This document shows, piece after piece, positions 1 through 64,000 of a stretch of 64,000 nucleotides of DNA. Each line of letters opens with the position of its first letter. The first letter of the stretch is position 1. Under the pieces are notes generated by a model, which saw nothing but the letters and a program-made list of their open reading frames with translations, was not told the origin of the DNA and ran no database searches. Made by a program: the position numbers and the translations under genes. Origin of the DNA: Roseiflexus sp. RS-1 (lineage in GTDB: Bacteria; Chloroflexota; Chloroflexia; Chloroflexales; Roseiflexaceae). The stretch covers positions 3,038,001 through 3,102,000 of the forward strand of contig NC_009523.1 in assembly GCF_000016665.1 (NCBI RefSeq), read 5' to 3'.

Positions 1-12
1 TGAGCGACTGCT

Positions 13-1497
13 ATGAGCAATGAGCAAAATCAGTTTCTTGAATCAATCCTGCAGGAACTCAAAAACATAACGGCGGAGCTGCAACTTTTGAGAAGTGAGT
101 TGAGATTATCGCCTTATGCAAGATCTGAAAAGACTGTTTTATCCAGTTCACCCAGACAAGTGGTGGACTCCCTCGAAAAGACTGAAGGAGAAAGGTCTGA
201 TGAGACTGTTTTAGCTGGTTCACCCGGACAGGTTGTGGATTCCCCTGACGAGACTGAAGAAGAAAAGGCTTTAGCTGTCTATGATTGGCTCACCGCCAGG
301 GGAATTACTGTCAAAAATTACCGCGAACAAAGTGCGGTGGATGCGGTATTTGATCAGCTAGCGATGTTCCTGGGGGAAAGATTCAAAAATCTGTCACGCA
401 TCTATGAATCCATCAAGCGCAGTCTATCACAGGGTGGCAGTGTTACACTAAATTTATCCTCTAGCAGTCAATCAGAGATAGCAGACTCTACCCAGTTTTG
501 CACAATGCTGTATTCATACGCATTTTTGTCATCCTACCACTATAACAAGCCTACAAAGACGATATACGCAGCTCCACAAAGAGTCGGAAAAGTCATTAAT
601 TTCTTCACTGGAGGATGGTTCGAGCGATATATCTACCTGAAGATCTTCTCCTTTCTCGTCCAAAACAGACTGGAGTTTACCTGCCTGCTCAATCCACAAA
701 TCACCTTCCCAAATGGTGACGATTTTGAGCTTGACGTGCTTTTTTTAGTGAATAACCAGCCTTTATGGCTGGAGTGTAAGACCGGAGAATATCAGACTCA
801 CGTAGCCAAGTACTCAAATGCGAGAAAGGTGTTAGGAATACCAAAGCAAAGAGCAGTTCTTGTTGTTCTAGACATTTCTGAAGATATCAGTGAAAACCTC
901 ACCAGTTTGTACGATATAACCGTAGCGAACGAGAACAACTTCACCAAGGCAGTACTCGCGGCTGTCGGACTTTCGCAAGATCAAGAATCCGTTGCGCCAT
1001 CTTATCCCACCATTACCGCAACTCCAGGCGGTCTTTCTACACTGCTTAACAAAGCCAGTCTGCGTCCTGTTCCAGAATATCGACAGCAAGTAATAAATGA
1101 GTTGATTACACTGGTAAGTTCACTTAATCAACCTGTCTCAATAACTGAAGTAAAATCTGTTCTGGCTGAAAAGGTACAGGCATCAAAAAGTCAATTGCAG
1201 GACATACTCAACGCAATAGTACGAGGTGGATGCTTATTGGACGATAATGGACTGACAGTCTCGTCCTTCACTTCTCCCTTCTCAAAACTGGTATCTCATG
1301 ACCCGGCGGTCATAGAGAGCAAGTGCATCGAAAGCTATGTTCGAGCAGTGTTACTCACTGAACCAACCTACTTCGAGAACCCAAGCAACATCGATGAATT
1401 TCAACGAGTCGTTGGTGGCACGGCGCCAGATATGACGACGATCAGCAAATTGAGAGAACAGCTATTTAGACCAGACGCTGCACCCGATCATAGTTAG
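13..1497 (+). CDS. Card1/DUF1887-like PD-(D/E)XK nuclease without CARF domain
   Basis: This 494-residue protein carries a motif set typical of Card1/Can-type (DUF1887) nucleases: GGWFERY at residues 200-206, an Asp at 241 after FEL, and ECK at 254-256, which together fit the E...D...ExK active site of the PD-(D/E)XK fold. Residues about 85-195 form an unrecognised, mostly helical region in place of the CARF ring-nucleotide sensor of Card1. A ~24-residue duplication (around 41-60 and 65-84, both containing TVL..SP.QVVDS) forms an acidic linker. Residues 355-415 look like a winged helix. The gene is much more AT-rich than its neighbours, suggesting transfer. Nuclease activity and a defence role are inferences. 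Confidence 0.65.
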   Translation: MSNEQNQFLESILQELKNITAELQLLRSELRLSPYARSEKTVLSSSPRQVVDSLEKTEGERSDETVLAGSPGQVVDSPDETEEEKALAVYDWLTARGITVKNYREQSAVDAVFDQLAMFLGERFKNLSRIYESIKRSLSQGGSVTLNLSSSSQSEIADSTQFCTMLYSYAFLSSYHYNKPTKTIYAAPQRVGKVINFFTGGWFERYIYLKIFSFLVQNRLEFTCLLNPQITFPNGDDFELDVLFLVNNQPLWLECKTGEYQTHVAKYSNARKVLGIPKQRAVLVVLDISEDISENLTSLYDITVANENNFTKAVLAAVGLSQDQESVAPSYPTITATPGGLSTLLNKASLRPVPEYRQQVINELITLVSSLNQPVSITEVKSVLAEKVQASKSQLQDILNAIVRGGCLLDDNGLTVSSFTSPFSKLVSHDPAVIESKCIESYVRAVLLTEPTYFENPSNIDEFQRVVGGTAPDMTTISKLREQLFRPDAAPDHS

Positions 1498-1830
1498 AGG
1501 AATGCCCGGCCTGCTGTCCACTCGATGCACGGTTGAAGTCAGCTTCAACGCCCCTGACCGACTGACAGCGCAGCACAACTATATCAAGCCCATGATCCCG
1601 TTTGCGCCTGTTCTCATCCTTCATCAAGACTGCTAGCCTGCATTGTCTGGAAATGGTGCTACTTGCACTCATCCCATAACGCAGACATATACCCAGGCGC
1701 AATTCTTGTGCTGCCATCAAGAGCGAGGAAAGCGCAACAAGTAGATTTGATTCATCAGCACGCGCAACCTTCCGCCGCATGCACTCGTCACACATTGCAG
1801 GAACAGAAGAACGGAAAGGAAGGTTCCTCA
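1498..1830. other. Intergenic, no gene recognised
   Basis: This stretch separates the AT-rich nuclease gene from the PspC gene. Open frames here, including one on the minus strand that runs into pspC, have no protein-like composition or ribosome binding site. It probably holds the 3' end of the acquired segment and the promoter of the PspC gene, but no convincing -35/-10 pair could be picked out. Confidence 0.5.
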
Positions 1831-2112
1831 ATGAGCGGACAATTGGCGCGCAGCAAAAGTGATCGGATGATCGCTGGCGTATGTGGCGGGCTGGCAAACT
1901 ACTTCAATATCGATCCGGTGATCGTGCGGCTGGTGTTTGTGGTAGCAGTGCTCTTCGGTGGAATCAGCCCGCTGGTCTACATCATTCTGTGGATCGTCAT
2001 GCCGGAGGAGAGCGCAATCCGGGCGCAGCCGACACTTCCGCAGCACCCACGCCCGGTTGAGGAGTGGAAATACGATCCGTACACCGGTGAGCCGATCCGT
2101 CGCGAACCGTAA
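1831..2112 (+). CDS. PspC-domain membrane protein
   Basis: This is a 93-residue protein whose N-terminal half is a classic PspC domain: LARSKSDRMIAGVCGGLA, then YFNIDPVIVRLVF and one transmembrane helix ending in WIVMPEE. In other bacteria PspC proteins sit in the membrane and take part in envelope-stress (phage-shock) signalling. The short C-terminal tail is proline-rich and soluble. The ATG at 1831 was chosen because GGAAAGGAAGG lies just upstream; the frame is open further upstream but without family similarity. It is monocistronic, followed by a strong terminator. No PspA or PspB gene is nearby. Confidence 0.9.
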   Translation: MSGQLARSKSDRMIAGVCGGLANYFNIDPVIVRLVFVVAVLFGGISPLVYIILWIVMPEESAIRAQPTLPQHPRPVEEWKYDPYTGEPIRREP

Positions 2113-2119
2113 CCATACG

Positions 2120-2154
2120 AAGGGGGAGACGGGACAGTGTTCCGTCTCCCCCTT
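2120..2154 (+). terminator. Intrinsic-type terminator after pspC
   Basis: A perfect 13-bp stem (AAGGGGGAGACGG, nine-base loop, then its complement) begins eight bases after the PspC stop codon. The T-tract is short (CTTCC), so it may also work for transcription arriving from the other side. Confidence 0.75.
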
Positions 2155-2240
2155 CCGTCACTGCATCGTCATTCCGAATACATATGAGACATACTGCATC
2201 CTTCGATAGGACGTGATGACTGTGCTTTGTCGAACATGAA

Positions 2241-2262
2241 TGGGCACGGCATGCCGTGCCCA
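2241..2262. repeat. 22-bp perfect palindrome (family copy 1)
   Basis: A perfect inverted repeat centred on GGCATGCC with arms GGGCACGG / CCGTGCCC. The same core occurs at 5875-5900, extended to 26 bp. Both lie between genes, so this is a dispersed palindromic element; it could also terminate the minus-strand wax-ester synthase gene that stops at 2297. Confidence 0.7.
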
Positions 2263-2296
2263 TCCTCTGTCTCATTCGTTATCGAAACGACTTGCA

Positions 2297-3712
2297 TCAC
2301 GAAGCCGATTCGATGCCGTGCTCTTTCGCCACGATAGCATCATAGAGCACGTGGAACTCTCGCTCGAACGCCTCAGTTATGGTCTGCGGGTCGGGAACCA
2401 GCCCTGTGTCGGTGATCACCCCAAGCGTCACCTGTCCGCAGTAACTCATAATGCTGATCCCCATGCCGAGTCGCCCGGATTGCGGCACCCAGAACATGAT
2501 GTTCTTGATCCGATTGCCGGCCAGATACAGTTGCTCCGTCGGACCGCGCACATTGGTCATTACGGCAGTCGCCTTGCTGCCGAAGAGATTGACCGCCTGC
2601 TCCTCCACCTGCGCTGGCGTGCGCCCGAAGAAATTGAGCAGACCGTAGAAGACATACGCTTCGGGTGAGCGTTTGAGCGCCTCCATCCGCTGCTTGACCT
2701 CGGCGAGCCGCATGACCGGACCGGGCGTTCCCAGCGGCAGTGACAGGAAGACCAGTCCGAACTCATTCCCCAGATCGTGAGCGCGCGACGGCGGTCGTAG
2801 ATCGACCGGAATCACCGCGCGGATCTCCAGTCCGTCCACCTTGAAATTGCGCCCGATCAGATAGGCGCGCAGCGCCCCTGCTACGGCTGCCAGCAGCACG
2901 TCATTCACTTTTGCGCCAGCAACCTTCCCGATCTGCTTCACCTGATCCAGGGGTACAGGCGCCGACCAGGCGACGCGCTTTTGCACGCCGAGCGGTCCCT
3001 TGAACGGCGTCTTTGTTTCGGGCGACAGCAGCAACACCCGACTCAGCGCCAGCGCCCCGCTGGCTGCCTGAGCCGGTAGATCGAGCAGATGTTCGGGATG
3101 ACGGAGGAACTCCATCCCTTCGTGAACCAGATCGTCCGCCAGTTTGATCGTTCCTTCAATCGTCGAGACAAGCGGCTCCAGCAACGGACCGAGTGTGTGG
3201 TCATGATTGGAGTGCGGCGTCGGGCGCTCGATCGGCGCATCAGGCGTGGTATCCATCAACCGGTGCATCACCGTGTTCATGGCAGTGCCGTCGCCGATGC
3301 AATGATGGAAGCGCATCACAATCGCTGAGCCACCGAGGACATTCTCGACCAGATGCACCTGCCAGAGTGGTTTGGTGCGGTCGAGCGGCGTACTTGCCAG
3401 ATCACCGAGGAATTCCTGAAGAGTGGTCATATCACCGGGCGATGGCAGCGCCACCCGGTGAATATGGGAGCGGAGCGAGAAATAAGGATCAGGTTCCCAC
3501 CGGGGAGCGTTCAACGCATCACGGTGATCCGTCACCCGCATGCGAAAGCGATCAAAAGACAACAAACGCGACTCAAACGTCTTGTAGCAGCGTTCGACAT
3601 CAATCGGTCCATCGAGCAGCGCAACTCCGGTAACCATCATCAGATTGGTCGGATCGTCCATATGCAACCAGGCGCTGTCGACGGCGCTGAGAGGATGGGA
3701 AGCCTGAGCCAT
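2297..3712 (-). CDS. Wax ester synthase / diacylglycerol acyltransferase (WS/DGAT)
   Basis: This 471-residue protein is a bacterial WS/DGAT: the catalytic motif HHxxxDG is present as HHCIGDG (residues 136-142), preceded by PLDRTKPLWQVHLVE, and a C-terminal DUF1298 region carries TNVRGP. These enzymes join acyl-CoA to a fatty alcohol or diacylglycerol at the membrane surface, giving wax esters or storage lipid. The start at 3712 (MAQASHPLS) has GGAGG eight bases upstream, whereas the longer frame has none. It is transcribed divergently from the phosphorylase gene at 3935. An acyl-ACP-reductase-like gene at 33103 in the same window could supply the aldehyde/alcohol branch. Confidence 0.92.
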   Translation of the reverse strand: MAQASHPLSAVDSAWLHMDDPTNLMMVTGVALLDGPIDVERCYKTFESRLLSFDRFRMRVTDHRDALNAPRWEPDPYFSLRSHIHRVALPSPGDMTTLQEFLGDLASTPLDRTKPLWQVHLVENVLGGSAIVMRFHHCIGDGTAMNTVMHRLMDTTPDAPIERPTPHSNHDHTLGPLLEPLVSTIEGTIKLADDLVHEGMEFLRHPEHLLDLPAQAASGALALSRVLLLSPETKTPFKGPLGVQKRVAWSAPVPLDQVKQIGKVAGAKVNDVLLAAVAGALRAYLIGRNFKVDGLEIRAVIPVDLRPPSRAHDLGNEFGLVFLSLPLGTPGPVMRLAEVKQRMEALKRSPEAYVFYGLLNFFGRTPAQVEEQAVNLFGSKATAVMTNVRGPTEQLYLAGNRIKNIMFWVPQSGRLGMGISIMSYCGQVTLGVITDTGLVPDPQTITEAFEREFHVLYDAIVAKEHGIESAS

Positions 3713-3811
3713 CGTATGCCCTCCGTGAGCGACCAGAACCACTGCGGTGGGTTCATCGTACACGACAGGCGGTAGCAGCAGAGGTGAGAAGTTGCCACAG
3801 AGCGATAAGGG

Positions 3812-3840
3812 TTGACCATTGTCAAAAGGGCGGGTATGCT
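3812..3840 (+). promoter_or_regulatory. Sigma-70-like promoter for the phosphorylase gene
   Basis: TTGACC (3812-3817) and TATGCT (3835-3840) are separated by 17 bases, a standard housekeeping spacing. Transcription would start about 85 bases before the phosphorylase ATG. Confidence 0.55.
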
Positions 3841-3934
3841 CAGTATACCGTTTGCTCTCCGCACTGATGCAACGGAAGCGCTAATGGATCGTACCTGTTA
3901 TTGCTGCGAGGATTGCCGCCTCGAAGGAGCGTCT

Positions 3935-4723
3935 ATGACCGCCCATGATCGCCTGTACCACATTGGTTTCGGTCGCCACGACCTGGGAGACAACCCGCCG
4001 CGCATCGCGCTGCTGAGCGGCGACCCGGAGCGCGCGCGTTTGATTGCACATACGGCATTAAGTAATGCGCGCACGCTTTCGGAACACCGCGGGCTGCACA
4101 GTTATGTTGGAACATTGCCCAACGGTGCGCCGCTCCTCTCCGCCACGAGCGGCATGGGCGCCCCTTCGCTCAGTATCGTCGTGAACGAACTGGTGCAGGT
4201 CGGCATCCGCACCATCATTCGTGTTGGCACCAGCGGTTCGATTCAAGCGCATATTCCGCCCGGCAGCATCGTTATTTCCAGTGCAGCGCTGTGTCGTCAG
4301 GGCGCAGCCGACGACATCGCGCCGCGTGAGTTCCCTGCCGCCGCCGATCCATTCGTGACTGTCGCACTTGCCGAAGCCGCGCGCGCCGCAGGGATCGAGC
4401 ACTATGTCGGCGTGACAGCATCGGTGGACACCTTCTACGAAGGTCAGGAGCGCACCGAATCGGCGAACCCGCATCTGCTGCGCTGGTTGCGCGGCATCAC
4501 CGATGAATACCGACGCCTGAACGTGTTGAACTACGAAATGGAAGCCGGAACGCTTTTCAAAATGGGACTGGTCTACGGATTTGCCGCCGGCTGCGTGTGT
4601 GGCATCGTTGCACAGCGTACTGCCGGTGAAGCGATCGTTCTCGAACAGAAAGCGGTCGCCGTCGAGCGCGCAATTGCAGTTGCAGTGCGCGCCGCGATGA
4701 CCCTTGCCGTCGGAGTGCAATAG
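3935..4723 (+). CDS. Uridine phosphorylase-like nucleoside phosphorylase
   Basis: The 262-residue product is a PNP/UDP-family nucleoside phosphorylase. Visible marks are LLSGDPERA (27-35), the phosphate-binding stretch RVGTSGS (96-102) and NYEMEAGTLF (199-208), where the Glu pair normally binds the ribose. FYEGQER at 167-173 matches the base-binding region of uridine phosphorylases. It would split uridine or a related nucleoside with phosphate to base and ribose-1-phosphate in the cytosol. The ATG at 3935 has GAAGGAG ahead of it. The exact base specificity cannot be told by eye. Confidence 0.88.
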   Translation: MTAHDRLYHIGFGRHDLGDNPPRIALLSGDPERARLIAHTALSNARTLSEHRGLHSYVGTLPNGAPLLSATSGMGAPSLSIVVNELVQVGIRTIIRVGTSGSIQAHIPPGSIVISSAALCRQGAADDIAPREFPAAADPFVTVALAEAARAAGIEHYVGVTASVDTFYEGQERTESANPHLLRWLRGITDEYRRLNVLNYEMEAGTLFKMGLVYGFAAGCVCGIVAQRTAGEAIVLEQKAVAVERAIAVAVRAAMTLAVGVQ

Positions 4724-4742
4724 TACGCGATGAGGTTCTGCT

Positions 4743-5420
4743 ATGCGAGGTTGTTCAGGGCGTGGTAACGCCATTGTTCTGCTTCTGGCCGGGATTTTCT
4801 TCATTATCGGCGGCATCAGCATCGGCATTGTTGGCGCACGCACGGCGCGAGAAGCGGCGGAGCGCGCCGAGCGCCTGCCGGTGATGACAGCAGGCGACAT
4901 TGAGCGCGGCAGTGTCGGCACAGAGATGATCGTCGAAGGCTTCATCGATCCGCGCAACCCGACTCGCTTCCGCAACTTCGTGGCGTATATCCGCGAAGAG
5001 TATCGGGGACTCGACGCGAACGACAACCCAGATTGGAAGGAGGATGAGCGCTGGACGCCGCCGTTGCTTATTGCGACCGAAGATGGCGCAGTGCAGGTGG
5101 CAAACGACACCTATCGAGTGGAAGAACCGCCGGTAAAATGGCAGGAGTCGGACAATCTGAGCTGGAACAGTTTTAGCGGTGAGGGTACGAAACGGTACGC
5201 TGGCTTTGAGTCCGGCAGTCCTGCAATGGTGATCGGGCGAATCGTTGATGGAGTCGAAGGGCGCGCCATTGAGGCCGAACTCATGTTCGGCGGCACGCGC
5301 GCCGGGTATATTGCATTTCAGCGCACAACGGCGTCGATCTCACCAATTATTGGGTTGGTGCTCGGAGGGGTTGGTCTCCTTATCCTGCTCGGCGGCATCT
5401 GGTTGCTCTTCCGTGGCTGA
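4743..5420 (+). CDS. Two-helix membrane protein with a large middle domain
   Basis: This 225-residue protein is not assigned to a family with certainty. It has a transmembrane helix near residues 10-31, a soluble middle of about 170 residues, and a second helix near 200-222 ending in LLFRG. The order helix-domain-helix and the GEGTKRYAG segment resemble the layout of GIDE/MULAN-type membrane domains, but that is only a hint. It starts 19 bases after the phosphorylase stop, so the two are probably co-transcribed. Confidence 0.7.
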   Translation: MRGCSGRGNAIVLLLAGIFFIIGGISIGIVGARTAREAAERAERLPVMTAGDIERGSVGTEMIVEGFIDPRNPTRFRNFVAYIREEYRGLDANDNPDWKEDERWTPPLLIATEDGAVQVANDTYRVEEPPVKWQESDNLSWNSFSGEGTKRYAGFESGSPAMVIGRIVDGVEGRAIEAELMFGGTRAGYIAFQRTTASISPIIGLVLGGVGLLILLGGIWLLFRG

Positions 5421-5874
5421 TCGACCCGCATCCGTGTATGAGAGACGGGAACGCCGATCTCCGATGATTGATGGTACAATACAGGCGCATACAGTGAGCA
5501 GGCATAAAGGGCGCAGCCGGTCACCTGTCCCCGTCTGCCTGCCCGGTTCGGCGGAGGGGCGTTCCGTCGTGAAACCTGAGGTCGATCCCTCCCGTTGCAC
5601 CGATCGGAAGACTTCCATTTCGAGCGCTGAGACGGGGCTTTCAGACGACCGAAAAGAACGCGAACAGGCACGAGGCCGGCAGATAGCGCACATACGCCCG
5701 GAAGCGCTGCGGGAGCAGCAAGTTTGCACTCCCTGAGACAACACGCCCGCAGCAGCGAAGTGCAGAGCAGTTGACCGTCGGGATCGCGCATCGGGTGCGA
5801 ATACTATCAAATCTATTGATAGGATGAATGTCTGCCGGAGCAATCTCTGGTCGTTCTGGAGTACTGCTGGAGTG
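5421..5874. other. Intergenic, no gene recognised
   Basis: No protein-like frame with a ribosome binding site was found on either strand. The open frames here change character every few dozen codons and overlap each other, as expected for non-coding high-GC DNA. It leads into the palindrome at 5875 and the tandem repeat at 5981. Confidence 0.5.
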
Positions 5875-5900
5875 TTGGGGCACGGCATGCCGTGCCCCAA
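5875..5900. repeat. 26-bp perfect palindrome (family copy 2)
   Basis: A perfect inverted repeat with the same core as the element at 2241 (GCACGGCATGCCGTGC) plus extra matching flanks TTGGG/CCCAA. The flank changes compensate on both sides of the centre between copies, which suggests selection for pairing rather than simple copying. Confidence 0.75.
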
Positions 5901-5980
5901 CGGCAGCACGCCTGGGTGCGCGACAGGTTTGGTTCAGTGACGGCGGGGCATTGCAGCGCGTCCCCGGCACGCCTGGGTGC

Positions 5981-6224
5981 GCGGGCGTCTCGCCCACATG
6001 CAGCGATGCGACTTGAAGTCAACCCGCTTATCGGAGGAGAGAGACACGGTGCGGGCGTCTCGCCCGCATGCAGCGATGCGACTTGAAGTCAACCCGCTTA
6101 TCGGAGGAGAGAGACACGGTGCGGGCGTCTCGCCCGCATGCAGCGATGCGACTTGAAGTCAACCGGCTTATCGGAGGAGAGAGACACGGTGCGCAGGCGT
6201 CTCGCTCGCATGCAGCGATGCGAC
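5981..6224. repeat. 70-bp tandem repeat, about 3.5 copies
   Basis: GCGGGCGTCT recurs at 5981, 6051 and 6121 and, with two extra bases, near 6191. Each unit contains the hairpin GCGGGCG-TCT-CGCCCGC followed by ATGCAGCGATGCGACTTG and GGAGGAGAGAGACACG. The last copy breaks off and merges into GAGCGAGAGCATCACGCCCTC, related to the dispersed element at 12017 and 57021. Open frames across it are by-products of the repeat. Confidence 0.9.
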
Positions 6225-6332
6225 CCATCACGGGAGCGAGAGCATCACGCCCTCGACCGCCCCGCAAAGCAGGAATTTCTATCGGGATCAAAAGCATGTG
6301 CTTTTGAGCACGTAGAAAGCGACAGAAAACAC

Positions 6333-7997
6333 ATGGCAGAAAAACAGAAAACGGTGGTTGCAGCGGCGCTTGGCGAATGTGTCCATGTCGCAGGCGTGAT
6401 GAACTTTCTGCGTCTGGCAGAGGAAGCTGGCTGGCGCACCGTATTTCTCGGTCCGGCGACGCCGGTCGAGCGGGTTCTCGAAGCGGCGCGACGCGAACAG
6501 GCTGACCTGGTTGGCGTATCGTACCGGTTGACGCCGGAAACCGGCGCGCATCTGCTGGGACGGTTCGCCGAGGCTGCCGATGATCTGCACGCTGCCGGAG
6601 TGCGCTTCGCCTTCGCCGGGACGCCGCCGCTGGCGGAAAAAGCGGCAACGCTTGGGTTTTTCGAGCAGGTGTTCGACGGAAGCGAACCTGCCGATCAGGT
6701 GCTGGCGTATCTCAGGGGGCAAAACCCGGCGACGGCAACCGAAGCGGATTTTCCGCAACGCACGGTTGACCGCATTCGCTGGAAGTCGCCATACCCTCTG
6801 CTGCGGCACCATTTTGGTTTGCCGACCATGCAGGCGACCATCGCAGGGATTGCAAAAATCGCCGAGTCGCGGCGCCTCGATGTCATTTCCCTCGGTACCG
6901 ATCAGGACGCCCAGGAGAATTTCTTCCACCCCGAACGCCAGGACCCGGCGCGCACCGGAGCGGGCGGCGTCCCGGTGCGCAGCGCCGACGATTACCGCGC
7001 CCTCTACGCTGCCAGTCGGCGGGGGAACTACCCCTTGATGAGGACGTATTCCGGCACCGACGACTTCGTTCGCCTGGCGGAATTGTATGTCGAGACGATC
7101 AACATCGCCTGGTGCGCCATCCCGCTCTTCTGGTTCAACCGGATGGATGGACGTGGACCGTGGGATCTGGAGGGATCGATCCGTGAGCATCAGACGATCA
7201 TGCGCTGGTACGGCGAGCGCGATATCCCGGTCGAACTCAACGAACCGCATCACTGGGGCATGCGCGACGCGCCTGATACGGTCTTCGTCGCCAGCGCCTA
7301 CCTCTCGGCGTACAACGCCCGCGCCTTTGGCGTGCGCGATTACATTGCACAGTTGATGTTCAACAGCCCACCCGGTCTTTCCGACGCCATGGACCTGGCA
7401 AAAATGCTGGCGGTGATCGAGATCACCGCGCCGCTGGCGGGACCGGATTTCCGCATCTGGAAGCAGACCCGCACCGGGTTGCTGAGTTACCCGGTCGATC
7501 CGGCAGCATCGCGCGCACACCTCTCGGCGAGTATCTACCTCCAGATGGCGCTTCGTCCGCATATCGTGCATGTTGTGGGTCATACCGAAGCACACCACGC
7601 CGCAACCGCCGATGACGTGATCGAAGCCTGCGATATGGCGCGCCGCGCTATCGAAAATGCGCTACGCGGTCAACCCGATATGACGGCGGATCCGGCGGTG
7701 CGGGCGCGGGCAGCGCAACTGGTCGAAGAGACGCATCTGCTCCTCGATGCGATTGCGCAACTTGCACCGCCGGGCGTCACCGATCCGCTGTCCGATCCCG
7801 CCACCCTGACGAAAGCCGTTGCCGTCGGGTTGCTCGATGCACCCCAGTTGCGCAACAATCCCTTTGCACCCGGTCGCGTCGTTACGCGCTTTATCAACGG
7901 CATGTGCGTGGCGGTCGATGATCAGGGTCGTCCGCTCGACGAAAAGCAACGCATCCGGCAGATTCTGGATCATCATACGACGCTTGTAACGACTTGA
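6333..7997 (+). CDS. B12-binding, glutamate-mutase-like protein
   Basis: This 554-residue protein joins an N-terminal cobalamin-binding-type Rossmann domain (about 1-130) to a long domain resembling the epsilon/large subunit of methylaspartate (glutamate) mutase, with WCAIPLFWFNRMDGRGPWDL at 260-279. In B12 proteins the cobalt-binding signature is DxHxxG; here it reads CVHVAG (16-21), so the ligand His18 and the Gly remain but the Asp is Cys. SxL (S63-L66) is kept. It probably catalyses, or evolved from, a B12-dependent carbon-skeleton rearrangement of an acidic amino acid. The ATG at 6333 follows the repeat region. Opine dehydrogenase follows after 19 bases. Confidence 0.72.
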   Translation: MAEKQKTVVAAALGECVHVAGVMNFLRLAEEAGWRTVFLGPATPVERVLEAARREQADLVGVSYRLTPETGAHLLGRFAEAADDLHAAGVRFAFAGTPPLAEKAATLGFFEQVFDGSEPADQVLAYLRGQNPATATEADFPQRTVDRIRWKSPYPLLRHHFGLPTMQATIAGIAKIAESRRLDVISLGTDQDAQENFFHPERQDPARTGAGGVPVRSADDYRALYAASRRGNYPLMRTYSGTDDFVRLAELYVETINIAWCAIPLFWFNRMDGRGPWDLEGSIREHQTIMRWYGERDIPVELNEPHHWGMRDAPDTVFVASAYLSAYNARAFGVRDYIAQLMFNSPPGLSDAMDLAKMLAVIEITAPLAGPDFRIWKQTRTGLLSYPVDPAASRAHLSASIYLQMALRPHIVHVVGHTEAHHAATADDVIEACDMARRAIENALRGQPDMTADPAVRARAAQLVEETHLLLDAIAQLAPPGVTDPLSDPATLTKAVAVGLLDAPQLRNNPFAPGRVVTRFINGMCVAVDDQGRPLDEKQRIRQILDHHTTLVTT

Positions 7998-8016
7998 CAT
8001 AAAAGGAGAACCATGT

Positions 8017-9123
8017 ATGGCACCCTCAACCCGCTACACCGTCATCGGCGCCGGGAATGGCGGGAAGGCGATGGCAGCGCATCTGGCGCTGATGGGCTTC
8101 GAGACAACCCTTTACAATCGCACTCCCGCCCATATCGAAGCTATCCGGCAGCGCCGCGGCATTGAGCTGGAGTCCGGTGAAACCGGGCCGCGCGGTTTTG
8201 GCCAGCTTGCGCTGGTAACATCGGATATGAAAGAGGCGCTTGATCATTGCGATGTGGCAATGGTGGTCGTTCCTTCGTCGGCGCACGCCGAAGTGGCGCG
8301 ATCTATGGCGCCGCATCTGCGCGATGGGCAGATTATTATTCTGCATCCCGGTCGCACCTGCGGCGCTATCGAGGTTGCTAAAGTGCTGCGTGATGAACGT
8401 TGCCGGGCGGATGTGACCGTTGCCGAAGCGGAGACATTCATCTACGCCAGCCGGTCGGATGGTCCGGCGCAGGCGCGTATTTTCCGCATCAAGGAAGCGG
8501 TGCCGCTGGCGGCGCTCCCTGCGTATCGCACCAGCGATGTGCTTGGTGTGATCCACGACGCATTCCCGCAGTATATCGACGGCGGCAATGTATTGCGCAC
8601 CGGTTTGAACAACATGGGCGCTATTTTTCACCCGGCACTAACGTTGTTGAACGCCGGACGCATCGAGTCGACCCGTGGCGATTTTCAATTCTATATCGAT
8701 GGCGTTACACCTTCGGTAGCCCGCGTGCTCGAAGTGATCGACCGGGAGCGGGTGACGGTTGCGGCTGCGCTCGGTATTCGCGCCCGCACGGCGCAGGAGT
8801 GGCTGGCGCTGGCGTACAATGCAACTGGCGACTCACTCTATGAAGCCATTCAGAACCAACCGGGCTACTACGGCATCAAAGCCCCGCCGACGCTCAACCA
8901 TCGCTACATTTTCGAGGATGTGCCGATGAGCCTGGTGCCGATTGCAGCGCTCGGTCAACGCTACGGCGTTGCCGTCGCTGGCATCGACAGCATTATTCGT
9001 CTGGCATGTATCATTCACCGTACCGACTACTGGCGTCGTGGACGCACGCTGGATCGACTGGGCATCGCCAATTTGAGCGTGAGTGAATTGACCCGCTACG
9101 TCGAGGAGGGAACACTGGAGTAG
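8017..9123 (+). CDS. Opine (octopine/nopaline-type) dehydrogenase
   Basis: The 368-residue protein has a dinucleotide-binding GAGNGG at residues 11-16, HPGRT in the middle, and the C-terminal octopine dehydrogenase region with GLNNMGAIFHPALTL and NHRYIFEDVP. The family reductively joins an amino acid to an alpha-keto acid with NAD(P)H, giving an N-carboxyalkyl amino acid (opine). AGGAG at 8004-8008 sits eight bases before the chosen ATG; another ATG four bases earlier is out of frame. It lies between the mutase-like gene and asparagine synthetase in one direction with tight spacing, so its substrate may be the mutase product. Confidence 0.88.
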   Translation: MAPSTRYTVIGAGNGGKAMAAHLALMGFETTLYNRTPAHIEAIRQRRGIELESGETGPRGFGQLALVTSDMKEALDHCDVAMVVVPSSAHAEVARSMAPHLRDGQIIILHPGRTCGAIEVAKVLRDERCRADVTVAEAETFIYASRSDGPAQARIFRIKEAVPLAALPAYRTSDVLGVIHDAFPQYIDGGNVLRTGLNNMGAIFHPALTLLNAGRIESTRGDFQFYIDGVTPSVARVLEVIDRERVTVAAALGIRARTAQEWLALAYNATGDSLYEAIQNQPGYYGIKAPPTLNHRYIFEDVPMSLVPIAALGQRYGVAVAGIDSIIRLACIIHRTDYWRRGRTLDRLGIANLSVSELTRYVEEGTLE

Positions 9124-9150
9124 CAGTTGAATATAAAAGGAGGATAGACA

Positions 9151-10647
9151 ATGTGCGGTATTGCAGGCGCGTATCGAACCACAGACACTGTGCGCATCGA
9201 GCAGATGCTTGACCGGCTAACCCACCGAGGACCTGATGGACAGGGCGTGGTAGCCACCGATACAGGCGTTCTGGGGCATACACGCCTGGCAATCATCGAT
9301 CTGGAAGGCGGTCGGCAACCGATGGAGCACGATGGCGCGCTGATCTGTTTCAACGGCGAGATCTACAACTACCGCATCTTGCGTGATCGCTATCTCCGTG
9401 ATCAGACACTCGAAACCGATAGCGACACCGAGGTGCTGTTGCGCCTGTACCGCACACTCGGTCCCGGCTTTGTCAACCTGCTCGAAGGGATGTTTGCGTT
9501 TGCCATTCTCGATGGCGACGATCTCTTTCTCGCGCGCGACCCGATCGGCATCAAGCCGCTTTATCTGGCACAGCGCGACCACACGTTGCTGTTTGCTTCG
9601 GAAATCAAAGCGCTCGCGCTGCAAGCCGATCAGGTGACGACGTTTCCGCCAGGGACATGGTATCACTCGCGCTTCGGCAGCCATGCCTATTACGAGTTTG
9701 CTCAGGGTTGGCCCCGAAACGGCGTCTTCGAGACTGTCGAACAGGCGAAGAACGCTATTCGCGCGGTACTGCGCTCAGCCGTTCATAAGCGTTTGCTGGC
9801 GGATGTTCCGGTGGGGGTCAGTCTCAGCGGCGGACTCGATAGCAGCATTATCGCGCTCCTGGCATGCGCAGAACTCGATCATATCGAAACGTTCGCCGTT
9901 GGGATGGAGGGCAGCGAGGATCTGGAAGCGGCGCGTCGGATGGCGCAGTATCTGGGAACACGTCATTACGAGTATGTGTATACACGCGCCGAAATGGAAG
10001 CTGTGCTGCCCGACGTGATCTACTATCTCGAATCGGCCGATCCGGCGCTGGTGCGTAGCGCTGTACCGAACTACTTCCTGGCGCGACTGGCTTCCGAGCG
10101 GGTGAAAGTGATTCTCACCGGCGAGGGCGCCGATGAACTGTACGCCGGGTACGACTACATGCGTGCGCTGACAACGCCGGAAGATCTTCATCGTGAGCTT
10201 GAAATAGCGATCCGCGAACTGCATCGCACCAATCTTCAACGCGCTGATCGCATGTTCATGGCGTTCGGCGTCGAAGGGCGCGTGCCGTTCCTGGACGTGG
10301 AGTCGATTGCGCTGGCGCTCAGTCTGCCGCCGGAATGGAAACTGGCAGCGCCCGGCGAACCGACGAAAATGCTGCTCCGCGAGGCGTTCGCCAGCGATCT
10401 GCCCGAGTCGATTGTGCAGCGCCCCAAGCAGAAGTTCTCTGCCGGCGCCGGCTCAATGTACGAACTTGCCAGAGTTGCTGAAGAACGGTTTGATGACCAG
10501 ACGTTTGCGCGGGAGCGCCAGCGCCTGATGCAGCGCTGGAACTATCGCCTTCCAAACAAAGAAGCGCTCTACTATCTCGATACCCTGCGCGCCGTGCTTC
10601 CAGAGCGCCTGATCATGCCGGAGATGGGGATGAGTCGGAGCCTCTGA
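9151..10647 (+). CDS. Asparagine synthetase (glutamine-hydrolysing), AsnB type
   Basis: This 498-residue protein begins MCGIAG, placing the nucleophile Cys at position 2 of a class II glutaminase domain (about 2-190, with HRGPDG and FNGEIYN). The synthetase half carries the ATP-pyrophosphatase loop SLSGGLDSS (224-232) and LTGEGADELYAGY. It would make asparagine, or an amide of a related acidic substrate, using glutamine and ATP. It is shorter than E. coli AsnB (about 554 residues). AAAGGAGG precedes the ATG. Its place after a mutase-like protein and opine dehydrogenase makes a role in a modified amino-acid pathway possible. A decayed copy of its middle lies at 11317. Confidence 0.93.
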   Translation: MCGIAGAYRTTDTVRIEQMLDRLTHRGPDGQGVVATDTGVLGHTRLAIIDLEGGRQPMEHDGALICFNGEIYNYRILRDRYLRDQTLETDSDTEVLLRLYRTLGPGFVNLLEGMFAFAILDGDDLFLARDPIGIKPLYLAQRDHTLLFASEIKALALQADQVTTFPPGTWYHSRFGSHAYYEFAQGWPRNGVFETVEQAKNAIRAVLRSAVHKRLLADVPVGVSLSGGLDSSIIALLACAELDHIETFAVGMEGSEDLEAARRMAQYLGTRHYEYVYTRAEMEAVLPDVIYYLESADPALVRSAVPNYFLARLASERVKVILTGEGADELYAGYDYMRALTTPEDLHRELEIAIRELHRTNLQRADRMFMAFGVEGRVPFLDVESIALALSLPPEWKLAAPGEPTKMLLREAFASDLPESIVQRPKQKFSAGAGSMYELARVAEERFDDQTFARERQRLMQRWNYRLPNKEALYYLDTLRAVLPERLIMPEMGMSRSL

Positions 10648-10763
10648 GAACAGGCGCTTAATGTGCTGCTCTATGAGTCATCGCTCTCAGCATGGGTGTC
10701 AGCCCCATTATGCGCCCGGTCGTTTGTGATCAATCCTGCTCGGCGCCACGGCAGGAGCGAAAG

Positions 10764-11011
10764 ATGGACTATGTTCTGACGGAACACGCACGCGACGCGC
10801 TCAAGAAGCGGCATATTCAGATCGCCTGGATGGAACGTGCATTGACCCGTCCAGAGGTGACTGAGACCGACCCAGTGGACGCGGATCTGGAACACCGTCT
10901 CGCGCGGATCCCTGAATTTGGGCATCGCGTGTTACGGGTCATTGTAACACCAGGAGAACACCGCCACATATTGTAACGGTATTCTTTGATAGGAGGAGAA
11001 CCATTCCATGA
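10764..11011 (+). pseudogene. DUF4258 protein, C-terminus frameshifted
   Basis: From the ATG at 10764 (AGGAG upstream) the frame gives MDYVLTEHARDALKKR and HRVLRVIVTPGEHRHIL, then stops at 10974-10976. In the frame entered by skipping two bases near 10968, the expected end IVTVFFDRR continues to a TGA at 11009-11011. That TGA overlaps the ATG of the next gene as ATGA, the usual arrangement for a coupled pair. One missing or two extra bases have therefore cut off the last ~13 residues. DUF4258 proteins are small relatives of RelE/HigB-like toxins often found beside DUF2283 genes. The 70-residue truncated product may or may not work. Confidence 0.75.
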
Positions 11012-11220
11012 AGTTAAAAGTAGACCGACAAGCCGACGCGCTTTACCTGACGTTGAGTGAGGCGCCTGCGAGTCGTTCAGAGGAAGTCTCGCCCGGCATC
11101 ATCGTGGATTATGACGATCAAGACCGCGTCGTCGGCATTGAGATGCTGTATTTGTCCAGACGGGCGCCGGATGCCAATGTGCAGCAACTGTTGTTCGAGA
11201 CCGTCCCGGAAGTCGCCTGA
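11008..11220 (+). CDS. DUF2283 small protein, probable antitoxin-like partner
   Basis: The 70-residue product matches the DUF2283 pattern: MKLKVDRQADALYLTL, then SEEVSPGIIVDYD and VVGIEMLYLS. Function is not established for the family, but it is commonly the second gene of a DUF4258-DUF2283 pair that resembles a toxin-antitoxin module. AGGAGG lies at 10991-10996, and the ATG overlaps the restored stop codon of the upstream gene by the ATGA arrangement. Confidence 0.85.
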   Translation: MKLKVDRQADALYLTLSEAPASRSEEVSPGIIVDYDDQDRVVGIEMLYLSRRAPDANVQQLLFETVPEVA

Positions 11221-11316
11221 ACGGGTCTGGCTATTGCAATGCGCTGCATCACGATCACCTGTCCGATCACCAACCCGTCCTCCGAGGGGCTGCAGCGCTA
11301 CCAGTGCTATGCCCGC

Positions 11317-11409
11317 CGGCGCGCGCCGTTCCTGGAGACGGCGTCGATGGCGCCAGCGCCCGGTCTGCCGTCAGAATGGAAAATGGCGGAAGATCGTAAC
11401 CCTGGATGA
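11317..11409 (+). pseudogene. Decayed asparagine synthetase fragment
   Basis: Reading from 11317, the frame gives RRAPFLETAS, then LPSEWKMAE, and stops at 11407-11409. This aligns in order with RVPFLDVESI and LPPEWKLAA of the intact asparagine synthetase ending at 10647, and the DNA matches closely over about 75 bases. The stretch just before it (LQR and ALRMF-like codons) shows weaker matches with a deletion. It is what is left of a partial duplication about 1 kb downstream of the parent. Confidence 0.7.
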
Positions 11410-11480
11410 ATAATGTTTCTCTTGCGCAGGCGGCGGGGAGCATGTTATCTTTGTTCCTGCTATCACGAGAAAGGTCTTCT

Positions 11481-11882
11481 ATGGAACTGACAACAATCAC
11501 CCAGATTGCTCATGGCCGACTGATCGGTGTTGCGCCAGACGGCGACCTGCGTCTGGTGTGGGATCACGCGATCATTCGCCTGCCGATCTTTGACCTGCCA
11601 CACCTGGCGTCGCTTCTCGATCTGTGGTTGCTGGAAGAAGAGCCTGCGCTGCTGCGGCGTGGCTACTATCGCCTGACCCATAGCCCGGAGGGCGGGTGTC
11701 ACTTGTGGGTGCACACCGCCGGTCTCTGGTTGAGTCGCCAGGACGTGCAGATGCTGATGAGTCTGGTGAATGCGGTGGTCGAGGAACTCTGTCGTCCGTT
11801 GTGCCGCCAGCCGAAAGCGCCCTTCGGCATTGGCTACCGCAAGTTTATCGCGTCGCCGCGCAGAGGACACCACCGGAACTGA
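11481..11882 (+). CDS. Conserved-looking protein of unknown function
   Basis: A 133-residue soluble protein that I do not recognise. It opens MELTTITQIAHGRLIGVAPD, followed by a segment rich in Leu and Trp (LLDLWLLEEEPALL) and a predicted helix before a basic tail. No signal peptide, membrane segment or cysteine cluster is visible. GAAAGG lies ten bases before the ATG. Codon use is like that of the surrounding genes, so it is probably real. Confidence 0.55.
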   Translation: MELTTITQIAHGRLIGVAPDGDLRLVWDHAIIRLPIFDLPHLASLLDLWLLEEEPALLRRGYYRLTHSPEGGCHLWVHTAGLWLSRQDVQMLMSLVNAVVEELCRPLCRQPKAPFGIGYRKFIASPRRGHHRN

Positions 11883-12220
11883 TACGCGCGTCGGGTTTGC
11901 GCCCGGCGACGCGTACCAGAGCATGAGAGGCGTGCGGGAGAGGGCTTTTCTGGCTAGCCTCAGGGCGAGTTGTTCCTTATGACCGACAGGATGACCGGAT
12001 TCCTTCTCTATGAGCGTTCGCATTTCTCCTGGCCTGGAAGCGAGAGCATCTTGCCCTCGTAGACGCGATGAGAACGGGGCGCCCTCGCTCCCAGGCGCGT
12101 GTGTTACCAGGGGTGCACAGGTACCCTCCTCTCAGAAGGGCGCCCAGGAAGATGCGTTATCGTCTGCGTCATATTTCTCATGATGGGCAGCCGGGCTTCC
12201 GTATCACACACCTCCCCTGA
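11883..12220. other. Intergenic region containing a dispersed inverted-repeat element
   Basis: No gene was seen here. The middle (12017-12121) is a copy of an element found again at 57021; the remainder contains no recognised signals. Confidence 0.5.
12017..12121. repeat. Dispersed inverted-repeat element, copy A
   Basis: It begins GTTCGCATTTCTCCTGG and ends CCCAGGCGCGTGTGTT followed by ACCAGG. The inside contains GAGAGCATCTTGCCCTCGT and CGCCCTCGCTCCCAGG, so it folds as a nested hairpin. The copy at 57021-57121 matches along its length, with small differences, some of them compensatory. It encodes nothing and looks like a small non-autonomous or REP-like repeat. Confidence 0.8.
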
Positions 12221-13159
12221 TCAATTCATCTCTGCTTCTCCTGGCATGAACCGGTCGTCGTCTGTCGGCCACTGCCCCTGGTCACCGGCAAGATGAATGT
12301 CGTGTGGCGCCTTGATATCGGGAGGAAGCAGCGCCGCCTCCGTCTCTTCGTCATCGAGCAGCGCCGACGTCCGCTCTGCAAGATCGGCGAGTATCCGCTG
12401 CAACGCCGGAGGATCGAACAGTTCCCGCCCCTCGACCTGCTGTGGGAGGATGTGACAGTAATCTCGCACCACACTGGCGATCATATGCTCGATCTCGCTC
12501 CAGGACCAGAACGAAGGAACGAGGATGTCCTCGCGGGCATACGTGATTGCATCGTCACGGATTGTCACGGTCATCTCGTAGAACACCCACGTATGCCGGT
12601 ATTCCCTCTGGAGCGCCACAAGACGGGCGAGATGCTGAAGATAGAGTTCGCGGGCGTATGCCTCGTTCTTCCCCCGCCAGCGCGCCTGAATGACACAACG
12701 CCGGTAGATGGCATCGAGGGGCGTTGCGGGTACGAACCACTGAGCGCCATAGCGCACGCTGTTCTCTTCAGGCGTCTCGATAAAGGCGCCGGTGTACTGC
12801 TCGACCCATGCGGGTCCCCGGTCGAATGGTTGCAACGGCAACACCACTTCGACATACGGGTGATGATCGAACACTATCGGATACTGCATCGTCCACACCG
12901 GTATGCCACTCCGCTGGATGCGGTACTCCCAGCGTTCCAGAGGCGCTGAATGGTCGCCGGTTTCATTGATCAGCGCCACCAGCCGCTGCACCGCCTCACT
13001 GCGGCTGACTTCCACTGTTCCATTGCAACTGAAAAAGGTCACCCGGGCCATTGCCAGCGCAGCCGCGAACGCCCTGGGAAGTCGGACACGTTCTTTTCCT
13101 TCGTGGAGCGCCAGATATCCCAGCGCCTCTACCGCTGATTGAATGCGTTTGTCTTTCAT
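12221..13159 (-). CDS. Protein of unknown function, 312 residues
   Basis: This soluble protein begins MKDKRIQSAVEALGYLALHEG and has alternating hydrophobic stretches but no helix long enough to span a membrane. YVEVVLPLQPFDRGPAW and ARELYLQHLARLVALQREYR stand out, the latter looking like a coiled or helical hairpin. I could not match it to a family. The ATG at 13159 was preferred over one ten codons upstream because AATAGGAGGATAT directly precedes it. It stands alone, flanked by repeats on both sides. Confidence 0.7.
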   Translation of the reverse strand: MKDKRIQSAVEALGYLALHEGKERVRLPRAFAAALAMARVTFFSCNGTVEVSRSEAVQRLVALINETGDHSAPLERWEYRIQRSGIPVWTMQYPIVFDHHPYVEVVLPLQPFDRGPAWVEQYTGAFIETPEENSVRYGAQWFVPATPLDAIYRRCVIQARWRGKNEAYARELYLQHLARLVALQREYRHTWVFYEMTVTIRDDAITYAREDILVPSFWSWSEIEHMIASVVRDYCHILPQQVEGRELFDPPALQRILADLAERTSALLDDEETEAALLPPDIKAPHDIHLAGDQGQWPTDDDRFMPGEAEMN

Positions 13160-13375
13160 ATATCCTCCTATTGAGATTTCTCTCAACATTTCCTCCCGGA
13201 ACCGGATAGGGAGAAACGCCCCGGTGCATCAGCGCACCGGATGGTTACCGCAAATACGGATGACGTCAGAGCGACGCGCGGCATTGTTGAACCGCGCGCG
13301 TGCCCGGTGCACGGGCGTTATGCGCGCCCAATGTGTGCATTCCCGGCGGTCAACTGTTCTGCGCTTCGCTGTAGC

Positions 13376-13570
13376 AAAGGACAGGCAGGTCTACGTGACA
13401 ACGACGTGCGGTATCTGGAAGGAACGGGCAGGTCGACGGGACGAGAACGCCGTGCGGTATCTGGAAGGAACGGGCAGGTCTATACGTGACGACAACGACG
13501 TGCGGTATCTGGAAGGAACGGGCAGGTCGACGGGACGACAACGACGTAACAGGATCAGACAGGTCTACAT
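13376..13570. repeat. 46-48 bp tandem repeat, three full units
   Basis: GTGCGGTATCTGGAAGGAAC followed by GGGCAGGTC recurs at 13406, 13452 and 13500, with partial units on both sides starting GCAGGTCTAC. Linkers between the conserved parts are near-identical ACGACAACGAC-type sequence, so it is a minisatellite and not a CRISPR array. The rest of the gap from 13160 to 13952 contains no gene that can be supported. Confidence 0.85.
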
Positions 13571-13890
13571 AACGATGACACTTCGCAATGTCTGGCAAGG
13601 CGTCTGACTTTACGTAACGATGGAAGCAACGTTGCAGCGACTGATTACACAACGGCGCATCTGGTCGCACACTGCGATCTTTGCGTGTCGATATCGTGAC
13701 TCTGAAGGCGTACTTCTGGTCTACGACGTTATCGGGTTGCCGATCTCTGCGCTGGTATTGTCGAGCTAGAATAGATATGTATCACTTGTCGTGACATGTT
13801 ATCTATTGGTTTTAGTTATACTACATCTCAGACGCTCGTACAAGACCCGGTTTAAGAAAGCGCCTTTTTTGAAACGTCCGGTAAGGCTTA

Positions 13891-13918
13891 GTTCGGAGGG
13901 CAGACGTACCCTCCGAAC
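13891..13918 (-). terminator. Hairpin downstream of dps
   Basis: GTTCGGAGGG and CCCTCCGAAC form a perfect 10-bp stem around an eight-base loop, 34 bases beyond the dps stop codon. The T-tract on the minus strand is weak (TAAGCCTT). Confidence 0.55.
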
Positions 13919-13952
13919 CGCAATCCCCGTTCACCGGTCACATATGAGCGAT

Positions 13953-14480
13953 CTAGCTCTGGCTGCGCTCCTCGATATGCGCGCGCAGCAGCCATGCCAT
14001 CTTCTCGTGCTTTTCCATGAGCGTCGTAAGGAAATCGCTCGTCCCCATATCGTCATACTGCTCATCACAGGCGCGCAGGTCCTGGCGCAGGTGGCGGATG
14101 ATCGCCTCGTGATCGGCGACGAGTTGCTCGATCATGCCGCGCGCATCGGGGAGATCGCCGGGTTTCTCGGCAAGCGTCGCCAGCTGGAGGAACTCCGTCA
14201 TGGTGCCGGGCGCTGCCGGTCCCAGCATACGAATCCGCTCGGCAATATCGTCGATCTCATCGGCGAGCGCTTCATACTGCTGCTGGAACAGCGCGTGCAG
14301 CGAACCGAACCCCATGCCGACCAGATTCCAGTGGTAGTTGCGCAGCCGGGTGTAGAGCACGTGTTCATCTGCCAGCAGGCGGCTCAGAATGGCAGTGACG
14401 CCCTGAACGCTCGTTTCACTCAAGCCAATGTCGGGCCTGGGGGTTGTTGCTATGCGTCCGGTTCCGATTTCGGCGCTCAT
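13953..14480 (-). CDS. dps: Dps-family ferritin-like DNA-protection protein
   Basis: The 175-residue protein shows the Dps ferroxidase signature: YHWNLVGMGFGSLHALFQQQ followed by YEALADEIDDIAERI, with His, Asp and Glu spaced as in the intersubunit iron site. Dps dodecamers oxidise Fe(II) with peroxide, store iron and protect DNA in the cytosol. Length is typical. The ATG at 14480 has GAAAGGAAAT upstream. The first ~25 residues form a Thr/Pro/Arg-containing tail that could touch DNA. It stands alone between a hairpin and the lapA-like gene. Confidence 0.95.
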   Translation of the reverse strand: MSAEIGTGRIATTPRPDIGLSETSVQGVTAILSRLLADEHVLYTRLRNYHWNLVGMGFGSLHALFQQQYEALADEIDDIAERIRMLGPAAPGTMTEFLQLATLAEKPGDLPDARGMIEQLVADHEAIIRHLRQDLRACDEQYDDMGTSDFLTTLMEKHEKMAWLLRAHIEERSQS

Positions 14481-14588
14481 CGGATTTCCTTTCTCCTGTA
14501 TTCATACCCAGAGATGTTGTACTGTGGTGGTATGTATAACGGTACCAGAAATTGAGACGAAAAGCAAGCAAAAGCTTTTGTATCTGAT

Positions 14589-14942
14589 CTATCCGTAATT
14601 GCGCTTTTCTTCAACCGGTTCCTTTCGTGGCGGCGCCTGCGCGCGGAGTTGCTCGTTCTCCTTTTCGAGTTGCGCAATCCGCCGCTCCAGGTCCGCCTGC
14701 AACCTGCTCAGGCGTCGCTCGCGCAACGAGTGGCGGATGCCGCTGTATCCAGTGAAGAGACCAACGAGCGTGGCGCCGGCGATAACCGCCAGGATCATGA
14801 CCAGCGAAAGTGAAATCGGTCCAGAGGTGAAGGTAAGGAATCGCACCTCGACCGGCTGCGGGTTCTGTACGCCAAACAGTACCAGCATTACCGAGAGTAC
14901 GGTCATCAGGATGAACATGAACACCCGCATGGGTTGCCTCAT
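14589..14942 (-). CDS. LapA-domain (DUF1049) membrane protein
   Basis: This 117-residue protein has two transmembrane helices (about 7-24 and 44-65) separated by QNPQPVEVRFLTF, the hallmark of the LapA/DUF1049 family, followed by a charged coiled coil (RRLSRLQADLERRIAQLEKE). In enterobacteria LapA with LapB helps control LPS assembly; no LapB is seen here and the role in this organism is unknown. Met5 has a better-placed GAGG and could be the true start. Confidence 0.85.
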   Translation of the reverse strand: MRQPMRVFMFILMTVLSVMLVLFGVQNPQPVEVRFLTFTSGPISLSLVMILAVIAGATLVGLFTGYSGIRHSLRERRLSRLQADLERRIAQLEKENEQLRAQAPPRKEPVEEKRNYG

Positions 14943-15178
14943 TCAGTGTCTCTATCAATCAGGGGCAATCTTATCATAGGAAATTGCAGGCAAGACAGCT
15001 GCGCTCCAACGCCCTTCTCAAAGGTGTGATTTACGTCGCCGGTGCGCTGCCGGGCTGCTGGAGCTGCCTGCTCGACGATTGCCGATACCGCGAGCGCAGT
15101 CGCCCGACCGCCTGCGCAGGTCTTGGTAATGAGTTGGTCCCACTGTTAGTCGAACCACGAAGGCGCCACCTCAGGCGC

Positions 15179-16081
15179 TCAGCGCGCCTGGAAGGTGATC
15201 ACATACAGGTAGGTATAATTACCAGTGTCAACGGTATACCCTGTGAATTTGAGCTTGCCGTCCTCTCGGTAGGCCTCGAAGGCTGTGGAGCCAGCGCCTA
15301 GGCTGAAATAGCCTGGCTCATTCACTACCCCGTCCTGATCGTAGTCAATGTCAATCAGCGCATACTGGAAGGGCGAATAGATTGGCTGAGTTCCCTGCGC
15401 GGTAATCATTACTCCCTGGAACTGCTGCACCCCGGGAAAGAAGGGACACGGGAAGAGTGTGTAAGCGGGCTGGTTCACCAGCGAGCAATCGGCGTTGACC
15501 ACCAAGGTCATCGTGCCTTGCTGCAATTCGATAGTCCCACCACCTGAAGTGCGCACCTTGATGGTTTCCCCCGTCCCGGAGGTCAGTGGGCGGCACTGGT
15601 TCGCATTGATGTCACAGGTGTAGCCACCGGTCCGAATCAGCGTGAAACTGCTTCCTGCTGCTTCACCCAACGGTCCCCCTGCTTCCCCGCTGCCGACCCC
15701 GTTACCCGGTTCGCTGCCTGGCACGTCGCCAGGAAGACCCGGCGTGCCCACAGGCTGGACAGCGGGAGTTTTGAGTTGCACCGGTTGCAGGGCTTGATCG
15801 GGGAGACCCGGCGTGCCCGCAGGCTGGACAGCGGGAGTTTTGAGTTGCACCGGTTGCGGGGCTTGATCGGGGAGACCCGGCGTGCCCGCAGGCTGGACAG
15901 CGGGAGTTTTGAGTTGCACCGATTGCGGGGCTTGATTATTGCGTCTAAGCATAATGGTTCCCACCACACACATCGCCAGGGCAACCAGGGCTAAACTGAG
16001 CAGCAGCAGCCCGGCACATCCTCCGCCCACCAGCCATGGAAGCTGGCTCCCCGATGATCTAGGTGGTCCTACGTTCGCCAT
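15179..16081 (-). CDS. Membrane-anchored protein with a proline-rich repeat stalk
   Basis: The 300-residue protein has a Gly-Ser-Pro N-terminus, one transmembrane helix (about 17-44), and then three almost identical 23-residue repeats (about 50-118) containing VQLKTPAVQPAGTPGLP. The DNA period is exactly 69 bp. The C-terminal ~150 residues form an unrecognised domain with CDINANQC and CSLVNQPAYTLFPCPF, perhaps disulphide-bonded outside the cell, and a DIDYDQDG segment that could bind calcium. A strong AGGAGG precedes the ATG. No family was recognised. Confidence 0.75.
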   Translation of the reverse strand: MANVGPPRSSGSQLPWLVGGGCAGLLLLSLALVALAMCVVGTIMLRRNNQAPQSVQLKTPAVQPAGTPGLPDQAPQPVQLKTPAVQPAGTPGLPDQALQPVQLKTPAVQPVGTPGLPGDVPGSEPGNGVGSGEAGGPLGEAAGSSFTLIRTGGYTCDINANQCRPLTSGTGETIKVRTSGGGTIELQQGTMTLVVNADCSLVNQPAYTLFPCPFFPGVQQFQGVMITAQGTQPIYSPFQYALIDIDYDQDGVVNEPGYFSLGAGSTAFEAYREDGKLKFTGYTVDTGNYTYLYVITFQAR

Positions 16082-16147
16082 CCCAACCTCCTGAACGCTG
16101 TAGCACGACGCACTAATTGGCCGAGTACTCTAACGGCATACGCTTTA
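16082..16147. other. Short spacer before the IS remnant
   Basis: The gap from 16082 to 16702 holds no intact gene: this spacer, the deleted IS5-type element (16148-16639) and a terminator (16648-16679). Confidence 0.5.
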
Positions 16148-16639
16148 GAGGGCGATCAGAAATCCGGATTTGTGGTGTTATGATACCAACCGTGCCGATA
16201 GCCGCGCTCACCGCCTGCTTCGGTGGTTGTGACGGATGGGGAGTCCAGGACGCTGATGGACGGCTCTGGTCGCGATTCAGCGCTTGTCGCGCCGGTTTGC
16301 GCAGCGTATCATTGATGGTGATACAAGGTTCCATCGCGATTCCATGGGTCACAAAAGAGGATCGAACCGAATGCATTGGCGGAACATCGTTCGGACGCAT
16401 GCGCTATTGGCAGCCCGTGCGATGTTCATACGGCAGTGCGTTGACGATCGCGCGGCGATCGATGTCGGTCGGACGCCCGCCGTTGGACGACGGGGTGACG
16501 ACCAATTCTCATCGGTCAGATCGATCGCATCCTTGGTTGGATAGGATCGACGCGCACGGTGCGGCATGACACATTGCTCCTCACCAGGACGGCATGGTCA
16601 CTATTATAATACAACAAATCCGGTTTTCTGATCGTCCTC
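16148..16639 (-). mobile_element. Internally deleted IS5-type element with both inverted repeats
   Basis: The ends are 26-bp inverted repeats: GAGGGCGATCAGAAATCCGG at 16148 and, on the other strand, GAGGACGATCAGAAAACCGG ending at 16639, with 24 of 26 bases alike. Inside, the minus strand carries the start of an IS5-family transposase in pieces: YPTKDAIDLTDENW, then in a shifted frame a segment resembling the wHTH, then MRPNDVPPMHSVRSSF (compare MLPHDFPPW) and a third-frame remnant like SxxxTTEAGGERGY. The catalytic C-terminal half is missing. No clear target-site duplication was seen. Confidence 0.8.
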
Positions 16640-16647
16640 CAACAGCA

Positions 16648-16679
16648 CACAGGGATAGAGGCCTTCCTCTATCCCTGTG
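16648..16679 (-). terminator. Intrinsic-type terminator after the DUF4397 gene
   Basis: A perfect 14-bp stem (CACAGGGATAGAGG and its complement) closes a four-base loop. It lies just beyond the DUF4397 stop codon and outside the IS remnant. There is no strong T-run on the minus strand. Confidence 0.65.
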
Positions 16680-16702
16680 CGTTGGAAGAATGTCGTAGCA
16701 GG

Positions 16703-17482
16703 TTATGCCAGGCGGCGGCGCAGCACCAGACCAGCGCCGATCAGCGTAGCCGCTGCGACCAGCGCGATCAGCGCAATGCTCGACTCACCGCCGGTGCGTG
16801 GCAGGGCTGCCGGAGCTGCCGGAGGAGTCGTCACAGCTGTTTCGACCTTAATACTTGCCAGCTCGCCGACGGCGAACACATCATAAATCTTGCCTGCTTC
16901 CAGGCGAACGCCCTTCAGATCGAGCACGACTGCGGTGCCGCCAGCCGGAGTGACCTGCAGATCGTAGCTGCCAGCATCGACCGGCAGGTAGTTGCTTGCC
17001 TGCGGGAATGCCAGGTTGGAGATCAGCGTCGGACCACCCGCAACCTTGATGTCCACTGCCGGTGCGTCGGGTGAGAAGTGGATCACGCGCACATGCGCCT
17101 TGCCTGCCGCCGGCGCCGACAGATTATCGATCAGAATCGTCGGCTTGATCTCAGCCAGTTTGCCCGTTGCAGCAATGGTGTACGCCTTGCCAGCTTCGAT
17201 CCGCACTCCCTTGGCGTCAATCACGACCGGAGAAGTGGCGCCCGCCGGCACAACCTGGATGTCGTAGCTGCCTGCTGGCAGATCAAGGTAGGCGCTGGCG
17301 GCGAAAAACGGAACGTTGGTAAGCGCCTTGTTTCCATTGACAATCACGTCAACCGCTGGTGCGTCGGGTGAGGCGTGAACGACACGTACTTTTGCCGTGC
17401 CAGCCTGGGCAAACGCTGCCGGGGCGATGGTCAGCGCGAGCAGCGCGCCGAGCAGGAAAAGGATCCACGACTTGCTTCGCAT
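16703..17482 (-). CDS. Secreted DUF4397 surface protein with an LPXTG-like tail
   Basis: The 259-residue precursor starts with a signal peptide (MRSKSWILFLLGALLALTIA, cleavage probably after AFA). Two DUF4397 repeats follow, each opening KVRVVHASPDAPAVDV or HVRVIHFSPDAPAVDI. The end is LPRTGGE, a hydrophobic helix and RRRLA, the layout of a sortase sorting signal. It is therefore exported and probably anchored at the surface. GGAGG stands before the ATG at 17482; the frame seven codons longer has none. A sortase gene is not in this window, so covalent anchoring is an inference. Confidence 0.88.
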   Translation of the reverse strand: MRSKSWILFLLGALLALTIAPAAFAQAGTAKVRVVHASPDAPAVDVIVNGNKALTNVPFFAASAYLDLPAGSYDIQVVPAGATSPVVIDAKGVRIEAGKAYTIAATGKLAEIKPTILIDNLSAPAAGKAHVRVIHFSPDAPAVDIKVAGGPTLISNLAFPQASNYLPVDAGSYDLQVTPAGGTAVVLDLKGVRLEAGKIYDVFAVGELASIKVETAVTTPPAAPAALPRTGGESSIALIALVAAATLIGAGLVLRRRLA

Positions 17483-17622
17483 GATAGACCTGTCCTCCTT
17501 CAATAACCGTGCTGCCAGTCCATATCTGTGCAGCTGCTTTTCACACTCATAACAGGTAACGAAGGAGGTGCGAAATCGGATCTGTTTCCCGGCAGAATCT
17601 CATCGATGGTTAAGGTTCCGTT

Positions 17623-18666
17623 TTAGCGCAACAGGCGATCATAGAGTTCCAGAAAACCGCGCCCCAGTTGCTCAAGCCCGAAGTTGCGCACAACTTTTTC
17701 GCGTCCGTGCTCGCCGAAACGTCGTCGTAACGCTTCATCCTCACCTAACCGGCGTACCGCCTCTGCATAGGCGTCCACATCATCACGCGGGCAGAGGAAG
17801 CCAGACTGATCGTGATCGACGACTTCGGGCAGCGCTGAGATGCGTGTTGTCACGACCGGACGTCCGCATGCCAGCGCCTCTGCCTGAGCGATGCCAAATC
17901 CTTCCAGACGCGATGGCGCCAGCAGCATGTCGCACGACTGATATGCCGCCACTAATCCATCGCGGTCTGGTGCGCCGATCGGAACCATGCGCGGGTGCGG
18001 CGGTCCTTCATCGATCCCCTGAAAGCCGCTGGTATAGTACAGCACATACGCTTCCGGCAGGCGATCAAGGATGCCCGGCAACAGGTCAAACCCTTTACGG
18101 CGCGTCCGATTGCCGACGAAGAGCAGTCGGATTCGCCCGCCCCTATCGGGTAGACCATCGTCACGCCGTTTCAGATCCGGGGGTGGAACGAACACATCAG
18201 TGTCGATCCCGTCGTAGATGATGGTGGTGTTGGTGTACCCGTAGGTTCGGGCGACCTGTTGCTGCGTGTAGCGCGAGACACACACCACGGCGTCGGCGGA
18301 TCTGATCGACCACCAATCGTAGCGTGACTCGACCAGGCGGTAGAAGAGACGCTGTGCGAGCGTGCTGTAGGGTTGCAGATCGGGATCGGTCGTCAGGTGA
18401 TGAACGGTTGTCACCAGCGGGCGTCCCGGAGCGCGCAGCGCAAACGCAACCCGCGAACGTCCCTGAATAAGGTCGAACCCCTTCCACCATCCGCGGGGCA
18501 GACCGCGCGGAATCAGGGCGGGAATGAAATTGTAGATTTCCGGCAGGCGTAGCAACTCGGCGCGCGGCGCTCCATAGCGTCGCACGGCGTGCGTAATGTT
18601 CTGAATGCCGAAATCGACGCCGCCACGACCCACCGGCGAGATGTAGAGGGGACGAATCATCGTCAA
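17623..18666 (-). CDS. Family 4 glycosyltransferase
   Basis: A 347-residue GT-B enzyme of the GT4 type. The C-terminal donor-binding half contains RLLFVGNRTRRKGFDLLP and the family motif SRLEGFGIAQAEALACGRPVV with the EX7E pattern. The N-terminal acceptor half begins RPLYISPVGRGGVDFGIQN. Its sugar and acceptor are not visible. The start overlaps the previous gene's stop by four bases, so it is the last gene of a three-gene operon with an acetyltransferase and a methyltransferase. Confidence 0.9.
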   Translation of the reverse strand: MTMIRPLYISPVGRGGVDFGIQNITHAVRRYGAPRAELLRLPEIYNFIPALIPRGLPRGWWKGFDLIQGRSRVAFALRAPGRPLVTTVHHLTTDPDLQPYSTLAQRLFYRLVESRYDWWSIRSADAVVCVSRYTQQQVARTYGYTNTTIIYDGIDTDVFVPPPDLKRRDDGLPDRGGRIRLLFVGNRTRRKGFDLLPGILDRLPEAYVLYYTSGFQGIDEGPPHPRMVPIGAPDRDGLVAAYQSCDMLLAPSRLEGFGIAQAEALACGRPVVTTRISALPEVVDHDQSGFLCPRDDVDAYAEAVRRLGEDEALRRRFGEHGREKVVRNFGLEQLGRGFLELYDRLLR

Positions 18667-19868
18667 AACCAGTCCGACGCATACGGCGCCAGCCCTGCAA
18701 ACAGACGTTCGAGCAGCGCCAGCGCCGGGCGTGTATGGATATCGAGCAAACCAAATGCCGCCGCAGTCCGTGGACGGATGGCGCGACTGTAGATGTGCGT
18801 CAATGTTCGTATATCGCAGCGCACATCGGCATTGATCCCATCATTCAGACGGGTCGTTCGCGCCACGCCTCCTTCGATCTCCAACTGAAAAACCGCGTTG
18901 TTGTGTTCCAGCCAGTCATCGGCGATGCGCAGCGTCACCCGACCGGCGACATCGCGTGGGAAGGCGTATGCTTCCAGCGCCTGCGCGACATCCACGATCC
19001 GCAGCATACTGCCCGGCTCCATGGTACATTCCAGCGGATCGGGCATCAGCATCTGCACCGGAGCATCGGCGGGTGCATGGAAAACTACCTCGGCGCACTG
19101 ATCGGCAAATGCCGCGAAGAACGCGAAGATCTGCGCACGCGCCTGCGGGTCGAGCGCCACCGTTTCGCGGCAACGCACTACTCGCCCTTGCTCACCGCGT
19201 TCGACGGAAAAGATGACGTAGGATCGTCCGTGACCGGCGTCGTCACGCCAGACATAGATCCAGCGTGGGGAAGCGTCTCCCGAACGGAATACGCGCGTTT
19301 GCCACCAGAGGGCATCGCGTTCGAGCGGACCGAAGCGCCCACGCAGCGCGCCGCGATAGATTGCGTCCAGTTCCGTAGCCGCCGCCACACTATCGTCGAG
19401 GCGCACCCATTCCCCTGATCGATGCGCGCAAAACGGAGCAAACCGATCCGGCGGTCCACTCAACCGCCGTGCCTCATAAAAGGTCGCCCATCCGTAGCGC
19501 CGGTAGAATGACTCCTTAAACGCAGCCAGCATACTCAGCGGCACGTTCTGGCTGCGCAGTTCGTCGCACACCGCGCGGAGCAGACGTTCCACATACCCGC
19601 GTCGTCGCTCTTCGGGCGGCGTGGCAACCGCTCCAATGCCGCCTGCTGCGATCATCCCGCCTGCGCCGTTTGCCAGGCGCAGTGGATACAGAATACACTG
19701 CGTCACCAGGCGATCATTGCGGTACAATCCGCGATGATCGCCGGGCGCATGAGCCCGCAGATTGCGCCGCGCCTCGTCGAGCGATATGTTATATGCCAGC
19801 GCTGCATTGAAGGCGAACTGATCGTCATCAACCGCAACGGCGCGATACTGGAGATCGACCGTGGTCAT
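18663..19868 (-). CDS. Eis-like GNAT acetyltransferase with SCP2-type C-terminus
   Basis: The 401-residue protein has the three-part plan of Eis-type acetyltransferases: a GNAT domain (about 1-150, with GGIGAVATPPEERRRGYVERLL for acetyl-CoA binding), a second GNAT-like middle, and an SCP2-like end (GRVTLRIADDWLEHNNAVFQLEIEGG). Eis proteins acetylate amines on small molecules or proteins, including aminoglycosides. Both ends overlap neighbours by four bases, in frame order methyltransferase-acetyltransferase-glycosyltransferase, so modification of a shared glycan or metabolite is plausible. Confidence 0.87.
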   Translation of the reverse strand: MTTVDLQYRAVAVDDDQFAFNAALAYNISLDEARRNLRAHAPGDHRGLYRNDRLVTQCILYPLRLANGAGGMIAAGGIGAVATPPEERRRGYVERLLRAVCDELRSQNVPLSMLAAFKESFYRRYGWATFYEARRLSGPPDRFAPFCAHRSGEWVRLDDSVAAATELDAIYRGALRGRFGPLERDALWWQTRVFRSGDASPRWIYVWRDDAGHGRSYVIFSVERGEQGRVVRCRETVALDPQARAQIFAFFAAFADQCAEVVFHAPADAPVQMLMPDPLECTMEPGSMLRIVDVAQALEAYAFPRDVAGRVTLRIADDWLEHNNAVFQLEIEGGVARTTRLNDGINADVRCDIRTLTHIYSRAIRPRTAAAFGLLDIHTRPALALLERLFAGLAPYASDWF

Positions 19869-20968
19869 CGCTCTTTCCTCTCCGCCCTTCCCGGCTTCTC
19901 GACCACCACAAAGTAACTGCCGGAGCGCAAACGACCAAATAGCCAGAGATCGAGTTCCATGAGCAACGTTACTGCCAGCAATGCATAGTAGACCAGTCCA
20001 CGGCGCTGGAGATGAGCGCGCATCCGCCGCCGCGCCCGTATCTCGCGCGCCGTGCCCTCGCCGACCGGCGCAGCGAGGTCGGAGGACGCCTCGCCTGCGT
20101 GGTTAGCGCCTTTTTTCCGACCACGTCCCACGAATGCCTCACCCAGTTTCATCAGCACATGTTCGACAAAACTGGTAAATACGCTGTTCCAGAACACTAC
20201 CCGCACCGGGCGCAACCCGGCGCGTTGCACGGCATCCAGCACATCCTCCCAGGTTGCCAGCGCCTTCACGTGATCCGACTTGCGTCGCGCCTCGCGCTCG
20301 AAATCGTACACACCGGCGCGAACAAACTGTCGCCCAAGCCAGCGACTGGCATCGACAAGCGGTTGCAGGCGTGACGGTTCGCGCGTGTTCGAAAAGACGA
20401 GGAAGCGCCCGCCGGGACGGAGCACGCGCGCGGTCTCAGCCAGATACGCATCGATAACGTCGCGCGGAAAATGTTCGAGCACATCGATGGAAAACGCCTT
20501 ATCGAACGTGCAGTCGGCAAAGGGCAGGCGGCGCGCATCCCCTTGAATCAGCGCAACCGTCTTCACTGCATCGTCGGCGAACAATGTCGCCGGATCGACG
20601 CCAACCATCAGATGCACGCGGTCGGCGTTCCACGCGGCGAACTTTGCGTTACCGCAGCCGCTATCGAGCACGATATCTGTTGGTCGCAGGTCGAGCAGGC
20701 GTCGCAACGTCCGATTGCGCACCCCCGCAGCGAGCAACGGCGGCGCAAGGTCACGATAATCGAGTTCGTGCGCGAGTTCTTCCTCTTCGCTGACATACTT
20801 CGAAACATAATCGAACGCAAGACCGCGCGGCATAAAATCGATATACCCGTCATGGCGCGGGTAGTCGGCGCTGCACGCAGCGCATGCAACCCCGCCGTCT
20901 GTCACGATCAGATCGCGCGAACCGCACGTCGGGCACTGAAGCAAACGGTAGAGATCGTAAGGAACCAT
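19865..20968 (-). CDS. SAM methyltransferase with N-terminal zinc ribbon
   Basis: This 367-residue protein opens with a Trm112-like zinc ribbon (CPTCG at 12-16 and CAAC near 30) and continues with a class I methyltransferase domain (IVLDSGCGNAKFAAW for SAM binding, IQGDARRLPFADCTFD, DVLEHF). After about residue 280 comes a basic segment and a hydrophobic helix (YYALLAVTLLMELDLWLF), so it may sit on the membrane. It is the first gene of the overlapping operon. Confidence 0.87.
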   Translation of the reverse strand: MVPYDLYRLLQCPTCGSRDLIVTDGGVACAACSADYPRHDGYIDFMPRGLAFDYVSKYVSEEEELAHELDYRDLAPPLLAAGVRNRTLRRLLDLRPTDIVLDSGCGNAKFAAWNADRVHLMVGVDPATLFADDAVKTVALIQGDARRLPFADCTFDKAFSIDVLEHFPRDVIDAYLAETARVLRPGGRFLVFSNTREPSRLQPLVDASRWLGRQFVRAGVYDFEREARRKSDHVKALATWEDVLDAVQRAGLRPVRVVFWNSVFTSFVEHVLMKLGEAFVGRGRKKGANHAGEASSDLAAPVGEGTAREIRARRRMRAHLQRRGLVYYALLAVTLLMELDLWLFGRLRSGSYFVVVEKPGRAERKER

Positions 20969-21314
20969 ATGGACGTCGGCAGTTCACCCTTGCAAGGGAA
21001 GCAGGCGCTGCGGGCAACTGCCGCCCCGTGGCGACCGCATGCCCGAATAGCGCATAAAAATGACAAAAACGGCACTTGCGCTTCCCCCCTGTCTTCGGCT
21101 AGAATAAGAGGTGCGCAGGCGCGCCAGAGGATACCACCAGATCGGCGCCTGCGCAAATTGGTTTCGTGCGCCCTCTTGTTTTCTGCCCACGGCAGCGTTG
21201 TTCGTGGAGTGCGCAGCGGATCTGTGCAGCCATACTCTCTCCGCACTTGCGAGAGGGGCCCCAGTCTCGCGCGAGATGGGGTGCAGGGGCAAGGGGGATA
21301 GTAAGTGAGGGTGT
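20969..21314. other. Divergent intergenic region, no gene seen
   Basis: This gap lies between the methyltransferase operon (minus) and the acetyltransferase (plus) and must hold both promoters. GCGAGAGGGGCCCCAGTCTC around 21249 can form a weak imperfect hairpin. No promoter could be chosen with confidence. Confidence 0.4.
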
Positions 21315-22346
21315 ATGTTACATACGTGGAGGGACGAAGGCGTCCGCGTCCGACCGCGTCAACGGCCGATCAAGGGATGTATCGGGATTCGTATCCGGCC
21401 GTTCCGGCGAACGGACGAAGAGTATGCGGCAGTCGCAGCGATCGTGGCCCGCGCGCCTGCCGGTGAATTGTGTGATTTCGAGTATGGCCACCCTGCCGAT
21501 CTGCGCGCCTTCGATGAAGGGTTCGCCCCTGACGCTTTACCGCGTCGCTACGTTGCCGTCGCCCCTGACGGCGCCCTCGTTGGGTACGCGCATACCTTCC
21601 CCACAACCTGGATAGCCGAGCCTGGCGGTTTCTGGGCGGCAGTGCGCGTTGTGCCTGCCTACCGTCGCCGGACGATCGGGCGACAATTGCTTGCTCGCGC
21701 CCTTGGTGAAGCGCATGCGGCGGGCGGCGTGTTCGCACTGTCGCAGGTCCGTGAACAACTCGCGGATGCAACCGATTTCGCCGAGCAAACCGGCTTCGTG
21801 GAAATGTTGCGCAGCTGGGAAATGCGTCTCGATACGCGCACCGTCGATGTGGCGCCCCTCCGCCGCTACGTTGAACGCGTCGAGGCGTCGGGCATTCGCC
21901 TGACGACGCTCGATAGACTGCGCACCGTCGATCCCGACTGGCTGCCGAAGCTGCACGCCCTGCATCTTGTGCTCAATCGTGATGTGCCGCTCCCTGATGC
22001 GCCGAACATCACGCGCGAGTGGTTCGAGCGCTTCGCGCTCACCTGTCCGGAGGCGTTCTTTGTGGCGCTCGATGGTGATCGCTACATTGGCGAGAGTTTC
22101 ATGCATCCGGATGACCGGCAACCGGGATTGCTCAATCAGCGGATGACCGGTATGTTGCGAGAGTATCGCGGGCGCGGCGTGGCGATGGCGCTCAAGGTGC
22201 TGACGATTGAATATGCTCAGCGCTGCGGCTTCACCCGGATCAGCACGTGGGTCGAATCAACGAATACCGGCATGCTGGCGATCAATGAACGTCTGGGATT
22301 TACCCGCCATCCCGGGCTGGTGGTTTATCGGCAGGACCTTACCTGA
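21315..22346 (+). CDS. Tandem-GNAT acetyltransferase
   Basis: A protein of up to 343 residues with two acetyltransferase domains. The first begins near IRIRPFRRTDEEYAAVA and contains VRVVPAYRRRTIGRQLLARA; the second, C-terminal one contains TGMLREYRGRGVAMALKVL and TWVESTNTGMLAINERLGF. Both show the R/Q-x-x-G-x-G/A type acetyl-CoA loop, more degenerate in the first. The substrate is unknown. The start is unsure: the first ~25 residues are not family-like and a nearby GTG may be used. Confidence 0.85.
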   Translation: MLHTWRDEGVRVRPRQRPIKGCIGIRIRPFRRTDEEYAAVAAIVARAPAGELCDFEYGHPADLRAFDEGFAPDALPRRYVAVAPDGALVGYAHTFPTTWIAEPGGFWAAVRVVPAYRRRTIGRQLLARALGEAHAAGGVFALSQVREQLADATDFAEQTGFVEMLRSWEMRLDTRTVDVAPLRRYVERVEASGIRLTTLDRLRTVDPDWLPKLHALHLVLNRDVPLPDAPNITREWFERFALTCPEAFFVALDGDRYIGESFMHPDDRQPGLLNQRMTGMLREYRGRGVAMALKVLTIEYAQRCGFTRISTWVESTNTGMLAINERLGFTRHPGLVVYRQDLT

Positions 22347-22418
22347 CAGGGTGCGGCGGCGCGGATGTGGGTGCAGCGCGGGTAGGGGCGCAGCGACGCT
22401 GCATCCCCTACTTGCCGC

Positions 22419-22447
22419 TTGACAACACCGATGGTTCGTGCTATGCT
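22419..22447 (+). promoter_or_regulatory. Sigma-70-like promoter of the uORF leader
   Basis: TTGACA at 22419-22424 and TATGCT at 22442-22447 are separated by 17 bases, an almost ideal promoter. Transcription would begin near 22454 and pass through the 41-codon ORF and two terminators. Confidence 0.7.
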
Positions 22448-22514
22448 CTCCGCGTGGGAAAAGTTCCCATCCTATTTCTGGTGAATACTGACCGGAAGAA
22501 AGGCGGCAAAAGCG

Positions 22515-22640
22515 ATGACACTCAGCATGAGTAAGCTCATCATCATGAGCATGAGCAATCGGGTGCGCGGAACTATTGGGGTTTCGCCACGCGCTGCTGA
22601 TGATCGCCATGCGCCCACATTCTGGAGGCTCAAGCGTTGA
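22515..22640 (+). CDS. 41-codon leader ORF (possible leader peptide)
   Basis: ATG at 22515 opens a 41-residue frame that starts MTLSMSKLIIMSMSNRVRG and ends PTFWRLKR. AAAGGCGG lies upstream as a possible ribosome binding site. The frame ends 26 bases before a canonical intrinsic terminator and about 240 bases before an ABC exporter operon, under a strong promoter. It has four Met in the first 13 residues and a basic C-terminus, but no run of one amino acid as in classical attenuators. I do not recognise it. A ribosome stalling on it could control the terminators; this is an inference. It could also be a small protein. Confidence 0.45.
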   Translation: MTLSMSKLIIMSMSNRVRGTIGVSPRAADDRHAPTFWRLKR

Positions 22641-22665
22641 AACGCACAACAAGATGAGCAACCGG

Positions 22666-22702
22666 GCCGTGGGCGACAGAAACGAGGCGTCCACGGCTTT
22701 TT
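22666..22702 (+). terminator. Intrinsic terminator 1 of the leader
   Basis: GCCGTGGGCG pairs with CGTCCACGGC (one G-U pair) around a short loop and is followed at once by TTTTT at 22698-22702. This is a textbook rho-independent terminator located just after the 41-codon ORF. Confidence 0.85.
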
Positions 22703-22718
22703 GATTCCTTCGATCAGG

Positions 22719-22752
22719 CCGCGGGCGTCCCGATGGAACCCGCGGTCTTTTT
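22719..22752 (+). terminator. Intrinsic terminator 2 of the leader
   Basis: CCGCGGG pairs with CCCGCGG around a 13-base loop and runs into TCTTTTT. It lies only 16 bases after terminator 1. The rest of the gap 22347-22867 holds no other gene. Confidence 0.8.
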
Positions 22753-22824
22753 GCGCCCGTGCCCCGCCGTGGTTCCATCCAGCAGCACCGAGAACCAGAA
22801 GTGACCGTACATGTCGAACCTGTG

Positions 22825-22833
22825 TGCTATAAC
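22825..22833 (+). promoter_or_regulatory. Possible extended -10 element before the ABC operon
   Basis: TGCTATAAC forms a TGn-TATAAC extended -10 hexamer about 35 bases before the GTG start at 22868. There is no good -35 box. If real, the operon could be transcribed independently of the leader. Confidence 0.35.
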
Positions 22834-22867
22834 AGGGGGGGCAGCAGTCGAGTAAGGGAGAAAAGCG

Positions 22868-23083
22868 GTGTTGATCCAGGAACGTGATGGCACTATTGTG
22901 CGCCTGCTCGCGCCACCGGGTGACGATCGGTGCACGATTCAGGTGGAAGTTCCACTGGAGAATGTGGAAGAACAGGCAACATTGTTCGATCGGTTGATCG
23001 AGTACGCTTTCACAACGCTGGGAGCGCGCTTCCTGGAAGTGCGCGTCACGACAGGCGATGAAGAAGCAGGAGCAGGACTGTGA
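22868..23083 (+). CDS. Small protein of unknown function, first gene of ABC operon
   Basis: The 71-residue acidic protein starts at a GTG (AGGGAG upstream) and reads like a small alpha/beta domain: LIQERDGTIVRLLAPPGDD, then CTIQVEVPLENVEEQATLFDR. It has no membrane segment. Its TGA overlaps the GTG of the ABC ATPase as GTGA, so translation is probably coupled. I do not recognise the family. Confidence 0.7.
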   Translation: MLIQERDGTIVRLLAPPGDDRCTIQVEVPLENVEEQATLFDRLIEYAFTTLGARFLEVRVTTGDEEAGAGL

Positions 23084-24021
23084 TTGCAGAACAAACGGCA
23101 TCGTCGCCGGATATTCAGCGTATGGCTGCGCAAACGACTGTCGCGCTCGAAGTTCGTGACGCTCTGAAACGCTTCGGGCGCGAAACGACGCAGGGACAGC
23201 CGTTCTGGAAACGCAGCGCCCGCAAGCCGCCAGAGATGACGGTGGCGGTAGACCATATTTCGCTCAGTGTGCGTCGCGGTGAGATTTTCGGTCTCCTCGG
23301 CGCAAATGGTTCCGGTAAATCGACCCTGATCCGGCTGATCTCGACGCTGCTCATTCCCGATAGCGGCGAGATCCGCGTCTTTGGGTACGATGTCCAGCGA
23401 GAGGAACGGACGGTGCGGCGGTTGATCAATCGGGTCAGCGTCGAAGCGTCGTTTTTCAAGAAGTTGTCGGCGCTGGAAAATCTGATGTACGCGGCGCGTC
23501 TCTACGACCTGCCCAGAGCGTATGCGCGCCAGCGTTCGATCACGATCCTGCGCAGCCTCGGCTTGAGCGAGAAACGACTCTACGAACCGCTCGAGCATAT
23601 GTCGCGCGGGATGCAGCAGAAGGTCGCTATTGCGCGTGGGCTGCTGACATCGCCGGTGCTTTTGTTGCTCGACGAGCCGACAACCGGACTGGATCCACGC
23701 TCGAAGCACGATGTGCAGCGCTTCATTCTGCGGATGCGCGCGGAGCATGATACGACGGTGTTCCTCACAACACACGACATGGACGAGGCGGACCGTCTGT
23801 GCGACCGGATTGCGATCATCGACAATGGTCGGATCGTGGCGCTCGATACGCCGCAAGGCTTAAAGAGTTCGCTTGGCGCTGGCGGCAAGAACGGCAGCGC
23901 AACGATGGAGGACGTGTTTATGGCGCTGACCGGCGAGAGTCTCGACGACGATTTTGAGTCTTCGGACGATTTCGAGAGCAGCGATGGGAACGAAGCGACA
24001 ATCACAGGCGATTGCAGTTGA
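23080..24021 (+). CDS. ABC exporter ATPase (ABC-2/CcmA type)
   Basis: The 313-residue protein has Walker A GLLGANGSGKSTLI, a signature loop MSRGMQQKVAIARGL, Walker B LLLLDEPTTGLDP and the switch His in TTHDMDEADRLCD. It follows the pattern of drug or polysaccharide ABC-2 exporters, with an N-terminal extension of about 40 residues and an acidic tail in which DDFESS occurs twice. It should pair with the permease at 25597. The next gene, rsgA, starts inside its last 38 bases. Confidence 0.93.
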   Translation: MIAEQTASSPDIQRMAAQTTVALEVRDALKRFGRETTQGQPFWKRSARKPPEMTVAVDHISLSVRRGEIFGLLGANGSGKSTLIRLISTLLIPDSGEIRVFGYDVQREERTVRRLINRVSVEASFFKKLSALENLMYAARLYDLPRAYARQRSITILRSLGLSEKRLYEPLEHMSRGMQQKVAIARGLLTSPVLLLLDEPTTGLDPRSKHDVQRFILRMRAEHDTTVFLTTHDMDEADRLCDRIAIIDNGRIVALDTPQGLKSSLGAGGKNGSATMEDVFMALTGESLDDDFESSDDFESSDGNEATITGDCS

Positions 24022-24958
24022 CCGCGATCACGACGGGCAGCCGGAGACCGGACGTCTGATCGGCAGGGTGCTGCGTGCACAGAGCGGCTTCTTCCGCGTC
24101 GAGACCGACCAGGGCATCCTGATGTGTACGCTGCGCGGTCGCCTGAAAAAGGAGCGACAGTCCACCGACATTGCGGTCATTGGCGATCTGGTCGAGGTTA
24201 CCCCAACGATGCCGGGGCACGGCGTTATTGAGGCGGTGCTGCCGCGCCGCACAAAACTGGCGCGACGCGCACCGGCTTCGAAGGGGGTCTGGAAAGAAGA
24301 TGTGCTGGCGGCGAACATCGAACAGGCACTGCTCGTCTTTTCGTGCGCCAGCCCTGAATTTTCTCCACGGATGCTCGATCGCTATCTGGTGCTGATCGAG
24401 ACGAGTGATCTCGATGCAGTGATTGTCGCCAACAAGGTCGACCTGGTGGGCGAAGCAGAAGCGCATCGTCTGTTTGCGCCGTATGAACGCCTGGAATATC
24501 CGGTGATCTACACCAGCGCCGTGACCGGGTATGGCATCGACGCGCTGCGTGAGCGGCTCGAAGGACGGATCAGCGTAGTCACGGGGCGATCAGGGGTCGG
24601 GAAGAGCAGTCTCTTCAATGCCGTACAACCGGGTTTGGGTCTGGCAGTCGGCGCCATCAGCACTGCGCTGAACAAAGGGCGTCACACAACCCGCGTCGCT
24701 GAACTGATCCCGCTCGATCTGCCGGGCGGCGGATATCTGGCAGATACGCCGGGCATCCGTGAACTGGGGCTGTGGCGCTTCCCGAAGGACGAACTGGCGC
24801 GCTGTTTCCGCGAATTTCGTCCATACCTGGGGGATTGCTACTTTGCAGGATGTACGCACATCCACGAGCCGGACTGTGCTGTGCGCGCGGCGCTGGCGCG
24901 CGGCGAGATTACGCCGGAGCGCTACGACAGTTATGTGCGGTTGTTTGAAGGAGAATGA
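23984..24958 (+). CDS. rsgA: Ribosome small-subunit-dependent GTPase RsgA
   Basis: A 324-residue circularly permuted GTPase. An OB-fold region comes first (GRLIGRVLRAQSGFFRVETD), then the G4 motif NKVDL, the P-loop GRSGVGKSSL, G3 DTPG, and a C-terminal zinc cluster CYFAGCTHIHEPDC. RsgA tests late 30S assembly by releasing maturation factors from the decoding centre. The ATG at 23984 was chosen over one ten codons upstream by similarity; it overlaps the ABC ATPase by 38 bases. Sitting between an exporter ATPase and its permease is unusual for rsgA. Confidence 0.95.
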   Translation: MGTKRQSQAIAVDRDHDGQPETGRLIGRVLRAQSGFFRVETDQGILMCTLRGRLKKERQSTDIAVIGDLVEVTPTMPGHGVIEAVLPRRTKLARRAPASKGVWKEDVLAANIEQALLVFSCASPEFSPRMLDRYLVLIETSDLDAVIVANKVDLVGEAEAHRLFAPYERLEYPVIYTSAVTGYGIDALRERLEGRISVVTGRSGVGKSSLFNAVQPGLGLAVGAISTALNKGRHTTRVAELIPLDLPGGGYLADTPGIRELGLWRFPKDELARCFREFRPYLGDCYFAGCTHIHEPDCAVRAALARGEITPERYDSYVRLFEGE

Positions 24959-24961
24959 GCG

Positions 24962-25600
24962 ATGTGCGCCGGTGAGGAGATGATGAATATGCCGGACGCC
25001 AACCAACGCAACGGCGCCTGGCGCCCCGAGGTTGTTCCCGGAGCGCGGATCTTCCTGAGTGTGCTGCAACGCGAGGATGTGCCGGTCTTTGCGCGCTGGT
25101 TCAGCGACCTGGAGCTGACCGCGTACCTCGGTCAGGGGGGAATGGCGTATACCCTGGAACAGGAGGAAGAGTGGTATGCGCGCGTGTCGCGCGATGCTGG
25201 CAGCAAGACATTCACGATCATGACGCGCGATGACCGGCGCATGATCGGAACGGTAAGCCTGATGAATATTGACCATCGCCGTCAGTGCGCCGAACTGGGG
25301 ATCGCCATCGGCGATACATCTGCCTGGGGCAAAGGGTACGGCAGCGAAGCGGTGCGTTTGATGTGCGACTACGGATTCACCTTTCTGAACCTGTATGCCA
25401 TCTATCTGTGGCACTCGGGTTTCAACCGGCGCGCGCATCAGGCGTACCTCAAAGCCGGCCTCCGCGAAGCGGGCCGACTGCGCTGCGGTCCGCTCTTCAA
25501 CGGTCGGCGCTATGATCAGGTCTTGATGGAAATAACGCGTGATGAGTTTGGACCCTCAGGGGTGGCTCATCTTGTTCAGCAGATAGAGAGTGATGTATGA
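24962..25600 (+). CDS. RimJ/RimL-type GNAT acetyltransferase
   Basis: The 212-residue protein matches Acetyltransf_3: FLSVLQREDVPVFARWFSD at the start of the fold, then ELGIAIGDTSAWGKGYGSEAVRLM (acetyl-CoA loop) and NRRAHQAYLKAGLREAGRL. These enzymes acetylate protein N-termini or small molecules. GAAGGAG ahead of 24962 supports this ATG. It lies three bases after rsgA and overlaps the permease by ATGA, in one operon. Confidence 0.9.
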   Translation: MCAGEEMMNMPDANQRNGAWRPEVVPGARIFLSVLQREDVPVFARWFSDLELTAYLGQGGMAYTLEQEEEWYARVSRDAGSKTFTIMTRDDRRMIGTVSLMNIDHRRQCAELGIAIGDTSAWGKGYGSEAVRLMCDYGFTFLNLYAIYLWHSGFNRRAHQAYLKAGLREAGRLRCGPLFNGRRYDQVLMEITRDEFGPSGVAHLVQQIESDV

Positions 25601-26457
25601 CGACCATATCAGAGCGACGCGGCGGCGTCCTTGGACGTGAATTGCGCGGCGCTTATGCGTTCATCGAGCGCAACGCCAATCTGATCAAACGGTACTGGGC
25701 CTGGGAATTGGTCTGGCTGGCGTACTCGATTGTCAATGCCCTGTCGATCACCTTTATCGGGCGTGCGTCGGGCGAGATTACCGGCGTGGCTATCGCGCCG
25801 GAGCAGATCAATACGTTTATCCTGTTTCTGCTGGTCGGAACGCTGGTGTGGCACTACCTCTCGGTGGTGTTCGACCTGATCAGTGAGTCGATCCAGTGGG
25901 AACGCTGGGAAGGAACGATCGAGTATACCTTTATGGCGCCAATCTCGCGTCTGACTCACCTGTTCGGTCAGGCGGCATTTGCGGTGCTGTTCGCCGTTGT
26001 GCATACGGCGATCATTCTGGCGGTCGTGTCGGCGTTCTTTCGTATCGATCTGAGTCGGGCGGATTTTGGCGCGATGCTGGTCGTGCTGATCGCTGGCAGC
26101 ACAAGTTTCATCGGTCTGGGCATGTTTGCCGCCATTCTGCCGCTCCTTTCGCCAGAAAAGGGGTTGCAGATGACGAATATCATCAAGGCGATGGTGTTGC
26201 TCGTCAGCGGCGTCTACTATCCGGTTAGCGTTCTACCGGAATGGCTGCAACCGCTGGCATATATTTCACCAGCAACCTACATGCTCGACGGCATTCGCGC
26301 GGCGCTTCTTGAAGGCGCGAGCGTCGGAACGCTCTGGTCGGGGCGGGTGTTACCGCTGCTGCTGACCGGGTTGCTGACGATCCCAACCGGGCTGCTGGCG
26401 TTCATGCGCGCTGAGCGTTACGCCAAGGCGACCGGCAGACTCAAACGGAACGGATAA
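25597..26457 (+). CDS. ABC-2 type exporter permease
   Basis: This 286-residue membrane protein has six predicted helices in ABC-2 order, with the family hallmark VSGVYYPVSVLPEWLQPLAY before helix 6. It is the likely membrane partner of the ATPase at 23080; together they would form a homodimeric exporter for an unknown drug, lipid or glycan. It starts inside the stop of the preceding acetyltransferase (ATGA). Confidence 0.92.
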   Translation: MTTISERRGGVLGRELRGAYAFIERNANLIKRYWAWELVWLAYSIVNALSITFIGRASGEITGVAIAPEQINTFILFLLVGTLVWHYLSVVFDLISESIQWERWEGTIEYTFMAPISRLTHLFGQAAFAVLFAVVHTAIILAVVSAFFRIDLSRADFGAMLVVLIAGSTSFIGLGMFAAILPLLSPEKGLQMTNIIKAMVLLVSGVYYPVSVLPEWLQPLAYISPATYMLDGIRAALLEGASVGTLWSGRVLPLLLTGLLTIPTGLLAFMRAERYAKATGRLKRNG

Positions 26458-26458
26458 T

Positions 26459-26592
26459 ATGGTCTTTGAAGAAATATTCCGCTCCAGCCCGCGCAGGCGG
26501 GCTTCGCCTTGGATAGCCGAGGGCTTATGGTCTTTGAAAAAATAATCCGGTATAGCCCGCGCAGGCGGGCTTCGCCTCGCCTAGCCGAGGGC
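26459..26592. repeat. 68-bp direct repeat with hairpin, two copies
   Basis: TGGTCTTTGAA and AGCCCGCGCAGGCGGGCTTC recur 68 bases apart (26459/26527 and 26486/26554). The second motif is itself a hairpin (GCCCGC GCAG GCGGGC). The gap 26458-26771 otherwise contains TATACCGGATTTATTT and a related CATACCGGATTAAG, and no gene. Confidence 0.8.
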
Positions 26593-26771
26593 TTCAGCCC
26601 CACGGCTAGCGCGGTATACCGGATTTATTTCTCAATCTCCATCAGCCCGACGGCAAGAGGCGCATACCGGATTAAGTTCTCCAATCTCCATTGAACCTCT
26701 CCAACGTGACAGGGGGTATCGCAGGCGAACAGGCGCCTGCGATACTCATCCATGAACTACAAGGAGGCACC

Positions 26772-28133
26772 ATGCCTGTCCAGTCAACAATTGATCGCGG
26801 CGATGGCCTGGTCGTACGCTGGTCAACCGCCGCCGATCAGGAGCGTATCGCCGATCTGTTTTCCCACGTCTTTCGTCGCTCTGCCGATGATCCGCCAAAT
26901 GCGCGTATGATCGCGTATGTGCAGCATCAGATGAGTGGGTGCCATCCATTGATCGGACCAAACGACATCGCGCTGGTCGAGGATGCGCAACGCGGGATCG
27001 TGGTTGCGGCAACGTCGGTGATGCGGCAGCGCTGGGAGTATGCTGGCGTCCCGTTTACGCTCAGCCGCGCCGAGCCGGTCGCTGCACACGAAGAGTACCG
27101 CAACCGCGGTCTGGTGCGCGCCACGTTCGATCTGATGCACGCCCGCAGCGCCGAACGCGGCGACCTGGCGCAGTGCATTACCGGAATCCCTTATTTCTAC
27201 CGGCAGTTCGGCTATGAGTACGCGGTCGATCTAGGCGGCTCACGCAGTGTGGCGCTGACCATGATCCCCGACGCAAAAGAAGGGCAGCCCGAACCGTTCA
27301 CGCTGCGCGACGCCACTATCGATGACCTGCCGCAGATCCGGATGCTGTACGAACGGGAGCGGTCGCGCAATGTCAATGGATTGCCCATCCTCGTCTCGAC
27401 CCCGTTCGATCACGACCACTGGCGCTGGACGCTGAGCGGGCAAACGGTTGATGCGGGTGAAGGATGGAATACCCGGATGATTGTCCGCCCCGATGGGCAA
27501 CCCGTCGGGTATGTGCTGACCGGGCGCGTGCGCTGGAGTCCGGATCAGGTGCGGGTTGTGGGGATGATGGTCGAACCGGGCATACCACTGACCGCTGTGA
27601 TGCCGCCGGTGCTGCGTGCGCTGCGTACGATTGCGCCGACGGTGCCGAATGCTCCGCCGAAGACCGGCGAACCGCGCCGACTGGTCTTCAGCCTGGGCGC
27701 AGCGCACCCGGTGTACGAGGCGCTGGGGCGCGATCTGATCATGCGGACGGAGCAGCCGTATGGGTGGTATGTGCGCGTGCCGGATGTGCCGCTGTTCTTG
27801 CGCCACATTCGCGCTGTACTGGAGCGACGTCTGGCGGGATCGTTCCTGGCAGGATACACCGGTGAACTGAACATTGATTTCTACAAAAGCGGTCTGCGCC
27901 TGGTTTTCGACCAGGGTCGGATAGCCTTCATCGAGCCGTGGCGACCGCCGGTGTACGGTGATGAAGCCAGCGCTGGCTTTCCGCCGCTGGTGTTCTTGCA
28001 ACTGATGTTTGGACGGCGCAGTCTGGAGGAGTTGTGCGCCTGGCATGACGATGTGTGGGCGGATGACGAACCGGCGATGGTGTTGAATACCCTCTTCCCG
28101 AAACAGCCATCGTGGGTGCTACCGTTGGATTGA
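26772..28133 (+). CDS. Eis-like acetyltransferase (second copy of the type)
   Basis: A 453-residue protein with an N-terminal GNAT domain (VVRWSTAADQERIADLFSHV; AEPVAAHEEYRNRGLVRATF), a second GNAT-like middle beginning FTLRDATIDDLPQIRMLYER, and an SCP2-like end (FLAGYTGELNIDFYKSGLRL). It has the same plan as the Eis-like protein at 18663 but the two are quite different. AAGGAGG precedes the ATG at 26772. Its substrate is unknown. Confidence 0.85.
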   Translation: MPVQSTIDRGDGLVVRWSTAADQERIADLFSHVFRRSADDPPNARMIAYVQHQMSGCHPLIGPNDIALVEDAQRGIVVAATSVMRQRWEYAGVPFTLSRAEPVAAHEEYRNRGLVRATFDLMHARSAERGDLAQCITGIPYFYRQFGYEYAVDLGGSRSVALTMIPDAKEGQPEPFTLRDATIDDLPQIRMLYERERSRNVNGLPILVSTPFDHDHWRWTLSGQTVDAGEGWNTRMIVRPDGQPVGYVLTGRVRWSPDQVRVVGMMVEPGIPLTAVMPPVLRALRTIAPTVPNAPPKTGEPRRLVFSLGAAHPVYEALGRDLIMRTEQPYGWYVRVPDVPLFLRHIRAVLERRLAGSFLAGYTGELNIDFYKSGLRLVFDQGRIAFIEPWRPPVYGDEASAGFPPLVFLQLMFGRRSLEELCAWHDDVWADDEPAMVLNTLFPKQPSWVLPLD

Positions 28134-28178
28134 ACCTGTACGGGCGCAGCGGCGCTGCCGCAGCGCTGCTGCCTTGCC

Positions 28179-29309
28179 TCAATCCAATCGCTTTCTGAAG
28201 CGCAGTGATGCGATGGTCAGGAGCGCCGCGCCGAAGATTGTCAACGCTGCGATCTGCGGCAGCAACGCTTCGATGCCCACACCCTTGATGATGATGCCGC
28301 GCACAACGACCAGAAAGTAGGTCAGCGGGATGATCTTGCTGATCAGCTGGAGCGCAGCAGGCATGGCATCGATCGGGTAGATGAAGCCGGAAATGAACAC
28401 CGACGGCAAGAGGGTCAGAAAGGACAACTGGAACGCTTCAAACTGGGTGTGCGCAATGGTCGAGATCAGCAGTCCGAGCGCCAGCGTCGAAACCAGGAAC
28501 AGGCACGCGATAGCCACCAGCAGGATCAAACTGCCGCGGATTGGAACGCCAAACCAGAGCGTTCCTACCAGCAACACCTCGCCGACGACGAGCAGTTCGA
28601 TCACGGCATACGGCAGGATTTTTCCCAGCATCAACTCGTAGGGGCGAATCGGGGTCACGATCAACTGTTCGATCGTGCCGCGTTCCCGTTCACGCACCAC
28701 TGCCGACGCCGTCAGGAGGGTCGCCTGAAATTGCAGCACCAGTCCGATCAGCCCCGGCACCATGAAGACGGCGCTGTCCATGTCTGGGTTGTACCAGACA
28801 CGCTCACGCACCTGCGGCACACCGGGCATGAGCGTGGTCGTCGCGCCGCGTCGCGCCAGCGTCTCTTCGCGCACCCTGGTTGCCAGCGCCACGCCGATCA
28901 GCCGTGCCGATGACAGCGCATTCGATGCAACCGATGGATCAGATCCGTCGAGCACAAAAACAACCCCAACGTCACGCCCGGCAGTGACGGTGCGCCCGTA
29001 ATCCGGTGGAATGATCAGCCCGGCGCGCGCCTGACCGCTATCAATCTGCGCCGCCAGATCACGTTCTGACATGACATAACGATAGACTGTGAATTGCCCG
29101 GACTGCACGAAGGCGTCGATCAGCGCGCGGCTCTGGCGGGTGCGATCCTGATCAAGGACTGCCAGCGGCACATTGCGCACATCGGTCGTTGCAGCGTAGC
29201 CGAGGATGACCATCTGGATCACCGGCGTCAGGAAGGCGATCATCAGCGCGCGCCGGTCACGCAGAATGTGGATGAATTCCTTGCGAATGATCGGCAGGAT
29301 GCGGTTCAT
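28179..29309 (-). CDS. ABC-2 type permease of the YhhJ/DrrB class
   Basis: The 376-residue protein has one N-terminal helix (EFIHILRDRRALMIAFLTPV), a large extracellular domain of about 150 residues, and five C-terminal helices with VVRERERGTIEQLIVTPI and VFISGFIYPIDAMP. This is the architecture of the longer ABC-2 permeases. No ATPase is next to it, so it must use a distant one or is an orphan. The start at 29309 begins 13 bases after the hydrolase stop; an upstream extension of the frame lies inside the hydrolase gene. Confidence 0.88.
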   Translation of the reverse strand: MNRILPIIRKEFIHILRDRRALMIAFLTPVIQMVILGYAATTDVRNVPLAVLDQDRTRQSRALIDAFVQSGQFTVYRYVMSERDLAAQIDSGQARAGLIIPPDYGRTVTAGRDVGVVFVLDGSDPSVASNALSSARLIGVALATRVREETLARRGATTTLMPGVPQVRERVWYNPDMDSAVFMVPGLIGLVLQFQATLLTASAVVRERERGTIEQLIVTPIRPYELMLGKILPYAVIELLVVGEVLLVGTLWFGVPIRGSLILLVAIACLFLVSTLALGLLISTIAHTQFEAFQLSFLTLLPSVFISGFIYPIDAMPAALQLISKIIPLTYFLVVVRGIIIKGVGIEALLPQIAALTIFGAALLTIASLRFRKRLD

Positions 29310-29322
29310 AACGGCGATGACG

Positions 29323-30558
29323 CTAGTCCACAATTGCCTGGTATGCCAGCGCACGAAAGTCGCGCTGCGGTTCATCCAGTCCCTGGTATTGCGTCATGAA
29401 GACGCCAGCGAATGACTCGGCAGGATCGACCCAGTAGTAGGTCGTGGCAGCGCCAGCCCATCCGAATTCGCCTGCTGTTCCCGGCATGCCCGACAGCCCG
29501 ACGTCCATCAAGACGCGCGATCCAAGACCAAACCCGTAGCCGGGGTATGCGATGCCGGCAATATCCCATGGCAGAAGCGCCGGCGGGATGTGGTTGGCGT
29601 GCATCAGTTCCAGCGTCTTGCGTCCCAGGATGCGCGTCCCGTCGAGCGTTCCGCCGTTGAGTAGCATCAATGCGAACCGCATGTAGTCCTGCACTGTCGA
29701 GAACAGTCCATGACCGCCGCGCGCAAAGGTCTCCGGCTGATCGACCGGATAGCTCTCCTGCGGATCGATCCGCTCCAGGATCCCCTGTTGCCAGTTGAAG
29801 AACATCTGCAGGATCGTCATACCCCGCGCCCCCAGATCGCCGACGCCGTACATGGCAGCCAGGCGGTGACGCTTCTCCGGCGGCACGTAGAAGTCGGTAT
29901 CGACCATGCCGAGCGGATCGAAGATCCGTTCGCGGAGAAAATGACGCAGGGGTTGGTCGGCGATGATCTCGATCACGTGCGCTGCGACATCGATCGAGAC
30001 GCTGTAGTGCCACTTCGTGCCGGGATGGTACGCCAGCGGCAGTCGGGCGAGCTCGTCGACGAACTGTTGCAGCGTGCGCTGTGCATTGTGCATCAGTTCG
30101 TGCTGACGGTACAACTCGCCGACCGGCGAGTCGATCAGGAAGTCATAGGTGAACCCGCCCAGGTGGGTCATCAGGTCGCCAATGGTGATCGGACGTTGCG
30201 GCGCGACTTCTTTATCCTGTTGCAATACTTTGACGTTTGCGAACGCCGGGATGAACGTCGCCAGCGGTGTGATCAACTGGAAACGCCCTTCCTCGTAGAG
30301 CGTCATCAGGGCGGTGCAGACGATCGGCTTGGTCATCGAGTAGATGCGAAAAATGGCATCACTCCGCAACGCCTCGTCGGTTTCCTTGCTCATCCGCCCA
30401 ACCTGCTCGGCGTAGACGATCGTGCCACGCCGTGCGATCATCATACTTGCGCCAGCAATAGTTCCCCGGTCGATCCAGCGTTGCATCGCCGGACGAATGC
30501 GCGCCAGACGGTCAGAACTGATGCCGACGCTTTCGGGAGATGCGGCTGTGTCGCTCAT
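29323..30558 (-). CDS. Serine hydrolase of the beta-lactamase/class C family
   Basis: The 411-residue protein has the nucleophile motif SMTK (S74, K77), a second motif HYSVS in place of YxN, and GLSGMPGTAGEFGWAGAATT near the end in the position of the HxG strand. This places it among esterase/peptidase-like relatives of class C beta-lactamases (EstB type). No signal peptide is visible, so it is probably cytosolic. AGGAG precedes the ATG at 30558. The gene is probably co-transcribed with the permease behind it. Confidence 0.9.
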   Translation of the reverse strand: MSDTAASPESVGISSDRLARIRPAMQRWIDRGTIAGASMMIARRGTIVYAEQVGRMSKETDEALRSDAIFRIYSMTKPIVCTALMTLYEEGRFQLITPLATFIPAFANVKVLQQDKEVAPQRPITIGDLMTHLGGFTYDFLIDSPVGELYRQHELMHNAQRTLQQFVDELARLPLAYHPGTKWHYSVSIDVAAHVIEIIADQPLRHFLRERIFDPLGMVDTDFYVPPEKRHRLAAMYGVGDLGARGMTILQMFFNWQQGILERIDPQESYPVDQPETFARGGHGLFSTVQDYMRFALMLLNGGTLDGTRILGRKTLELMHANHIPPALLPWDIAGIAYPGYGFGLGSRVLMDVGLSGMPGTAGEFGWAGAATTYYWVDPAESFAGVFMTQYQGLDEPQRDFRALAYQAIVD

Positions 30559-30574
30559 AAGGCGTCCTCTCCTA

Positions 30575-30797
30575 TCAAACACTCAACGCTCAACGCTCAT
30601 CCACCAACCGTTCAACGTTCAACGCTCAACGCTCAACGCTCAACGCTCATCCACCAACCGTTCAACGTTCAACGCTCAACGTTCAACGTTCAACCTTCAA
30701 CGTTCAACCTTCAACGTTCAACCTTCAACGCTCAACGTTCAACGCTCAACGTTCAACGTTCAACCTTCAACGTTCAACCTTCAACGCTCAACGCTCA
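30575..30797. repeat. Heptanucleotide minisatellite, AACGTTC type
   Basis: About thirty copies of a 7-bp unit written as CTCAACG, TTCAACG or TTCAACC. A longer block with CTCATCCACCAACCGTTCAACG occurs twice near 30597 and 30648. The array runs into the 3' end of the GAF/PAS gene, where its last units encode LSVER and the stop. The same unit, in the opposite orientation, fills 62974-63133. Confidence 0.95.
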
Positions 30798-31779
30798 ACT
30801 CCCGCCAGAACTCCAGCACCGCGCCATCACCGGTCTGAGTGGACATGCGTTCGACCTCGTAGGTATGCACTCGTCCGCCGGCATCGGGCAACGCCACCTC
30901 GGCGCGCCCCTCGTCATCCTGGCTGATACGCTGCATGCCGTGCAGGCAGAGTCGCTGACGCAGTTCGGCATACGACCGGCCGACGAGTTCGCGCGGATGT
31001 ACGCCGACGATGCGATCTGAGAAGAAACGGTTGACAGCGAGCACCATATCATCAGCGTCGAGCAGCAGCACGCCCTCTGGCAGGTGATCGAACACAACGC
31101 GCAGCAGATCGCGACTGTTCTGCACCTGACGGGCGCGTTCGGCAAGCAGGCTTTCGAGCAGGCGCGCATCGCGCCGCAGCGCTTCCGCCTGACGCATCCC
31201 GGCGCAGATTGCGCCCAGCGTCCCGGCATAGATCGTCAGGTTTGCCCACATATCCGCAGAAAGCGCCGGTTCCTCCAGCGCCGCGCGATACATGACCGCC
31301 ACTCCTACATCCCGCCCCATGCGCGAGAGCGGCAGCGCAATGCACGCCGGGTAGGCGCCGCTTTCGCCAGGCGCGCTGATCATCGCCTCGGCATCGAGCG
31401 CCCGTCGAGCGATTTCGGCGATATGCTCGAGCGCTGACGGATCGGGTAACACAGCGTCCGATGGCACGACTGGAGTGAGCAGTCCGCTCTCGTCGAGCAG
31501 GAAGAGCGCACCGCCATCCATGCCGAAAACCTCGACGCTCTGCTGATGCACAAGCGTCGCCAGTTCTTCGTAGGAATGCTGCACCGTCAGAAACTGCCCG
31601 ATGGCTTGCAATGCGCCAATCGCGCCGGCGGGCGCCGGACCCAGCGAATCCTGCAAGGCGACTGAAAGACGCGAGAGCGTGACGGCGCTGCCCTGGAGTT
31701 GTTCATTGGCCTGGTGCAGACGCGAGACGAGTTCGAGCGCATCGGCGCTGGAAAGTTTGCTCAGGTCGGCGAGGTCCAT
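30781..31779 (-). CDS. GAF-PAS sensory protein
   Basis: A 332-residue soluble protein: a helical start (MDLADLSKLSSADALELV), a GAF domain (about 60-200) and a PAS domain (about 235-330, from LLRVVFDHLPEGVLLLDADD). There is no output domain, so it probably works as a partner or ligand-sensing adaptor. GGAGG precedes the ATG at 31779. The last few codons and the stop lie inside the heptanucleotide repeat, so the C-terminus has been rewritten by the minisatellite. Confidence 0.85.
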   Translation of the reverse strand: MDLADLSKLSSADALELVSRLHQANEQLQGSAVTLSRLSVALQDSLGPAPAGAIGALQAIGQFLTVQHSYEELATLVHQQSVEVFGMDGGALFLLDESGLLTPVVPSDAVLPDPSALEHIAEIARRALDAEAMISAPGESGAYPACIALPLSRMGRDVGVAVMYRAALEEPALSADMWANLTIYAGTLGAICAGMRQAEALRRDARLLESLLAERARQVQNSRDLLRVVFDHLPEGVLLLDADDMVLAVNRFFSDRIVGVHPRELVGRSYAELRQRLCLHGMQRISQDDEGRAEVALPDAGGRVHTYEVERMSTQTGDGAVLEFWRELSVER

Positions 31780-32068
31780 CCCGTGCCTCCTTGCATGCGT
31801 TGGATCCGAGAGACCGGCACATACTTGCATTGTAACATGGCTGAAGTGCAACAGGATGCAGATCACTTAACGTTTCTCTTACACTTTAGCGATTGACATA
31901 AACAAAACCCGGACGAAGACGCAATACCCCTCACCCCGCTTTCTCCACACCGGGTTGCATCCCTCTCTCCATATTAGATTTGTCACTGGTGTGGCGTATC
32001 CCTATAAGTAAGAGCGACCTTGCTGCGCTTCATTCCTCCTCCTGACCAGCAGGATGCATGGAGGAGGG
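31780..32068. other. Intergenic, no gene recognised
   Basis: Part of the longest gene-free stretch in the window (31780-33102). The first part is comparatively AT-rich. TTGACA at 31893 has no matching -10 box. It leads into three blocks of repeats. Confidence 0.4.
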
Positions 32069-32340
32069 GCTGGCGATTGAAATCGCGCCGTGGGGGCGTG
32101 CCGCCGGGCGGCCACCTTCGTGGACGCTGCTCCGTCCGCTGAAGGGCTGGCGATTGAAAATCGCGCCGTGGGGGCGTGCCGCTGAAGGGCTGGCGATTGA
32201 AAATCGCGCCGTGGGGGCGTGCCGCCGGGCGGCCACCTTCGTGGACGCTGCTCCGTCCGCTGAAGGGCTGGCGATTGAAATCGCGCCGCGCGGGCGTGCC
32301 GCCGGGCGTCCACCTTCGTGGACGTCGCCCTGTCCGCCGT
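32069..32340. repeat. GC-rich tandem repeat with 77/43/78-bp units
   Basis: GCTGGCGATTGAAA starts at 32069, 32146, 32189 and 32267. Each unit continues AATCGCGCCGTGGGGGCGTG and, except the short second one, CCGCCGGGCGGCCACC and CTTCGTGGACG. GCGATTGAAATCGC is a small hairpin. The frames that stay open across it are not credible proteins. Confidence 0.9.
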
Positions 32341-32445
32341 GGACGTCGCCCCGTCCGCTGCGGCACATGGAGGACGCTATGCGACGCAACAAACTTGCTC
32401 TCTGTCTTTACCTGGTCTGGACGACGGATGAGCAGGACGCTTCCG

Positions 32446-32745
32446 CGCCCGCGCCGGCGGGCGCCCGGTCGGAGGCCCGCCAGGGGCGATGTCAATCGCT
32501 GGTGCGTGAGGCGGTGAAGGAGGACTCGCCCGCGCCGGCGGGCGCCCGGTCGGAGGCCCGCCAGGGGCGATGTCAATCGCTGGTGCGTGAGGCGGTGAAG
32601 GAGGACTCGCCCGCGCCGGCGGGCGCCCGGTCGGAGGCCCGCCAGGGGCGATGTCAATCGCTGGTGCGTGAGGCGGTGAAGGAGGACTCGCCCGCGCCGG
32701 CGGGCGCCCGGTCGGAGGCCCGCCAGGGGCGATGTCAATCGCTCC
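32446..32745. repeat. 81-bp tandem repeat, four copies
   Basis: GGAGGCCCGCC occurs at 32471, 32552, 32633 and 32714, an exact 81-bp period. Each unit contains GCGGGCGCCCGGTCGGAGGC, a hairpin, then GGCGATGTCAATCGCTGG, similar to GGCGATTGAAATCGC of the neighbouring array. Since 81 is 27 codons, open frames run through on both strands. Copies are nearly identical, which points to recent expansion. Confidence 0.95.
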
Positions 32746-32869
32746 TGCTCCGCGATTCTGCCGAATGTAAAACAACATCACATCGCTTATGTTGTTTTAT
32801 AAGTTGGACGGAGTTCCCGGCGCGGGCGCACACGTCGGTGCACCCCTTCACGTTGTCGTCCTACGTGCA

Positions 32870-32976
32870 ACCCGCAACCTGCAACGGTCGTCCCACGTCC
32901 CACGTCCCACCCGCAACCTGCAACCTGCAACCTTCATCCCCTCTCGCCTCTCGCCTCTCGCCTCTCACCAGACAGT
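32870..32976. repeat. Heptanucleotide-type minisatellite, mixed units
   Basis: Runs of CAACCTG, GTCCCAC and CTCTCGC, each seven bases long, follow one another. The CTCTCGC run also appears at 63165-63340. Together with the AACGTTC arrays this is the same class of seven-base repeats. Confidence 0.85.
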
Positions 32977-33102
32977 AGCAGGTTGTAAACCCTGCGTCGC
33001 CATTTGTTTCCGCCTTGGGATGCGTCGCCGTGCTACCCTGACGGAGAACGCGGTCGTCGGCGCCATCACGTCGGGCATGGCGCTGCAAGGAGGACAGACG
33101 GT

Positions 33103-35289
33103 ATGAAGAAGATCCTTATCATTCATCTCGGCGAAGGCGAAATGCTCTTGCCGGTCACCTTTTTAGACCAGGATGTCGAGGTGCGGCGCGTCGGCTGCGG
33201 CGGCGACGTGGCGCGCGCCCGGGCGTTGATCGCCGAATATGACGGCGCTGTTGATGCGATTGGGCTGGAAGGCATGCCAGCGGTGTTGCGTCTGGGGAGC
33301 GCGCAGGTGCAGCATGCCATTGGCGCGGAACTGCCCGCCGTCGCACGGGTGACCCCAGTTGTGGATGGCAGCGGCGTGCGCCCCGAACTTGAACGCTGGG
33401 GCGTCATCCTTGCCGAGCGCGCGCATCCGCTGATCTTCAACCACAAACGTGTACTCTTTGCCCCAGGCGTTAATCACGAAGGGCTGGCTCAGGCGCTGAC
33501 GCGGCGCAGTTCGGCAATACGCTTCGCCGATCCGCAGCTGTTCTTTGGTCTGCCCGATGCACCCGGAGTCGGCAGTGCGCAAACCCTCGACCAGGCAGCC
33601 GCACCGACTCTGGAGGCGCTCAAGGAGGCGTCGTTCGAGACGATTGCTGGCATCACCGGTGCGCCGCACCACCAGGGCAGTTTTGTCTGGGCGGACATTC
33701 TGGCGGGCAATATCGCCGCCATTCGCCGGTTCGCGCCTGAACGGTTGGACCGGAAAATGGTGATCGTCGAGTCGGCGAGCGACGAGGACATCGCCGACCT
33801 GCGCGCACGCGGCGTCGAAACCCTGATCACGCTGATGCCGTCACTTCAGGGCAAAGGGGAAATTGCGCGCTATCCGGCAGCCACGATCGAAGCGCTGCTC
33901 GTCGCGCTTCGCCCCGATCCGCAGGCGCCGCTCACCGAGGATACCTACCTCGACCTGCTGGCGGATCTCGACTGGGCGCCCGCCGTCGTGACCCTGCAAC
34001 CAGAGGCGGCCGGCGTCAACAAGTTCGCCTTCGTCATCCACCCGTTGAGCGTCAGGTTCATCCACGACTATCCGCCGTTCTACTGGACGCGCTACGTTCC
34101 GGATACGATCGTCGAAGCGGCGGCGGCGTATGTGCCGCCGATCTATGTCGGGAAGATCACCGGCGGACGTTCGCCGACGACCGGGCAGCGCATCGAGGGG
34201 TATCTGATCTCGCTTGGCGCAACGCCGCGTCAGATGATGAAGCACAGCCCGCGTTTCACCTACAATCTGCTCAATCAGGCGGCGCACCTCGCCGAACGCC
34301 TCGGCGCACGCATCATGGGGCTGGGCGCCTTTACCAGCGTTGTCGGAGATGCGGGCATTACTGTTGCCAACGAAGCGGATATCGCCATCACCAGCGGCAA
34401 CAGTCTGACCGTCGCCGCAACCCTGGAAACTGCCAAGATTGCAGCGCGCATGATGGGATATCGCGATCTGAGTCGTGGGCGGATCATGGTCATTGGCGCC
34501 ACCGGTTCGATCGGTTCCGCCTGTGCGCGACTGGCGGCGCAGGCGACGAAGGATGTGGCGCTGGTCTCGATCGAGCCGGAGAAACTGATCGACCTGAAAC
34601 GCCTGATCGAGCGCGAAACGCCAGGGGCGCGGGTGGTGATTGCGACCCATGCCAATGATCTGGCGGGCGAGTGCGACCTGATCATCACGGCGACCTCCGC
34701 CTTTGGTCAGCGCGTCCTTGATGTGACGGAGTGCAAGCCGGGCGCCATCATCTGCGATGTGGCGCGCCCGCCGGACATCAACCCGGCGGAAGCGGCGCTG
34801 CGCCCTGATGTGCTGGTGATCGAGAGCGGCGAGGTGCTGATCCCCGGTGACGTTGAAATCGGGTATGATATTGGCCTGCCGCCCAAGACGGTCTACGCCT
34901 GTCTGGCGGAAACGTCGCTGCTGGCGATGGAAGGGCGTTTCGAGGATTACACGCTGGGGCGCAATATCTCGCCCGAGCGGGTGAAAGAGATCTACCGGCT
35001 CTTCCGCAAGCATGGCTACCGCCTGGCGCCGCTGCGTTCGTTCGAGGAATATATCACCGAAGAGCAGATCATGCACAAGCGCAGACTGGCGGAGGAGTTG
35101 CGCGCCGATCCCGAATTGTTCGCGCGGCGCAAAGCGGAAGCGAAGGAACGCCTGAAATCGATCCCGGAGATGGCGAAGGGCGTGCGCGCTGCACGACGCA
35201 GCAAACATTCCGCAGCGTGGGGCTGGGCGGGAGTCGGCGCAGTCGCGCTGAGCCTGATCGCGCTGCGACGCCAGGCACGGATGCAGTAG
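33103..35289 (+). CDS. Acyl-ACP-reductase-like dehydrogenase with long N-terminal domain
   Basis: The 728-residue protein has three parts. Residues 1-290 are an unrecognised domain ([20 protein letters not shown]). Residues about 305-660 resemble aldehyde-forming acyl-ACP reductases of cyanobacteria, with [30 protein letters not shown], the Rossmann loop [11 protein letters not shown] (463-473) and PPDINPAEA. The end is basic, with a short hydrophobic helix that could dock it to the membrane. In cyanobacteria this family reduces acyl-ACP to fatty aldehyde; here it could feed wax-ester synthesis with the gene at 2297. AAGGAGG precedes the ATG. A cytochrome c gene follows after four bases. Confidence 0.82.
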
Positions 35290-35293
35290 TGGT

Positions 35294-35710
35294 ATGCAAC
35301 CATTAATGCGCATGGCAATTGGTGTGGCGCTGGTGCTTGGGGCGCTCCTGCTGGCGGCAAATACGCTCGGCAATCGCTCCGGTCCGCCTGCAAGCGGACC
35401 GGTTGCCGGCGACCCTGAGCGCGGGCGGATCGTCTTTGAGCGCGCCGGATGCAGCGCCTGCCACGCACCCACGACCGAATTTCGCGTCGGGACCGGCATG
35501 GCGGGCGTGTTGCAACCGGAAGGTCCGGTCTATCCGCCGGGAGTGGACTACCGCGGCGCGCTCCCCAACGGCGCGCCGCGCACCGAGGAGAACGTCGCCG
35601 CCTTTATCCGCACGACCAATCAGGGGCAGATCGGACTGATGCCAGGGCGCGCCCTGAACGATCAGCAGATGGCCGATCTTCTTGCGTATTTGCGAACGCT
35701 GAGAAGGTAA
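35294..35710 (+). CDS. Membrane-anchored monohaem cytochrome c
   Basis: The 138-residue protein has an N-terminal hydrophobic anchor or signal (about 5-24), the haem-binding site CSACH (53-57) and a probable axial Met117 in GLMPGRAL. It is exported and would carry electrons on the outer side of the membrane. The gene begins four bases after the reductase-like gene, suggesting co-transcription, though a functional link is not evident. Confidence 0.92.
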   Translation: MQPLMRMAIGVALVLGALLLAANTLGNRSGPPASGPVAGDPERGRIVFERAGCSACHAPTTEFRVGTGMAGVLQPEGPVYPPGVDYRGALPNGAPRTEENVAAFIRTTNQGQIGLMPGRALNDQQMADLLAYLRTLRR

Positions 35711-35748
35711 GGGTTACAATGTTATGTCAACCAGCACGCCCCTGGTGA

Positions 35749-36810
35749 TCATTCGAGCAGGAATGATCGCAGCGCTGCGTGGTACGCTTCCGGTTGTTCG
35801 ATCATGGGAATATGCCCGCACTGATCGATCAGCGCCAGACGCGCCTGGCGCATGATCTGCGCCGCTGCCTGAAGCGAATCCGGCGGCATGATCTGGTCGC
35901 CGACGCCGCCGATCAGCAGCGCCGGTTGCGGTGCGCTCCGCAGCGCATCGAACACCTGCGGGTCGCCGACACTGGCGACCGCCATCAGATGCGCCCGCAG
36001 GTCCATCTTCGTCAGATCGACGATCCCCTCCTGGAGCATCCACTTTTCGCGCAGACCGTTTGCGATAAACCTGGCCGCCATCAACTGCGGCAGCGGCGGA
36101 ATGCAGAGCAGCGCCGTTGCAAACGGTCGCCAGAGTTCGACCCACGGTGCGATCAGGTTGAGCCACGGGTACCCTACGCGGAGCGACAGATCGAGCGGCG
36201 CGCGCGCCAGCGCGAAGATCAGGCGCTCGATCTCATTTCCTATCGCCCCCAGGGATGTCATCACCAACCGTTTCACTCGGAGCGGTTGGGCGGCTGCCAG
36301 CGACGCTGCCACTGCTGCGCCATACGAGTGACCGTTAATGTCGAACGTCGTCAGCCCAAGCGCATCGGCGAACTCGGTCACGACCTGCGCCTGCCGTGCG
36401 ACCGTCGCAGGTTCGGGAAGCGCAGGCGAGTCGCCGAACCCCGGCAGATCCGGCGCGTAGACCCGAAAATCCGACGACAGGTCAGCGAGCGTGGTGAGCC
36501 AGTAGCGTGACGATGCCGCCCAACCGTGCAACAGGACCAGCGGTGGACCGTGCCCGGCGGCGCGGTATGCCAGCGGACCGTGTGACAGTTCAACGACCTG
36601 GGGTGCGCCAAGCAATTCGCGCAAGAGCGTTGCGGGTTGCGGTGCAGATGCCTGGTCGTGGATCGAGAGGCGCAGCCCCTGACCACGCCGCAGTGTTGGG
36701 TCTCCTGATTCGGAGGTCGGTGCATCGTCGTGTGACGATGTGACCGAGAGGCGCAGCCCCTTGCCGCGCCGGATGGGAGTCGGGTTGTCTGAAGGAGATT
36801 CGGCGCTCAT
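35749..36810 (-). CDS. Alpha/beta hydrolase with a repeated N-terminal motif
   Basis: The 353-residue protein has an alpha/beta-hydrolase fold: oxyanion turn VLLHGWAAS, nucleophile elbow GHSYGA, and catalytic His in QCGHIPMIEQPE. Before it, about 65 residues are disordered and contain RRGKGLRLSV and RRGQGLRLSI, a short motif present twice. Its function is unknown; it may bind a partner. The gene starts eight bases after parA, with TGAGGTG as ribosome binding site for the ATG at 36810 (a GTG two codons earlier is also possible). Confidence 0.88.
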   Translation of the reverse strand: MSAESPSDNPTPIRRGKGLRLSVTSSHDDAPTSESGDPTLRRGQGLRLSIHDQASAPQPATLLRELLGAPQVVELSHGPLAYRAAGHGPPLVLLHGWAASSRYWLTTLADLSSDFRVYAPDLPGFGDSPALPEPATVARQAQVVTEFADALGLTTFDINGHSYGAAVAASLAAAQPLRVKRLVMTSLGAIGNEIERLIFALARAPLDLSLRVGYPWLNLIAPWVELWRPFATALLCIPPLPQLMAARFIANGLREKWMLQEGIVDLTKMDLRAHLMAVASVGDPQVFDALRSAPQPALLIGGVGDQIMPPDSLQAAAQIMRQARLALIDQCGHIPMIEQPEAYHAALRSFLLE

Positions 36811-36817
36811 GGTCACC

Positions 36818-37582
36818 TCAGTGGGTCAATCGCGACTCAAGTTCGTCCGCCAGTGCGCGGTATGCCTGCGCGCCAGCGCTGCCGGGCGCATAGCGGTGGA
36901 TCGGCATGCCCGCAGTTGGCGCTTCGGCAAGTTTGATATTCATCGGAATAACGGTGTGAAACACCAGTGACCCATACCGTTCGCGCACCTGACGTTCGAT
37001 CTCGTGACTCAAACCGGTGCGGCGATCGGCAAGGGTGCAGAGAATGCCGCCGATGGCAAGGTCGGGGTTGATCTCGCGCACCAGGTCGATGGTTTGCTCG
37101 AGTTGCGGCATCGCCTTGAGCGCATAGGCGTGAAGTTGCAACGGCACCAGAACGCGGTGTGCAGCCGCAAGCGCATTCAGCGAGAACAATCCGAGTGAAG
37201 GCGGCGGGTCGATCAGAATGTAATCGTAGGTCTCGTGCGCGGTGCGCAGCGCCTTGCGTAGCAGCAGTTCCCGCCCGACCCGTCCCGCCAGTTCGAGTTC
37301 CGCGCCTGCCAGCAGCAGCGATGAGGGAATAAGATCGACCCCCTCATCGACGCGGATTGTTGCGAATGCGCTGCCCCGCTCCGGGTTGAGCAGCACTTCG
37401 TAGACGCTGTACTCCAGCTGCGACGGATCGACCCCGAACCCCTGCGTCAGGTTCGCCTGGGGATCGATGTCGATCAGCAAGACGCGCCTCCCGCGTGCGG
37501 CAAGCGCCGTTCCCAGACTCAACGCAGTGGTGGTTTTACCGACCCCACCCTTCTGCATTGCCAGTGCGATCACGTGGCTCAT
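36818..37582 (-). CDS. ParA/Soj-type ATPase
   Basis: The 254-residue protein has the deviant Walker A KGGVGKTT (11-18), Walker A' LLIDIDPQANLT and Walker B YILIDPPPSLG. It is a ParA/Soj-family ATPase, used to position chromosomes, plasmids or protein clusters. There is no parB beside it; the next gene in the operon encodes a hydrolase with a repeated motif. It could be the chromosomal Soj or a cargo-positioning ParA. Confidence 0.93.
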   Translation of the reverse strand: MSHVIALAMQKGGVGKTTTALSLGTALAARGRRVLLIDIDPQANLTQGFGVDPSQLEYSVYEVLLNPERGSAFATIRVDEGVDLIPSSLLLAGAELELAGRVGRELLLRKALRTAHETYDYILIDPPPSLGLFSLNALAAAHRVLVPLQLHAYALKAMPQLEQTIDLVREINPDLAIGGILCTLADRRTGLSHEIERQVRERYGSLVFHTVIPMNIKLAEAPTAGMPIHRYAPGSAGAQAYRALADELESRLTH

Positions 37583-37663
37583 ACATTTTTCCTGGGCGTG
37601 GGAGAACCCGATGCGGCGCCGGGCATTCCAACCGCCATTATACCAGGTTTATGGTGCACTGCG

Positions 37664-38275
37664 TCAGGCCCCTGGTCGTTCCAGGGTAAACACTTCGCCA
37701 AGGCGGGCATACTCATCGCCGCTCAGCCGCGCCACCGGTCGCAACCGCAGCGGATCGATCGTCCCATCCGGGCGCAACAGGTCACGGCGGATATGGAAAC
37801 GCACCACCCGCCCGATGATCATGGTGTAACTGCTGCCCTCGACCGGCACAATCTGCGTGACTTTGACTTCCATCGCCACCGGCGCCGCTGCAACGCGCGG
37901 CGGGCGCACATCGACCGACGGCGCCGCCGCGAGACCGGCGCGCTCGAACTCATTATCGCCGTAGGACCAGTCGCCTGACGTGATATTCATCTGCGGCGCC
38001 AGGTCCTCATCAACAATGTTCAGCACCATTTCGCCGGTCTCGCTGGCGTTGCGCAGCGTGTCCTTGATCGCACCGGCACGGCGACTGACCGAGATCATCA
38101 CGAACGGCATGGGACCGCCAACGGCATTGAAGAACGAAAAGGGCGCCAGATTGACCGAACCGTCGGCGCCAATCGTTGACGCCCAACCGATGGGGCGCGG
38201 CACGACGCTGCTGACCAGCAGGCGATAGGCGTCACGCGGCGCCATGGTTTCAGGAACGAACGAAACAAAATCCAT
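37664..38275 (-). CDS. Flavin reductase-like FMN-binding protein
   Basis: A 203-residue protein of the flavin reductase-like family: YRLLVSSVVPRPIGWASTIG at the N-terminus, NLAPFSFFNAV and PFVMISVS for FMN binding, then GEMVLNIVDEDL. It probably reduces flavin or uses bound FMN for an unknown oxidoreduction. The ATG at 38275 starts just before the family similarity; upstream frame is open but unrelated. No clear Shine-Dalgarno sequence was found. Confidence 0.88.
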   Translation of the reverse strand: MDFVSFVPETMAPRDAYRLLVSSVVPRPIGWASTIGADGSVNLAPFSFFNAVGGPMPFVMISVSRRAGAIKDTLRNASETGEMVLNIVDEDLAPQMNITSGDWSYGDNEFERAGLAAAPSVDVRPPRVAAAPVAMEVKVTQIVPVEGSSYTMIIGRVVRFHIRRDLLRPDGTIDPLRLRPVARLSGDEYARLGEVFTLERPGA

Positions 38276-38455
38276 AGCGTTGTCGGGTATCGATACTGTT
38301 GCTTCTCTTGCAGTGATTATACCAGGAACAGATCCGCTCGCTCTCGCTTTGCTCGCCTTGCTCTGCGACGCCGCCACGCGCCGCTGCATTGGCGCATATG
38401 ATACAATCGTAGACGTGGGACGGCATCTCTGACACAGCGGTCGAACAGGAAACCC

Positions 38456-39439
38456 ATGCAACCGCGGATCTATGTCGGACACACGCCGGACACGACGGAT
38501 GAGCGGATTCTTCTGCGTGAACGGGCGCTGATGCTGGCGAATGCCGTTCGCCGTTCACCGACGGAAGGCATATGCGCCATCGCATTCAATATGACGGTCG
38601 GAACAGAGTCGCCGCTGACAGGGATTGACCTGATCGTCATGCGGACGACAGCGGTGATTGTCGGGGCGCTGCGTACCTTTGCCGGTCCTATCGACGCACC
38701 GCCAGGCGGAGTCTGGCGTGATCGCGCCAGCGGACAGCCGATCCTGGAAGCGGATGGGTCCCACCCGCTGCACCGCATCCGTGTGCAGCGCGACGCGGTG
38801 CAGCTAAGCCTCAACACTGCCGCAGCGCGCCTCGGTCTTGATTCCGCCGATCCACGTCCGTTCAGGCGCGTGATCGGCGCAATTGTCGGCGTGCCGGCGA
38901 TACCCGCCGATTCGCGCATCTCACTCGATGTCGATGATCACCGTGATCATCTGAAGGTGTGCAGTTTCGAAGAACTGCCGGGCGTTGCGGCGCTGGCGCA
39001 TAGTGGCTTGGTTATGTCAACTGAGATCATCCACACGATCCTCGCTGATCTGTTCGGCTGTCGGTTGTGGTACGACGATGGACGGTTGCTGTTCGAACTT
39101 GCGCCGCCACGGTTCCAACTCCGCATCACGGCGCCCGGTCGTGCGCCGGTGACGGCGCCGCTGTACGAAGGCGAAACGGTCGTGGGGCGACGACAATCGG
39201 CGCAGGGGATCGAACGACGCATCACGCTCTCCAACGATGAACTGGTGTCGAGTGATCATCTGCACATTGTGTGTCATGCTGATCCAGCAAGCGTGATGAT
39301 CCGCGACACGAGCAAAAATGGCGTCTGGGTCACGCCGCCGGACGGACCAATCGAACACATTCGTCACGCAGAGCGCACCATTCCGGTCGGCACGCGCCTG
39401 CGATTGGGGATGACCGACATTATTCTGGAGCACGTATGA
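38456..39439 (+). CDS. FHA-domain protein
   Basis: The 327-residue protein has a C-terminal FHA domain (about 235-327): GETVVGRRQ, SSDHLHIVC and DTSKNGVWV carry the Gly-Arg, Ser-x-x-His and Asn-Gly residues that read phosphothreonine. The N-terminal half (GTESPLTGIDLIVMRTTAVI) resembles a nuclease-related (NERD-like) fold, though catalytic residues cannot be confirmed. Its stop overlaps the next gene by ATGA. Confidence 0.82.
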   Translation: MQPRIYVGHTPDTTDERILLRERALMLANAVRRSPTEGICAIAFNMTVGTESPLTGIDLIVMRTTAVIVGALRTFAGPIDAPPGGVWRDRASGQPILEADGSHPLHRIRVQRDAVQLSLNTAAARLGLDSADPRPFRRVIGAIVGVPAIPADSRISLDVDDHRDHLKVCSFEELPGVAALAHSGLVMSTEIIHTILADLFGCRLWYDDGRLLFELAPPRFQLRITAPGRAPVTAPLYEGETVVGRRQSAQGIERRITLSNDELVSSDHLHIVCHADPASVMIRDTSKNGVWVTPPDGPIEHIRHAERTIPVGTRLRLGMTDIILEHV

Positions 39440-39864
39440 GCAAACGTTTCTGGTTGCTGAAAACCGAACCGGACTGCTACGCCTGGAGCGATCTGGAACG
39501 CGACGGTCGCACGGTATGGGACGGCGTAGCCAACAATGTGGCGCTCAAATACCTGCGGGAGATGCAACCGGGAGACGAGGCGCTGATCTATCATACCGGC
39601 GACGAGCGATGCGCCGTCGGGCGGGCTGAGGTGATCAGTGCACCCTACCCCGATCCGCAGCACAACGACCCGCGCATGGTGGTGGTTGATATTCGCCCGC
39701 TGGCGCCGCTGCCGCGCCCGGTTTCCCTGACGGCGATCAAAGCCGACCCGGCGTTCGCCGACTTTGCGCTCGTGCGTCAGTCACGTCTGTCGGTTGTGCC
39801 GGTGACCGAAGCGCACTGGCGGCGATTACTGGCGATGGCGGGGATGGAAAGCGATGCCGGTTGA
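39436..39864 (+). CDS. EVE-domain (THYN1-like) protein
   Basis: The 142-residue protein is a single EVE domain: FWLLKTEPDCYAWSDL at the start, WDGVANNVALKYLREMQPGD, and YHTGDERCAVGRAEV. EVE domains bind modified bases in DNA or RNA and in bacteria occur in base-modification-related defence, but single-domain forms are also widespread housekeeping proteins. It is coupled to the FHA gene. Its TGA directly abuts the stop of the opposing gene at 39865. Confidence 0.93.
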   Translation: MSKRFWLLKTEPDCYAWSDLERDGRTVWDGVANNVALKYLREMQPGDEALIYHTGDERCAVGRAEVISAPYPDPQHNDPRMVVVDIRPLAPLPRPVSLTAIKADPAFADFALVRQSRLSVVPVTEAHWRRLLAMAGMESDAG

Positions 39865-41406
39865 TCACCCCTGTTCCACAGACAGTCCTACCCGCCCGGC
39901 AAGCGAGGTAAACGTGGCGCGCGCCGCCTCCGACGTGAAACCCCAGGCGAGCAGAGTGAAGTAGTTCGACATCCAATCGCTGCCAAAGGTGGGATTCTGG
40001 ATGTACAGTTCGTTATACCCGGTCCATCCCCAGAGCGTAATCAAAATAAGGAACTGCGCCAGGCGGAAACCGTAGAGGCGGATGCGCGCCCAGGGCAGGC
40101 GCCCCGACCACCCGGCAGCAACTTCACGGTGCGCCGCCTGTTCCGGCTGCGGCATTGTGAACGTTAGACGCGGGAACTGCGGCGCGCTCGCTTCGAACAC
40201 CGCCGCAGCCATTGTCGCCTGACCCGCCTGCCCGCCGAGAAGCGCGGATTCCGGCGCACCTCTGGGCAGGTGCGCTTTCAAGCGCTGATTGAGATCGGAC
40301 AGTGCCTGGTCAATCTCATTGTAGTTGGGGCGGTTATCCGCAGCCTCCGGCAACAGAGTTTCGATACGACGCGCCAACTGATCGATCTGCGCCTGGTAGG
40401 CGCTCTTCTCTGCTGGAATCAGCGCAGTCGCGTCCAGGATCGTTTGCAGGTTCTTGCAGCGCGTATCGAGGTTCAGAAAGTCGTTGATCTGCGCAATAAC
40501 GCCGTTCAGGCTCTCCTGAATACTGTTCAGATCGGTCGTTGATGGCGCCGACTCCTCAATCTCGCGCAGACGACGGTGGATTGCGACAGCATAAGCGGGT
40601 CTGCCCTGCGCATCGGGTTGCAGCAGCGTGCGTGCACGATCAAGTTGCTCGTGCAGCAGACGCCACGGTTCCAGCCAGCCGAGCCAGCGGGTCAGCAGCT
40701 GTTCCGCCCGATTATACGCCTGAAGCGCATCGTCGAGTTTGCTGGCGCGCAGCCAGGCTTCTGCCAGGTTCAATTCCTGGCGCAGCGTGCGACGCACCGA
40801 ATCGGGCAACCCGGACGTCGCCATGACTCGCGCCGCCAGACGCTCGATCCGTACCGCCAGATCGTCACGCTGCCGCCCACCTCCCAGATAGGTCGAAATC
40901 AACGCGGCGACCGCCACACCCGCAATCAGGGTCAGGAACGGAGTCCACGGCGGATCTTTGATTGTTACCGTCACCGGGATTTGCAGCGACGCCGGGATGC
41001 CGCCAGCATCATAGTTCACCCAGATCGTGCCGTTGTACGCCCCGCTGCGCGCCTGGGCAAACGAAATCGTCACCGTCAGCGTCAACGGCTTCCCTGCTTC
41101 GACCCGTTGCGGCGGCGGCGCAATGCTTAGCAGACCGGAGAGGGTTGCAGCATTGTCGGTGCGCACAAAATCGGAGACCAGCACCTCGACGCCTGAAACC
41201 GGGGTCGACGCACTGATGAACAGCACCCGCTCCTGCGGCGGATCGCCCAGCGTTCCGGCAACCGTCAGGGAGGGCGGATTGCTTGAAGCCGTCTGGGCAA
41301 GGGTATCAACCGGTGTGATGAACCCGAACGCCACGACGGCAATACCTATCAGGAGTGGCGCCATCGCAATCATGCGCGTCCATGGTGAGCGCTGAAAAGC
41401 AGTCAT
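39865..41406 (-). CDS. Large membrane protein with extracytoplasmic domain and coiled coil
   Basis: The 513-residue protein begins with a signal-anchor (about 10-38), continues with a beta-rich extracytoplasmic region of about 120 residues, a second helix (about 150-172, WTPFLTLIAGVAVAALISTY), then a long helical cytoplasmic part with TPR-like segments (ASKLDDALQAYNRAEQLLTR). A helix near 450 and a hydrophobic C-terminus follow. I do not recognise the family. GGAGACC precedes the ATG at 41406. Transcribed toward the EVE gene. Confidence 0.7.
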   Translation of the reverse strand: MTAFQRSPWTRMIAMAPLLIGIAVVAFGFITPVDTLAQTASSNPPSLTVAGTLGDPPQERVLFISASTPVSGVEVLVSDFVRTDNAATLSGLLSIAPPPQRVEAGKPLTLTVTISFAQARSGAYNGTIWVNYDAGGIPASLQIPVTVTIKDPPWTPFLTLIAGVAVAALISTYLGGGRQRDDLAVRIERLAARVMATSGLPDSVRRTLRQELNLAEAWLRASKLDDALQAYNRAEQLLTRWLGWLEPWRLLHEQLDRARTLLQPDAQGRPAYAVAIHRRLREIEESAPSTTDLNSIQESLNGVIAQINDFLNLDTRCKNLQTILDATALIPAEKSAYQAQIDQLARRIETLLPEAADNRPNYNEIDQALSDLNQRLKAHLPRGAPESALLGGQAGQATMAAAVFEASAPQFPRLTFTMPQPEQAAHREVAAGWSGRLPWARIRLYGFRLAQFLILITLWGWTGYNELYIQNPTFGSDWMSNYFTLLAWGFTSEAARATFTSLAGRVGLSVEQG

Positions 41407-41663
41407 AGAGGCTGGTCTCCGGTGATCGGCGGCATATTCGTTCGCAGTATACACGAATTCGCCGGAGACGTGAGCAGAAGCGCTCTATCCTGCGACGGCG
41501 CGCTGAACGTCAGGACGAGGCGCGGCATCGTTCTGGCTCTCATCTCACCCGTGGATCGGTGTTGTCGAAGACGCTCCGACGCAGAGTTCGACAGATTATT
41601 TTGCAATTCGGAAGCGACCTGTTGCCAGCACGATTGCTCGATTGACAGTCTGGAGGCGGCAGG

Positions 41664-41906
41664 ATGCAATTCAACCCGGAGACTGCCGCCAGCCTCAATG
41701 ATAGGCTTCATGTTTTTATCTCTCCCGACGTTGCATACGCCTTGCGCGAAGCGATGCTCTCATTGACGGTCGAGCAGCGGGATCGTACAATTGACCCGGA
41801 AAGAGCACGTGAAGCGGAGGTACGGCGATCGCTACAACGTATGGGAAAGTATCATCCTGTGAAGCGGGAGGCGAGGTGTGATGAAATTAGACCGTATAAC
41901 AATTAA
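41664..41906 (+). CDS. Small protein upstream of DUF433
   Basis: An 80-residue protein starting MQFNPETAASLNDRLHVFIS; CTGGAGGCGGCAGG precedes the ATG. The middle (AYALREAMLSLTVEQRDRTI) is helical and the end basic. I do not recognise it. It overlaps the DUF433 gene by 26 bases, so the two are probably coupled. In DUF433 modules the partner is usually a PIN-like toxin of about 110 residues following the antitoxin; this is neither in that place nor of that type. Confidence 0.55.
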   Translation: MQFNPETAASLNDRLHVFISPDVAYALREAMLSLTVEQRDRTIDPERAREAEVRRSLQRMGKYHPVKREARCDEIRPYNN

Positions 41907-42144
41907 CCCGGCACGTATGAATGGTCAACCATCGATTCGCGATTTGCGACTGACAGTGCGCCGTGTTATTGAATTGCTGGCGCTTTACCCTGACCGTGAT
42001 GACCTGCGCCGGGAATATCCTGAACTCGAAGACGAAGATATTCGACAAGCCCTGCTCTACGCTGCCGCCTGTCTTGATGATCGGATCGTCGAGTCGCCGG
42101 TAACGTATGAAGTAGATCCGTCGGCTTCCATTGCTGCACACTGA
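41881..42144 (+). CDS. DUF433 antitoxin-like protein
   Basis: The 87-residue product shows the DUF433 pattern: RITINPARMNGQPSIRDLRL, then VRRVIELLAL and YPELEDEDIRQALLYAAACL. DUF433 proteins have a winged-helix-like fold and are usually antitoxins of PIN-domain (DUF5615) toxins. No toxin gene follows; the fluoride riboswitch unit begins instead. Either it is an orphan or the small upstream protein is its partner. ATG at 41881 is preferred over the GTG one codon earlier. Confidence 0.88.
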   Translation: MKLDRITINPARMNGQPSIRDLRLTVRRVIELLALYPDRDDLRREYPELEDEDIRQALLYAAACLDDRIVESPVTYEVDPSASIAAH

Positions 42145-42147
42145 TGC

Positions 42148-42176
42148 TTGACGTTGCTGCAACCCGGCGGTATACT
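42148..42176 (+). promoter_or_regulatory. Sigma-70-like promoter of the fluoride operon
   Basis: TTGACG (42148-42153) and TATACT (42171-42176) with a 17-base spacer, immediately before the riboswitch. The transcript would start about at 42183, close to the first base of the aptamer. Confidence 0.75.
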
Positions 42177-42187
42177 GAGGCAGAGTT

Positions 42188-42237
42188 CACGCGATGAGGC
42201 TCGCAGAATGCCGCGCGTCGGCTGATAGCCTCTACGG
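42188..42237 (+). promoter_or_regulatory. Fluoride riboswitch (crcB motif) aptamer
   Basis: GCGATGAGGCTCGC, then AATGCC, then GGCTGATAGCCTCTACGG follow the crcB-motif consensus closely (compare GGCGATGAGGCCCGCC and GGGCTGATGGCCTCTAC in the well-studied Thermotoga aptamer). It lies directly upstream of a crcB gene. Fluoride binding should stabilise the aptamer, which shares CCTCTACGG with the terminator stem behind it. Confidence 0.95.
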
Positions 42238-42272
42238 AAAACGACCGTCACGGTCTGCCGTAGAGGTTTTTT
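42229..42272 (+). terminator. Riboswitch-controlled intrinsic terminator
   Basis: CCTCTACGG (42229-42237, the 3' end of the aptamer) pairs with CCGTAGAGG (42258-42266), followed by TTTTTT. An inner GACCGTCACGGTC stem can extend it. This gives a simple ON switch: fluoride holds the aptamer and prevents the terminator. Confidence 0.93.
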
Positions 42273-42293
42273 GTTTGAAGAGGAGAAGCGCCT

Positions 42294-42710
42294 GTGAGGC
42301 TGGCGGGGAGACGTATCGTGGTGAACAGCGCTTTCATGAACATCATCGCCATTGCTGTGGGAGCAGCCATCGGCGCCAATCTGCGCTACAGTCTGTCGAT
42401 CTGGGCGGCGCAGCGTTGGGGGGCGTCGTTTCCGTATGGTACACTGATCGTCAACGTTATTGGAAGTTTTGCCATCGGGTTTGTGCTGGTTCTGGCAACA
42501 ACACGCCTGAGCCTGAGCGATACGGCGCGACTGCTGATCGTCACCGGATTGCTGGGCGGCTTCACCACGTTTTCCAGCCTGAGTTTCGAGACCTATACGC
42601 TGGTGACGAGCGGCAGCTGGATGGCAGCCGGCCTGTATGTGCTCAGCAGTTTCGGGTTAGGGATTGCAGGCGTTTTTCTGGGCGCGGGTGTCGCGCGGGT
42701 ACTGCCGTAG
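42294..42710 (+). CDS. crcB: Fluoride channel CrcB/Fluc
   Basis: The 138-residue protein has four membrane helices and the family motif GGFTTFSSLSFET (88-100), with Asn54 and the Phe residues that line the pore. CrcB forms an antiparallel dimeric fluoride channel that lets fluoride leave the cell. AGGAG eight bases before the GTG at 42294 supports that start; an ATG at 42336 is the alternative. It is controlled by the fluoride riboswitch ahead of it and leads an operon with the DUF190-CBS gene. Confidence 0.95.
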   Translation: MRLAGRRIVVNSAFMNIIAIAVGAAIGANLRYSLSIWAAQRWGASFPYGTLIVNVIGSFAIGFVLVLATTRLSLSDTARLLIVTGLLGGFTTFSSLSFETYTLVTSGSWMAAGLYVLSSFGLGIAGVFLGAGVARVLP

Positions 42711-42725
42711 GCAAGGAGGATCAAC

Positions 42726-44009
42726 GTGGATCTGAGCGGCAATGCACAACAAGTCTGGATTTTTCTGGGGGAAAGCGATCAGTGGCATGGGCGCCCACTT
42801 TCGCTCGCGCTCCTCGAACTCCTCAAGCGCAACGGGATTGCCGGCGGCACCGTGTTGCGCGGCATCGCCGGGTATGGCGCACATAGTTTCATCCATACCG
42901 CATCGCTCGTCGAACTGAGCAGCGACCTGCCGATCGTGGTAACATTCGTGGATCGACCTGACCGTATCGCGCGGGTCATGCCCGACATCCTGGAGATGGT
43001 GCGTGAAGGGTTGATCACAACGACGCCGGTTGAGGTGATCAAATACACCTCGCGCGCGATCGGTCCGTTCCCGGCGCACCTCACCGTCGCCGATGTGATG
43101 ACCCGTCAGGTCGTCAGTGTGCGTCCCGATACGCCAGTTGCCGAGATTGTCGCATTGTTGATCGACCGTGCGCTGCGCTCGGCGCCGGTTGTCGATGCGG
43201 AGAACCGCGTAATCGGCATTATTACCGACGGCGACCTGCTCACCCGCGGTGCAACCGAATTGCCGCTGGCATTGCAGCGCGAACTGTCGCTGGCGGAACG
43301 CGCAGCGACGATCGAAACCCTTGCCACGCACCGGCACACCGCCGCCGATCTGATGACCCCCAATCCGGTCACGTTACGGGAGACCACGCCGCTGGCGGAG
43401 GCGGCGGCGGTCATGGCGGATCGCGGCTTGAAACGCATTCCGGTCGTTGATGCGCAGCAACGTCTGGTCGGCATGGTCAGCCGTTCTGATCTCCTTGCCA
43501 CCGTCGCAGAAGGGTTGCGCCAGCGTCCCGCCACACCCATCAGGCAGCCAGATGGCGCCCCCAAAACGGTTGGTGAGATCATGATCACCGATGTTCCGAC
43601 TGTCCAACCCGACACTCCGCTCGCAGAGACGCTCGACCGCCTGCTGGAAACCGACAAGCGACGCGTGATCGTCGTTGATGGTGAGCGACGGGTCGTCGGC
43701 ATTATCACTGATGGCGATGTCATGCGGCGCGCTGCAAAACGGGTGCGTCCTGGTGCATTGCGCGCTCTGGCGGCGTGGTTCGGTGGCGGCGCCCGCCCGC
43801 CCGGACTCGAAGTCGCTGCTGAGGGACGCACCGCCGCCGATGTGATGACCTCCCCGGTGGTGACGCTGCCGACCAATGCGCCGATTGCCGATGCTGTGCG
43901 CCTGATGATGGCGCATAAGATCAAGCGAATCCCGATCATCGATGCTGACGGGCGGTTGGTCGGGATGGTCGGGCGCGCAGGGGTGCTGGCGGCGTTGAGT
44001 CGGGGATAG
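42726..44009 (+). CDS. DUF190 protein fused to four CBS domains
   Basis: A 427-residue soluble protein starting at a GTG (AAGGAGG upstream). Residues 8-105 are DUF190, a PII-like fold (GRPLSLALLELLKRNGIAGG; RVMPDILEMVREGLIT). Then come CBS modules, each recognisable by a DVMT or DLMT-type start and (I/V)VGI(I/V)TDGDL end, at about 115-175, 200-260, 280-340 and 365-427; the second and fourth end in SRSDLL and GRAGVL. CBS pairs bind adenine nucleotides. DUF190 genes often neighbour crcB. It is 15 bases after crcB and so under fluoride control; a regulator of the channel or energy sensor is an inference. Confidence 0.92.
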   Translation: MDLSGNAQQVWIFLGESDQWHGRPLSLALLELLKRNGIAGGTVLRGIAGYGAHSFIHTASLVELSSDLPIVVTFVDRPDRIARVMPDILEMVREGLITTTPVEVIKYTSRAIGPFPAHLTVADVMTRQVVSVRPDTPVAEIVALLIDRALRSAPVVDAENRVIGIITDGDLLTRGATELPLALQRELSLAERAATIETLATHRHTAADLMTPNPVTLRETTPLAEAAAVMADRGLKRIPVVDAQQRLVGMVSRSDLLATVAEGLRQRPATPIRQPDGAPKTVGEIMITDVPTVQPDTPLAETLDRLLETDKRRVIVVDGERRVVGIITDGDVMRRAAKRVRPGALRALAAWFGGGARPPGLEVAAEGRTAADVMTSPVVTLPTNAPIADAVRLMMAHKIKRIPIIDADGRLVGMVGRAGVLAALSRG

Positions 44010-44132
44010 GGGCTTCGATAACTCCCCACATCCCCTTAACCTGTGTTACTATTACACCGATTGTTCCACGCCAACCCTGCACCCACATATCACTCCTGCA
44101 ATCGTACTTTATGTAAAGCGTGAGGTCGTACC

Positions 44133-45809
44133 GTGACCGACACCAAAATTATCTATTCCATGATTCGGGTCGGGAAGATTGTGCCGCCAAACCGGCAGGT
44201 GCTGAAGGATATTTCGCTCTCGTACTTCTACGGCGCCAAAATCGGCGTGATTGGACTCAACGGCGCTGGCAAATCGACCCTGTTGCGCATTATGGCGGGC
44301 GTTGACCGCGATTTCTTTGGTGAAACGGTCATCGCACCGGGGTACACCGTCGGTTTTCTGGAACAGGAACCGCGTCTCGACGACTCGCTCACCGTCCGGC
44401 AGACGGTCGAGCAGGGGGTGCAACCGATTGTCGATCTCTTGCGACGCTACGACGAGGTGAACGAACGGTTCGGCGATCCGGACGCCGACATGGACGCGCT
44501 GATTGCCGAGCAGGCAGCGTTGCAGGAACAACTGGATCATCTCGACGCCTGGGATCTCGACAGTCGGCTGGAACTGGCGATGGATGCCTTGCGCTGCCCG
44601 CCGGGTGACACGCCGGTTGCTGTGCTGTCGGGCGGGGAGCGCCGACGGGTGGCGCTCTGCCGTTTGTTGCTCCAGAAACCGGACATCCTGCTCCTCGACG
44701 AGCCGACCAACCATCTCGACGCCGAATCGGTCGCCTGGCTCGAACGTCACCTGCAAGCATACCCTGGCACGGTGATCTGCGTCACCCATGATCGCCGGTT
44801 TCTCAACAATGTGGCTGAATGGATCCTGGAACTGGACCGCGGCATGGGCATCCCCTGGCGCGGCAACTACTCATCGTGGCTGGTTCAGAAGCAGCAGCAG
44901 ATCGCGGCTGCCGAGAAAGCCGAGAATCTGCGGCAGAAAACACTGGCGCGCGAACTGGAGTGGATCAATGCTTCACCCCGCGCACGTCAGGCAAAGAGCA
45001 AAGCGCGCATTGCCGCCTACGAACAACTCCTCAGTCAGAGCGCCGAGCGCGCCGAGCGCGACCTGGAAATCTATATCCCTCCCGGTCCGCGCCTCGGCGA
45101 CCTTGTCATTCGCGCTGAGCATGTGACGAAGGCGTATGGCGACAAACTTCTGTACGATGACCTGACATTTGATGTGCCGCCTGGCGCGATCATCGGCATC
45201 ATCGGTCCGAATGGCGCCGGCAAAACCACCCTGTTCCGCATGATCACCGGGCAGGAGCAGCCTGACAGCGGCGCCCTGATCGTTGGTCCGTCGGTGAAGT
45301 TAGGATATGTCGATCAGAGTCGCGACTCGCTGAACCCGGATCGCACGGTGTGGGAAGAGATCTCCGGCGGCGATGAGGTGATCATGCTTGGCAACCGCCA
45401 GGTCAACTCGCGTTCGTATGTGGCGCGCTTCAACTTCACCGGCGCCGATCAGCAGAAGAAGGTGGGAACCCTTTCCGGCGGCGAACGCAACCGGGTGCAC
45501 CTGGCGAAAGTGCTTCGTTCTGGCGCGAACGTGCTATTACTCGACGAGCCAACCAACGATCTCGATGTCCACACCCTGCGCGCGCTCGAAGACGCCCTCA
45601 TCAATTTCGCCGGATGCGCGCTGATCATTTCCCATGATCGCTGGTTCCTTGATCGGGTTGCGACCCATATCCTGGCATTCGAGAATGAATCGAGCGTTGT
45701 CTGGTTTCCCGGCACGTACAGCGAATACGAGGAGGACCGCCGACGTCGCCTTGGCAAGGCAGCCGATCAGCCGCACCGCACCGTGTACCGCCGTCTGACA
45801 CGGGGATGA
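44133..45809 (+). CDS. ettA: Energy-dependent translational throttle EttA (ABC-F)
   Basis: The 558-residue protein has two ABC cassettes (GLNGAGKST and GPNGAGKTT; LSGGERRRVALCRLL and LSGGERNRVHLAKVL), no membrane part, and the EttA arm (about 95-140, FGDPDADMDALIAEQ). EttA binds the ribosomal E site and gates the first peptide bond according to ATP/ADP. It starts at GTG 44133. Length and motifs match E. coli EttA (about 555 residues). It is monocistronic. Confidence 0.96.
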   Translation: MTDTKIIYSMIRVGKIVPPNRQVLKDISLSYFYGAKIGVIGLNGAGKSTLLRIMAGVDRDFFGETVIAPGYTVGFLEQEPRLDDSLTVRQTVEQGVQPIVDLLRRYDEVNERFGDPDADMDALIAEQAALQEQLDHLDAWDLDSRLELAMDALRCPPGDTPVAVLSGGERRRVALCRLLLQKPDILLLDEPTNHLDAESVAWLERHLQAYPGTVICVTHDRRFLNNVAEWILELDRGMGIPWRGNYSSWLVQKQQQIAAAEKAENLRQKTLARELEWINASPRARQAKSKARIAAYEQLLSQSAERAERDLEIYIPPGPRLGDLVIRAEHVTKAYGDKLLYDDLTFDVPPGAIIGIIGPNGAGKTTLFRMITGQEQPDSGALIVGPSVKLGYVDQSRDSLNPDRTVWEEISGGDEVIMLGNRQVNSRSYVARFNFTGADQQKKVGTLSGGERNRVHLAKVLRSGANVLLLDEPTNDLDVHTLRALEDALINFAGCALIISHDRWFLDRVATHILAFENESSVVWFPGTYSEYEEDRRRRLGKAADQPHRTVYRRLTRG

Positions 45810-45941
45810 AACGGGGCATCGTTACTGTTCCTTCTCCATGTGTTGCTCAACTATTACTGCCCCGGTTCGCCGGTTAAGGTACAGTTGCGTCGAGCCGTAT
45901 CGTGATGTGTTTCACGAGATGTCAAGAGGAGGTAGTTGCCC

Positions 45942-47801
45942 ATGGAGACATCAGTCGTAGAGGCGCCAGCGTATGTGAAGAATGAAAAACTGATCCGCTG
46001 GGTCCAGGAGATGGTCGATCTGTGCAAACCGGATCGCGTTCACTGGTGTGACGGCTCAAAGGCGGAGTATGACGCGCTGTGTGAACAACTCGTCCAGGCA
46101 GGGACGTTCATTCGCTTGAATCAGGAGAAGTGGCCCGGCTGCTTCCTGGCGCGTTCTGATCCGAGCGACGTCGCGCGTGTCGAAGATCGCACCTTCATCT
46201 GTAGCGTCAGTCGTGGCGATGCCGGACCAACCAACAACTGGATGTCGCCCAGGGAGATGAAGGAGACGCTCATCCCGCTGTTCGACGGTTCGATGCGCGG
46301 ACGCACGATGTATGTCATTCCCTTCTGCATGGGACCGATCGGGTCGCCGCTTGCCCAGATCGGCGTCCAGCTCACCGACTCGGCGTATGTTGTCGTGAAT
46401 ATGTGGATCATGACACGGATCGGGCAAAAGGTGATTGAGGCGCTGGGCGACAACGACTTTGTTCCGTGTCTGCACTCAGTTGGCGCGCCGCTTGAACCCG
46501 GACAGAAGGATGTTCCCTGGCCCTGCAATCCGACAGTCAAGTATATCGTCCACTTCCCGGAAGAGCGCATGATCTGGTCGTATGGCAGCGGCTATGGCGG
46601 CAACGCTCTCTTGGGCAAGAAATGCCTGGCACTGCGCATCGCATCGGTCATTGCCCGTGATGAAGGATGGCTTGCGGAGCACATGCTTATCCTGGGGGTC
46701 AAGGATCCAAAAGGGCGCAAGACCTACGTTGCAGCGGCCTTCCCCAGCGCCTGCGGCAAGACCAACTTTGCCATGCTCATCCCGCCCAAACCCTTCACAG
46801 AAGAGGGATGGGAAGTAACGACGGTTGGTGACGACATCGCCTGGATCAAACCCGGTCCTGATGGGCGATTGTACGCGATCAACCCGGAGAGCGGCTACTT
46901 CGGCGTCGCACCCGGCACGTCGTATGAAACGAACCCGAACGCAATGGCGGCGCTGTCGCGCAACACCATTTTCACCAATGTTGCGCTGACGCCCGATGGC
47001 GGCGTCTGGTGGGAAGGAATGACCAAAGAGCCGCCGCCGGAAGCGATCGACTGGCAGGGGAAGCACTGGACGCCCGATTCAGGCAGAAAAGCCGCGCACC
47101 CGAATGCACGCTTCACTGCTCCGGCGTCGCAGAACCCGGCGATCGATCCCGACTGGGAAAATCCAAATGGCGTTCCCATTCGCGCATTCATTTTTGGCGG
47201 TCGCCGCAGCACCGTCGTGCCACTGGTTTACCAGTCGTTCAACTGGACGTTTGGCGTCTACCTGGCTGCCACTATGGGATCGGAGATGACGGCTGCCGCC
47301 TTTGGCAAGATTGGTGAAGTGCGCCGCGATCCGATGGCGATGCTCCCATTCTGCGGCTATCACATGGGCGACTACTTCAATCACTGGTTGCAGTTCGGTC
47401 GTACCATTCCCAACCCGCCACGCATCTTCAGCGTCAACTGGTTCCGCAAAGATGCCGAGGGGAATTTCCTCTGGCCCGGCTTCGGCGAGAATATGCGTGT
47501 TCTCAAGTGGATCGTCGAGCGTGCCAATGGTCGCGCGGTCGGCATCGAAAGCCCGATTGGCTGGATGCCGCGCTACGACGATATCGACTGGCGCGGACTG
47601 GAAGATTTCAGCGAAGAGAAGTTCACCGAACTGATGGCGGTCGATCGCGAGCAGTGGACCCATGAAATCCTGCTGCACGAAGAGTTGTTCCTGAAACTCT
47701 ATGATCGCCTGCCCAAGGAATTCCGCTCCGTTCGCGACCTGCTCCTCTCGGCGCTCTGGCGCTCACCCGAGCATTGGGATCTGCTCGACGGCGGGCACTG
47801 A
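45942..47801 (+). CDS. pckG: Phosphoenolpyruvate carboxykinase, GTP-dependent
   Basis: The 619-residue enzyme has the GTP-type PEPCK marks: the P-loop with reactive Cys FPSACGKTN (267-275, Cys271), DDIAWI for metal binding, and [13 protein letters not shown] near the C-terminus. It converts oxaloacetate and GTP to PEP, CO2 and GDP in the cytosol, linking the C4 pool with gluconeogenesis. AGAGGAGG ahead of the ATG at 45942 supports this start. Monocistronic, with a strong hairpin behind. Confidence 0.97.
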
Positions 47802-47828
47802 TGCCCTCTGAAGGCGCACCGTTCCTGC

Positions 47829-47859
47829 CCGGGTTGCTGAAGCCTGGCTTCAGCAACCC
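47829..47859 (+). terminator. Hairpin after pckG
   Basis: CGGGTTGCTGAAG and its exact complement form a 13-bp stem with a five-base loop, 27 bases after the pckG stop codon. The T-tract is weak. Confidence 0.7.
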
Positions 47860-47961
47860 GATTACTCCTGGATCTCCCGTTGCTTTCCCGACACTTGCGC
47901 GCCATGGTACAATCGCGCTCAATCAATATTGTGCGGATCAATTGCCGGATATGAGGATACG

Positions 47962-49080
47962 ATGCACGATACCATCGTTCGCTTCGGTATTGTCGGCGCG
48001 GGTAGCGTGTCGATACGCGGTTTGCTGCCCCACCTGAGCCAGCCGGATCTGCACGATCGGCTGCGCCTGGTGGCTGTGTGCGACCCGGCGCCTGGTCGTG
48101 CCGCTGCGGCTGCCGCCCGCTTCGGGTGCGAGTATGCTTTCACCGACTACAGCGACATGCTCGCCGCCGGTGTGGTTGATGCTCTTACGATTGCAACACC
48201 GATAGGGTTGCACTACGAGCAGGGCCGGATGGCGCTTGAAGCAGGCGTCCACGTCCATTTCAACAAGACAATGACCACGACGGTCGCAGAAGCTACCGAC
48301 CTGATCGAGCGCGCCGCAGCACGTAACCTCAAGATAGTTGCATCACCGGGAGAGATGCTGCGCCCGCACAATCAGCGCATTAAACAGCTCATCGCCGAAG
48401 GCGCTATCGGCACGCTCTGCTGGGCAGCGTGCGGCGCAGCATTTGGACGGTATCATGAAGAAGAACCGGTGCGTCAGGGCGCCGATCCCCTCATGAACAT
48501 CGATCCGACGTGGTATTACCGGAAACCCGGCGGCGGCCCACTGTACGACATGACCGTCTACAGCCTGCATGCTCTCACAGGCATTCTTGGTCCCGCCAGG
48601 CGCGTAACGGCAATGTCTGGCGTGCGGTTGCGTGAACGTGAGTTCGCTGGCGTCATGCATCCAGTCGAAGCAGACGATAATACGCTGATCCTGATCGACT
48701 TTGGCGATACTATCTTTGCGCTGGCATACGGTACACCGGCTGGGAGTTTGACCGAAGGGTTCGGAGGGAGTTATTTTGGCGTTTCCGGATCGATTACCGG
48801 ACGAAAACTCAATGGGCAGCCGTTCGACTATCCGGGACGCAGTGATGCAGAAGCGCATCCCCACGGCGATCAAATTCTGTTGCCCCACGTAGTTGGTGTG
48901 CATCGTGAGATCGAAGAGCAGCACGTATGGGAGGATATCATGCAACTGATTGACTGGATACGCGACGGGACGCCAACCATTGTCACTGCCGAACATGCGC
49001 GACACGTCATTGATATTATCGAGTCTGCCTACCGCGCTGCTGCCACAGGATGTACCCAGGAGTTAACAACCACATTCTAA
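47962..49080 (+). CDS. Gfo/Idh/MocA-family oxidoreductase
   Basis: The 372-residue protein has an N-terminal Rossmann fold (VRFGIVGAGSVSIRG; LRLVAVCDPAPGR; ALTIATPIGLHYEQ) and the family's EAGVHVHFNKTM, which replaces the usual EKP by FNK; the normally conserved catalytic Lys is still in that position. The C-terminal domain has GGGPLYDMTVYSLHAL. It would oxidise or reduce a sugar, polyol or related alcohol with NAD(P). Substrate unknown. ATG at 47962 follows ATGAGG. Confidence 0.9.
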   Translation: MHDTIVRFGIVGAGSVSIRGLLPHLSQPDLHDRLRLVAVCDPAPGRAAAAAARFGCEYAFTDYSDMLAAGVVDALTIATPIGLHYEQGRMALEAGVHVHFNKTMTTTVAEATDLIERAAARNLKIVASPGEMLRPHNQRIKQLIAEGAIGTLCWAACGAAFGRYHEEEPVRQGADPLMNIDPTWYYRKPGGGPLYDMTVYSLHALTGILGPARRVTAMSGVRLREREFAGVMHPVEADDNTLILIDFGDTIFALAYGTPAGSLTEGFGGSYFGVSGSITGRKLNGQPFDYPGRSDAEAHPHGDQILLPHVVGVHREIEEQHVWEDIMQLIDWIRDGTPTIVTAEHARHVIDIIESAYRAAATGCTQELTTTF

Positions 49081-49459
49081 CGAAGTAGTACTATAGGCAG
49101 TGTCGGGCATAGTACCTCTGTTCATGGCAGAAGGATACCTTTGCGTCATTGCGATTGCGATGTATGTCGAGTACACTAGAAGCGTAGTCGGTCATCAATG
49201 CTTGCAATCAACCCAACCGGCTACGACAGGACGCTCAGGCTCCCGAGATCACGCACCCGACGTCGCACTCCAACAACCCGGCACGTACGTCGCAGCAGGA
49301 CAATCCAGTCAACATCGCAGCCCATCTCGTACAAACGCGCCAGCCCGCCTGACCAGGTACCAGTACGTTGCTACGCAGCGCAGGAGCCTGAGCACGAAGT
49401 CGGAGATCATCGCCCTGGCATCTGCCAGGGCGATGATTGTTAATGATACTATTCACGCC
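49081..49459. other. Intergenic with one strong hairpin
   Basis: No gene was seen. The stretch lies between convergent genes and needs no promoter. Its only obvious element is the terminator hairpin at 49406-49437. The frames over 49100-49696 have no protein-like composition. Confidence 0.5.
49406..49437. terminator. Bidirectional terminator hairpin
   Basis: ATCATCGCCCTGGCA and its perfect complement form a 15-bp stem with a two-base centre, between the oxidoreductase (plus) and lactonase (minus) genes that converge on it. Confidence 0.75.
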
Positions 49460-50323
49460 CTACGTCCGCTCACGAATCACCGGCAGACCGGGAACCCGCG
49501 TGCGAATGCGATAGAGCGAGGTGCGCGCCGTGATGTAGAGAGTCTGGCGATCGGCATCGCCCCAGGCACAGTTCGCCGGGCGCTCCGGCGTGGCGATCAC
49601 CCCCAGCCACGTCCCATCCGGCTCGAAGACCCATACCCCGGTTGCGCCGGTGACATACAGGTTCCCTTCGACATCGACCTTCATTCCGTCCGGTGATCCG
49701 GGTTGCGGATGGTCCATATCGGCAAAGATACGTGCGTTTGCCAGCCGACCGTCGGGCAGGACATCGAACGCACGCACATGACGCCGCGGGGAATCATCGA
49801 TATACAGGATCGTTTCATCAGGCGAAAATGCCAGTCCGTTGGGGCGATCAAAATCGTCGACCAGCAGTTCGACCATTCCGTCGGGCAAGATGCGATACAC
49901 GCCGTTGCACGGCTGTTCGCGCTCTTCGGGCGCAATGCCGTAGGGTGGATCGGTAAAATAGATTGTGCCGTCCGATTTGACCACGACGTCATTCGGGCTG
50001 TTAAGGCGCTTCCCGCCATACGTATCCGCCAGCGTCACCGGTTCGGCGCCCGGCTCAGCGCGTGAGACGCGCCGACCACCGTGCTCGCACGCAATGATGC
50101 GTCCTTCGTGGTCCAGGGTGAGTCCGTTCGAGTGACCGCTCGGTTCGCGCCAGATGGATACGCCATGGACAGGATGCCAGCGGTACTGACGGTTGGCAGG
50201 AATGTCCGAAAAGATCAGAAAACCGTCTGGATGCCAGACCGGACCTTCAGTAAACTCAAAACCGCCAGCGATGCGTTCAGGATCGCCCGGTTCGATCAGC
50301 GCTTTCAGCTTCATGGCAGGCAT
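49460..50323 (-). CDS. SMP-30/gluconolactonase family lactonase
   Basis: The 287-residue protein is a six-bladed propeller of the SMP-30 type: EFTEGPVWHPDGFLIFSD with the metal-binding Glu, NSPNDVVVKSDGTIYFTDP with the Asn/Asp ligands, and RPNGLAFSPDETILYIDDS. The family hydrolyses sugar lactones with a divalent metal. Its position beside a Gfo/Idh/MocA dehydrogenase makes a shared sugar-oxidation pathway plausible, although the genes converge. Start could be Met1 or Met4. Confidence 0.93.
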   Translation of the reverse strand: MPAMKLKALIEPGDPERIAGGFEFTEGPVWHPDGFLIFSDIPANRQYRWHPVHGVSIWREPSGHSNGLTLDHEGRIIACEHGGRRVSRAEPGAEPVTLADTYGGKRLNSPNDVVVKSDGTIYFTDPPYGIAPEEREQPCNGVYRILPDGMVELLVDDFDRPNGLAFSPDETILYIDDSPRRHVRAFDVLPDGRLANARIFADMDHPQPGSPDGMKVDVEGNLYVTGATGVWVFEPDGTWLGVIATPERPANCAWGDADRQTLYITARTSLYRIRTRVPGLPVIRERT

Positions 50324-50513
50324 ATACTTTCATGCATGACGCGGTTCGCCGCTTATCGTAGCATGGATAGTCCGGACTGACAACGTTCGAGGCGTTTGCG
50401 CAAATCTGCTATAACCGTTAGACTCTGAAGATACAGTTGCGCGCCTGCATACCGAGACAGGAGCGACCCGCAATGCATAATGGCGCCCGCTGAGCGTATC
50501 AGGAACCAGTATC

Positions 50514-53387
50514 GTGACTCTACCTGTGAAAGACCAAATTGCCGAATTGCAACAGGAACTCGCAGCGCTGCGCATCGACCGGGAACGTAACCTTCGTGCG
50601 CTTGACATTATTCGCAACGTCAGCATCGCGTGCCTGGGACGAGTCAGCGCACGTGCGATTTTTGAAGCCATTCACCGTGAACTTTTGCCGGTGTTTCATT
50701 ACGATGCCGCGTATTTTGCCGTTTGCGATCCTTCCAACCGCGAAACATTTCGGGCAGCGCTGCTCGTCGATGAAGAGAGCGTTGAGTATCTGGAGAATAC
50801 GCCGTATGGACCGCTCACAGGTTTGATGGTGCGGGAGCGCAAGCCGTTACTGGTCCGGGATCTGGAGCGGGAGCGCGACTCGCTGGGTGTTGAGCCGGAG
50901 CGGTTTGGCAACCCGCAAAAGCGATCACGTTCCTGGATGGGAACGCCGCTGATCCTCGGCTACGAAACGGTTGGCGTCATCTCCGTTCAGAGTTACCGTC
51001 CAGGCATCTACGATCAGGATAGTCTTGATCTGTTGCAGCGCATCGGCAATCTGCTGGCGGTCGCGCTGGAAAATGCAGCGCTTGTCGAGCAGCAGCGTGC
51101 GTTGAGCGATGCGTTAACCGGACGCATTGCCGCCCGGACGCGCGAACTGGAGACACTGACGGCGCTTGCAGAAGAACTGGCGCTCCAGCGACCACTCGAT
51201 GAGTTGCTCAATCGTGCGCTGGCGCTGCTCACGGAACACCTCAGCATGCGAGGCGGGGCAGTGCGATTGCTGAGCGCGGACTGCACCGAGCTGATCCTGG
51301 CTGCTGCTCAGGGCTTCCCGGAGGAGTACTCAGAACGCCTGGCGCGCCTGCCGGTTGCTGGCAGCCTGATGCACAGCGTCATCGAAGAGCGTCGTCCGCT
51401 CATTATCGATGATCTGGCGCATAGCAGCCACTGGGAGCGCATCGGTCTGAACTATCGCGCATTGATCGCCGTGCCGTTGCAGATCGGCGATCGGGTGTTG
51501 GGAACCCTGCTGCTGGTTGATGATCGCCAGCGCGTGATCCAGGATCAGGAAATCGAGTTTGTGCGCGCTGTCGGTCACCAGATTGCGATTGCGATTGAAA
51601 ATGCCCGGTTGTTTGCTGAACGGGAACGTCAGGTCGCGGAACTCTCGGCGCTGAGCGACATCAGCCATGCTGCCAGCACAACGCTGGAACTGCGCACCCT
51701 GTTACGCCACATTGCGCGCGCGCTGGCGCGCTTCATGCGCGCCGATGTTTTCTCGGTGGTCGTGTACGACGCCGAACACGATGTCATCAGCGATGGTCTG
51801 TCCATCGATGAAGGTGAAGAGCACACGTTCTGGCAGCGCCAACCCCCGCCGCCCGATTCGTTGACCGCGTGGGTTTTACGGCACCGACGCGCGCTGCGCT
51901 TCGATAACCTGATCGAGGAGATTGAGCGTTTCCCGGAATTGAGCGTGCATATCATCGGCGCGGAGCGCACGGCATTATCGTGGCTCGGCATGCCACTCAT
52001 CGGGCGTGAGGGGCAACCGATTGGCGTGCTGATGGTGCAGGCGTACTCACCTGCCGCTTTCGACGCGCGCGACGAGCAGTTTCTGGCGGCAGTGGCGCGC
52101 CAGGTGGCGCTGCATGTGCAGAATGTGATGCTGTTTGCAGCGGAACAGGAAGCGCGACGCACTGCCGATACCCTGCGGGAAGTGGCGCGCGTGCTGAGCG
52201 CCGCGTTCAGTTCAGGCGAGGTGTTAAAGGTCATTCTGCGTGAATTGAAGAAGGTCATTCCGTATGACAGCGCTTCGATCATGCTGCGCGAGGGTCGGAT
52301 TCTGCGCGCTGCCGCCGTTGCGCCGGAAACGATAGCGACGCGGCTGGATACGATGAACCGCCCGTTAGACGAACCCGGCGCGGCGGTCTGGGTGGTGAAA
52401 CACAAACAACCGCTGCTGATCGATGATGTCCGCACGTCGTCGATCTGGGCGCCTGAACCGCATATCAGTGAAATTCGCTCGTGGATCGGCGTCCCGCTCG
52501 TTGTCAGAGGCGATGTGCTTGGCGTACTGAATATCGACGCAAACGAACGAGCGCGCTTCACGAAGCGCGATGTCGCAGTTGCGCAGGTTTTTGCCGACAA
52601 TGCTGCGATTGCCATTGAGAATGCGCGTCTGTACGCCGAGTCGATTGCGCGCCGCGAGCAGGAACTGGAGATTGCGCGTCGTATCCAGGCGAACCTGTTT
52701 CCGCGCGAACTCCCGCGCCGGCAGGGGATCGCGCTGGCGGCGCGCTGCCTTCCGGCGCGTGAAGTGGGCGGGGATTTCTTCGACTGCTTTGCCCTTGGCG
52801 AACGCAAGGCAGTCGCCGTCATGATCGGCGATGCGTCGGGCAAGAGTGTGGCGGGCGCATTGTTGATGGCGATGGCGCGCTCGGTCGGGCGCGCCGAAGC
52901 GATCGATCACGAAGAGCCGGCGCTGGTCTTGCGCGAAACCAACCGCAGTATGGCGCACGATGTGCCGCGTGGCACGTTTGTTGCTCTCTGTTACGCCACC
53001 ATCGATCCTGCCGGACGCATGGCGGTGGCGAATGCCGGGCAATTGACACCGGTGCTGGTACGCGCTGATGGCGGCATCGAGTATCTCTATCCGCCAGGAC
53101 CGACATTGCCCCTCGGCATTCAGCCCGATATGGGATATGAGACGCTGGCGGTCGATCTTGCACCGGGCGACACAGTGCTGTTCTTTACCGACGGTCTGGT
53201 CGAGGCGCACAACGCATCCGGCGAGTTGTTCGGCTTTGAGCGGCTCGATGCGATCCTGTCAACGTGCACCGCGCTTTCGCCGCATGCGTTGATCGATCGC
53301 ATTATCGCCGAGGTGCAAGCCTTCATGGGGAATGTTCCGCAGCACGACGATATGACGCTGGTCGTGGTGCAGATCGGCAGCGATTGA
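50514..53387 (+). CDS. Four-GAF sensor with SpoIIE/RsbU-type phosphatase
   Basis: The 957-residue soluble protein carries four GAF domains (about 50-190, 225-365, 385-545 and 560-705), each ending in the helix LxVAxENAxL, and a C-terminal PP2C/SpoIIE phosphatase (about 735-955) with REVGGDFFD, IGDASGKSVAGALLMA and HDDMTLVV, which keep the metal-binding Asp residues. Such proteins dephosphorylate anti-sigma-factor antagonists. Starts at GTG with AGGA upstream. The STAS protein at 56005 is a conceivable substrate, but it is not linked by operon. Confidence 0.92.
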   Translation: MTLPVKDQIAELQQELAALRIDRERNLRALDIIRNVSIACLGRVSARAIFEAIHRELLPVFHYDAAYFAVCDPSNRETFRAALLVDEESVEYLENTPYGPLTGLMVRERKPLLVRDLERERDSLGVEPERFGNPQKRSRSWMGTPLILGYETVGVISVQSYRPGIYDQDSLDLLQRIGNLLAVALENAALVEQQRALSDALTGRIAARTRELETLTALAEELALQRPLDELLNRALALLTEHLSMRGGAVRLLSADCTELILAAAQGFPEEYSERLARLPVAGSLMHSVIEERRPLIIDDLAHSSHWERIGLNYRALIAVPLQIGDRVLGTLLLVDDRQRVIQDQEIEFVRAVGHQIAIAIENARLFAERERQVAELSALSDISHAASTTLELRTLLRHIARALARFMRADVFSVVVYDAEHDVISDGLSIDEGEEHTFWQRQPPPPDSLTAWVLRHRRALRFDNLIEEIERFPELSVHIIGAERTALSWLGMPLIGREGQPIGVLMVQAYSPAAFDARDEQFLAAVARQVALHVQNVMLFAAEQEARRTADTLREVARVLSAAFSSGEVLKVILRELKKVIPYDSASIMLREGRILRAAAVAPETIATRLDTMNRPLDEPGAAVWVVKHKQPLLIDDVRTSSIWAPEPHISEIRSWIGVPLVVRGDVLGVLNIDANERARFTKRDVAVAQVFADNAAIAIENARLYAESIARREQELEIARRIQANLFPRELPRRQGIALAARCLPAREVGGDFFDCFALGERKAVAVMIGDASGKSVAGALLMAMARSVGRAEAIDHEEPALVLRETNRSMAHDVPRGTFVALCYATIDPAGRMAVANAGQLTPVLVRADGGIEYLYPPGPTLPLGIQPDMGYETLAVDLAPGDTVLFFTDGLVEAHNASGELFGFERLDAILSTCTALSPHALIDRIIAEVQAFMGNVPQHDDMTLVVVQIGSD

Positions 53388-53399
53388 TCGGCGTGTTAT

Positions 53400-53972
53400 C
53401 TAGCCGTTGTACACGATCCCGCCGCTGCGCAGATACCAGTCGAGCACGTCTGCCGCCTCGGTGCGGAGCACCTGGCGAACAACGGCGATGCCACGCCGCT
53501 CCAGGTACGCATACGACTCGGCAAACACCGGACCCTCATCAAACCCGATCCGCTCAGCATCATCACGGGTCGCGCCGCAGACCAGGCGCTGCACGCCGCT
53601 CCAGAGCGTGGCGCCCAGGCACATAGCGCACGGTTCGCACGATGTCACCAGTTCATACGGTGCACCGGCGCCGCGCAGCGAGTAGGACCCCACCCGCGCC
53701 TGGGCGAACATCAGCGCCACAACCTCGGCATGCAGCATCGCGTTGTTCAACCGTGTGACACTGTTGACCCCTGCAGCTACCAGCAGACCGTCGCCAGCAC
53801 GAAAGACGGCGGCGGCGAACGGACCGCCCGTGCCGTGCGTGATATTCTCGCGCGCCAGGTCGATGACCAGGCGCATACGCGATTCGTCGTCATGGAGATG
53901 CACGGGCATCGCCAGACGCCGTTGCAGCCAGTCGGGGAGCGTGATGGTCAGGACGTGTGCGTTTGTGTTCAT
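53400..53972 (-). CDS. Cytidine/deoxycytidylate-type nucleoside deaminase
   Basis: The 190-residue protein has the zinc-deaminase signature: HAE in LHAEVVALM and CEPCAMCLGATLW. The order and spacing suggest a guanine deaminase or tRNA-adenosine-deaminase-like member. It converts an amino-purine or pyrimidine to the oxo form with zinc-activated water. It converges with the phosphatase gene, leaving only 12 bases between the stops. Confidence 0.9.
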   Translation of the reverse strand: MNTNAHVLTITLPDWLQRRLAMPVHLHDDESRMRLVIDLARENITHGTGGPFAAAVFRAGDGLLVAAGVNSVTRLNNAMLHAEVVALMFAQARVGSYSLRGAGAPYELVTSCEPCAMCLGATLWSGVQRLVCGATRDDAERIGFDEGPVFAESYAYLERRGIAVVRQVLRTEAADVLDWYLRSGGIVYNG

Positions 53973-54049
53973 AGTGTGCGGTATTATACGCCCCCTTCTC
54001 GATGGGCGCCAGAAAGAAGAGGGACATCAAAGGCGGCGAGGATCAACGG

Positions 54050-54799
54050 TCAGGGAGTGCCAGCCTGAAGCGCCAGCAGCACAAACAAGACAATCAGTGC
54101 AGCCGCAGCGGCGACGCGCAGGGAGTCGGCGATACGGCGCAATCGTGCGGCGCGCATCGCCAGCGGACCGGTCTCGTCCCACAGACGCGCTGCATTCGCC
54201 TGCATGAACAGACGGGCATAGCCAGCGTGTCGCAGGCGATACTCGCGCCACTCCGGTTCGAAGCGACGCACATGCCGGTCGCTGAAATCGAAGGCGGCGG
54301 TAATCGATGTCGGCGGAAGCGTGGCGCCGGCGCGCAGCGCGTTGATCGCCTGAACCGTGAACCAACCGGCGAACACGGCGCAACCAACCGCAACCGACGC
54401 GGCAAAAGTCAGCGTTGGACGCCACCCGCCTGCGCTTGCGTTCCAGATAAAGAGCGCAAAGATCAGCGCAGCAACCAGTGCAACCCCGGCAACAATGCCA
54501 TACATTGCTGCTGTTGTGCGTAATGGCGAAGGAACAGGTTCGGCGGACGCTCTTTCCGCCATATGACGAGCGGCGCAGGCAGTGCAGAACGGCACATTGA
54601 TCGAAGCGACGTGGAAGGTTGTCACACCACGCGGCATATCAGTCGTAATCCCTCGACGGCGACGTTCACGGGCGAAGACGCGCTCGACGCGCAGCGTCAC
54701 CCCGGCTGCCCCGCCACAGGAAGGGCAACGCGGCGGCAGCGTAATGTCACGCAACCGCCCGCGCACCCGGACAATCGTGACCTGTTCCGCCTCGGTCAT
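54050..54799 (-). CDS. Zinc-ribbon membrane protein of unknown function
   Basis: A 249-residue protein starting inside the stop of the glycosyltransferase (ATGA). CPSCGG near residue 25 and CTACAARH near 75 could make a zinc ribbon; two helices follow (about 98-118 and 128-150) and a third at the C-terminus (about 225-245). The region between binds nothing recognisable. The family is not recognised. Confidence 0.75.
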   Translation of the reverse strand: MTEAEQVTIVRVRGRLRDITLPPRCPSCGGAAGVTLRVERVFARERRRRGITTDMPRGVTTFHVASINVPFCTACAARHMAERASAEPVPSPLRTTAAMYGIVAGVALVAALIFALFIWNASAGGWRPTLTFAASVAVGCAVFAGWFTVQAINALRAGATLPPTSITAAFDFSDRHVRRFEPEWREYRLRHAGYARLFMQANAARLWDETGPLAMRAARLRRIADSLRVAAAAALIVLFVLLALQAGTP

Positions 54800-55959
54800 A
54801 CCGGTGCACGAATCAACCGCAGCCGACGCCGTACTTTCGACTGGCGATGGTAGCGGATTCCCAGTTCGTAGTACCCGATCAGTTGATCCATCGTCGCCTG
54901 CCAGCAACGGCTGCGCGCATGTTCGAGAGCGCCCTGACGCAACTGTGCCAGCAGCGCGGGTGAATCGCGGAGCTGTCGTACCCGTTCCCGGATCTGCAAC
55001 GGATCGTCCGGATCGTAGACCAGCGCATTAACCCCATCTCGCAGCGTATCGACCAGCCCGCCGGTCAACGAGCCGACCACCGGCAGCCCGCACGCCATCG
55101 CTTCGAGCGGCGCCATGCCGAATGTTTCGCTGGTCGAAGGAAAGACCAGCACATCCGCCGACGCATATGCCCTGGCAACGTCATCGCCACGCAAATAACC
55201 GGTGAAGACCGTTCCTGTACCGGCGAAGTACGCCTGCATCTGTTCCAGTTCAGGTCCGCCACCGACGAGCGCCAGGCGCACCCCTTCCAGCCCGCAGATC
55301 GCATCGCGCAGCAGATGGACATTTTTCTCGCGCGTGATCCGCCCGACGTACACCGCCAGAAAATCATCGGGGTGACCGCCGCTGAGTCGCTCACGCATCG
55401 CAGCGCTGCGAAAGTCGGGGCGGAATCGCTCGGTATCAACACCGCGATGCCACCAGCGCACACGGCGGTACCCGCGTTCGCGCACCTTGTGCAGCATCGC
55501 ACTGGAAGGAACCAGGTTCAGATCGGCAAAATTGTGTCCGGTACGGAAGAGCCACCAGGCGATAGGCACGCCCCACGCTCCCACATAATGGGTCGTGTAA
55601 CTGGTAATATCCATATGCGCCGAAGCGACGAGCGGAAGGTCGAACCATTTCGCCAGCGCAATACCGGTGGGTCCGAGAAATGCCGGGTTGACGACATGCA
55701 CAACGTTGGGCTGAAATGCGCGGAGTTCGCGCACGATTTTGCCGCTCGGCAGGTTGATCCGCAGTTCCGGGTAGAGCCAGAAGCGTGGTCCGCCGGTGCG
55801 CACCAGACGATGACCGGCGTAGGTTTCGGGCATGTCGGGCGGACCGAACAGAAGAACCTCGTGACCCTTATCGCGCAGATGTTGGAGCGCCAGGCATAGA
55901 ACCGAGACCACGCCATCGATCTTGGGCAGAAAGGTCTCCGTGAAAATGGCAATCCGCAT
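54796..55959 (-). CDS. Family 4 glycosyltransferase, SQD2/mannosyltransferase-like
   Basis: The 387-residue enzyme is a GT4-type GT-B: FTETFLPKIDGVVSVL at the acceptor side, LAVYVGRITREKNVHLLRDA, and the donor motif PSTSETFGMAPLEAMACGLP. The N-terminal sequence is that of the SQD2 / GDP-mannose-type lipid glycosyltransferases, so a glycolipid product such as sulfoquinovosyl or mannosyl diacylglycerol is possible. It is followed with a 4-base overlap by the zinc-ribbon membrane protein. Confidence 0.9.
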   Translation of the reverse strand: MRIAIFTETFLPKIDGVVSVLCLALQHLRDKGHEVLLFGPPDMPETYAGHRLVRTGGPRFWLYPELRINLPSGKIVRELRAFQPNVVHVVNPAFLGPTGIALAKWFDLPLVASAHMDITSYTTHYVGAWGVPIAWWLFRTGHNFADLNLVPSSAMLHKVRERGYRRVRWWHRGVDTERFRPDFRSAAMRERLSGGHPDDFLAVYVGRITREKNVHLLRDAICGLEGVRLALVGGGPELEQMQAYFAGTGTVFTGYLRGDDVARAYASADVLVFPSTSETFGMAPLEAMACGLPVVGSLTGGLVDTLRDGVNALVYDPDDPLQIRERVRQLRDSPALLAQLRQGALEHARSRCWQATMDQLIGYYELGIRYHRQSKVRRRLRLIRAPV

Positions 55960-56004
55960 AGAAGCATTCCATCACAATGAGGCTTACACGGATTATACCA
56001 TTGT

Positions 56005-56949
56005 TCACGGATGCAGCAGCAACGCATCCTGCGGCGAGCGACAGGTCATAATATCAGGAAGCGTCGCGTTCAGGGAGGCAAGCGTGGCGGCGACTGCTGG
56101 CGTCATCCCGCTGATGGCGACGCGGCACCCGATCAACCGCAACCCCTGCGCGACCTGAACCAGGCTCTGCGCGACTGATGTATCGACGTGCGTCACACCG
56201 GCAATATCGAGGATGACGAGGCGTGTCCGCCGATGCGCAACTGTTTCCAGCAGGCGTTTGTTCAGTGCCTGGGCACGGCGCGTATCGAGATTTCCCACCA
56301 CCGGCGCAAGGAGGACGCCATCGGCAATCGCAATCGCGGGCGTTTCCAGTTCCGATACGAGCTGGAGCAACCGATTCTGTTCGGCATTGCGCTGTGCCAG
56401 TTCATCGGCGCGCTGTTGCGCCAGCGCCAGCGCTTCAACAGTGCGCAGTCGTTCTTCTTCGGCAAAGCGACGCGCTTCCTCCAGACGCTGTGCGTTGTCG
56501 ACCGCCAGACGGCTCAGGATCATACCGCCCGCAAGCGCCCCGTAGGCAACCAGGTTGGGGATCGAGGTGTAGACGCCGCTCCACCCGCTCCGGACAAGCA
56601 TAATCACGAGAAAGAGAATCGCATTCACCAACAGCCAGCGGGGACCGGTGAGCACCAGAGCCACCACCATTGGAACTGCGTGCAACAGATCCATCTGCTG
56701 CGAAACATACGGTTCACTGGTGAAGAATGCAACCGCCAGCATGATCGCAAGCGCCAGCGTATGGCGCGCATACTCCCATCCGCGCCGATACGCAATCAAC
56801 AACCCTCCGGCGCAGAGAGCAGCGAAAGCGTACCCGATCCGCGTCATCTGAGGCGTGTCGCGGGTCAGCACGTCGATAAGCGCCACCAGGGCGCCTGTCA
56901 GGAGGAGGATAAACAGGAATGTGTTGATCTGGCGTTGCGTCCAGCCCAT
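56005..56949 (-). CDS. Membrane STAS-domain protein (RsbR/antagonist type)
   Basis: The 314-residue protein has about six N-terminal helices (to ~155), a coiled coil (LEEARRFAEEERLRTVEALA), and a STAS domain (about 205-314: ETPAIAIADGVLLAPVVGNL, then RTRLVILDIAGVTHVDTSVA). The latter is typical of anti-sigma antagonists and stressosome RsbR/RsbS proteins. Ser/Thr residues near the DTS could be phosphorylated. Likely a membrane stress sensor. Start set at 56949. Confidence 0.9.
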   Translation of the reverse strand: MGWTQRQINTFLFILLLTGALVALIDVLTRDTPQMTRIGYAFAALCAGGLLIAYRRGWEYARHTLALAIMLAVAFFTSEPYVSQQMDLLHAVPMVVALVLTGPRWLLVNAILFLVIMLVRSGWSGVYTSIPNLVAYGALAGGMILSRLAVDNAQRLEEARRFAEEERLRTVEALALAQQRADELAQRNAEQNRLLQLVSELETPAIAIADGVLLAPVVGNLDTRRAQALNKRLLETVAHRRTRLVILDIAGVTHVDTSVAQSLVQVAQGLRLIGCRVAISGMTPAVAATLASLNATLPDIMTCRSPQDALLLHP

Positions 56950-57020
56950 GGTTTGCTCACAGTCGTCTTTTGTCTGATGTCCTGTATCGATTATATACAA
57001 AATCTCGACACCCGGTCAGT

Positions 57021-57121
57021 GTTCGCATTTCTCCTGGGCGCGAGGGCATCGTGCCCTCGTAGACGCGACGAGGGCGAGACGCCCTCGCGCCCAGGCGCGT
57101 GTGTTCCCCAGGTGTGAACAG
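57021..57121. repeat. Dispersed inverted-repeat element, copy B
   Basis: Matches the element at 12017-12121 from GTTCGCATTTCTCCTGG to CCCAGGCGCGTGTGTT. CCTGGGCGCGAGGGC and GCCCTCGCGCCCAGG (57033-57047 and 57080-57094) form a perfect 15-bp stem; GAGGGCATCGTGCCCTC forms an inner one. The gap 56950-57240 has no gene. Confidence 0.85.
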
Positions 57122-57240
57122 TGACACACCCGGCTTGCTACCAGGGATCACACGTTGGATGTCCTGCATACACACGGGGACCATAGCAGTTCCCATGGTA
57201 CAATGATATGAGTTTCGCCATTTTATCCGGAGATCAATAG

Positions 57241-58746
57241 GTGTCAACGCAGCGCACGATCCTGATCACTGCCGGGCTGATGCTCAGCCTGTTTCTCGCA
57301 TCGATGGAGTCGACGGTTGTCAGCACCGGCATGCCAACAATCGTCAGCCAGCTGGGAGGTCTCGAAAGTTACAGCTGGGTATTCACCGCTTTCATGCTCG
57401 CCTCAACAACGACCGTTCCGCTGTACGGCAAACTCTCCGATCTTTTCGGGCGACGACCAGTATTCGTCGCAGCTATGGCGATCTTTCTGATCGGATCGGC
57501 GCTCTGCGGTCTGGCGGCGACGATGCCGCAACTGATCGCCTTCCGCACTATTCAGGGGATCGGCGCTGGCGGGTTGCTGCCGCTGGTGTTCATCATCATC
57601 GGCGACCTGTTTTCACTGGAGCAGCGCGCCCGGTTGCAAGGGCTGTTTTCGGGAGTATGGGGCATATCGTCGATCACAGGACCGTTGCTGGGCGGCTTTA
57701 TTGTCGATCAGGCGTCGTGGCAGTGGATTTTCTGGATCAACATCATTCCCGGTCTGGCGGCGACGGCGATTGTCTGGTTCGCCTGGATCGATCGCGCGCG
57801 CGCCCACGACGCGCCGCCACGTTCGATCGACTACGCCGGAGCATTGCTGCTGACTGCCGGAGCAGTTGCGTTGCTCATGAGCCTGACCGATCTGAGCGCG
57901 TCGTGGGCGCTGCCGACGCTGGCGGGGGCGCTGGCGCTGTTTGGGGCGCTGGTGTGGGTCGAGCGCCGCGCGAGCGATCCGGTGTTGCCGATTGGGCTGT
58001 TCCACGACCGGATGTTCCTGGTTGCCTGCGGTCACGGCATCCTCGCTGGCTGCGCCGTGTTTGGCGGTGCGACATTCGTGCCCCTGTATGTGCAGGGAGT
58101 GTTGGGCACAAGCGCAACCGAGGCAGGAGCGGCGCTTATGCCGATGCTGCTGGCGTGGGTCTTTTCGAGCATTCTCGGCACGCGGCTGTTACTTCGATTG
58201 GGATACCACACTATTGCACTTGCGGGCATGGTGGCGCTGGTTATCGGCGCTTTTCCGCTCATGTTCCTCGATACGCAAACCAACCGTCTACTGCTGATGA
58301 CAAGTCTGGGGTTGATGGGATTCGGCATGGGCTTTTCGATCCCGGCGTTCCTGATCGCAGTTCAGAGCACCGTTGAACGCAGCAAGCTGGGGACAGCCAC
58401 CTCGACCCTTCAGTTCAGTCGCAGCATCGGCGGCGCGTTCGGCATTGGCATCATGGGGGCAATTCTCAGCGCTATTGTGGTCGCACATCTGGTTGCTGCC
58501 GGTCTCGATGCCTCTACCTCGCTCAACAGTCTGATCGATTCGCCGGGAAGCGACTCCGCAGTGCAGGCGATGCTGCGCGACGCGTTGAGCGCCGGTATCC
58601 GCAGCGTGTTCATTGTAGGGTTCATTGCATCCGTGCTGGGATTGCTGGTGACGCTGCTTGCGCCACGCGGGCAGATCGCGCAGATGAGCGCTGAGCGTGA
58701 ACGTCGTGAGGGTGTGGTACATCCGGCAGCAGAACACGGACGTTGA
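57241..58746 (+). CDS. DHA2-family MFS multidrug exporter (14 helices)
   Basis: The 501-residue protein has about 14 helices and the DHA2/EmrB signs: LDxTVVxxALP replaced here by MESTVVSTGMPTIV, GKLSDLFGRRPVF (motif A), and GPLLGGFIVDQASWQWIFWI (motif C). It would export drugs or other small molecules with protons. It starts at GTG 57241. No regulator gene is next to it. Confidence 0.93.
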   Translation: MSTQRTILITAGLMLSLFLASMESTVVSTGMPTIVSQLGGLESYSWVFTAFMLASTTTVPLYGKLSDLFGRRPVFVAAMAIFLIGSALCGLAATMPQLIAFRTIQGIGAGGLLPLVFIIIGDLFSLEQRARLQGLFSGVWGISSITGPLLGGFIVDQASWQWIFWINIIPGLAATAIVWFAWIDRARAHDAPPRSIDYAGALLLTAGAVALLMSLTDLSASWALPTLAGALALFGALVWVERRASDPVLPIGLFHDRMFLVACGHGILAGCAVFGGATFVPLYVQGVLGTSATEAGAALMPMLLAWVFSSILGTRLLLRLGYHTIALAGMVALVIGAFPLMFLDTQTNRLLLMTSLGLMGFGMGFSIPAFLIAVQSTVERSKLGTATSTLQFSRSIGGAFGIGIMGAILSAIVVAHLVAAGLDASTSLNSLIDSPGSDSAVQAMLRDALSAGIRSVFIVGFIASVLGLLVTLLAPRGQIAQMSAERERREGVVHPAAEHGR

Positions 58747-58838
58747 TACCGTCGCCGAATGTATCAGGGGCGCCGGTGAACATCAGTTGCAACAACATAG
58801 CCCCAACGTGGAAATGACCGTCGCACGGGATGTCCCGC

Positions 58839-59402
58839 TCAATCGGCAAAGATATCTCTGACCGCCACGCTGAAGCCCGGTAGAACATCATCCCCCGGCA
58901 GATCATCGTCAATGGTAAACTCGCGGACATCGGTAAGCGAGCGATATGCAAACACGCTCCGCGAGGACGGATTGACGAGCCACACCAGACGCACCCCTAT
59001 CGAAAAGTACTCACGCAGCTTTTGGATGGTCTCAGACCAGGTGTTGCCGGGTGAGAGAATCTCGACAATGAGATCGGGAGGAACGTCCAGAAACACGGTT
59101 TCTCCCCTCCGGTCATACCGATCCTGCGAGATGAAGAGCACATCAACGGCGCGAATGGTATCTGGATCCCGGCGCGTGTAGACGCCGACCTCGCCTGCGC
59201 GCACTTTTCCGAGACCGTGCGCGCGCACGAATGAGAGCAGGATGCTGGTAATATTCGCTGCGTACCCGCCATGTTCATCGCTCGTTGGTGTCATCGGCAC
59301 AATGCTCCCGGCAACCAGTTCACATGGTCCCGTATCGTTCAGCGCCGCAAGTTCTTCGCCGGTCATCATCCGTTCTGTCTGCGGTGCGATCCGGGTTGTC
59401 AT
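58839..59402 (-). CDS. Uma2-family (DUF820) PD-(D/E)XK-like protein
   Basis: The 187-residue protein has the Uma2 pattern: MTGEELAALNDTGPCELVAG, then AVDVLFISQDR, VPPDLIVEILSPGNTW and KLREYFSIGVRLVWLVNP. The fold is that of restriction endonucleases with D...ExL-type residues; its function is unknown. Uma2 genes are numerous in Chloroflexi and cyanobacteria. AAGGAGA places the start at the second in-frame ATG (59402). Confidence 0.93.
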   Translation of the reverse strand: MTTRIAPQTERMMTGEELAALNDTGPCELVAGSIVPMTPTSDEHGGYAANITSILLSFVRAHGLGKVRAGEVGVYTRRDPDTIRAVDVLFISQDRYDRRGETVFLDVPPDLIVEILSPGNTWSETIQKLREYFSIGVRLVWLVNPSSRSVFAYRSLTDVREFTIDDDLPGDDVLPGFSVAVRDIFAD

Positions 59403-59679
59403 AGCCATTCTCCTTGTTCGCATACCTCCGCTCTGAACGTGCCGACTGCATTATTATACGCATTTCACTCCGGCAGGACAGCACAGACCCGCACCGGCAT
59501 ACGCCGGATGTGCTATGATGATGCGCGCTATTGGTGTTGATGCAGGGACGAAACGATAACCGGCTCTGCACGTACAGGTACGGCAATTTTCCGAAGCGGG
59601 ATAGTACAGCGATCCCCGACCGATCAACTGGCACGTCCTGTTGCCACTCTGACGCTCCGCAGACACAAAGAAGGCAGGT

Positions 59680-60975
59680 ATGACCGAACCGATTGCAACG
59701 ATGACCGCTCAGGCTGAAGCGGTTGTCCGGCGCCATGCTGCGCGCAATTTCTGGCTCAATGTTCTCGACGGCGGCACGTTCTATCTGGGATTGAGCATGG
59801 TGTCGCGCTTCACCGTGCTGCCGCTCTTCGTCGAGCGCCTCTCGCCCGATCGCTGGTTGCAAGGGTTGATCCCGGCGATCAACTATACCGGATGGTTTCT
59901 GCCCGGTCTGTTCATTGTGCCGCTGATTGCAGCGATGCCGCGGCGCAAGCCGATCCTGTTAACGGCGACATTGTTCGAGCGCCTGCCGTTTCTGATCCTT
60001 GGGCTGGTGCTGCTCTTCTGGAGCGATCTGCCGGGCGCCAGCCTGCTGGCGATCTTTTTTGGCTGCTATGCCATGCATGCGGTTGCCGCCGGTTTCGCAT
60101 CCATTCCCTGGCAGGATTTCATTGCGCGGGTCATTCCGGGCAAACGCTGGGGGATCTTCTTTGGGTTGCAGAGCGGGCTTGGCGGATTGCTCGGCATTGG
60201 CGGCGCGGCGGTTGCTGCATGGGTGTTGACGGCATTTCCGTTTCCGCAGAGTGTCGGTATCCTGTCGCTGATCTGTTTTGCTTCGATGGTTGTGTCGTTT
60301 ATCTTCCTTGCGGCGACGGTCGAACCAGCCCTGCCGCCGCAACCAGCGCAGCCGTTGACGGCATTCCTGCGCGGCGTGCGTCCGCTGCTGGATCGCGATG
60401 TTCCTTTTCGGAACTACCTGATCGGGCGGGTCAGCATCGCACTCGCGCTGGTCGGGCACAACTTCATCACTGCGCTGGCGCTCGAACGCTTCAACCTGTC
60501 CGGCGCGGAGGTGGGCGGATTCACAGCGGCGCTGCTGGCAGCGCAGGCGATCAGTGATCCCATTCTCGGTGGGATGGCAGACCGCTGGGGACACAAACAG
60601 GTACTGGAACTTGCGACAGCAGTGGGGCTGGCGGCGATCCTGATGGCGCTGGTTGCGCCGGCACCGGTCTGGTTCCTCGTCATTTTTGTGCTGGTCGGCT
60701 TTTCGCAGGCGGGGTATATTCTCTCCGGGTTTACACTGGTCTTCAGTTTTGCTCCTTCCGCTCAACGACCCGCCTACATCGGCGTCTCGAACATTGTGAT
60801 GGCGCCAGTCGCAGCCGCCGGACCACTACTCTCCGGGTGGCTCGCCGAAATCGCCGGGTACGAGACGTTGTTCGTTGTTCTGTTGTTGATCGGCATCGCC
60901 GGGCTGGGGTGGATGCGCCTGCGCGTGCCGCGCCCGACCGTGACGACATCGCTGGCAGAGGAGCGGGTGGGGTGA
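59680..60975 (+). CDS. MFS transporter (12 helices)
   Basis: The 431-residue protein has about 12 helices with an MFS shape: an N-terminal half with MVSRFTVLPLFVERLSPDRW and a second half with ISDPILGGMADRWGHKQVLE (motif A). No substrate can be assigned. GAAGGCAGG precedes the ATG. It converges with the glycosyltransferase gene behind it. Confidence 0.9.
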   Translation: MTEPIATMTAQAEAVVRRHAARNFWLNVLDGGTFYLGLSMVSRFTVLPLFVERLSPDRWLQGLIPAINYTGWFLPGLFIVPLIAAMPRRKPILLTATLFERLPFLILGLVLLFWSDLPGASLLAIFFGCYAMHAVAAGFASIPWQDFIARVIPGKRWGIFFGLQSGLGGLLGIGGAAVAAWVLTAFPFPQSVGILSLICFASMVVSFIFLAATVEPALPPQPAQPLTAFLRGVRPLLDRDVPFRNYLIGRVSIALALVGHNFITALALERFNLSGAEVGGFTAALLAAQAISDPILGGMADRWGHKQVLELATAVGLAAILMALVAPAPVWFLVIFVLVGFSQAGYILSGFTLVFSFAPSAQRPAYIGVSNIVMAPVAAAGPLLSGWLAEIAGYETLFVVLLLIGIAGLGWMRLRVPRPTVTTSLAEERVG

Positions 60976-61014
60976 GGTGCGTTCTGATGCGTCTTTGCCC
61001 CCTCATCCCCCCTG

Positions 61015-61043
61015 CCCCCTTCTCCCACAAGGGGAGAAGGGGG
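61015..61043. terminator. Bidirectional terminator hairpin
   Basis: CCCCCTTCTCCC and GGGAGAAGGGGG form a perfect 12-bp stem with a five-base loop, between the convergent MFS and glycosyltransferase genes. Confidence 0.75.
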
Positions 61044-61099
61044 AGATAGGGGCGTAGCACCGCTGCGCCCGTACAGGCAGCATGGGGATCAACTTCCCC

Positions 61100-62956
61100 C
61101 TACGCACCCACTTCCACCCCATCTCTGCCATCGTCGAGTCGCAGCCGTTCGCCGGTTTGCGGGTCGTAGACCCCGATGAGCAGGCGGTACGTCGCTCGCG
61201 GCGCGTCGGGCGGGACGAGCGCCGCTGCCCGACTGCGATGGGTTTCGTCGGGTTGCCACGCAGTTGTGGGAACTGGCGCCAGGGGACCGTCGTGTTGCGC
61301 GACGATCCGGTTATTCGGATCAAGCAGATGAACGAAGATCATCAGGTCACGTCCGGGTGGTGCAACCACGCGCCAGTGCAGTTCGATCCGCACGGCATCG
61401 CCGCCCGAAATCTTCAGCGACGAGACTGCGGCGCGTTCGAGCAGCAAGGCGTCGCCGAAACGCGCGTTCATCGCACGTAGCGGAGCGCCGACCGATCCGA
61501 GTTCATAGACAACCAGTTCGACGCCGCCGTACCAGCGGCTTTCGGCGCGAAAAGCGTGGTCGGCGAGCCAGGCGTTCACCACGCCATTCGGGTCGGCTTC
61601 GTAGGGAACATAGAAGACGCCGTATACCCGCCGGTGCTGCTGCGCCATCTGTTCGAGTTCGGCGATCGTGGAGGATGGATCGAGAGGTCGGAAGCGCGGC
61701 AGGAGATAGCGGGTCTGTGAACCGTGGAAGTAATAGTCGAACACATCGATCTGACCCGGACCGATCAGCAGGATAGCGTCGTCGGGGCGTGCAGTCGCCG
61801 CGATTGCCCGCGTCAGGCTGCGGTAGTCGTCGCGCTGGAAGGCGGGATCGAACCACTCGTTACGCAGTGGCGTCACAGCGGCGGCAATGAGCCAGATTGC
61901 GGTCAGCAGCGCGCCGGAATGCGCTGGCGCGCTGCGCGCCAGCGTTGATCCGCCAGCGCCGAGGAGCAGATGAAACGCCGGCAGCGCCGGGAGCAGGAAG
62001 CGCGCTTTGTAGTACGGCTGGTTCAGGGAAAGGATGATGATCGCTGCCAGCGGAACCACGAGCCAGGCGAGCGCCATGCCGGTCGCGCGCGGCGATGTGC
62101 GCCACGTCGTCAACGCCAGCGCCAGCAGCGCCACGAAGCCGATGAGCCAGAACCAGAACACTGGCGCCGCCGCCGGTCCAAGACTGAACACGCGCAGCGC
62201 ATCAGACAGGATGAAGAGCGGGTCGGTCGGTTGTTTGGCGAATGTCCAGACTGCCAGACGCTCCCGACTTCCCCAGACAAGCAAAAGGAAGAACCCGGCG
62301 AGAGTCAGGTGCAGGGCAATCCACAGCAGCAACGCATTGCGTCGCAGAACCAGCGCACCCGCAAGCGCCGTCGCTGCCACAAATGCTACCATGAAGTAAT
62401 GAGTCGCAAGGGCTGCCAGTGCCGTGAGACTGTAGAGTATCCACCACATCCAGCGTGATTGTCGCAGCGTGCGCGGTGTGTCCGGCGTTGACTGTTCGCG
62501 GATTGCAGCGTCAAACGCCAGCCAGAGACAGATTGCCAGCAGCATTGCCAGCGCGTACATGCGGGTTTCCTGGCTGTAATGAATGGCGAAAGGGGAGACT
62601 GTGGCGGCGATGCCGGCGAGCCATCCGGCGCTCTCGCCGAACCAGCGCCGTCCGAGGATCGTCGTCAGAACCACAGCGGCTGCACCGCACACTGCGCTGA
62701 ACGCGCGCGCCGCCGCTTCGCCGGTCCCCATCAGCAGCACCCACCCGTGGAGCAACCAGTAATAGAGGGGCGGGTGCACATCAGCGGCGGCGGCGCGCGC
62801 GATGGCGTCGAGCGGCTGGACGGCAAGCGCAATCGTCAGCCCTTCGTCGTACCAGAAACTCTGGGCATCGATGCGGTAGAGGCGCAGCGCCAGCGCAATT
62901 GCGAAGAGCGCCGCGAGACCGGGGGCGGGAAATGTCAGATGTGGAGTGTGACCCAT
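61100..62956 (-). CDS. GT-C glycosyltransferase of the GT39/ArnT type
   Basis: The 618-residue membrane protein has about 12 helices. The first loop carries the catalytic pair region FWYDEGLTI, followed by ADVHPPLYYWLLHG, both hallmarks of PMT/ArnT-like enzymes (GT39/DUF2723). The C-terminal ~170 residues form an outer soluble domain. It would move a sugar from a polyprenyl-phosphate donor to a protein or glycan on the outer face. The true start is placed at 62956, since frame upstream consists of translated 7-bp repeat; the ribosome binding site is weak. Confidence 0.88.
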   Translation of the reverse strand: MGHTPHLTFPAPGLAALFAIALALRLYRIDAQSFWYDEGLTIALAVQPLDAIARAAAADVHPPLYYWLLHGWVLLMGTGEAAARAFSAVCGAAAVVLTTILGRRWFGESAGWLAGIAATVSPFAIHYSQETRMYALAMLLAICLWLAFDAAIREQSTPDTPRTLRQSRWMWWILYSLTALAALATHYFMVAFVAATALAGALVLRRNALLLWIALHLTLAGFFLLLVWGSRERLAVWTFAKQPTDPLFILSDALRVFSLGPAAAPVFWFWLIGFVALLALALTTWRTSPRATGMALAWLVVPLAAIIILSLNQPYYKARFLLPALPAFHLLLGAGGSTLARSAPAHSGALLTAIWLIAAAVTPLRNEWFDPAFQRDDYRSLTRAIAATARPDDAILLIGPGQIDVFDYYFHGSQTRYLLPRFRPLDPSSTIAELEQMAQQHRRVYGVFYVPYEADPNGVVNAWLADHAFRAESRWYGGVELVVYELGSVGAPLRAMNARFGDALLLERAAVSSLKISGGDAVRIELHWRVVAPPGRDLMIFVHLLDPNNRIVAQHDGPLAPVPTTAWQPDETHRSRAAALVPPDAPRATYRLLIGVYDPQTGERLRLDDGRDGVEVGA

Positions 62957-62973
62957 CTCATACTGATGAATGG

Positions 62974-63133
62974 CTAACGTTGAAGGTTGAACGTTGAAGG
63001 TTGAACGTTGAAGGTTGAACGTTGAAGGTTGAACGTTGAACGTTGAACGTTGTAATGTTGAAGGTTGAACGTTGAAGGTTGAACGTTGAACGTTGAAGGT
63101 TGAACGTTGAAGGTTGAACGTTGAACGTTGAAC
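62974..63133. repeat. Heptanucleotide minisatellite upstream of the GT-C gene
   Basis: About twenty units of GAACGTT or GAAGGTT, the complement of the array at 30575. In one frame they spell repeating QRSTFNV, giving misleading open frames. The array ends about 18 bases before the GT-C start codon and so occupies the 5' leader of that gene. Confidence 0.95.
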
Positions 63134-63164
63134 GGGCGACAACCACCTTCCACCTTCAACCTTT

Positions 63165-63340
63165 CCCACCTCTCGCCTCATCCCCTCTCGCCTCTCGCCT
63201 CATCCCCTCTCGCCTCTCGCCCCTCGCCTCATCCCCTCTCGCCTCTCGCCTCTCGCCTCTCGCCTCATCCCCTCTCGCCTCTCACCTCTCGCCTCTTGCC
63301 TCCCGCCTCACCCCTTGCGCCCCTTGCCTCGCGCCCCGCG
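63165..63340. repeat. CTCTCGC minisatellite
   Basis: Seven-base units CCTCTCG with interspersed CCTCATCC, followed by less regular CCTTGCG units. It sits directly downstream of the GGDEF gene and upstream of the GT-C leader. It shares the CTCTCGC unit with the block at 32870. Confidence 0.9.
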
Positions 63341-63345
63341 CCTCA

Positions 63346-64000
63346 CTATACACCCCACGCCTCGACCGGATCGCTGTCCAGAACGATCCGGTTGCGCCCG
63401 GTGGCTTTGGCAAGGTATAACGCCTGATCGGCGCGGTGCAGGAGTGATTCGGAGGTATCGCCGGGAAGATACGCTGCGATGCCAAAGCTTGCGGTGATAG
63501 CGTGCACATTGGGGAGAGCAATAGTGTGCAGCGCCAGACGCACCCGCTCCAGCGCCGTCTGCGCATCGTTGAGACGTGTTTGCGGCAGCAGGACGACGAA
63601 CTCTTCGCCGCCCCAGCGCCCGAAGAGATCAGCAGCGCGCAGATGCAGCCGCGCCACCTGCGCCACTTCCTGCAACACCTGATCGCCGACCAGATGACCA
63701 TGGGTGTCATTCAGGCGCTTGAAGTGGTCCAGATCGAACAGACAGACGCAGAACTCCTGCCCATACCGTTCCGCCAGTGCGATCAGGCGGTACACATCTT
63801 CGTACAGACGACGGCGGTTGGGCAGGCTGGTCAGGGTATCGGTATAGGCGAGATTCGCCATAACCTCGTATTCGGTGTGGAGACGCTCGATATGCGAACG
63901 GTACATCGCCAGGACGACCAGAAACACCAGCAATGCACCTCCCATCAGATAGGCTCTGAGGACATGTTCACTGTCCTCGCCGTCGATGCCGGGCATATTC
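63346..64000 (-). CDS. GGDEF diguanylate cyclase, 5' end outside the window
   Basis: At least 217 codons are visible. A transmembrane helix (MGGALLVFLVVLAMYRSH) precedes a GGDEF domain with YTDTLTSLPNRRRLYE, FDLDHFKRLNDTHGHLVGD and the active-site loop GRWGGEEFVVLLP. It makes cyclic di-GMP from two GTP. No inhibitory RxxD site is obvious immediately before GGEEF. The frame is open to the window end, so the sensor part is probably cut off. Confidence 0.93.
   Translation of the reverse strand, partial: NMPGIDGEDSEHVLRAYLMGGALLVFLVVLAMYRSHIERLHTEYEVMANLAYTDTLTSLPNRRRLYEDVYRLIALAERYGQEFCVCLFDLDHFKRLNDTHGHLVGDQVLQEVAQVARLHLRAADLFGRWGGEEFVVLLPQTRLNDAQTALERVRLALHTIALPNVHAITASFGIAAYLPGDTSESLLHRADQALYLAKATGRNRIVLDSDPVEAWGV

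Follow-up and report, generated by a model that had tools for sequence, protein, structure and literature searches.

A CARF-less Card1-type nuclease with a predicted ROQ-fold C-terminal domain in Roseiflexus sp. RS-1

Gene organization and base composition

The window analyzed here is a stretch of 64,000 nucleotides corresponding to positions 3038001-3102000 of the 5,801,598-bp genome of Roseiflexus sp. RS-1. It opens with the end of a 5' leader (1-12, +), which is followed by an intact open reading frame (13-1497, +) that starts with ATG and specifies a protein of 494 amino acids. This reading frame is confirmed as a genuine gene, and represents the long form of a CARF-less Card1-type nuclease family. 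Its composition is atypical, as an earlier note on this DNA had pointed out: bases 1-1500 exhibit a GC content of 44.7%, the minimum of the window, versus 55-65% in the other 1.5-kb bins.

All parts of the protein are given by their position on the + strand. An amphipathic N-terminal helix (residues 2-32; 16-108), predicted to form a coiled coil, occupies the position of a CARF domain, and is followed by an acidic, disordered linker (120-265; pLDDT <50 at residues 34-76). The duplication ascribed to this linker in the earlier note is also visible at the DNA level, as a tandem repeat of two copies with a period of 72 bp and 79% matches. Residues 82-195 (256-597) constitute a helical/beta segment that is homologous to the Card1/Can2 segment between CARF and nuclease core, based on a PADLOC profile and superposition. 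The PD-(D/E)XK nuclease core (residues 192-320; 586-972) is supported by profiles, alignment and model, and carries G200-x-W202-x-E204, E239-L-D241, E254-C-K256 and K266-Y267. Finally, residues 338-486 (1024-1470) form a predicted ROQ-fold domain, including K381 and K392, as indicated by the structure model and hhalign.

Upstream of the gene lie an amylase gene, an MNT nucleotidyltransferase gene (L003 17371-17673), a short, truncated-looking HEPN-like frame (L003 17661-17902) and a promoter-like site. The MNT gene, located ~340 bp upstream of the nuclease gene, and the HEPN remnant (together genome C1 3037371-3037902) look like a decayed MNT-HEPN module. The sequence before base 1, in which the earlier note had suggested looking for a partner gene, contains this MNT gene and HEPN remnant; relatives of the nuclease gene are without MNT neighbours. 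The promoter-like sequence TTGACA-17-TATAGT occupies the stretch from 65 to 37 bases ahead of the first base of the window (L003 17936-17964; genome C1 3037936-3037964), with TATAGT ending 48 bases before the ATG; since a scan found such sites to be no commoner than in shuffled sequences, its assignment as the nuclease promoter is only suggestive.

Gene turnover at the locus

A sister Roseiflexus genome (G330) presents two versions of this locus, either as separate loci or as different strains combined in a single assembly, neither of which is present in genome G335. On one G330 contig, a GmrSD_N (DUF262) gene (L015 5665-7347) comes after the amylase flank (97%), and then a piece of the MNT gene and the last part of the nuclease gene. 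On another contig, MNT and PspC flanks (97%) surround an AAA_15/AAA_21 protein (L130 1269-2984), an ATPase for which AriA, NsnB and GajA are the top-scoring PADLOC profiles. As the G330 versions are occupied by an AriA/GajA-like ATPase and a GmrSD_N gene, the locus appears to be a turnover site at which defence-type genes are exchanged, which suggests a role in defence. Furthermore, the nuclease remnant at the same site in G330 shows that acquisition of the nuclease gene predates the split of the RS-1 and G330 lineages. The earlier note had read a recent gain from the base composition; the gene is not unique to RS-1, as shown by this remnant and by the presence of the CARF-less family in many phyla (see below).

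A Card1-type nuclease core without a CARF domain

The Pfam profile Card1_endonuc (PF09002) matched residues 196-293 with an E value of 3e-5 and 24 bits, versus a cut-off of 26.4 bits, while a score of 26.6 bits was obtained when neighbouring stretches were scanned together. The top PDB match by sequence was Card1 (6wxw, E 1.2e-4), and the PADLOC profile CARF4--CARF_PDDEXK aligned with residues 83-304 (E 3.3e-14). The GxWxE...ELD...ExK catalytic pattern is kept across an alignment of 53 relatives, with G200, W202, E204, E239, D241, E254, K256, K266 and Y267 being nearly invariant family-wide, and the conserved active site is equivalent to Card1 residues that were mutated in solved structures. 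The Card1/DUF1887-type assignment made earlier from the sequence is thus borne out by profiles, PDB match and conserved catalytic pattern.

A full-length AlphaFold2 model, computed with the 53-sequence alignment as input (mean pLDDT 86.6), was compared with known structures. Residues 85-320 superpose on residues 139-365 of Can2 (7bdv_B; Z 17.2, 204 aa, 3.5 A), as well as on Cdn1 (9u49; Z 17.1) and VC1899 (1xmx; Z 14.9). For this reason residues 85-195, which had been described as unfamiliar, are the known post-CARF segment of these proteins, and the PADLOC match over residues 83-304 likewise places them within the DUF1887/PD-(D/E)XK relation. Residues 122-198 of the model also resemble the S8 fold (Z 7-8).

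Absence of the CARF sensor, as first proposed from the sequence, is upheld by several observations. Pfam returned no CARF match in the 494-aa protein; the model exhibits only the helix at residues 2-32 and disorder at 34-76 before residue 82; and the structural matches start at residue 85, opposite Can2 residue 139 and so past the CARF domain. The PADLOC match, moreover, covers profile positions 133-345 of 364, leaving the CARF part uncovered. We regard it as very likely that the protein is, in its anatomy, a CARF-less Card1-type nuclease.

The protein therefore shares with the CARF4-DUF1887 proteins of type III CRISPR signalling (Card1, Can2, Cdn1 and VC1899) the post-CARF segment, the PD-(D/E)XK core and the catalytic pattern, with superposition across 204-224 aa. 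In contrast to these, it is without CARF, it carries an N-terminal coiled coil and an extra ROQ-fold domain, its gene is unlinked to a cas locus, and it falls in a clade separate from the CARF-bearing proteins sampled. A related nuclease family is represented by the PADLOC entry PD_DExK (PDLC01131, 'same family as the one fused to CARF'), which gave a weak match (E 0.002) and whose entry is without description of a ROQ-bearing form.

The C-terminal domain

The earlier note had placed a winged helix at the C-terminus. A wHTH is indeed present within this region, but it belongs to a larger domain of 140-150 aa whose predicted structure is that of a ROQ fold, i.e., a winged helix with flanking helices comprising ~150 aa, and not to a plain winged helix. 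In the full-length model, residues 338-486 matched the Roquin ROQ domain 3x1o with Z 11.9 over 133 aa at 3.0 A. When the domain was folded separately from six long-form sequences (pLDDT 90.9), Roquin ROQ chains filled ranks 1-6 of a Foldseek search (E 0.014-0.046), while VIA-align returned 13 ROQ entries with Z 11.2-11.8 over 121-126 aa at 2.9-3.6 A, versus Z 5.8 for the best unrelated chain. A search of BFVD folds gave no convincing match. A ROQ-like fold is, judging from these models, probable for the C-terminal domain.

The sequence evidence for a possible common descent with the Roquin ROQ domain is weak. The Pfam ROQ profile did not match the C-terminal region even at E 10, and hhalign, run against a Roquin sequence identical to that of the PDB chains, aligned EKVQASKSQLQDILNAIVRGGCLL with a 24-residue Roquin stretch at a marginal P of 0.026; with ten sequences P was 0.011, and an equally good score was reached by 1 in 300 shuffled Roquin sequences. 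The hhalign register sets QASKS against Roquin QASKT and hence K392 against K239. Other C-terminal Pfam matches, including ANAPC2, MMS22L and SidC_N, were weak and mutually inconsistent, and were rejected as chance.

RNA binding by Roquin requires K220, K239, R260 and Y250, and also K259 (PMC5603727). Across 13 bacterial modules, K381, in the place of K220 by a register taken from structural-alignment end points, is invariant, and K392, in the place of K239 by the hhalign block, is mostly K or R. Since R260 and Y250 are not conserved, and neither is K259, the RNA specificity of these modules must differ from that of Roquin, or RNA binding may be absent. The likeness to the ROQ domains of Roquin-1 and Roquin-2 (RC3H1/RC3H2) concerns the two lysine positions and the fold predicted for almost the entire domain, whereas the present domain is bacterial and fused to a nuclease. 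The RING, HEPN and CCCH zinc finger regions that surround the ROQ domain of Roquin gave no Pfam match in the protein, and the 494-aa chain leaves no space for them. Our searches of open-licence literature brought up ROQ domains only in eukaryotic Roquins.

Two relatives depart from the usual arrangement. One long-form relative (L102 1000-2970; G445) contains two tandem ROQ-like modules (E 6e-23 and 4e-19). Another, cut at the contig start (L140 3-1169; G413), keeps the module and has lost the nuclease catalytic residues (GWFA, GFDM, KTK), and from its sequence its product could possibly be a regulator or binding-only protein. No nuclease-free module was detected among credible matches in 301 Chloroflexota and 339 cyanobacterial-phylum genomes. 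The sampled Bacillota and Bacteroidota, scanned without a positive control, gave no credible ROQ-like module.

Distribution of the CARF-less family

A scan of genome contigs with the alignment as query returned 51 loci, which are spread over many bacterial phyla and include one archaeon, whereas a plain-sequence scan returned no relatives. The family is represented in Chloroflexota, Cyanobacteriota, Bacillota, Bacteroidota, Pseudomonadota, Aquificota and Planctomycetota, and further in Deinococcota, Spirochaetota, Acidobacteriota, Armatimonadota and Methanobacteriota, among others. Its usual member is a short form of ~300-345 aa that ends after the nuclease; the long form with the C-terminal domain was found in Chloroflexota and Cyanobacteriota. 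Short forms possess a similar N-terminal helix ('LERIxxALERI'), while in several long forms from cyanobacteria the N-terminus consists of a hydrophobic hairpin and coiled coil instead.

In a quick tree of 71 rows, one branch (support 84) separates the eight sampled CARF-bearing relatives from all CARF-less proteins, although long branches call for caution. The tree also groups together closely similar short forms whose hosts are Deinococcota, Cyanobacteriota, Spirochaetota and Gammaproteobacteria, and this clustering across phyla suggests horizontal transfer of short forms. No relatives were found in viral contigs, plasmids or phages at the sensitivity used. A neighbour search of 57 loci revealed no recurring partner gene, only lineage-specific synteny. 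Remnants or broken copies occur in G330, G134 and G316, and a fragment is also present in the RS-1 genome itself. The latter (L004; genome C1 5410551-5410880) derives from a second family member with 41% identity to residues 220-329, and apparently adjoins an IS630-like frame.

CRISPR context

In agreement with the earlier note, no CRISPR array was found in the window. The one match returned there by the CRISPR detector is a 70-bp tandem repeat (5981-6224, 3.5 copies, 97% matches) and not an array; this repeat extends into the start of a long open reading frame (6138-7997). No array or cas-like reading frame was recognized among the reading frames in the ~9 kb upstream of the gene or in the flanks of relatives, where no convincing CRISPR array was seen, the detector match at L040 consisting of three short repeats. 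The RS-1 genome does harbour several Cas10-like genes, and a search of it for the Cas10 palm domain, with Cas10 as the only profile, placed the nearest candidate ~176 kb away and below the cut-off. It also encodes a true CARF-Card1 of 397 aa (L070 12556-13749, -; genome C1 about 4988555-4989748), next to which no cas genes were recognized among the neighbouring reading frames. Csx3-AAA is a CRISPR-linked family, and a gene of this family (L018 4939-6150) is convergent with one long-form gene.

Proposed function and alternative explanations

In Cdn1, binding of ligand to the CARF domain makes the nuclease domains rotate and dimerize, thereby completing the active site (PMC12825302). A protein without CARF needs other means of pairing its nuclease domains and of being controlled, and we infer that the coiled coil can supply dimerization of the nuclease, with the ROQ-type domain supplying control. 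Our favoured reading, to which we give slightly less than an even chance, is that of a coiled-coil-dimerized, metal-dependent PD-(D/E)XK nuclease, probably defensive, for which a ROQ-type RNA-binding domain would provide targeting or gating. The N-terminal coiled coil would keep the protein dimeric or oligomeric, taking over from the CARF dimer, which in Card1, Can2 and Cdn1 pairs two nuclease domains upon binding of cyclic oligoadenylate; the ROQ domain would bind a stem-loop or otherwise structured RNA of phage, plasmid or stress origin; and the RNA-bound domain would either direct the nuclease to that RNA or free the nuclease, which would then cleave RNA and/or ssDNA in a metal-dependent manner, most likely in anti-phage or anti-plasmid defence. 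The odds that RNA recognition is coupled to nuclease action are about even, and the case for a defence role is similarly balanced. The suggestion of a defence nuclease with its own trigger thus remains plausible, with the ROQ-type domain as a candidate sensor; defence itself is hinted at by the AriA/GajA-like ATPase that fills the locus slot, the GmrSD_N gene and the close short forms shared across phyla. Against this reading stand the absence of a conserved partner and of phage, plasmid or viral-contig relatives, the marginal sequence similarity to Roquin, the Foldseek E values of 0.01-0.1, the lack of conservation of R260 and Y250, and the cyanobacterial synteny described below.

A comparable logic operates in animal cells, where Regnase-1, a PIN nuclease, acts on stem-loop mRNAs that Roquin also recognizes (PMC5031192), so that one bacterial chain would join the roles of stem-loop reader and nuclease. 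The likeness is an analogy, limited to the proposed coupling of hairpin recognition to a nuclease, as Regnase-1 combines PIN with CCCH, versus PD-(D/E)XK with ROQ here.

Among the alternatives, a housekeeping or regulatory nuclease of RNA decay, whose ROQ-type domain would recognize hairpins of endogenous mRNAs and whose nuclease would shorten the life of these mRNAs with no part in defence, is a minority possibility. The synteny of three cyanobacterial long forms, adjoining RNase II and also RDD genes, fits such a role equally well, and it is further favoured by the vertical synteny of short forms in Caloramator, Roseiflexaceae and Hydrogenothermaceae, and by the solitary nature of the gene with its own promoter-like sequence. 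On the other hand, occurrence in Chloroflexota is very patchy (7/400 genomes), and the remnants and broken copies, the replacement of the nuclease by defence-type genes and the close relatives in different phyla all argue against it.

The wHTH core of the C-terminal domain could instead bind DNA, making the protein a DNA-directed, restriction-like nuclease, and Can2 relatives do cut both DNA and RNA (PMC7969007). This explanation appears unlikely, as MntR-type and cullin winged helices gave Z <6 and covered approximately half of the domain, versus nearly the whole domain and Z near 12 for ROQ. Similarly, the Cas10-like genes, the CARF-Card1 of RS-1 and the convergent Csx3-AAA gene might point to an effector of cyclic oligoadenylates acting in trans, in which the signal of one of the type III systems of the genome is sensed by another protein, with a CARF domain or otherwise, or by the linker segment; given the lack of a CARF domain, the remoteness and sub-threshold score of the nearest Cas10 candidate, and relatives with neither flanking arrays nor a conserved partner, we consider this quite improbable. 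That the nuclease is the toxin of a toxin-antitoxin pair formed with the MNT gene is very improbable in spite of the proximity of that gene, as the usual partner of MNT is HEPN, which lies as a remnant between MNT and nuclease, the nuclease has a promoter-like site of its own, G330 keeps MNT while its nuclease is replaced, and relatives are without MNT neighbours.

Significance

The present analysis defines a widespread CARF-less branch of Card1 nucleases that is mostly missed by current annotation, with NCBIfam returning no meaningful match to the protein and Pfam scoring the family at or below its cut-off. New in the long form is the predicted ROQ-fold C-terminus, the combination of domains being uncommon and testable, and it would offer a ready test of how a Card1-type nuclease may be controlled without cyclic oligoadenylates. 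The most far-reaching proposal, that bacteria carry hairpin-binding domains homologous to those of Roquin on a CARF-less Card1-type nuclease, as a one-protein defence sensing or targeting structured foreign RNA and requiring neither CRISPR nor cyclic nucleotides, is tentative and rather doubtful at present. If true, it would mean that the RNA-reading domain of Roquin has a prokaryotic counterpart in immunity, the bacterial ROQ-fold module on a nuclease being the counterpart to a central immune RNA reader of animals.

Follow-up and report, generated by a model that had tools for sequence, protein, structure and literature searches.

A glutamate-mutase-like B12 protein paired with an opine dehydrogenase points to an uncharacterised metabolic pathway in Chloroflexota

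A three-gene unit of Roseiflexus sp. RS-1 has as its conserved core only the pair of a B12-dependent mutase-like protein (P0001) and an opine dehydrogenase (ODH, P0002), with the AsnB-type protein P0003 lying outside this core, and the pair points to an uncharacterised metabolic pathway in many Chloroflexota. In the reading we prefer, to which we assign a probability of about 0.55, an AdoCbl carbon-skeleton mutase and an acidic ODH would act one after the other in a pathway centred on an acidic amino acid, optionally followed by amidation. The computational observations behind it are the pairing in two types of loci, the fold of the mutase and the specificity residues of the ODH. The folds are already known; the mutase family is unnamed and the pairing undescribed. 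Literature searches for ODHs together with glutamate mutase, B12 or Chloroflexi yielded a relevant paper on an ODH subclass (PMC10787698) and no description of the pairing, in line with the preliminary description of this DNA, which had not recognised the unit as a described system. The B12 carbon-skeleton mutases known so far catalyse few types of reaction, and as a widespread mutase with a rebuilt active site is always found beside an enzyme of known specificity, its substrate is narrowed enough to test for a new radical rearrangement. The pairing also hints at what acidic ODHs, so far known only as metagenome-derived biocatalysts, may do in the cell, and marks a putative metabolite in a large share of the Anaerolineae.

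The gene pair and its two types of loci

In the window, i.e. the whole 64,000-nucleotide stretch analysed, which belongs to a closed genome of 5,801,598 bases, three co-directional genes lie on the + strand. They encode P0001, a single chain of 554 aa (6333-7997), the PF02317 protein P0002 of 368 aa (8017-9123) and P0003, a glutamine-dependent AsnB-type amide synthetase of 498 aa (9151-10647). The intergenic gaps are 19 and 27 bases, so that the order and spacing given in the preliminary description are correct. Strong ribosome binding sites, which that description had ascribed to all three genes, were found in the sequence for the ODH gene (+ strand, 8003-8009, with GGAG at 8005) and for asnB (+ strand, 9137-9143, AAGGAGG at 9137), but no strong Shine-Dalgarno sequence precedes the start of the P0001 gene. 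Just upstream of the latter lies a 70-base tandem repeat with 3.5 copies. Neither the window region nor any of seven other loci yielded a cobalamin riboswitch, and no plasmid homologues were found. The end of the interval (10692-11220) is occupied by a DUF4258 and DUF2283 pair unrelated to the three-gene unit.

Close homologues of the mutase (65-100% identity) are present in 27 of 400 genomes of the phylum Chloroflexota, and the ODH adjoins the mutase in all 26 loci of this genome set that have a flank. In 78 of the best 80 loci from one-per-species genomes, all from Chloroflexota and mostly from Anaerolineae, the ODH gene directly neighbours the mutase gene in the same orientation; in one of the two exceptions an AsnB-like gene lies between the pair (L073), in the other the contig ends 469 bases past the mutase gene (L128). 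After mutase and ODH the commonest shared gene of the compared loci is that for AsnB (9 loci), other families occurring in at most 5. As other neighbours are far less shared and ODH and mutase lie next to each other in all flanked type I loci (the type found in Roseiflexus sp. RS-1) but L073, the pairing is not due to chance. The divergences of ODH and mutase are correlated (Mantel r 0.41, 0/999 permutations), and the 90 loci are not independent because the pair is partly co-inherited within the phylum. PF02317 is seldom found without the mutase (2 of 36 mutase-negative genomes), although this tally, like that for PF13941, ignores phylogeny. The idea of a pathway-like unit that other Chloroflexota share is thus borne out for the mutase and ODH, the neighbourhood of which is conserved rather than scattered.

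In a second type of locus the mutase is fused to another domain. The mutase of genome G184, 38% identical to P0001, carries a C-terminal MutL/GlmL domain (270 bits), and the twelve type II loci that were read have the order RpiR/SIS regulator, PF02317 ODH, mutase-GlmL, SBP_bac_5, Opp-type permeases and ATPases, with the transporter comprising SBP_bac_5, two permeases and two ATPases; one locus (L062) contains an amino acid permease. Type I and type II are separated in the tree by long, fully supported branches, and the type II ODHs fall into two clades, one of them only 23% identical to P0002. Nevertheless, R111 and G198, the specificity residues discussed below, are present in all eight paired type II ODHs, from both clades. 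That the mutase keeps this partner, with its specificity residues unchanged, in two very different contexts argues most strongly for a metabolite common to both enzymes.

Active sites of the mutase and the opine dehydrogenase

P0001 comprises an N-terminal cobalamin-binding Rossmann domain, followed by a TIM barrel and a C-terminal part like those of GlmE. The Pfam B12-binding model matches residues 7-100 (39.8 bits), the remaining 450 residues have no Pfam or NCBIfam match, and neither PF06368 nor the NCBIfam glutamate mutase (MutE) models match P0001. An AlphaFold model based on 51 aligned homologues (pLDDT 87.9, pTM 0.84) was compared with known structures by Foldseek, the top matches being the glutamate mutase E chains 6h9e_B (E 7e-16, TMt 0.66) and 1cb7_B (E 1.3e-15), followed by ornithine 4,5-aminomutase, lysine 5,6-aminomutase and methylmalonyl-CoA mutases. 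The Rossmann domain matches GlmS (1i9c_A, TMt 0.75), and the family profile is colinear with MutE over 339 columns, if weakly (hhalign E 0.049). Matches of P0001 to antibody chains in phmmer were dismissed as chance. Hence, the glutamate-mutase-like B12 protein of the preliminary description is structurally a relative of glutamate mutase; judged by its sequence and the predicted model, P0001 is a protein of glutamate-mutase-fold architecture that falls outside glutamate mutase proper.

The differences from GlmS/GlmE of Clostridium cochlearium (1cb7, 6h9e) concern both architecture and active site. The fold of both domains is retained, but P0001 is a single polypeptide that begins with the S domain, and type II proteins add the fused GlmL. 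The cobalamin motif (6378-6395, + strand) is the variant CxHxxG (C16, H18, G21), its Cys being located at the Asp of DxHxxG in the alignment with GlmS, with His and Gly kept. This variant is a family trait: of 94 type I proteins 92 have GECVH[VI]AG and the other two are unscorable, and of 12 type II proteins 11 have IG[KD]CVH[NS]LG and the last is truncated. To map the active site P0001 was aligned with four MutE proteins by MAFFT, and in these alignments, at 16-24% identity, GlmE R66, R100, R149, E171, Y177, Y181 and K326 correspond to H160, Q194, Y239, C261, W267, G273 and V415. These residues, i.e. the GlmE substrate residues and K326, are replaced in type I as well as in type II, whereas E330, an adenosine contact in GlmE, is kept as E419. 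The replaced set thus contains E171, which in GlmE holds the free amino group, and the Arg claw; R158 and R237 of P0001 lie two residues ahead of lost arginines. Formation of 3-methylaspartate, which the preliminary description had brought in from glutamate mutase, is not supported, given the replaced substrate residues and the absence of a methylaspartate ammonia-lyase from the genome, an absence for which glutamate fermentation by the methylaspartate route was rejected as well.

GlmL is the reactivase of AdoCbl mutases, and its fusion to the mutase in the type II relatives is an indirect pointer to the predicted AdoCbl binding and radical chemistry. In type I genomes a MutL-like protein is present only away from the locus. 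GlmL acting in trans was discarded as support for the mutase, as MutL-like proteins above the cut-off occur in 158 of 400 genomes of the phylum; that 26 of the 28 genomes with the mutase have one is hardly informative, because they are widespread without the mutase.

The functional meaning of the ODH residues derives from the work of Telek and colleagues, who expressed six opine dehydrogenases (mODHs) from a 67-degree hot-spring metagenome. These enzymes couple L-aspartate or L-glutamate with pyruvate, NADPH being the usual cofactor, and changing both position 111 and position 198 of ArODH (A/N to R/G) inverted its choice of amino acid (PMC10787698). P0002 (Octopine_DH, 166 bits) has R113 and G201 at these positions, the NADPH-type R35, and the catalytic His-Asp dyad consisting of H205 (ArODH H202) and the Asp at ArODH 297, confirming that the gene annotated as an opine dehydrogenase in the preliminary description encodes a true ODH by its residues. 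R111, G198, R35 and H202 (ArODH numbering) are present in 90 of 90 paired ODHs, and P0002 and its orthologues share 8 or more further mODH substitutions, with matches at positions 14, 34, 36, 108, 154, 160, 253, 261, 284 and 291. The R111/G198 pair is found in none of four unpaired Chloroflexota ODHs, which have N/N, S/N, S/N and R/A. By these published residue positions P0002 is a probable member of the acidic mODH subclass, the hot-spring members of which were studied as isolated enzymes, with no gene context or mutase mentioned (PMC10787698). A full-length homologue of known structure, the N-(1-D-carboxyethyl)-L-norvaline dehydrogenase from Arthrobacter (1bg6, 262 bits), likewise keeps the catalytic His and Asp, but prefers neutral amino acids and NADH.

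P0003 as an optional, locus-bound member

Like AsnB (1ct9), P0003 has the glutaminase with the catalytic Cys2, the SGGLDSS motif and the PP-loop synthetase core (Asn_synthase 244 bits, plus GATase). Of the 49 loci whose downstream flank measures 3.5 kb or more, only 13 carry an AsnB-type gene, nine of these loci having the canonical form with Cys2 and five a Cys-less form (~447 aa), with one locus having both. In Roseiflexus G316 it is absent from the locus, so that the core membership granted to AsnB in the preliminary description is not supported. Sixteen loci continue with a DUF5698/DUF2179 membrane protein.

P0003 might simply be the housekeeping asparagine synthetase, located downstream by chance. 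It scores 570 bits with NCBIfam PRK09431, above the cut-off, and is the only AsnB of this type in the genome, next to four AsnB-like genes of other types. In addition, AL replaces TT in the TTIRAS loop of P0003, and this change and the substrate-loop motif DPxLVRSA are common to AsnBs of Chloroflexota that are not linked to the locus; the loop change was therefore ruled out as a locus-specific trait. However, P0003 orthologues with at least 51% identity number eight in 400 genomes and all eight reside in a mutase and ODH locus rather than in a housekeeping context, and the same-genus genome G316 lacks an orthologue entirely. Moreover, the locus-linked AsnBs form their own clade (SH-aLRT 92 and 98), and a further clade (100) consists of the Cys-less paralogues, which occupy the same position at other loci. 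We thus regard a housekeeping role as rather unlikely. The phylogenetic comparison with housekeeping AsnBs that had been suggested as a check accordingly gives a mixed answer: P0003 belongs to a separate, locus-bound clade and is dispensable in the genus, but is the sole PRK09431-type AsnB of its genome, so that it may make asparagine. AsnB is optional, yet its close relatives are found solely at the mutase and ODH locus.

The proposed pathway and its alternatives

In the proposed pathway the ODH would make or split opines of the N-(1-carboxyethyl)-L-aspartate/glutamate type with NADPH and pyruvate, and the mutase would bring about a carbon-skeleton rearrangement, via a 5'-deoxyadenosyl radical, in either the acidic opine or the acidic amino acid that goes into it. 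The acidic opine, a secondary amine with three carboxylates, is our tentative choice as mutase substrate, because in the alignments at 16-24% identity E171 and the Arg claw are replaced while Arg one step deeper in the barrel is kept. Where present, AsnB would amidate a carboxylate of the product, and in type II the Opp-type transporter, controlled by the RpiR-family regulator, probably takes up the compound. Rearrangement of an acidic opine might, at less than even odds, give rise to a novel amino acid that is N-alkylated and in some cases amidated. The glutamate-mutase fold would then catalyse a new reaction, and this would be what the acidic ODHs of the hot spring do in nature. The Cys in place of the Asp of DxHxxG and the Val in place of GlmE K326 in P0001 speak against the proposal, as does the fact that type I genomes encode a MutL-like protein only away from the locus, and the gene pairing fixes neither the order of the steps nor the substrate.

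The route implied earlier, in which a glutamate mutase proper converts glutamate to 3-methylaspartate, the ODH N-carboxyethylates it and AsnB amidates the product, would agree with the nearest fold being that of glutamate mutase, with a substrate, free glutamate, that is always at hand and with an acidic ODH preference suiting 3-methylaspartate. Given that the residues from R66 to K326 listed above are all replaced in both types and that the glutamate mutase models do not match, we consider it improbable. A catabolic direction, where an imported acidic opine or peptide-like compound is rearranged and then split oxidatively by the ODH to an amino acid and pyruvate for fermentation, is unlikely too. 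ODH reactions are reversible, which fits, as do the RpiR regulator, Opp-type importer and L062 permease of type II and the many hosts that are anaerobic Anaerolineae. On the other hand, a true methylaspartate ammonia-lyase occurs in just 1 of 27 genomes, R35 of the ODH is of the NADPH type, and type I loci, having an amide-forming AsnB and no transporters, suggest synthesis.

Finally, the product could be an opine-type metallophore, a polycarboxylate opine chelator that is re-imported in type II by a Cnt-like five-gene Opp transporter. Iminodiacid opines chelate metals, and in staphylopine loci CntABCDF lies beside CntM, an arrangement equal to that of the type II ODH, which is accompanied by SBP_bac_5 and by two permeases and two ATPases. 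This likeness to staphylopine/pseudopaline-type loci is confined to type II, since type I loci have no adjoining transporter. In addition, no nicotianamine-synthase-like gene or exporter was recognised among the shared neighbours of types I and II, from a scan covering a minority of the neighbours, and a metallophore is thus very doubtful: the ODH belongs to PF02317 instead of the CntM family, and the place of the nicotianamine-synthase-like enzyme is taken by the B12 mutase.

AsnB-like proteins lacking the Cys

At several of the loci that carry the conserved pair of B12-mutase-like and opine dehydrogenase (ODH) genes we found AsnB-like proteins of about 447 aa that lack the Cys and retain an intact synthetase core, encoded, among others, at L097:12896-14236, L058:6114-7457 and L073:4476-5843. 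These proteins form a separate clade; instead of ammonia derived from glutamine, they may use a different amine in the joining reaction.

Further neighbours and MutL-like proteins

A DUF5698/DUF2179 membrane protein is often encoded downstream of the mutase-ODH pair (L042:4121-4690 and 26 more loci), both with and without AsnB. At one type II locus, where the mutase is fused to GlmL, genes judged by eye from their sequence to be alanine-racemase-like and gamma-glutamyltransferase-like lie between the importer genes and the ODH gene (L255:3924-6908).

Many Chloroflexota encode a MutL-like protein, about 580-735 aa long; such proteins are present in G000 (C1:3014028-3015431) and 157 more genomes of the phylum. 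Despite their frequency true MutE is rare, with PF06368 scoring above the cut-off in 4 of 301 genomes.

Surroundings in the window

Immediately 5' of the mutase gene lies a 70-base tandem repeat (5981-6224; 3.5 copies, 97% matches). Downstream of asnB two small genes, DUF4258 and DUF2283, are arranged in tandem (10692-11220), a layout resembling a toxin-antitoxin pair; they fall inside the interval that the preliminary description assigned to the three-gene unit, and are not conserved alongside the mutase-ODH locus. The window also encodes a protein with a weak match to a Card1-like endonuclease (13-1497; 24 bits, below the cut-off of 26.4) and, on the minus strand, a wax ester synthase/diacylglycerol acyltransferase (WS/DGAT; 2297-3763).

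What the first reader, a model, noticed from the sequence alone, without database searches (positions are those of the whole stretch)
6378..6395. B12-binding signature with Cys in place of Asp
The DxHxxG loop reads CVHVAG. The His ligand is kept, while the Asp that normally hydrogen-bonds it is changed. In base-off/His-on enzymes this Asp tunes the Co-N bond, so cobalamin may be held differently or not at all.
Basis: partly seen in the sequence, partly recalled or inferred. Interest (0 to 1): 0.5.

Follow-up and report, generated by a model that had tools for sequence, protein, structure and literature searches.

The report
Fused B12 mutase with invariant cysteine
The gene encodes an uncharacterised, probably vitamin-B12-dependent mutase related to glutamate mutase, in which the aspartate that normally backs the cobalt-binding histidine is replaced by a cysteine that every relative examined shares, so the change looks like a working variant rather than decay.

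Summary
Bases 6378-6395 encode CVHVAG, residues 16-21 of a 554-aa protein (6333-7997 +). Profile alignment with three Chloroflexota glutamate-mutase S subunits is gap-free through the loop and pairs Cys16 with their Asp: no shift, no replacement Asp. Cys is a family trait: all 112 distinct stretches that carry the loop have it, over three subfamilies that are 26-49% identical in this domain (one member of each compared). The rest of the protein is a glutamate-mutase-E-type TIM barrel (VIA Z 33.4, 375 residues). Two sister subfamilies are tied to GlmL, the glutamate-mutase accessory protein, by operon (5 of 5 loci) or gene fusion (11 loci); this genome has only a distant MutL-like gene 29 kb away. 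The substrate-binding arginine claw is altered (R100 aligns with invariant Gln), while the Glu that contacts the coenzyme ribose is kept. An opine-dehydrogenase-like gene flanks it in 79 of 79 testable loci. Best reading: an AdoCbl-dependent mutase with a natural His-Cys pair and a substrate other than glutamate. 'Not binding B12' is unlikely; 'held differently' is plausible and untested. New variant of a known kind.

The parts
6333..7997 (+). Fused mutase (S-type B12 domain + E-type TIM barrel), 554 aa
6378..6395 (+). CVHVAG loop: Cys16 at the Asp position, His18 the presumed Co ligand, Gly21
6351..6719 (+). B12-binding Rossmann domain, residues 7-129; Ser63 and Gly96 do not vary in the 44-row alignment
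6741..7964 (+). Glutamate-mutase-E-like TIM barrel, residues 137-544
   Evidence: 1cb7_B Z 33.4, rmsd 3.2, 375 aligned; hhalign probability 96.8
7587..7589 (+). Glu419, aligned with Glu330 of glutamate mutase E (suggested coenzyme-ribose contact)
   Evidence: role from a PMC3958899 passage
8017..9123 (+). Partner: opine-dehydrogenase-like protein (PF02317), 368 aa; closest solved structure by sequence 1bg6, N-(1-D-carboxylethyl)-L-norvaline dehydrogenase
9151..10647 (+). Glutamine-hydrolysing asparagine synthase B, next in the gene string; within 4 kb downstream in 23 of 80 related loci

Best explanation
An AdoCbl-dependent mutase of the glutamate-mutase branch, with the B12 (S) domain fused in front of the barrel (E). 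Supported by computation: B12-domain family, E-type barrel fold, non-varying Cys16-x-His18-xx-Gly21, a kept ribose-binding Glu, an altered arginine claw, a constant opine-dehydrogenase-like partner, and GlmL linkage in two sister subfamilies. Inferred: cobalamin binds base-off with His18 on cobalt; Cys16, as thiol or thiolate, takes the second-shell place of Asp behind His and gives a weaker or redox-sensitive tuning of the Co-N bond; substrate binding triggers Co-C homolysis and a radical 1,2-rearrangement; the substrate is an amino-acid or opine-type molecule other than glutamate, and the PF02317 partner oxidises or reduces the substrate or product.
For: Fold: Z 33.4 to 1cb7_B, against 29.9 for lysine 5,6-aminomutase, 27.5 for ornithine 4,5-aminomutase and 22.0 for methylmalonyl-CoA mutase; Foldseek E 2.6e-15; model pLDDT 85.9, pTM 0.85. 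Sequence: hhalign to a GlmE profile probability 96.8, E 2.8e-10; subfamily B mutases in three of five genomes pass the PF06368 cut-off. Cys. GlmL: order GlmL-DH-DH-mutase in 5 of 5 subfamily B loci, the GlmL of L200 over the NCBIfam equivalog cut-off (604 against 475 bits); fused GlmL/MutL region in 11 loci, over Pfam's cut-off in the one scanned. E419 aligned with E330. Partner dehydrogenase in 79 of 79 testable loci. The window genome has a corrinoid adenosyltransferase, PF01923.
Against: No biochemistry; substrate unknown. The window's genome has no GlmL beside the mutase, only a divergent MutL-like gene 29 kb away (190 bits). MutL-like genes occur in 26 of 28 mutase genomes but also in 174 of 372 others, so that is confounded by descent. 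The window protein has no Pfam match for its barrel at E up to 1, G000 has no PF06368 match, subfamily B mutases of G461 and G466 fall under the PF06368 cut-off, sequence searches of the PDB did not find GlmE, and a first global hhalign against a single GlmE gave probability 0.5. The fused GlmL region of L208 is under NCBIfam's cut-offs. PF01923 was found in 4 of 10 genomes with these mutases, and in none of the five subfamily B ones. Replacing Asp in methionine synthase costs much activity (PMC6013808 passage).
Confidence: 0.72

Rival explanations
1. Cys-on: the thiolate of Cys16 itself is the lower cobalt ligand (alone or exchanging with His18), giving a cobalt environment that I know of in no Rossmann-type mutase.
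For: Cys is as constant as His. Precedents outside this fold: BtuM binds cobalamin with Cys80 on cobalt (PMC6072759, passages) and HgcA is thought to use Cys (PMC13331322, passage).
Against: His18 is equally constant and lies where GlmS has its His; Cys16 takes the second-shell position in that alignment. In BtuM Cys ligation goes with decyanation, not mutase chemistry.
Confidence: 0.13
2. The B12 domain no longer binds cobalamin and has a structural or other role, with the barrel acting without B12.
For: Loss of a signature residue; no GlmL beside the gene in the window genome; no PF01923 adenosyltransferase found in 6 of 10 genomes that carry such a mutase.
Against: His18, Gly21, Ser63, Gly96 and the coenzyme-ribose Glu do not vary; GlmL operon and fusion in sister subfamilies.
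Confidence: 0.07
3. It is simply a glutamate mutase with a tolerated Asp-to-Cys change, acting on glutamate/3-methylaspartate.
For: Closest fold is glutamate mutase E; GlmL link in sister subfamilies.
Against: R100 of the claw aligns with invariant Gln194, and E171 and Y177 with Cys261 and Trp267; G476 and G449 hold a separate canonical GlmE besides this mutase; the partner is an opine-type dehydrogenase. No methylaspartase was noticed in the listed neighbourhoods, but none was searched for by profile.
Confidence: 0.08

Closest known systems
Glutamate (methylaspartate) mutase GlmES/MutES
   Same: B12 Rossmann domain with the His loop, E-type barrel (Z 33.4), ribose-binding Glu, GlmL linkage in sister subfamilies
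   Different: Asp to Cys; S and E fused in the order S-E; R100 aligned with Gln; opine-dehydrogenase-like neighbour
D-ornithine 4,5-aminomutase and lysine 5,6-aminomutase
   Same: Related barrel (Z 27.5 and 29.9); recalled: in those pathways too the mutase is followed by a dehydrogenase; one sister locus, L208, has an ornithine-racemase-like gene, below cut-off
   Different: No non-varying Lys in the B12 domain that could hold PLP
N-(1-D-carboxylethyl)-L-norvaline dehydrogenase (1bg6), for the partner gene
   Same: Match over residues 3-359 of 368, E 5e-77
   Different: Substrate of this partner unknown

Membership tests
Base-off/His-on AdoCbl mutases | B12-binding Rossmann domain with the His and Gly of DxHxxG | tested here: met
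   PF02310 over cut-off; H18 and G21 do not vary in 44 rows
Base-off/His-on AdoCbl mutases | Asp of DxHxxG | tested here: not met
   Cys in 112 of 112 distinct stretches; gap-free alignment to GlmS
Base-off/His-on AdoCbl mutases | TIM barrel of the mutase superfamily | tested here: met
   Z 33.4 to 1cb7_B
Base-off/His-on AdoCbl mutases | Binds AdoCbl with His on cobalt | not testable with these tools
   needs protein
Glutamate mutase | PF06368 barrel over cut-off | tested here: inconclusive
   Window protein: no match at E up to 1; subfamily B mutases over cut-off in G476, G449, G420 and under it in G461, G466; profile-profile match
Glutamate mutase | Arginine claw R66, R100, R149 (PMC10947579 passages) | tested here: not met
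   R100 aligns with non-varying Gln194; R66 and R149 align with H160 and Y239, with non-varying R158 and R237 two places away, so these two are uncertain
Glutamate mutase | Separate S and E subunits | tested here: not met
   single fused ORF
Glutamate mutase | GlmL accessory protein linked | tested here: inconclusive
   Met in sister subfamilies; window genome only a distant MutL-like gene 29 kb away
PLP-dependent aminomutases (OAM/LAM) | PLP-binding Lys in the B12 domain (Lys629 of OAM, PMC3958899 passage; its place in that domain is recalled) | tested here: not met
   K357, in the barrel, is the only Lys among the 82 non-varying columns of 44 sequences

The most novel reading that the evidence does not exclude
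A previously undescribed family of AdoCbl mutases, in part served by GlmL, whose cobalt chemistry is set by a natural His-Cys pair, possibly with Cys able to ligate cobalt or act as a redox switch, working with an opine-type dehydrogenase on an N-substituted amino acid: a new B12-dependent route.
Probability: 0.25. Interest if true: 0.8.

Novelty: new variant of a known kind. Interest (0 to 1): 0.56.

Why it matters
The His-Asp pair is a signature of base-off B12 enzymes, and the weight of this hydrogen-bond network in catalysis is debated (PMC6013808 passage). A whole natural family that has Cys in place of Asp, with Asp-bearing glutamate mutases as controls in related genomes, would let that question be tested directly. 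It also marks an uncharacterised mutase-dehydrogenase pair, seen in 28 of 400 sampled Chloroflexota genomes (mutase), whose barrel in this subfamily no Pfam model reaches.

Tried and rejected
Rejected: a shifted loop with a proper Asp nearby. Residue 15 is Glu, Lys or Asp in different subfamilies and lies one place before the Asp column. Rejected: sequencing error or decaying gene; the ORF is intact and a Roseiflexus relative is 97% identical over its length. Rejected: PLP aminomutase, for want of a non-varying Lys in the B12 domain.

Led nowhere: tblastn against plasmids with two family members gave no match. Paper searches returned no papers; those listed none whose title or start of abstract describes this family. 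They cover one partial library, so absence from print is not shown. Antibody chains are taken as chance matches to the barrel. A first hhalign of the barrel against one GlmE sequence in global mode gave probability 0.5; with six rows (five distinct genes, as L130 and L179 hold the same one) it gave 96.8.

Limits: genome contigs could be scanned once and kept 80 of 233 relatives; all 80 titles name Chloroflexota lineages (taxonomy recalled), but the other 153 were not seen and other phyla were not examined. The genome searches covered Chloroflexota only. One search uses 44 sequences (33, 4 and 7 per subfamily) and allows one gapped row per column. In one search, 8 of 144 collected proteins did not fit the search pattern: L004, L109 and L033 do have Cys, and L134, L205, L161, L170 and L126 are cut after the motif. 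L222 and L223 were fetched and not analysed. That searches drew the same 400 genomes is read from their handles.

Full report
What was reported and whether it is there. The 554-aa ORF at 6333-7997 (+) starts with a B12-binding domain (PF02310, E 4.7e-10), and codons 16-21 at 6378-6395 read CVHVAG. The family profile aligns without a gap through this loop to three Chloroflexota GlmS proteins with GPDIH, GADAH and GYDIH (probability 97.1, E 5.4e-11), so Cys16 occupies the Asp position. The residue before it is Glu, Lys or Asp in different relatives. In the same genome nine PF02310 matches were found (8 over the cut-off): Asp in L211, L213, L214; Glu in L215, L217; Cys here (L216); NYHAGG in L212; no motif seen in L218 and L219, whose matches start further into the profile.

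It is a family trait. One scan of genome contigs found 233 relatives and kept 80. Position 16 is Cys in 85 of 85 rows (81 distinct proteins; a few genomes occur twice). A search of 400 Chloroflexota genomes found the family in 28, and of 150 genomes in the class of G211 found matches in 65 (some are to the GlmL part only). Pooled, 144 collected proteins gave 112 distinct stretches with the loop and all have Cys: GECVHVAG 100, GKCVHNLG 8, GDCVHSLG 2, GECVHIAG 1, GECAHVAG 1 (of the 8 that did not fit the pattern, three have Cys and five are cut). Three subfamilies emerge: A (this protein), B and C. In the B12 domain, one member of each compared, A and B share 48.8%, A and C 32.6%, B and C 26.4%. 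Cys16, His18, Gly21, Ser63 and Gly96 do not vary in the 44 aligned sequences; Val17 does not vary there either, but is Ala in L175, which was not in that set.

What the rest is. AlphaFold2 on an alignment of 33 sequences gave pLDDT 85.9, pTM 0.85. The best structural match is glutamate mutase E, 1cb7_B: VIA Z 33.4, rmsd 3.2, 375 aligned residues, 15% identity, model 137-544; lysine 5,6-aminomutase follows at 29.9, ornithine 4,5-aminomutase at 27.5, methylmalonyl-CoA mutase at 22.0. By sequence the link is weaker: no Pfam family for the barrel at E up to 1, and PDB sequence searches found only B12 domains and chance matches. hhalign with one GlmE gave probability 0.5; with six GlmE rows it gave 96.8, E 2.8e-10, over 394 columns. 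Subfamily B mutases in G476, G449 and G420 pass the PF06368 cut-off (31.6, 31.3 and 29.4 against 26.6 bits); those of G466 and G461 do not (21.7 and 20.2), and G000 has no match.

Active-site reading. By profile alignment R100 pairs with Gln194, Y177 with Trp267, E171 with Cys261, R66 with His160 and R149 with Tyr239; Arg158 and Arg237, which do not vary, lie two places away, so the last two assignments are uncertain. E330 pairs with Glu419, which does not vary in 44 sequences. In glutamate mutase R66, R149 and E171 hold the glycyl part and R100 and Y177 the acrylate part (PMC10947579, passages); Glu330 was suggested to contact the coenzyme ribose (PMC3958899, passage). The coenzyme side thus looks kept and the substrate side rebuilt. 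K357 in the barrel is the only non-varying Lys, so a PLP Lys in the B12 domain, as in ornithine 4,5-aminomutase, is absent.

Neighbours. The PF02317 dehydrogenase, closest to 1bg6 (E 5e-77), lies directly downstream in 76 of 80 loci, 2.4 kb downstream in one, directly upstream in two, and one locus ends too soon to tell: 79 of 79 testable. Asparagine synthase B follows in 23 of 80. In subfamily B the order GlmL, dehydrogenase, dehydrogenase, mutase holds in 5 of 5 loci, and an oligopeptide-type binding protein and permease follow in 3 of 5 (by sequence signatures; Pfam and NCBIfam checks on L199 and L200 genes). The L200 GlmL scores 604 bits against a cut-off of 475. In subfamily C mutase and a GlmL/MutL region are one protein of 1210-1391 aa in 11 loci; that region passes Pfam's cut-off in L127 and stays under NCBIfam's in L208. 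Around them I checked PF02317 genes in L204 and L208, an amino-acid permease and an RpiR regulator in L204, and in L208 a gamma-glutamyltransferase and an ornithine-racemase-like gene below its cut-off; further transporters and RpiR genes were named by eye. G476 and G449 have a separate canonical GlmE. MutL-like genes occur in 26 of 28 mutase genomes and 174 of 372 others; in the window genome it is divergent and 29 kb away, so this is weak. A corrinoid adenosyltransferase of family PF01923 was found in G000, G211, G430 and G499 but not in the other six of ten genomes; other adenosyltransferase families were not searched. I take the genome to be Roseiflexus sp. RS-1 from its size (recalled) and from a 97%-identical Roseiflexus record.

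Mechanism and rivals. The GlmL operons and fusions, the kept His, Ser and Gly, and the kept ribose Glu argue that cobalamin is bound and used for radical rearrangement. Cys16 most simply stands behind His18 as Asp does elsewhere; a thiol is a poorer hydrogen-bond acceptor than a carboxylate, so the pair could be sensitive to pH or redox state (inference). Cys ligation to cobalt has precedent in BtuM (PMC6072759, passages) and is thought to occur in HgcA (PMC13331322, passage), and is the bolder rival. Loss of B12 binding is least supported.

Novelty. The searches returned nothing, and those listed no paper that by title or start of abstract describes this family; the library is partial. I rate it a new variant of a known kind.

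Noticed in passing
window 5981-6224: Tandem array of a 70-bp unit, 3.5 copies at 97% match, in the gap just upstream of the mutase gene.
   Followed up: partly
window 30583-30799, 62976-63134, 63169-63344: Long arrays of 7-bp units (TCAACGT, AACGTTG, CCTCTCG), about 23-31 copies.
   Followed up: no
window 32446-32743: 81-bp GC-rich unit, 3.7 copies at 100% match.
   Followed up: no
L159-L169: Mutase and a GlmL/MutL region in one protein of 1210-1391 aa: a natural single-chain mutase with its own accessory domain.
   Followed up: partly
G000:C1:3014028-3015431 (outside the window): Divergent 689-aa MutL-like protein; such genes are also found in Chloroflexota without this mutase, and the role is unexplained.
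   Followed up: partly
window 15179-16081: ORF with a repeated 23-residue unit after a hydrophobic segment, matched by a 69-bp tandem repeat at 15735-15936.
   Followed up: no
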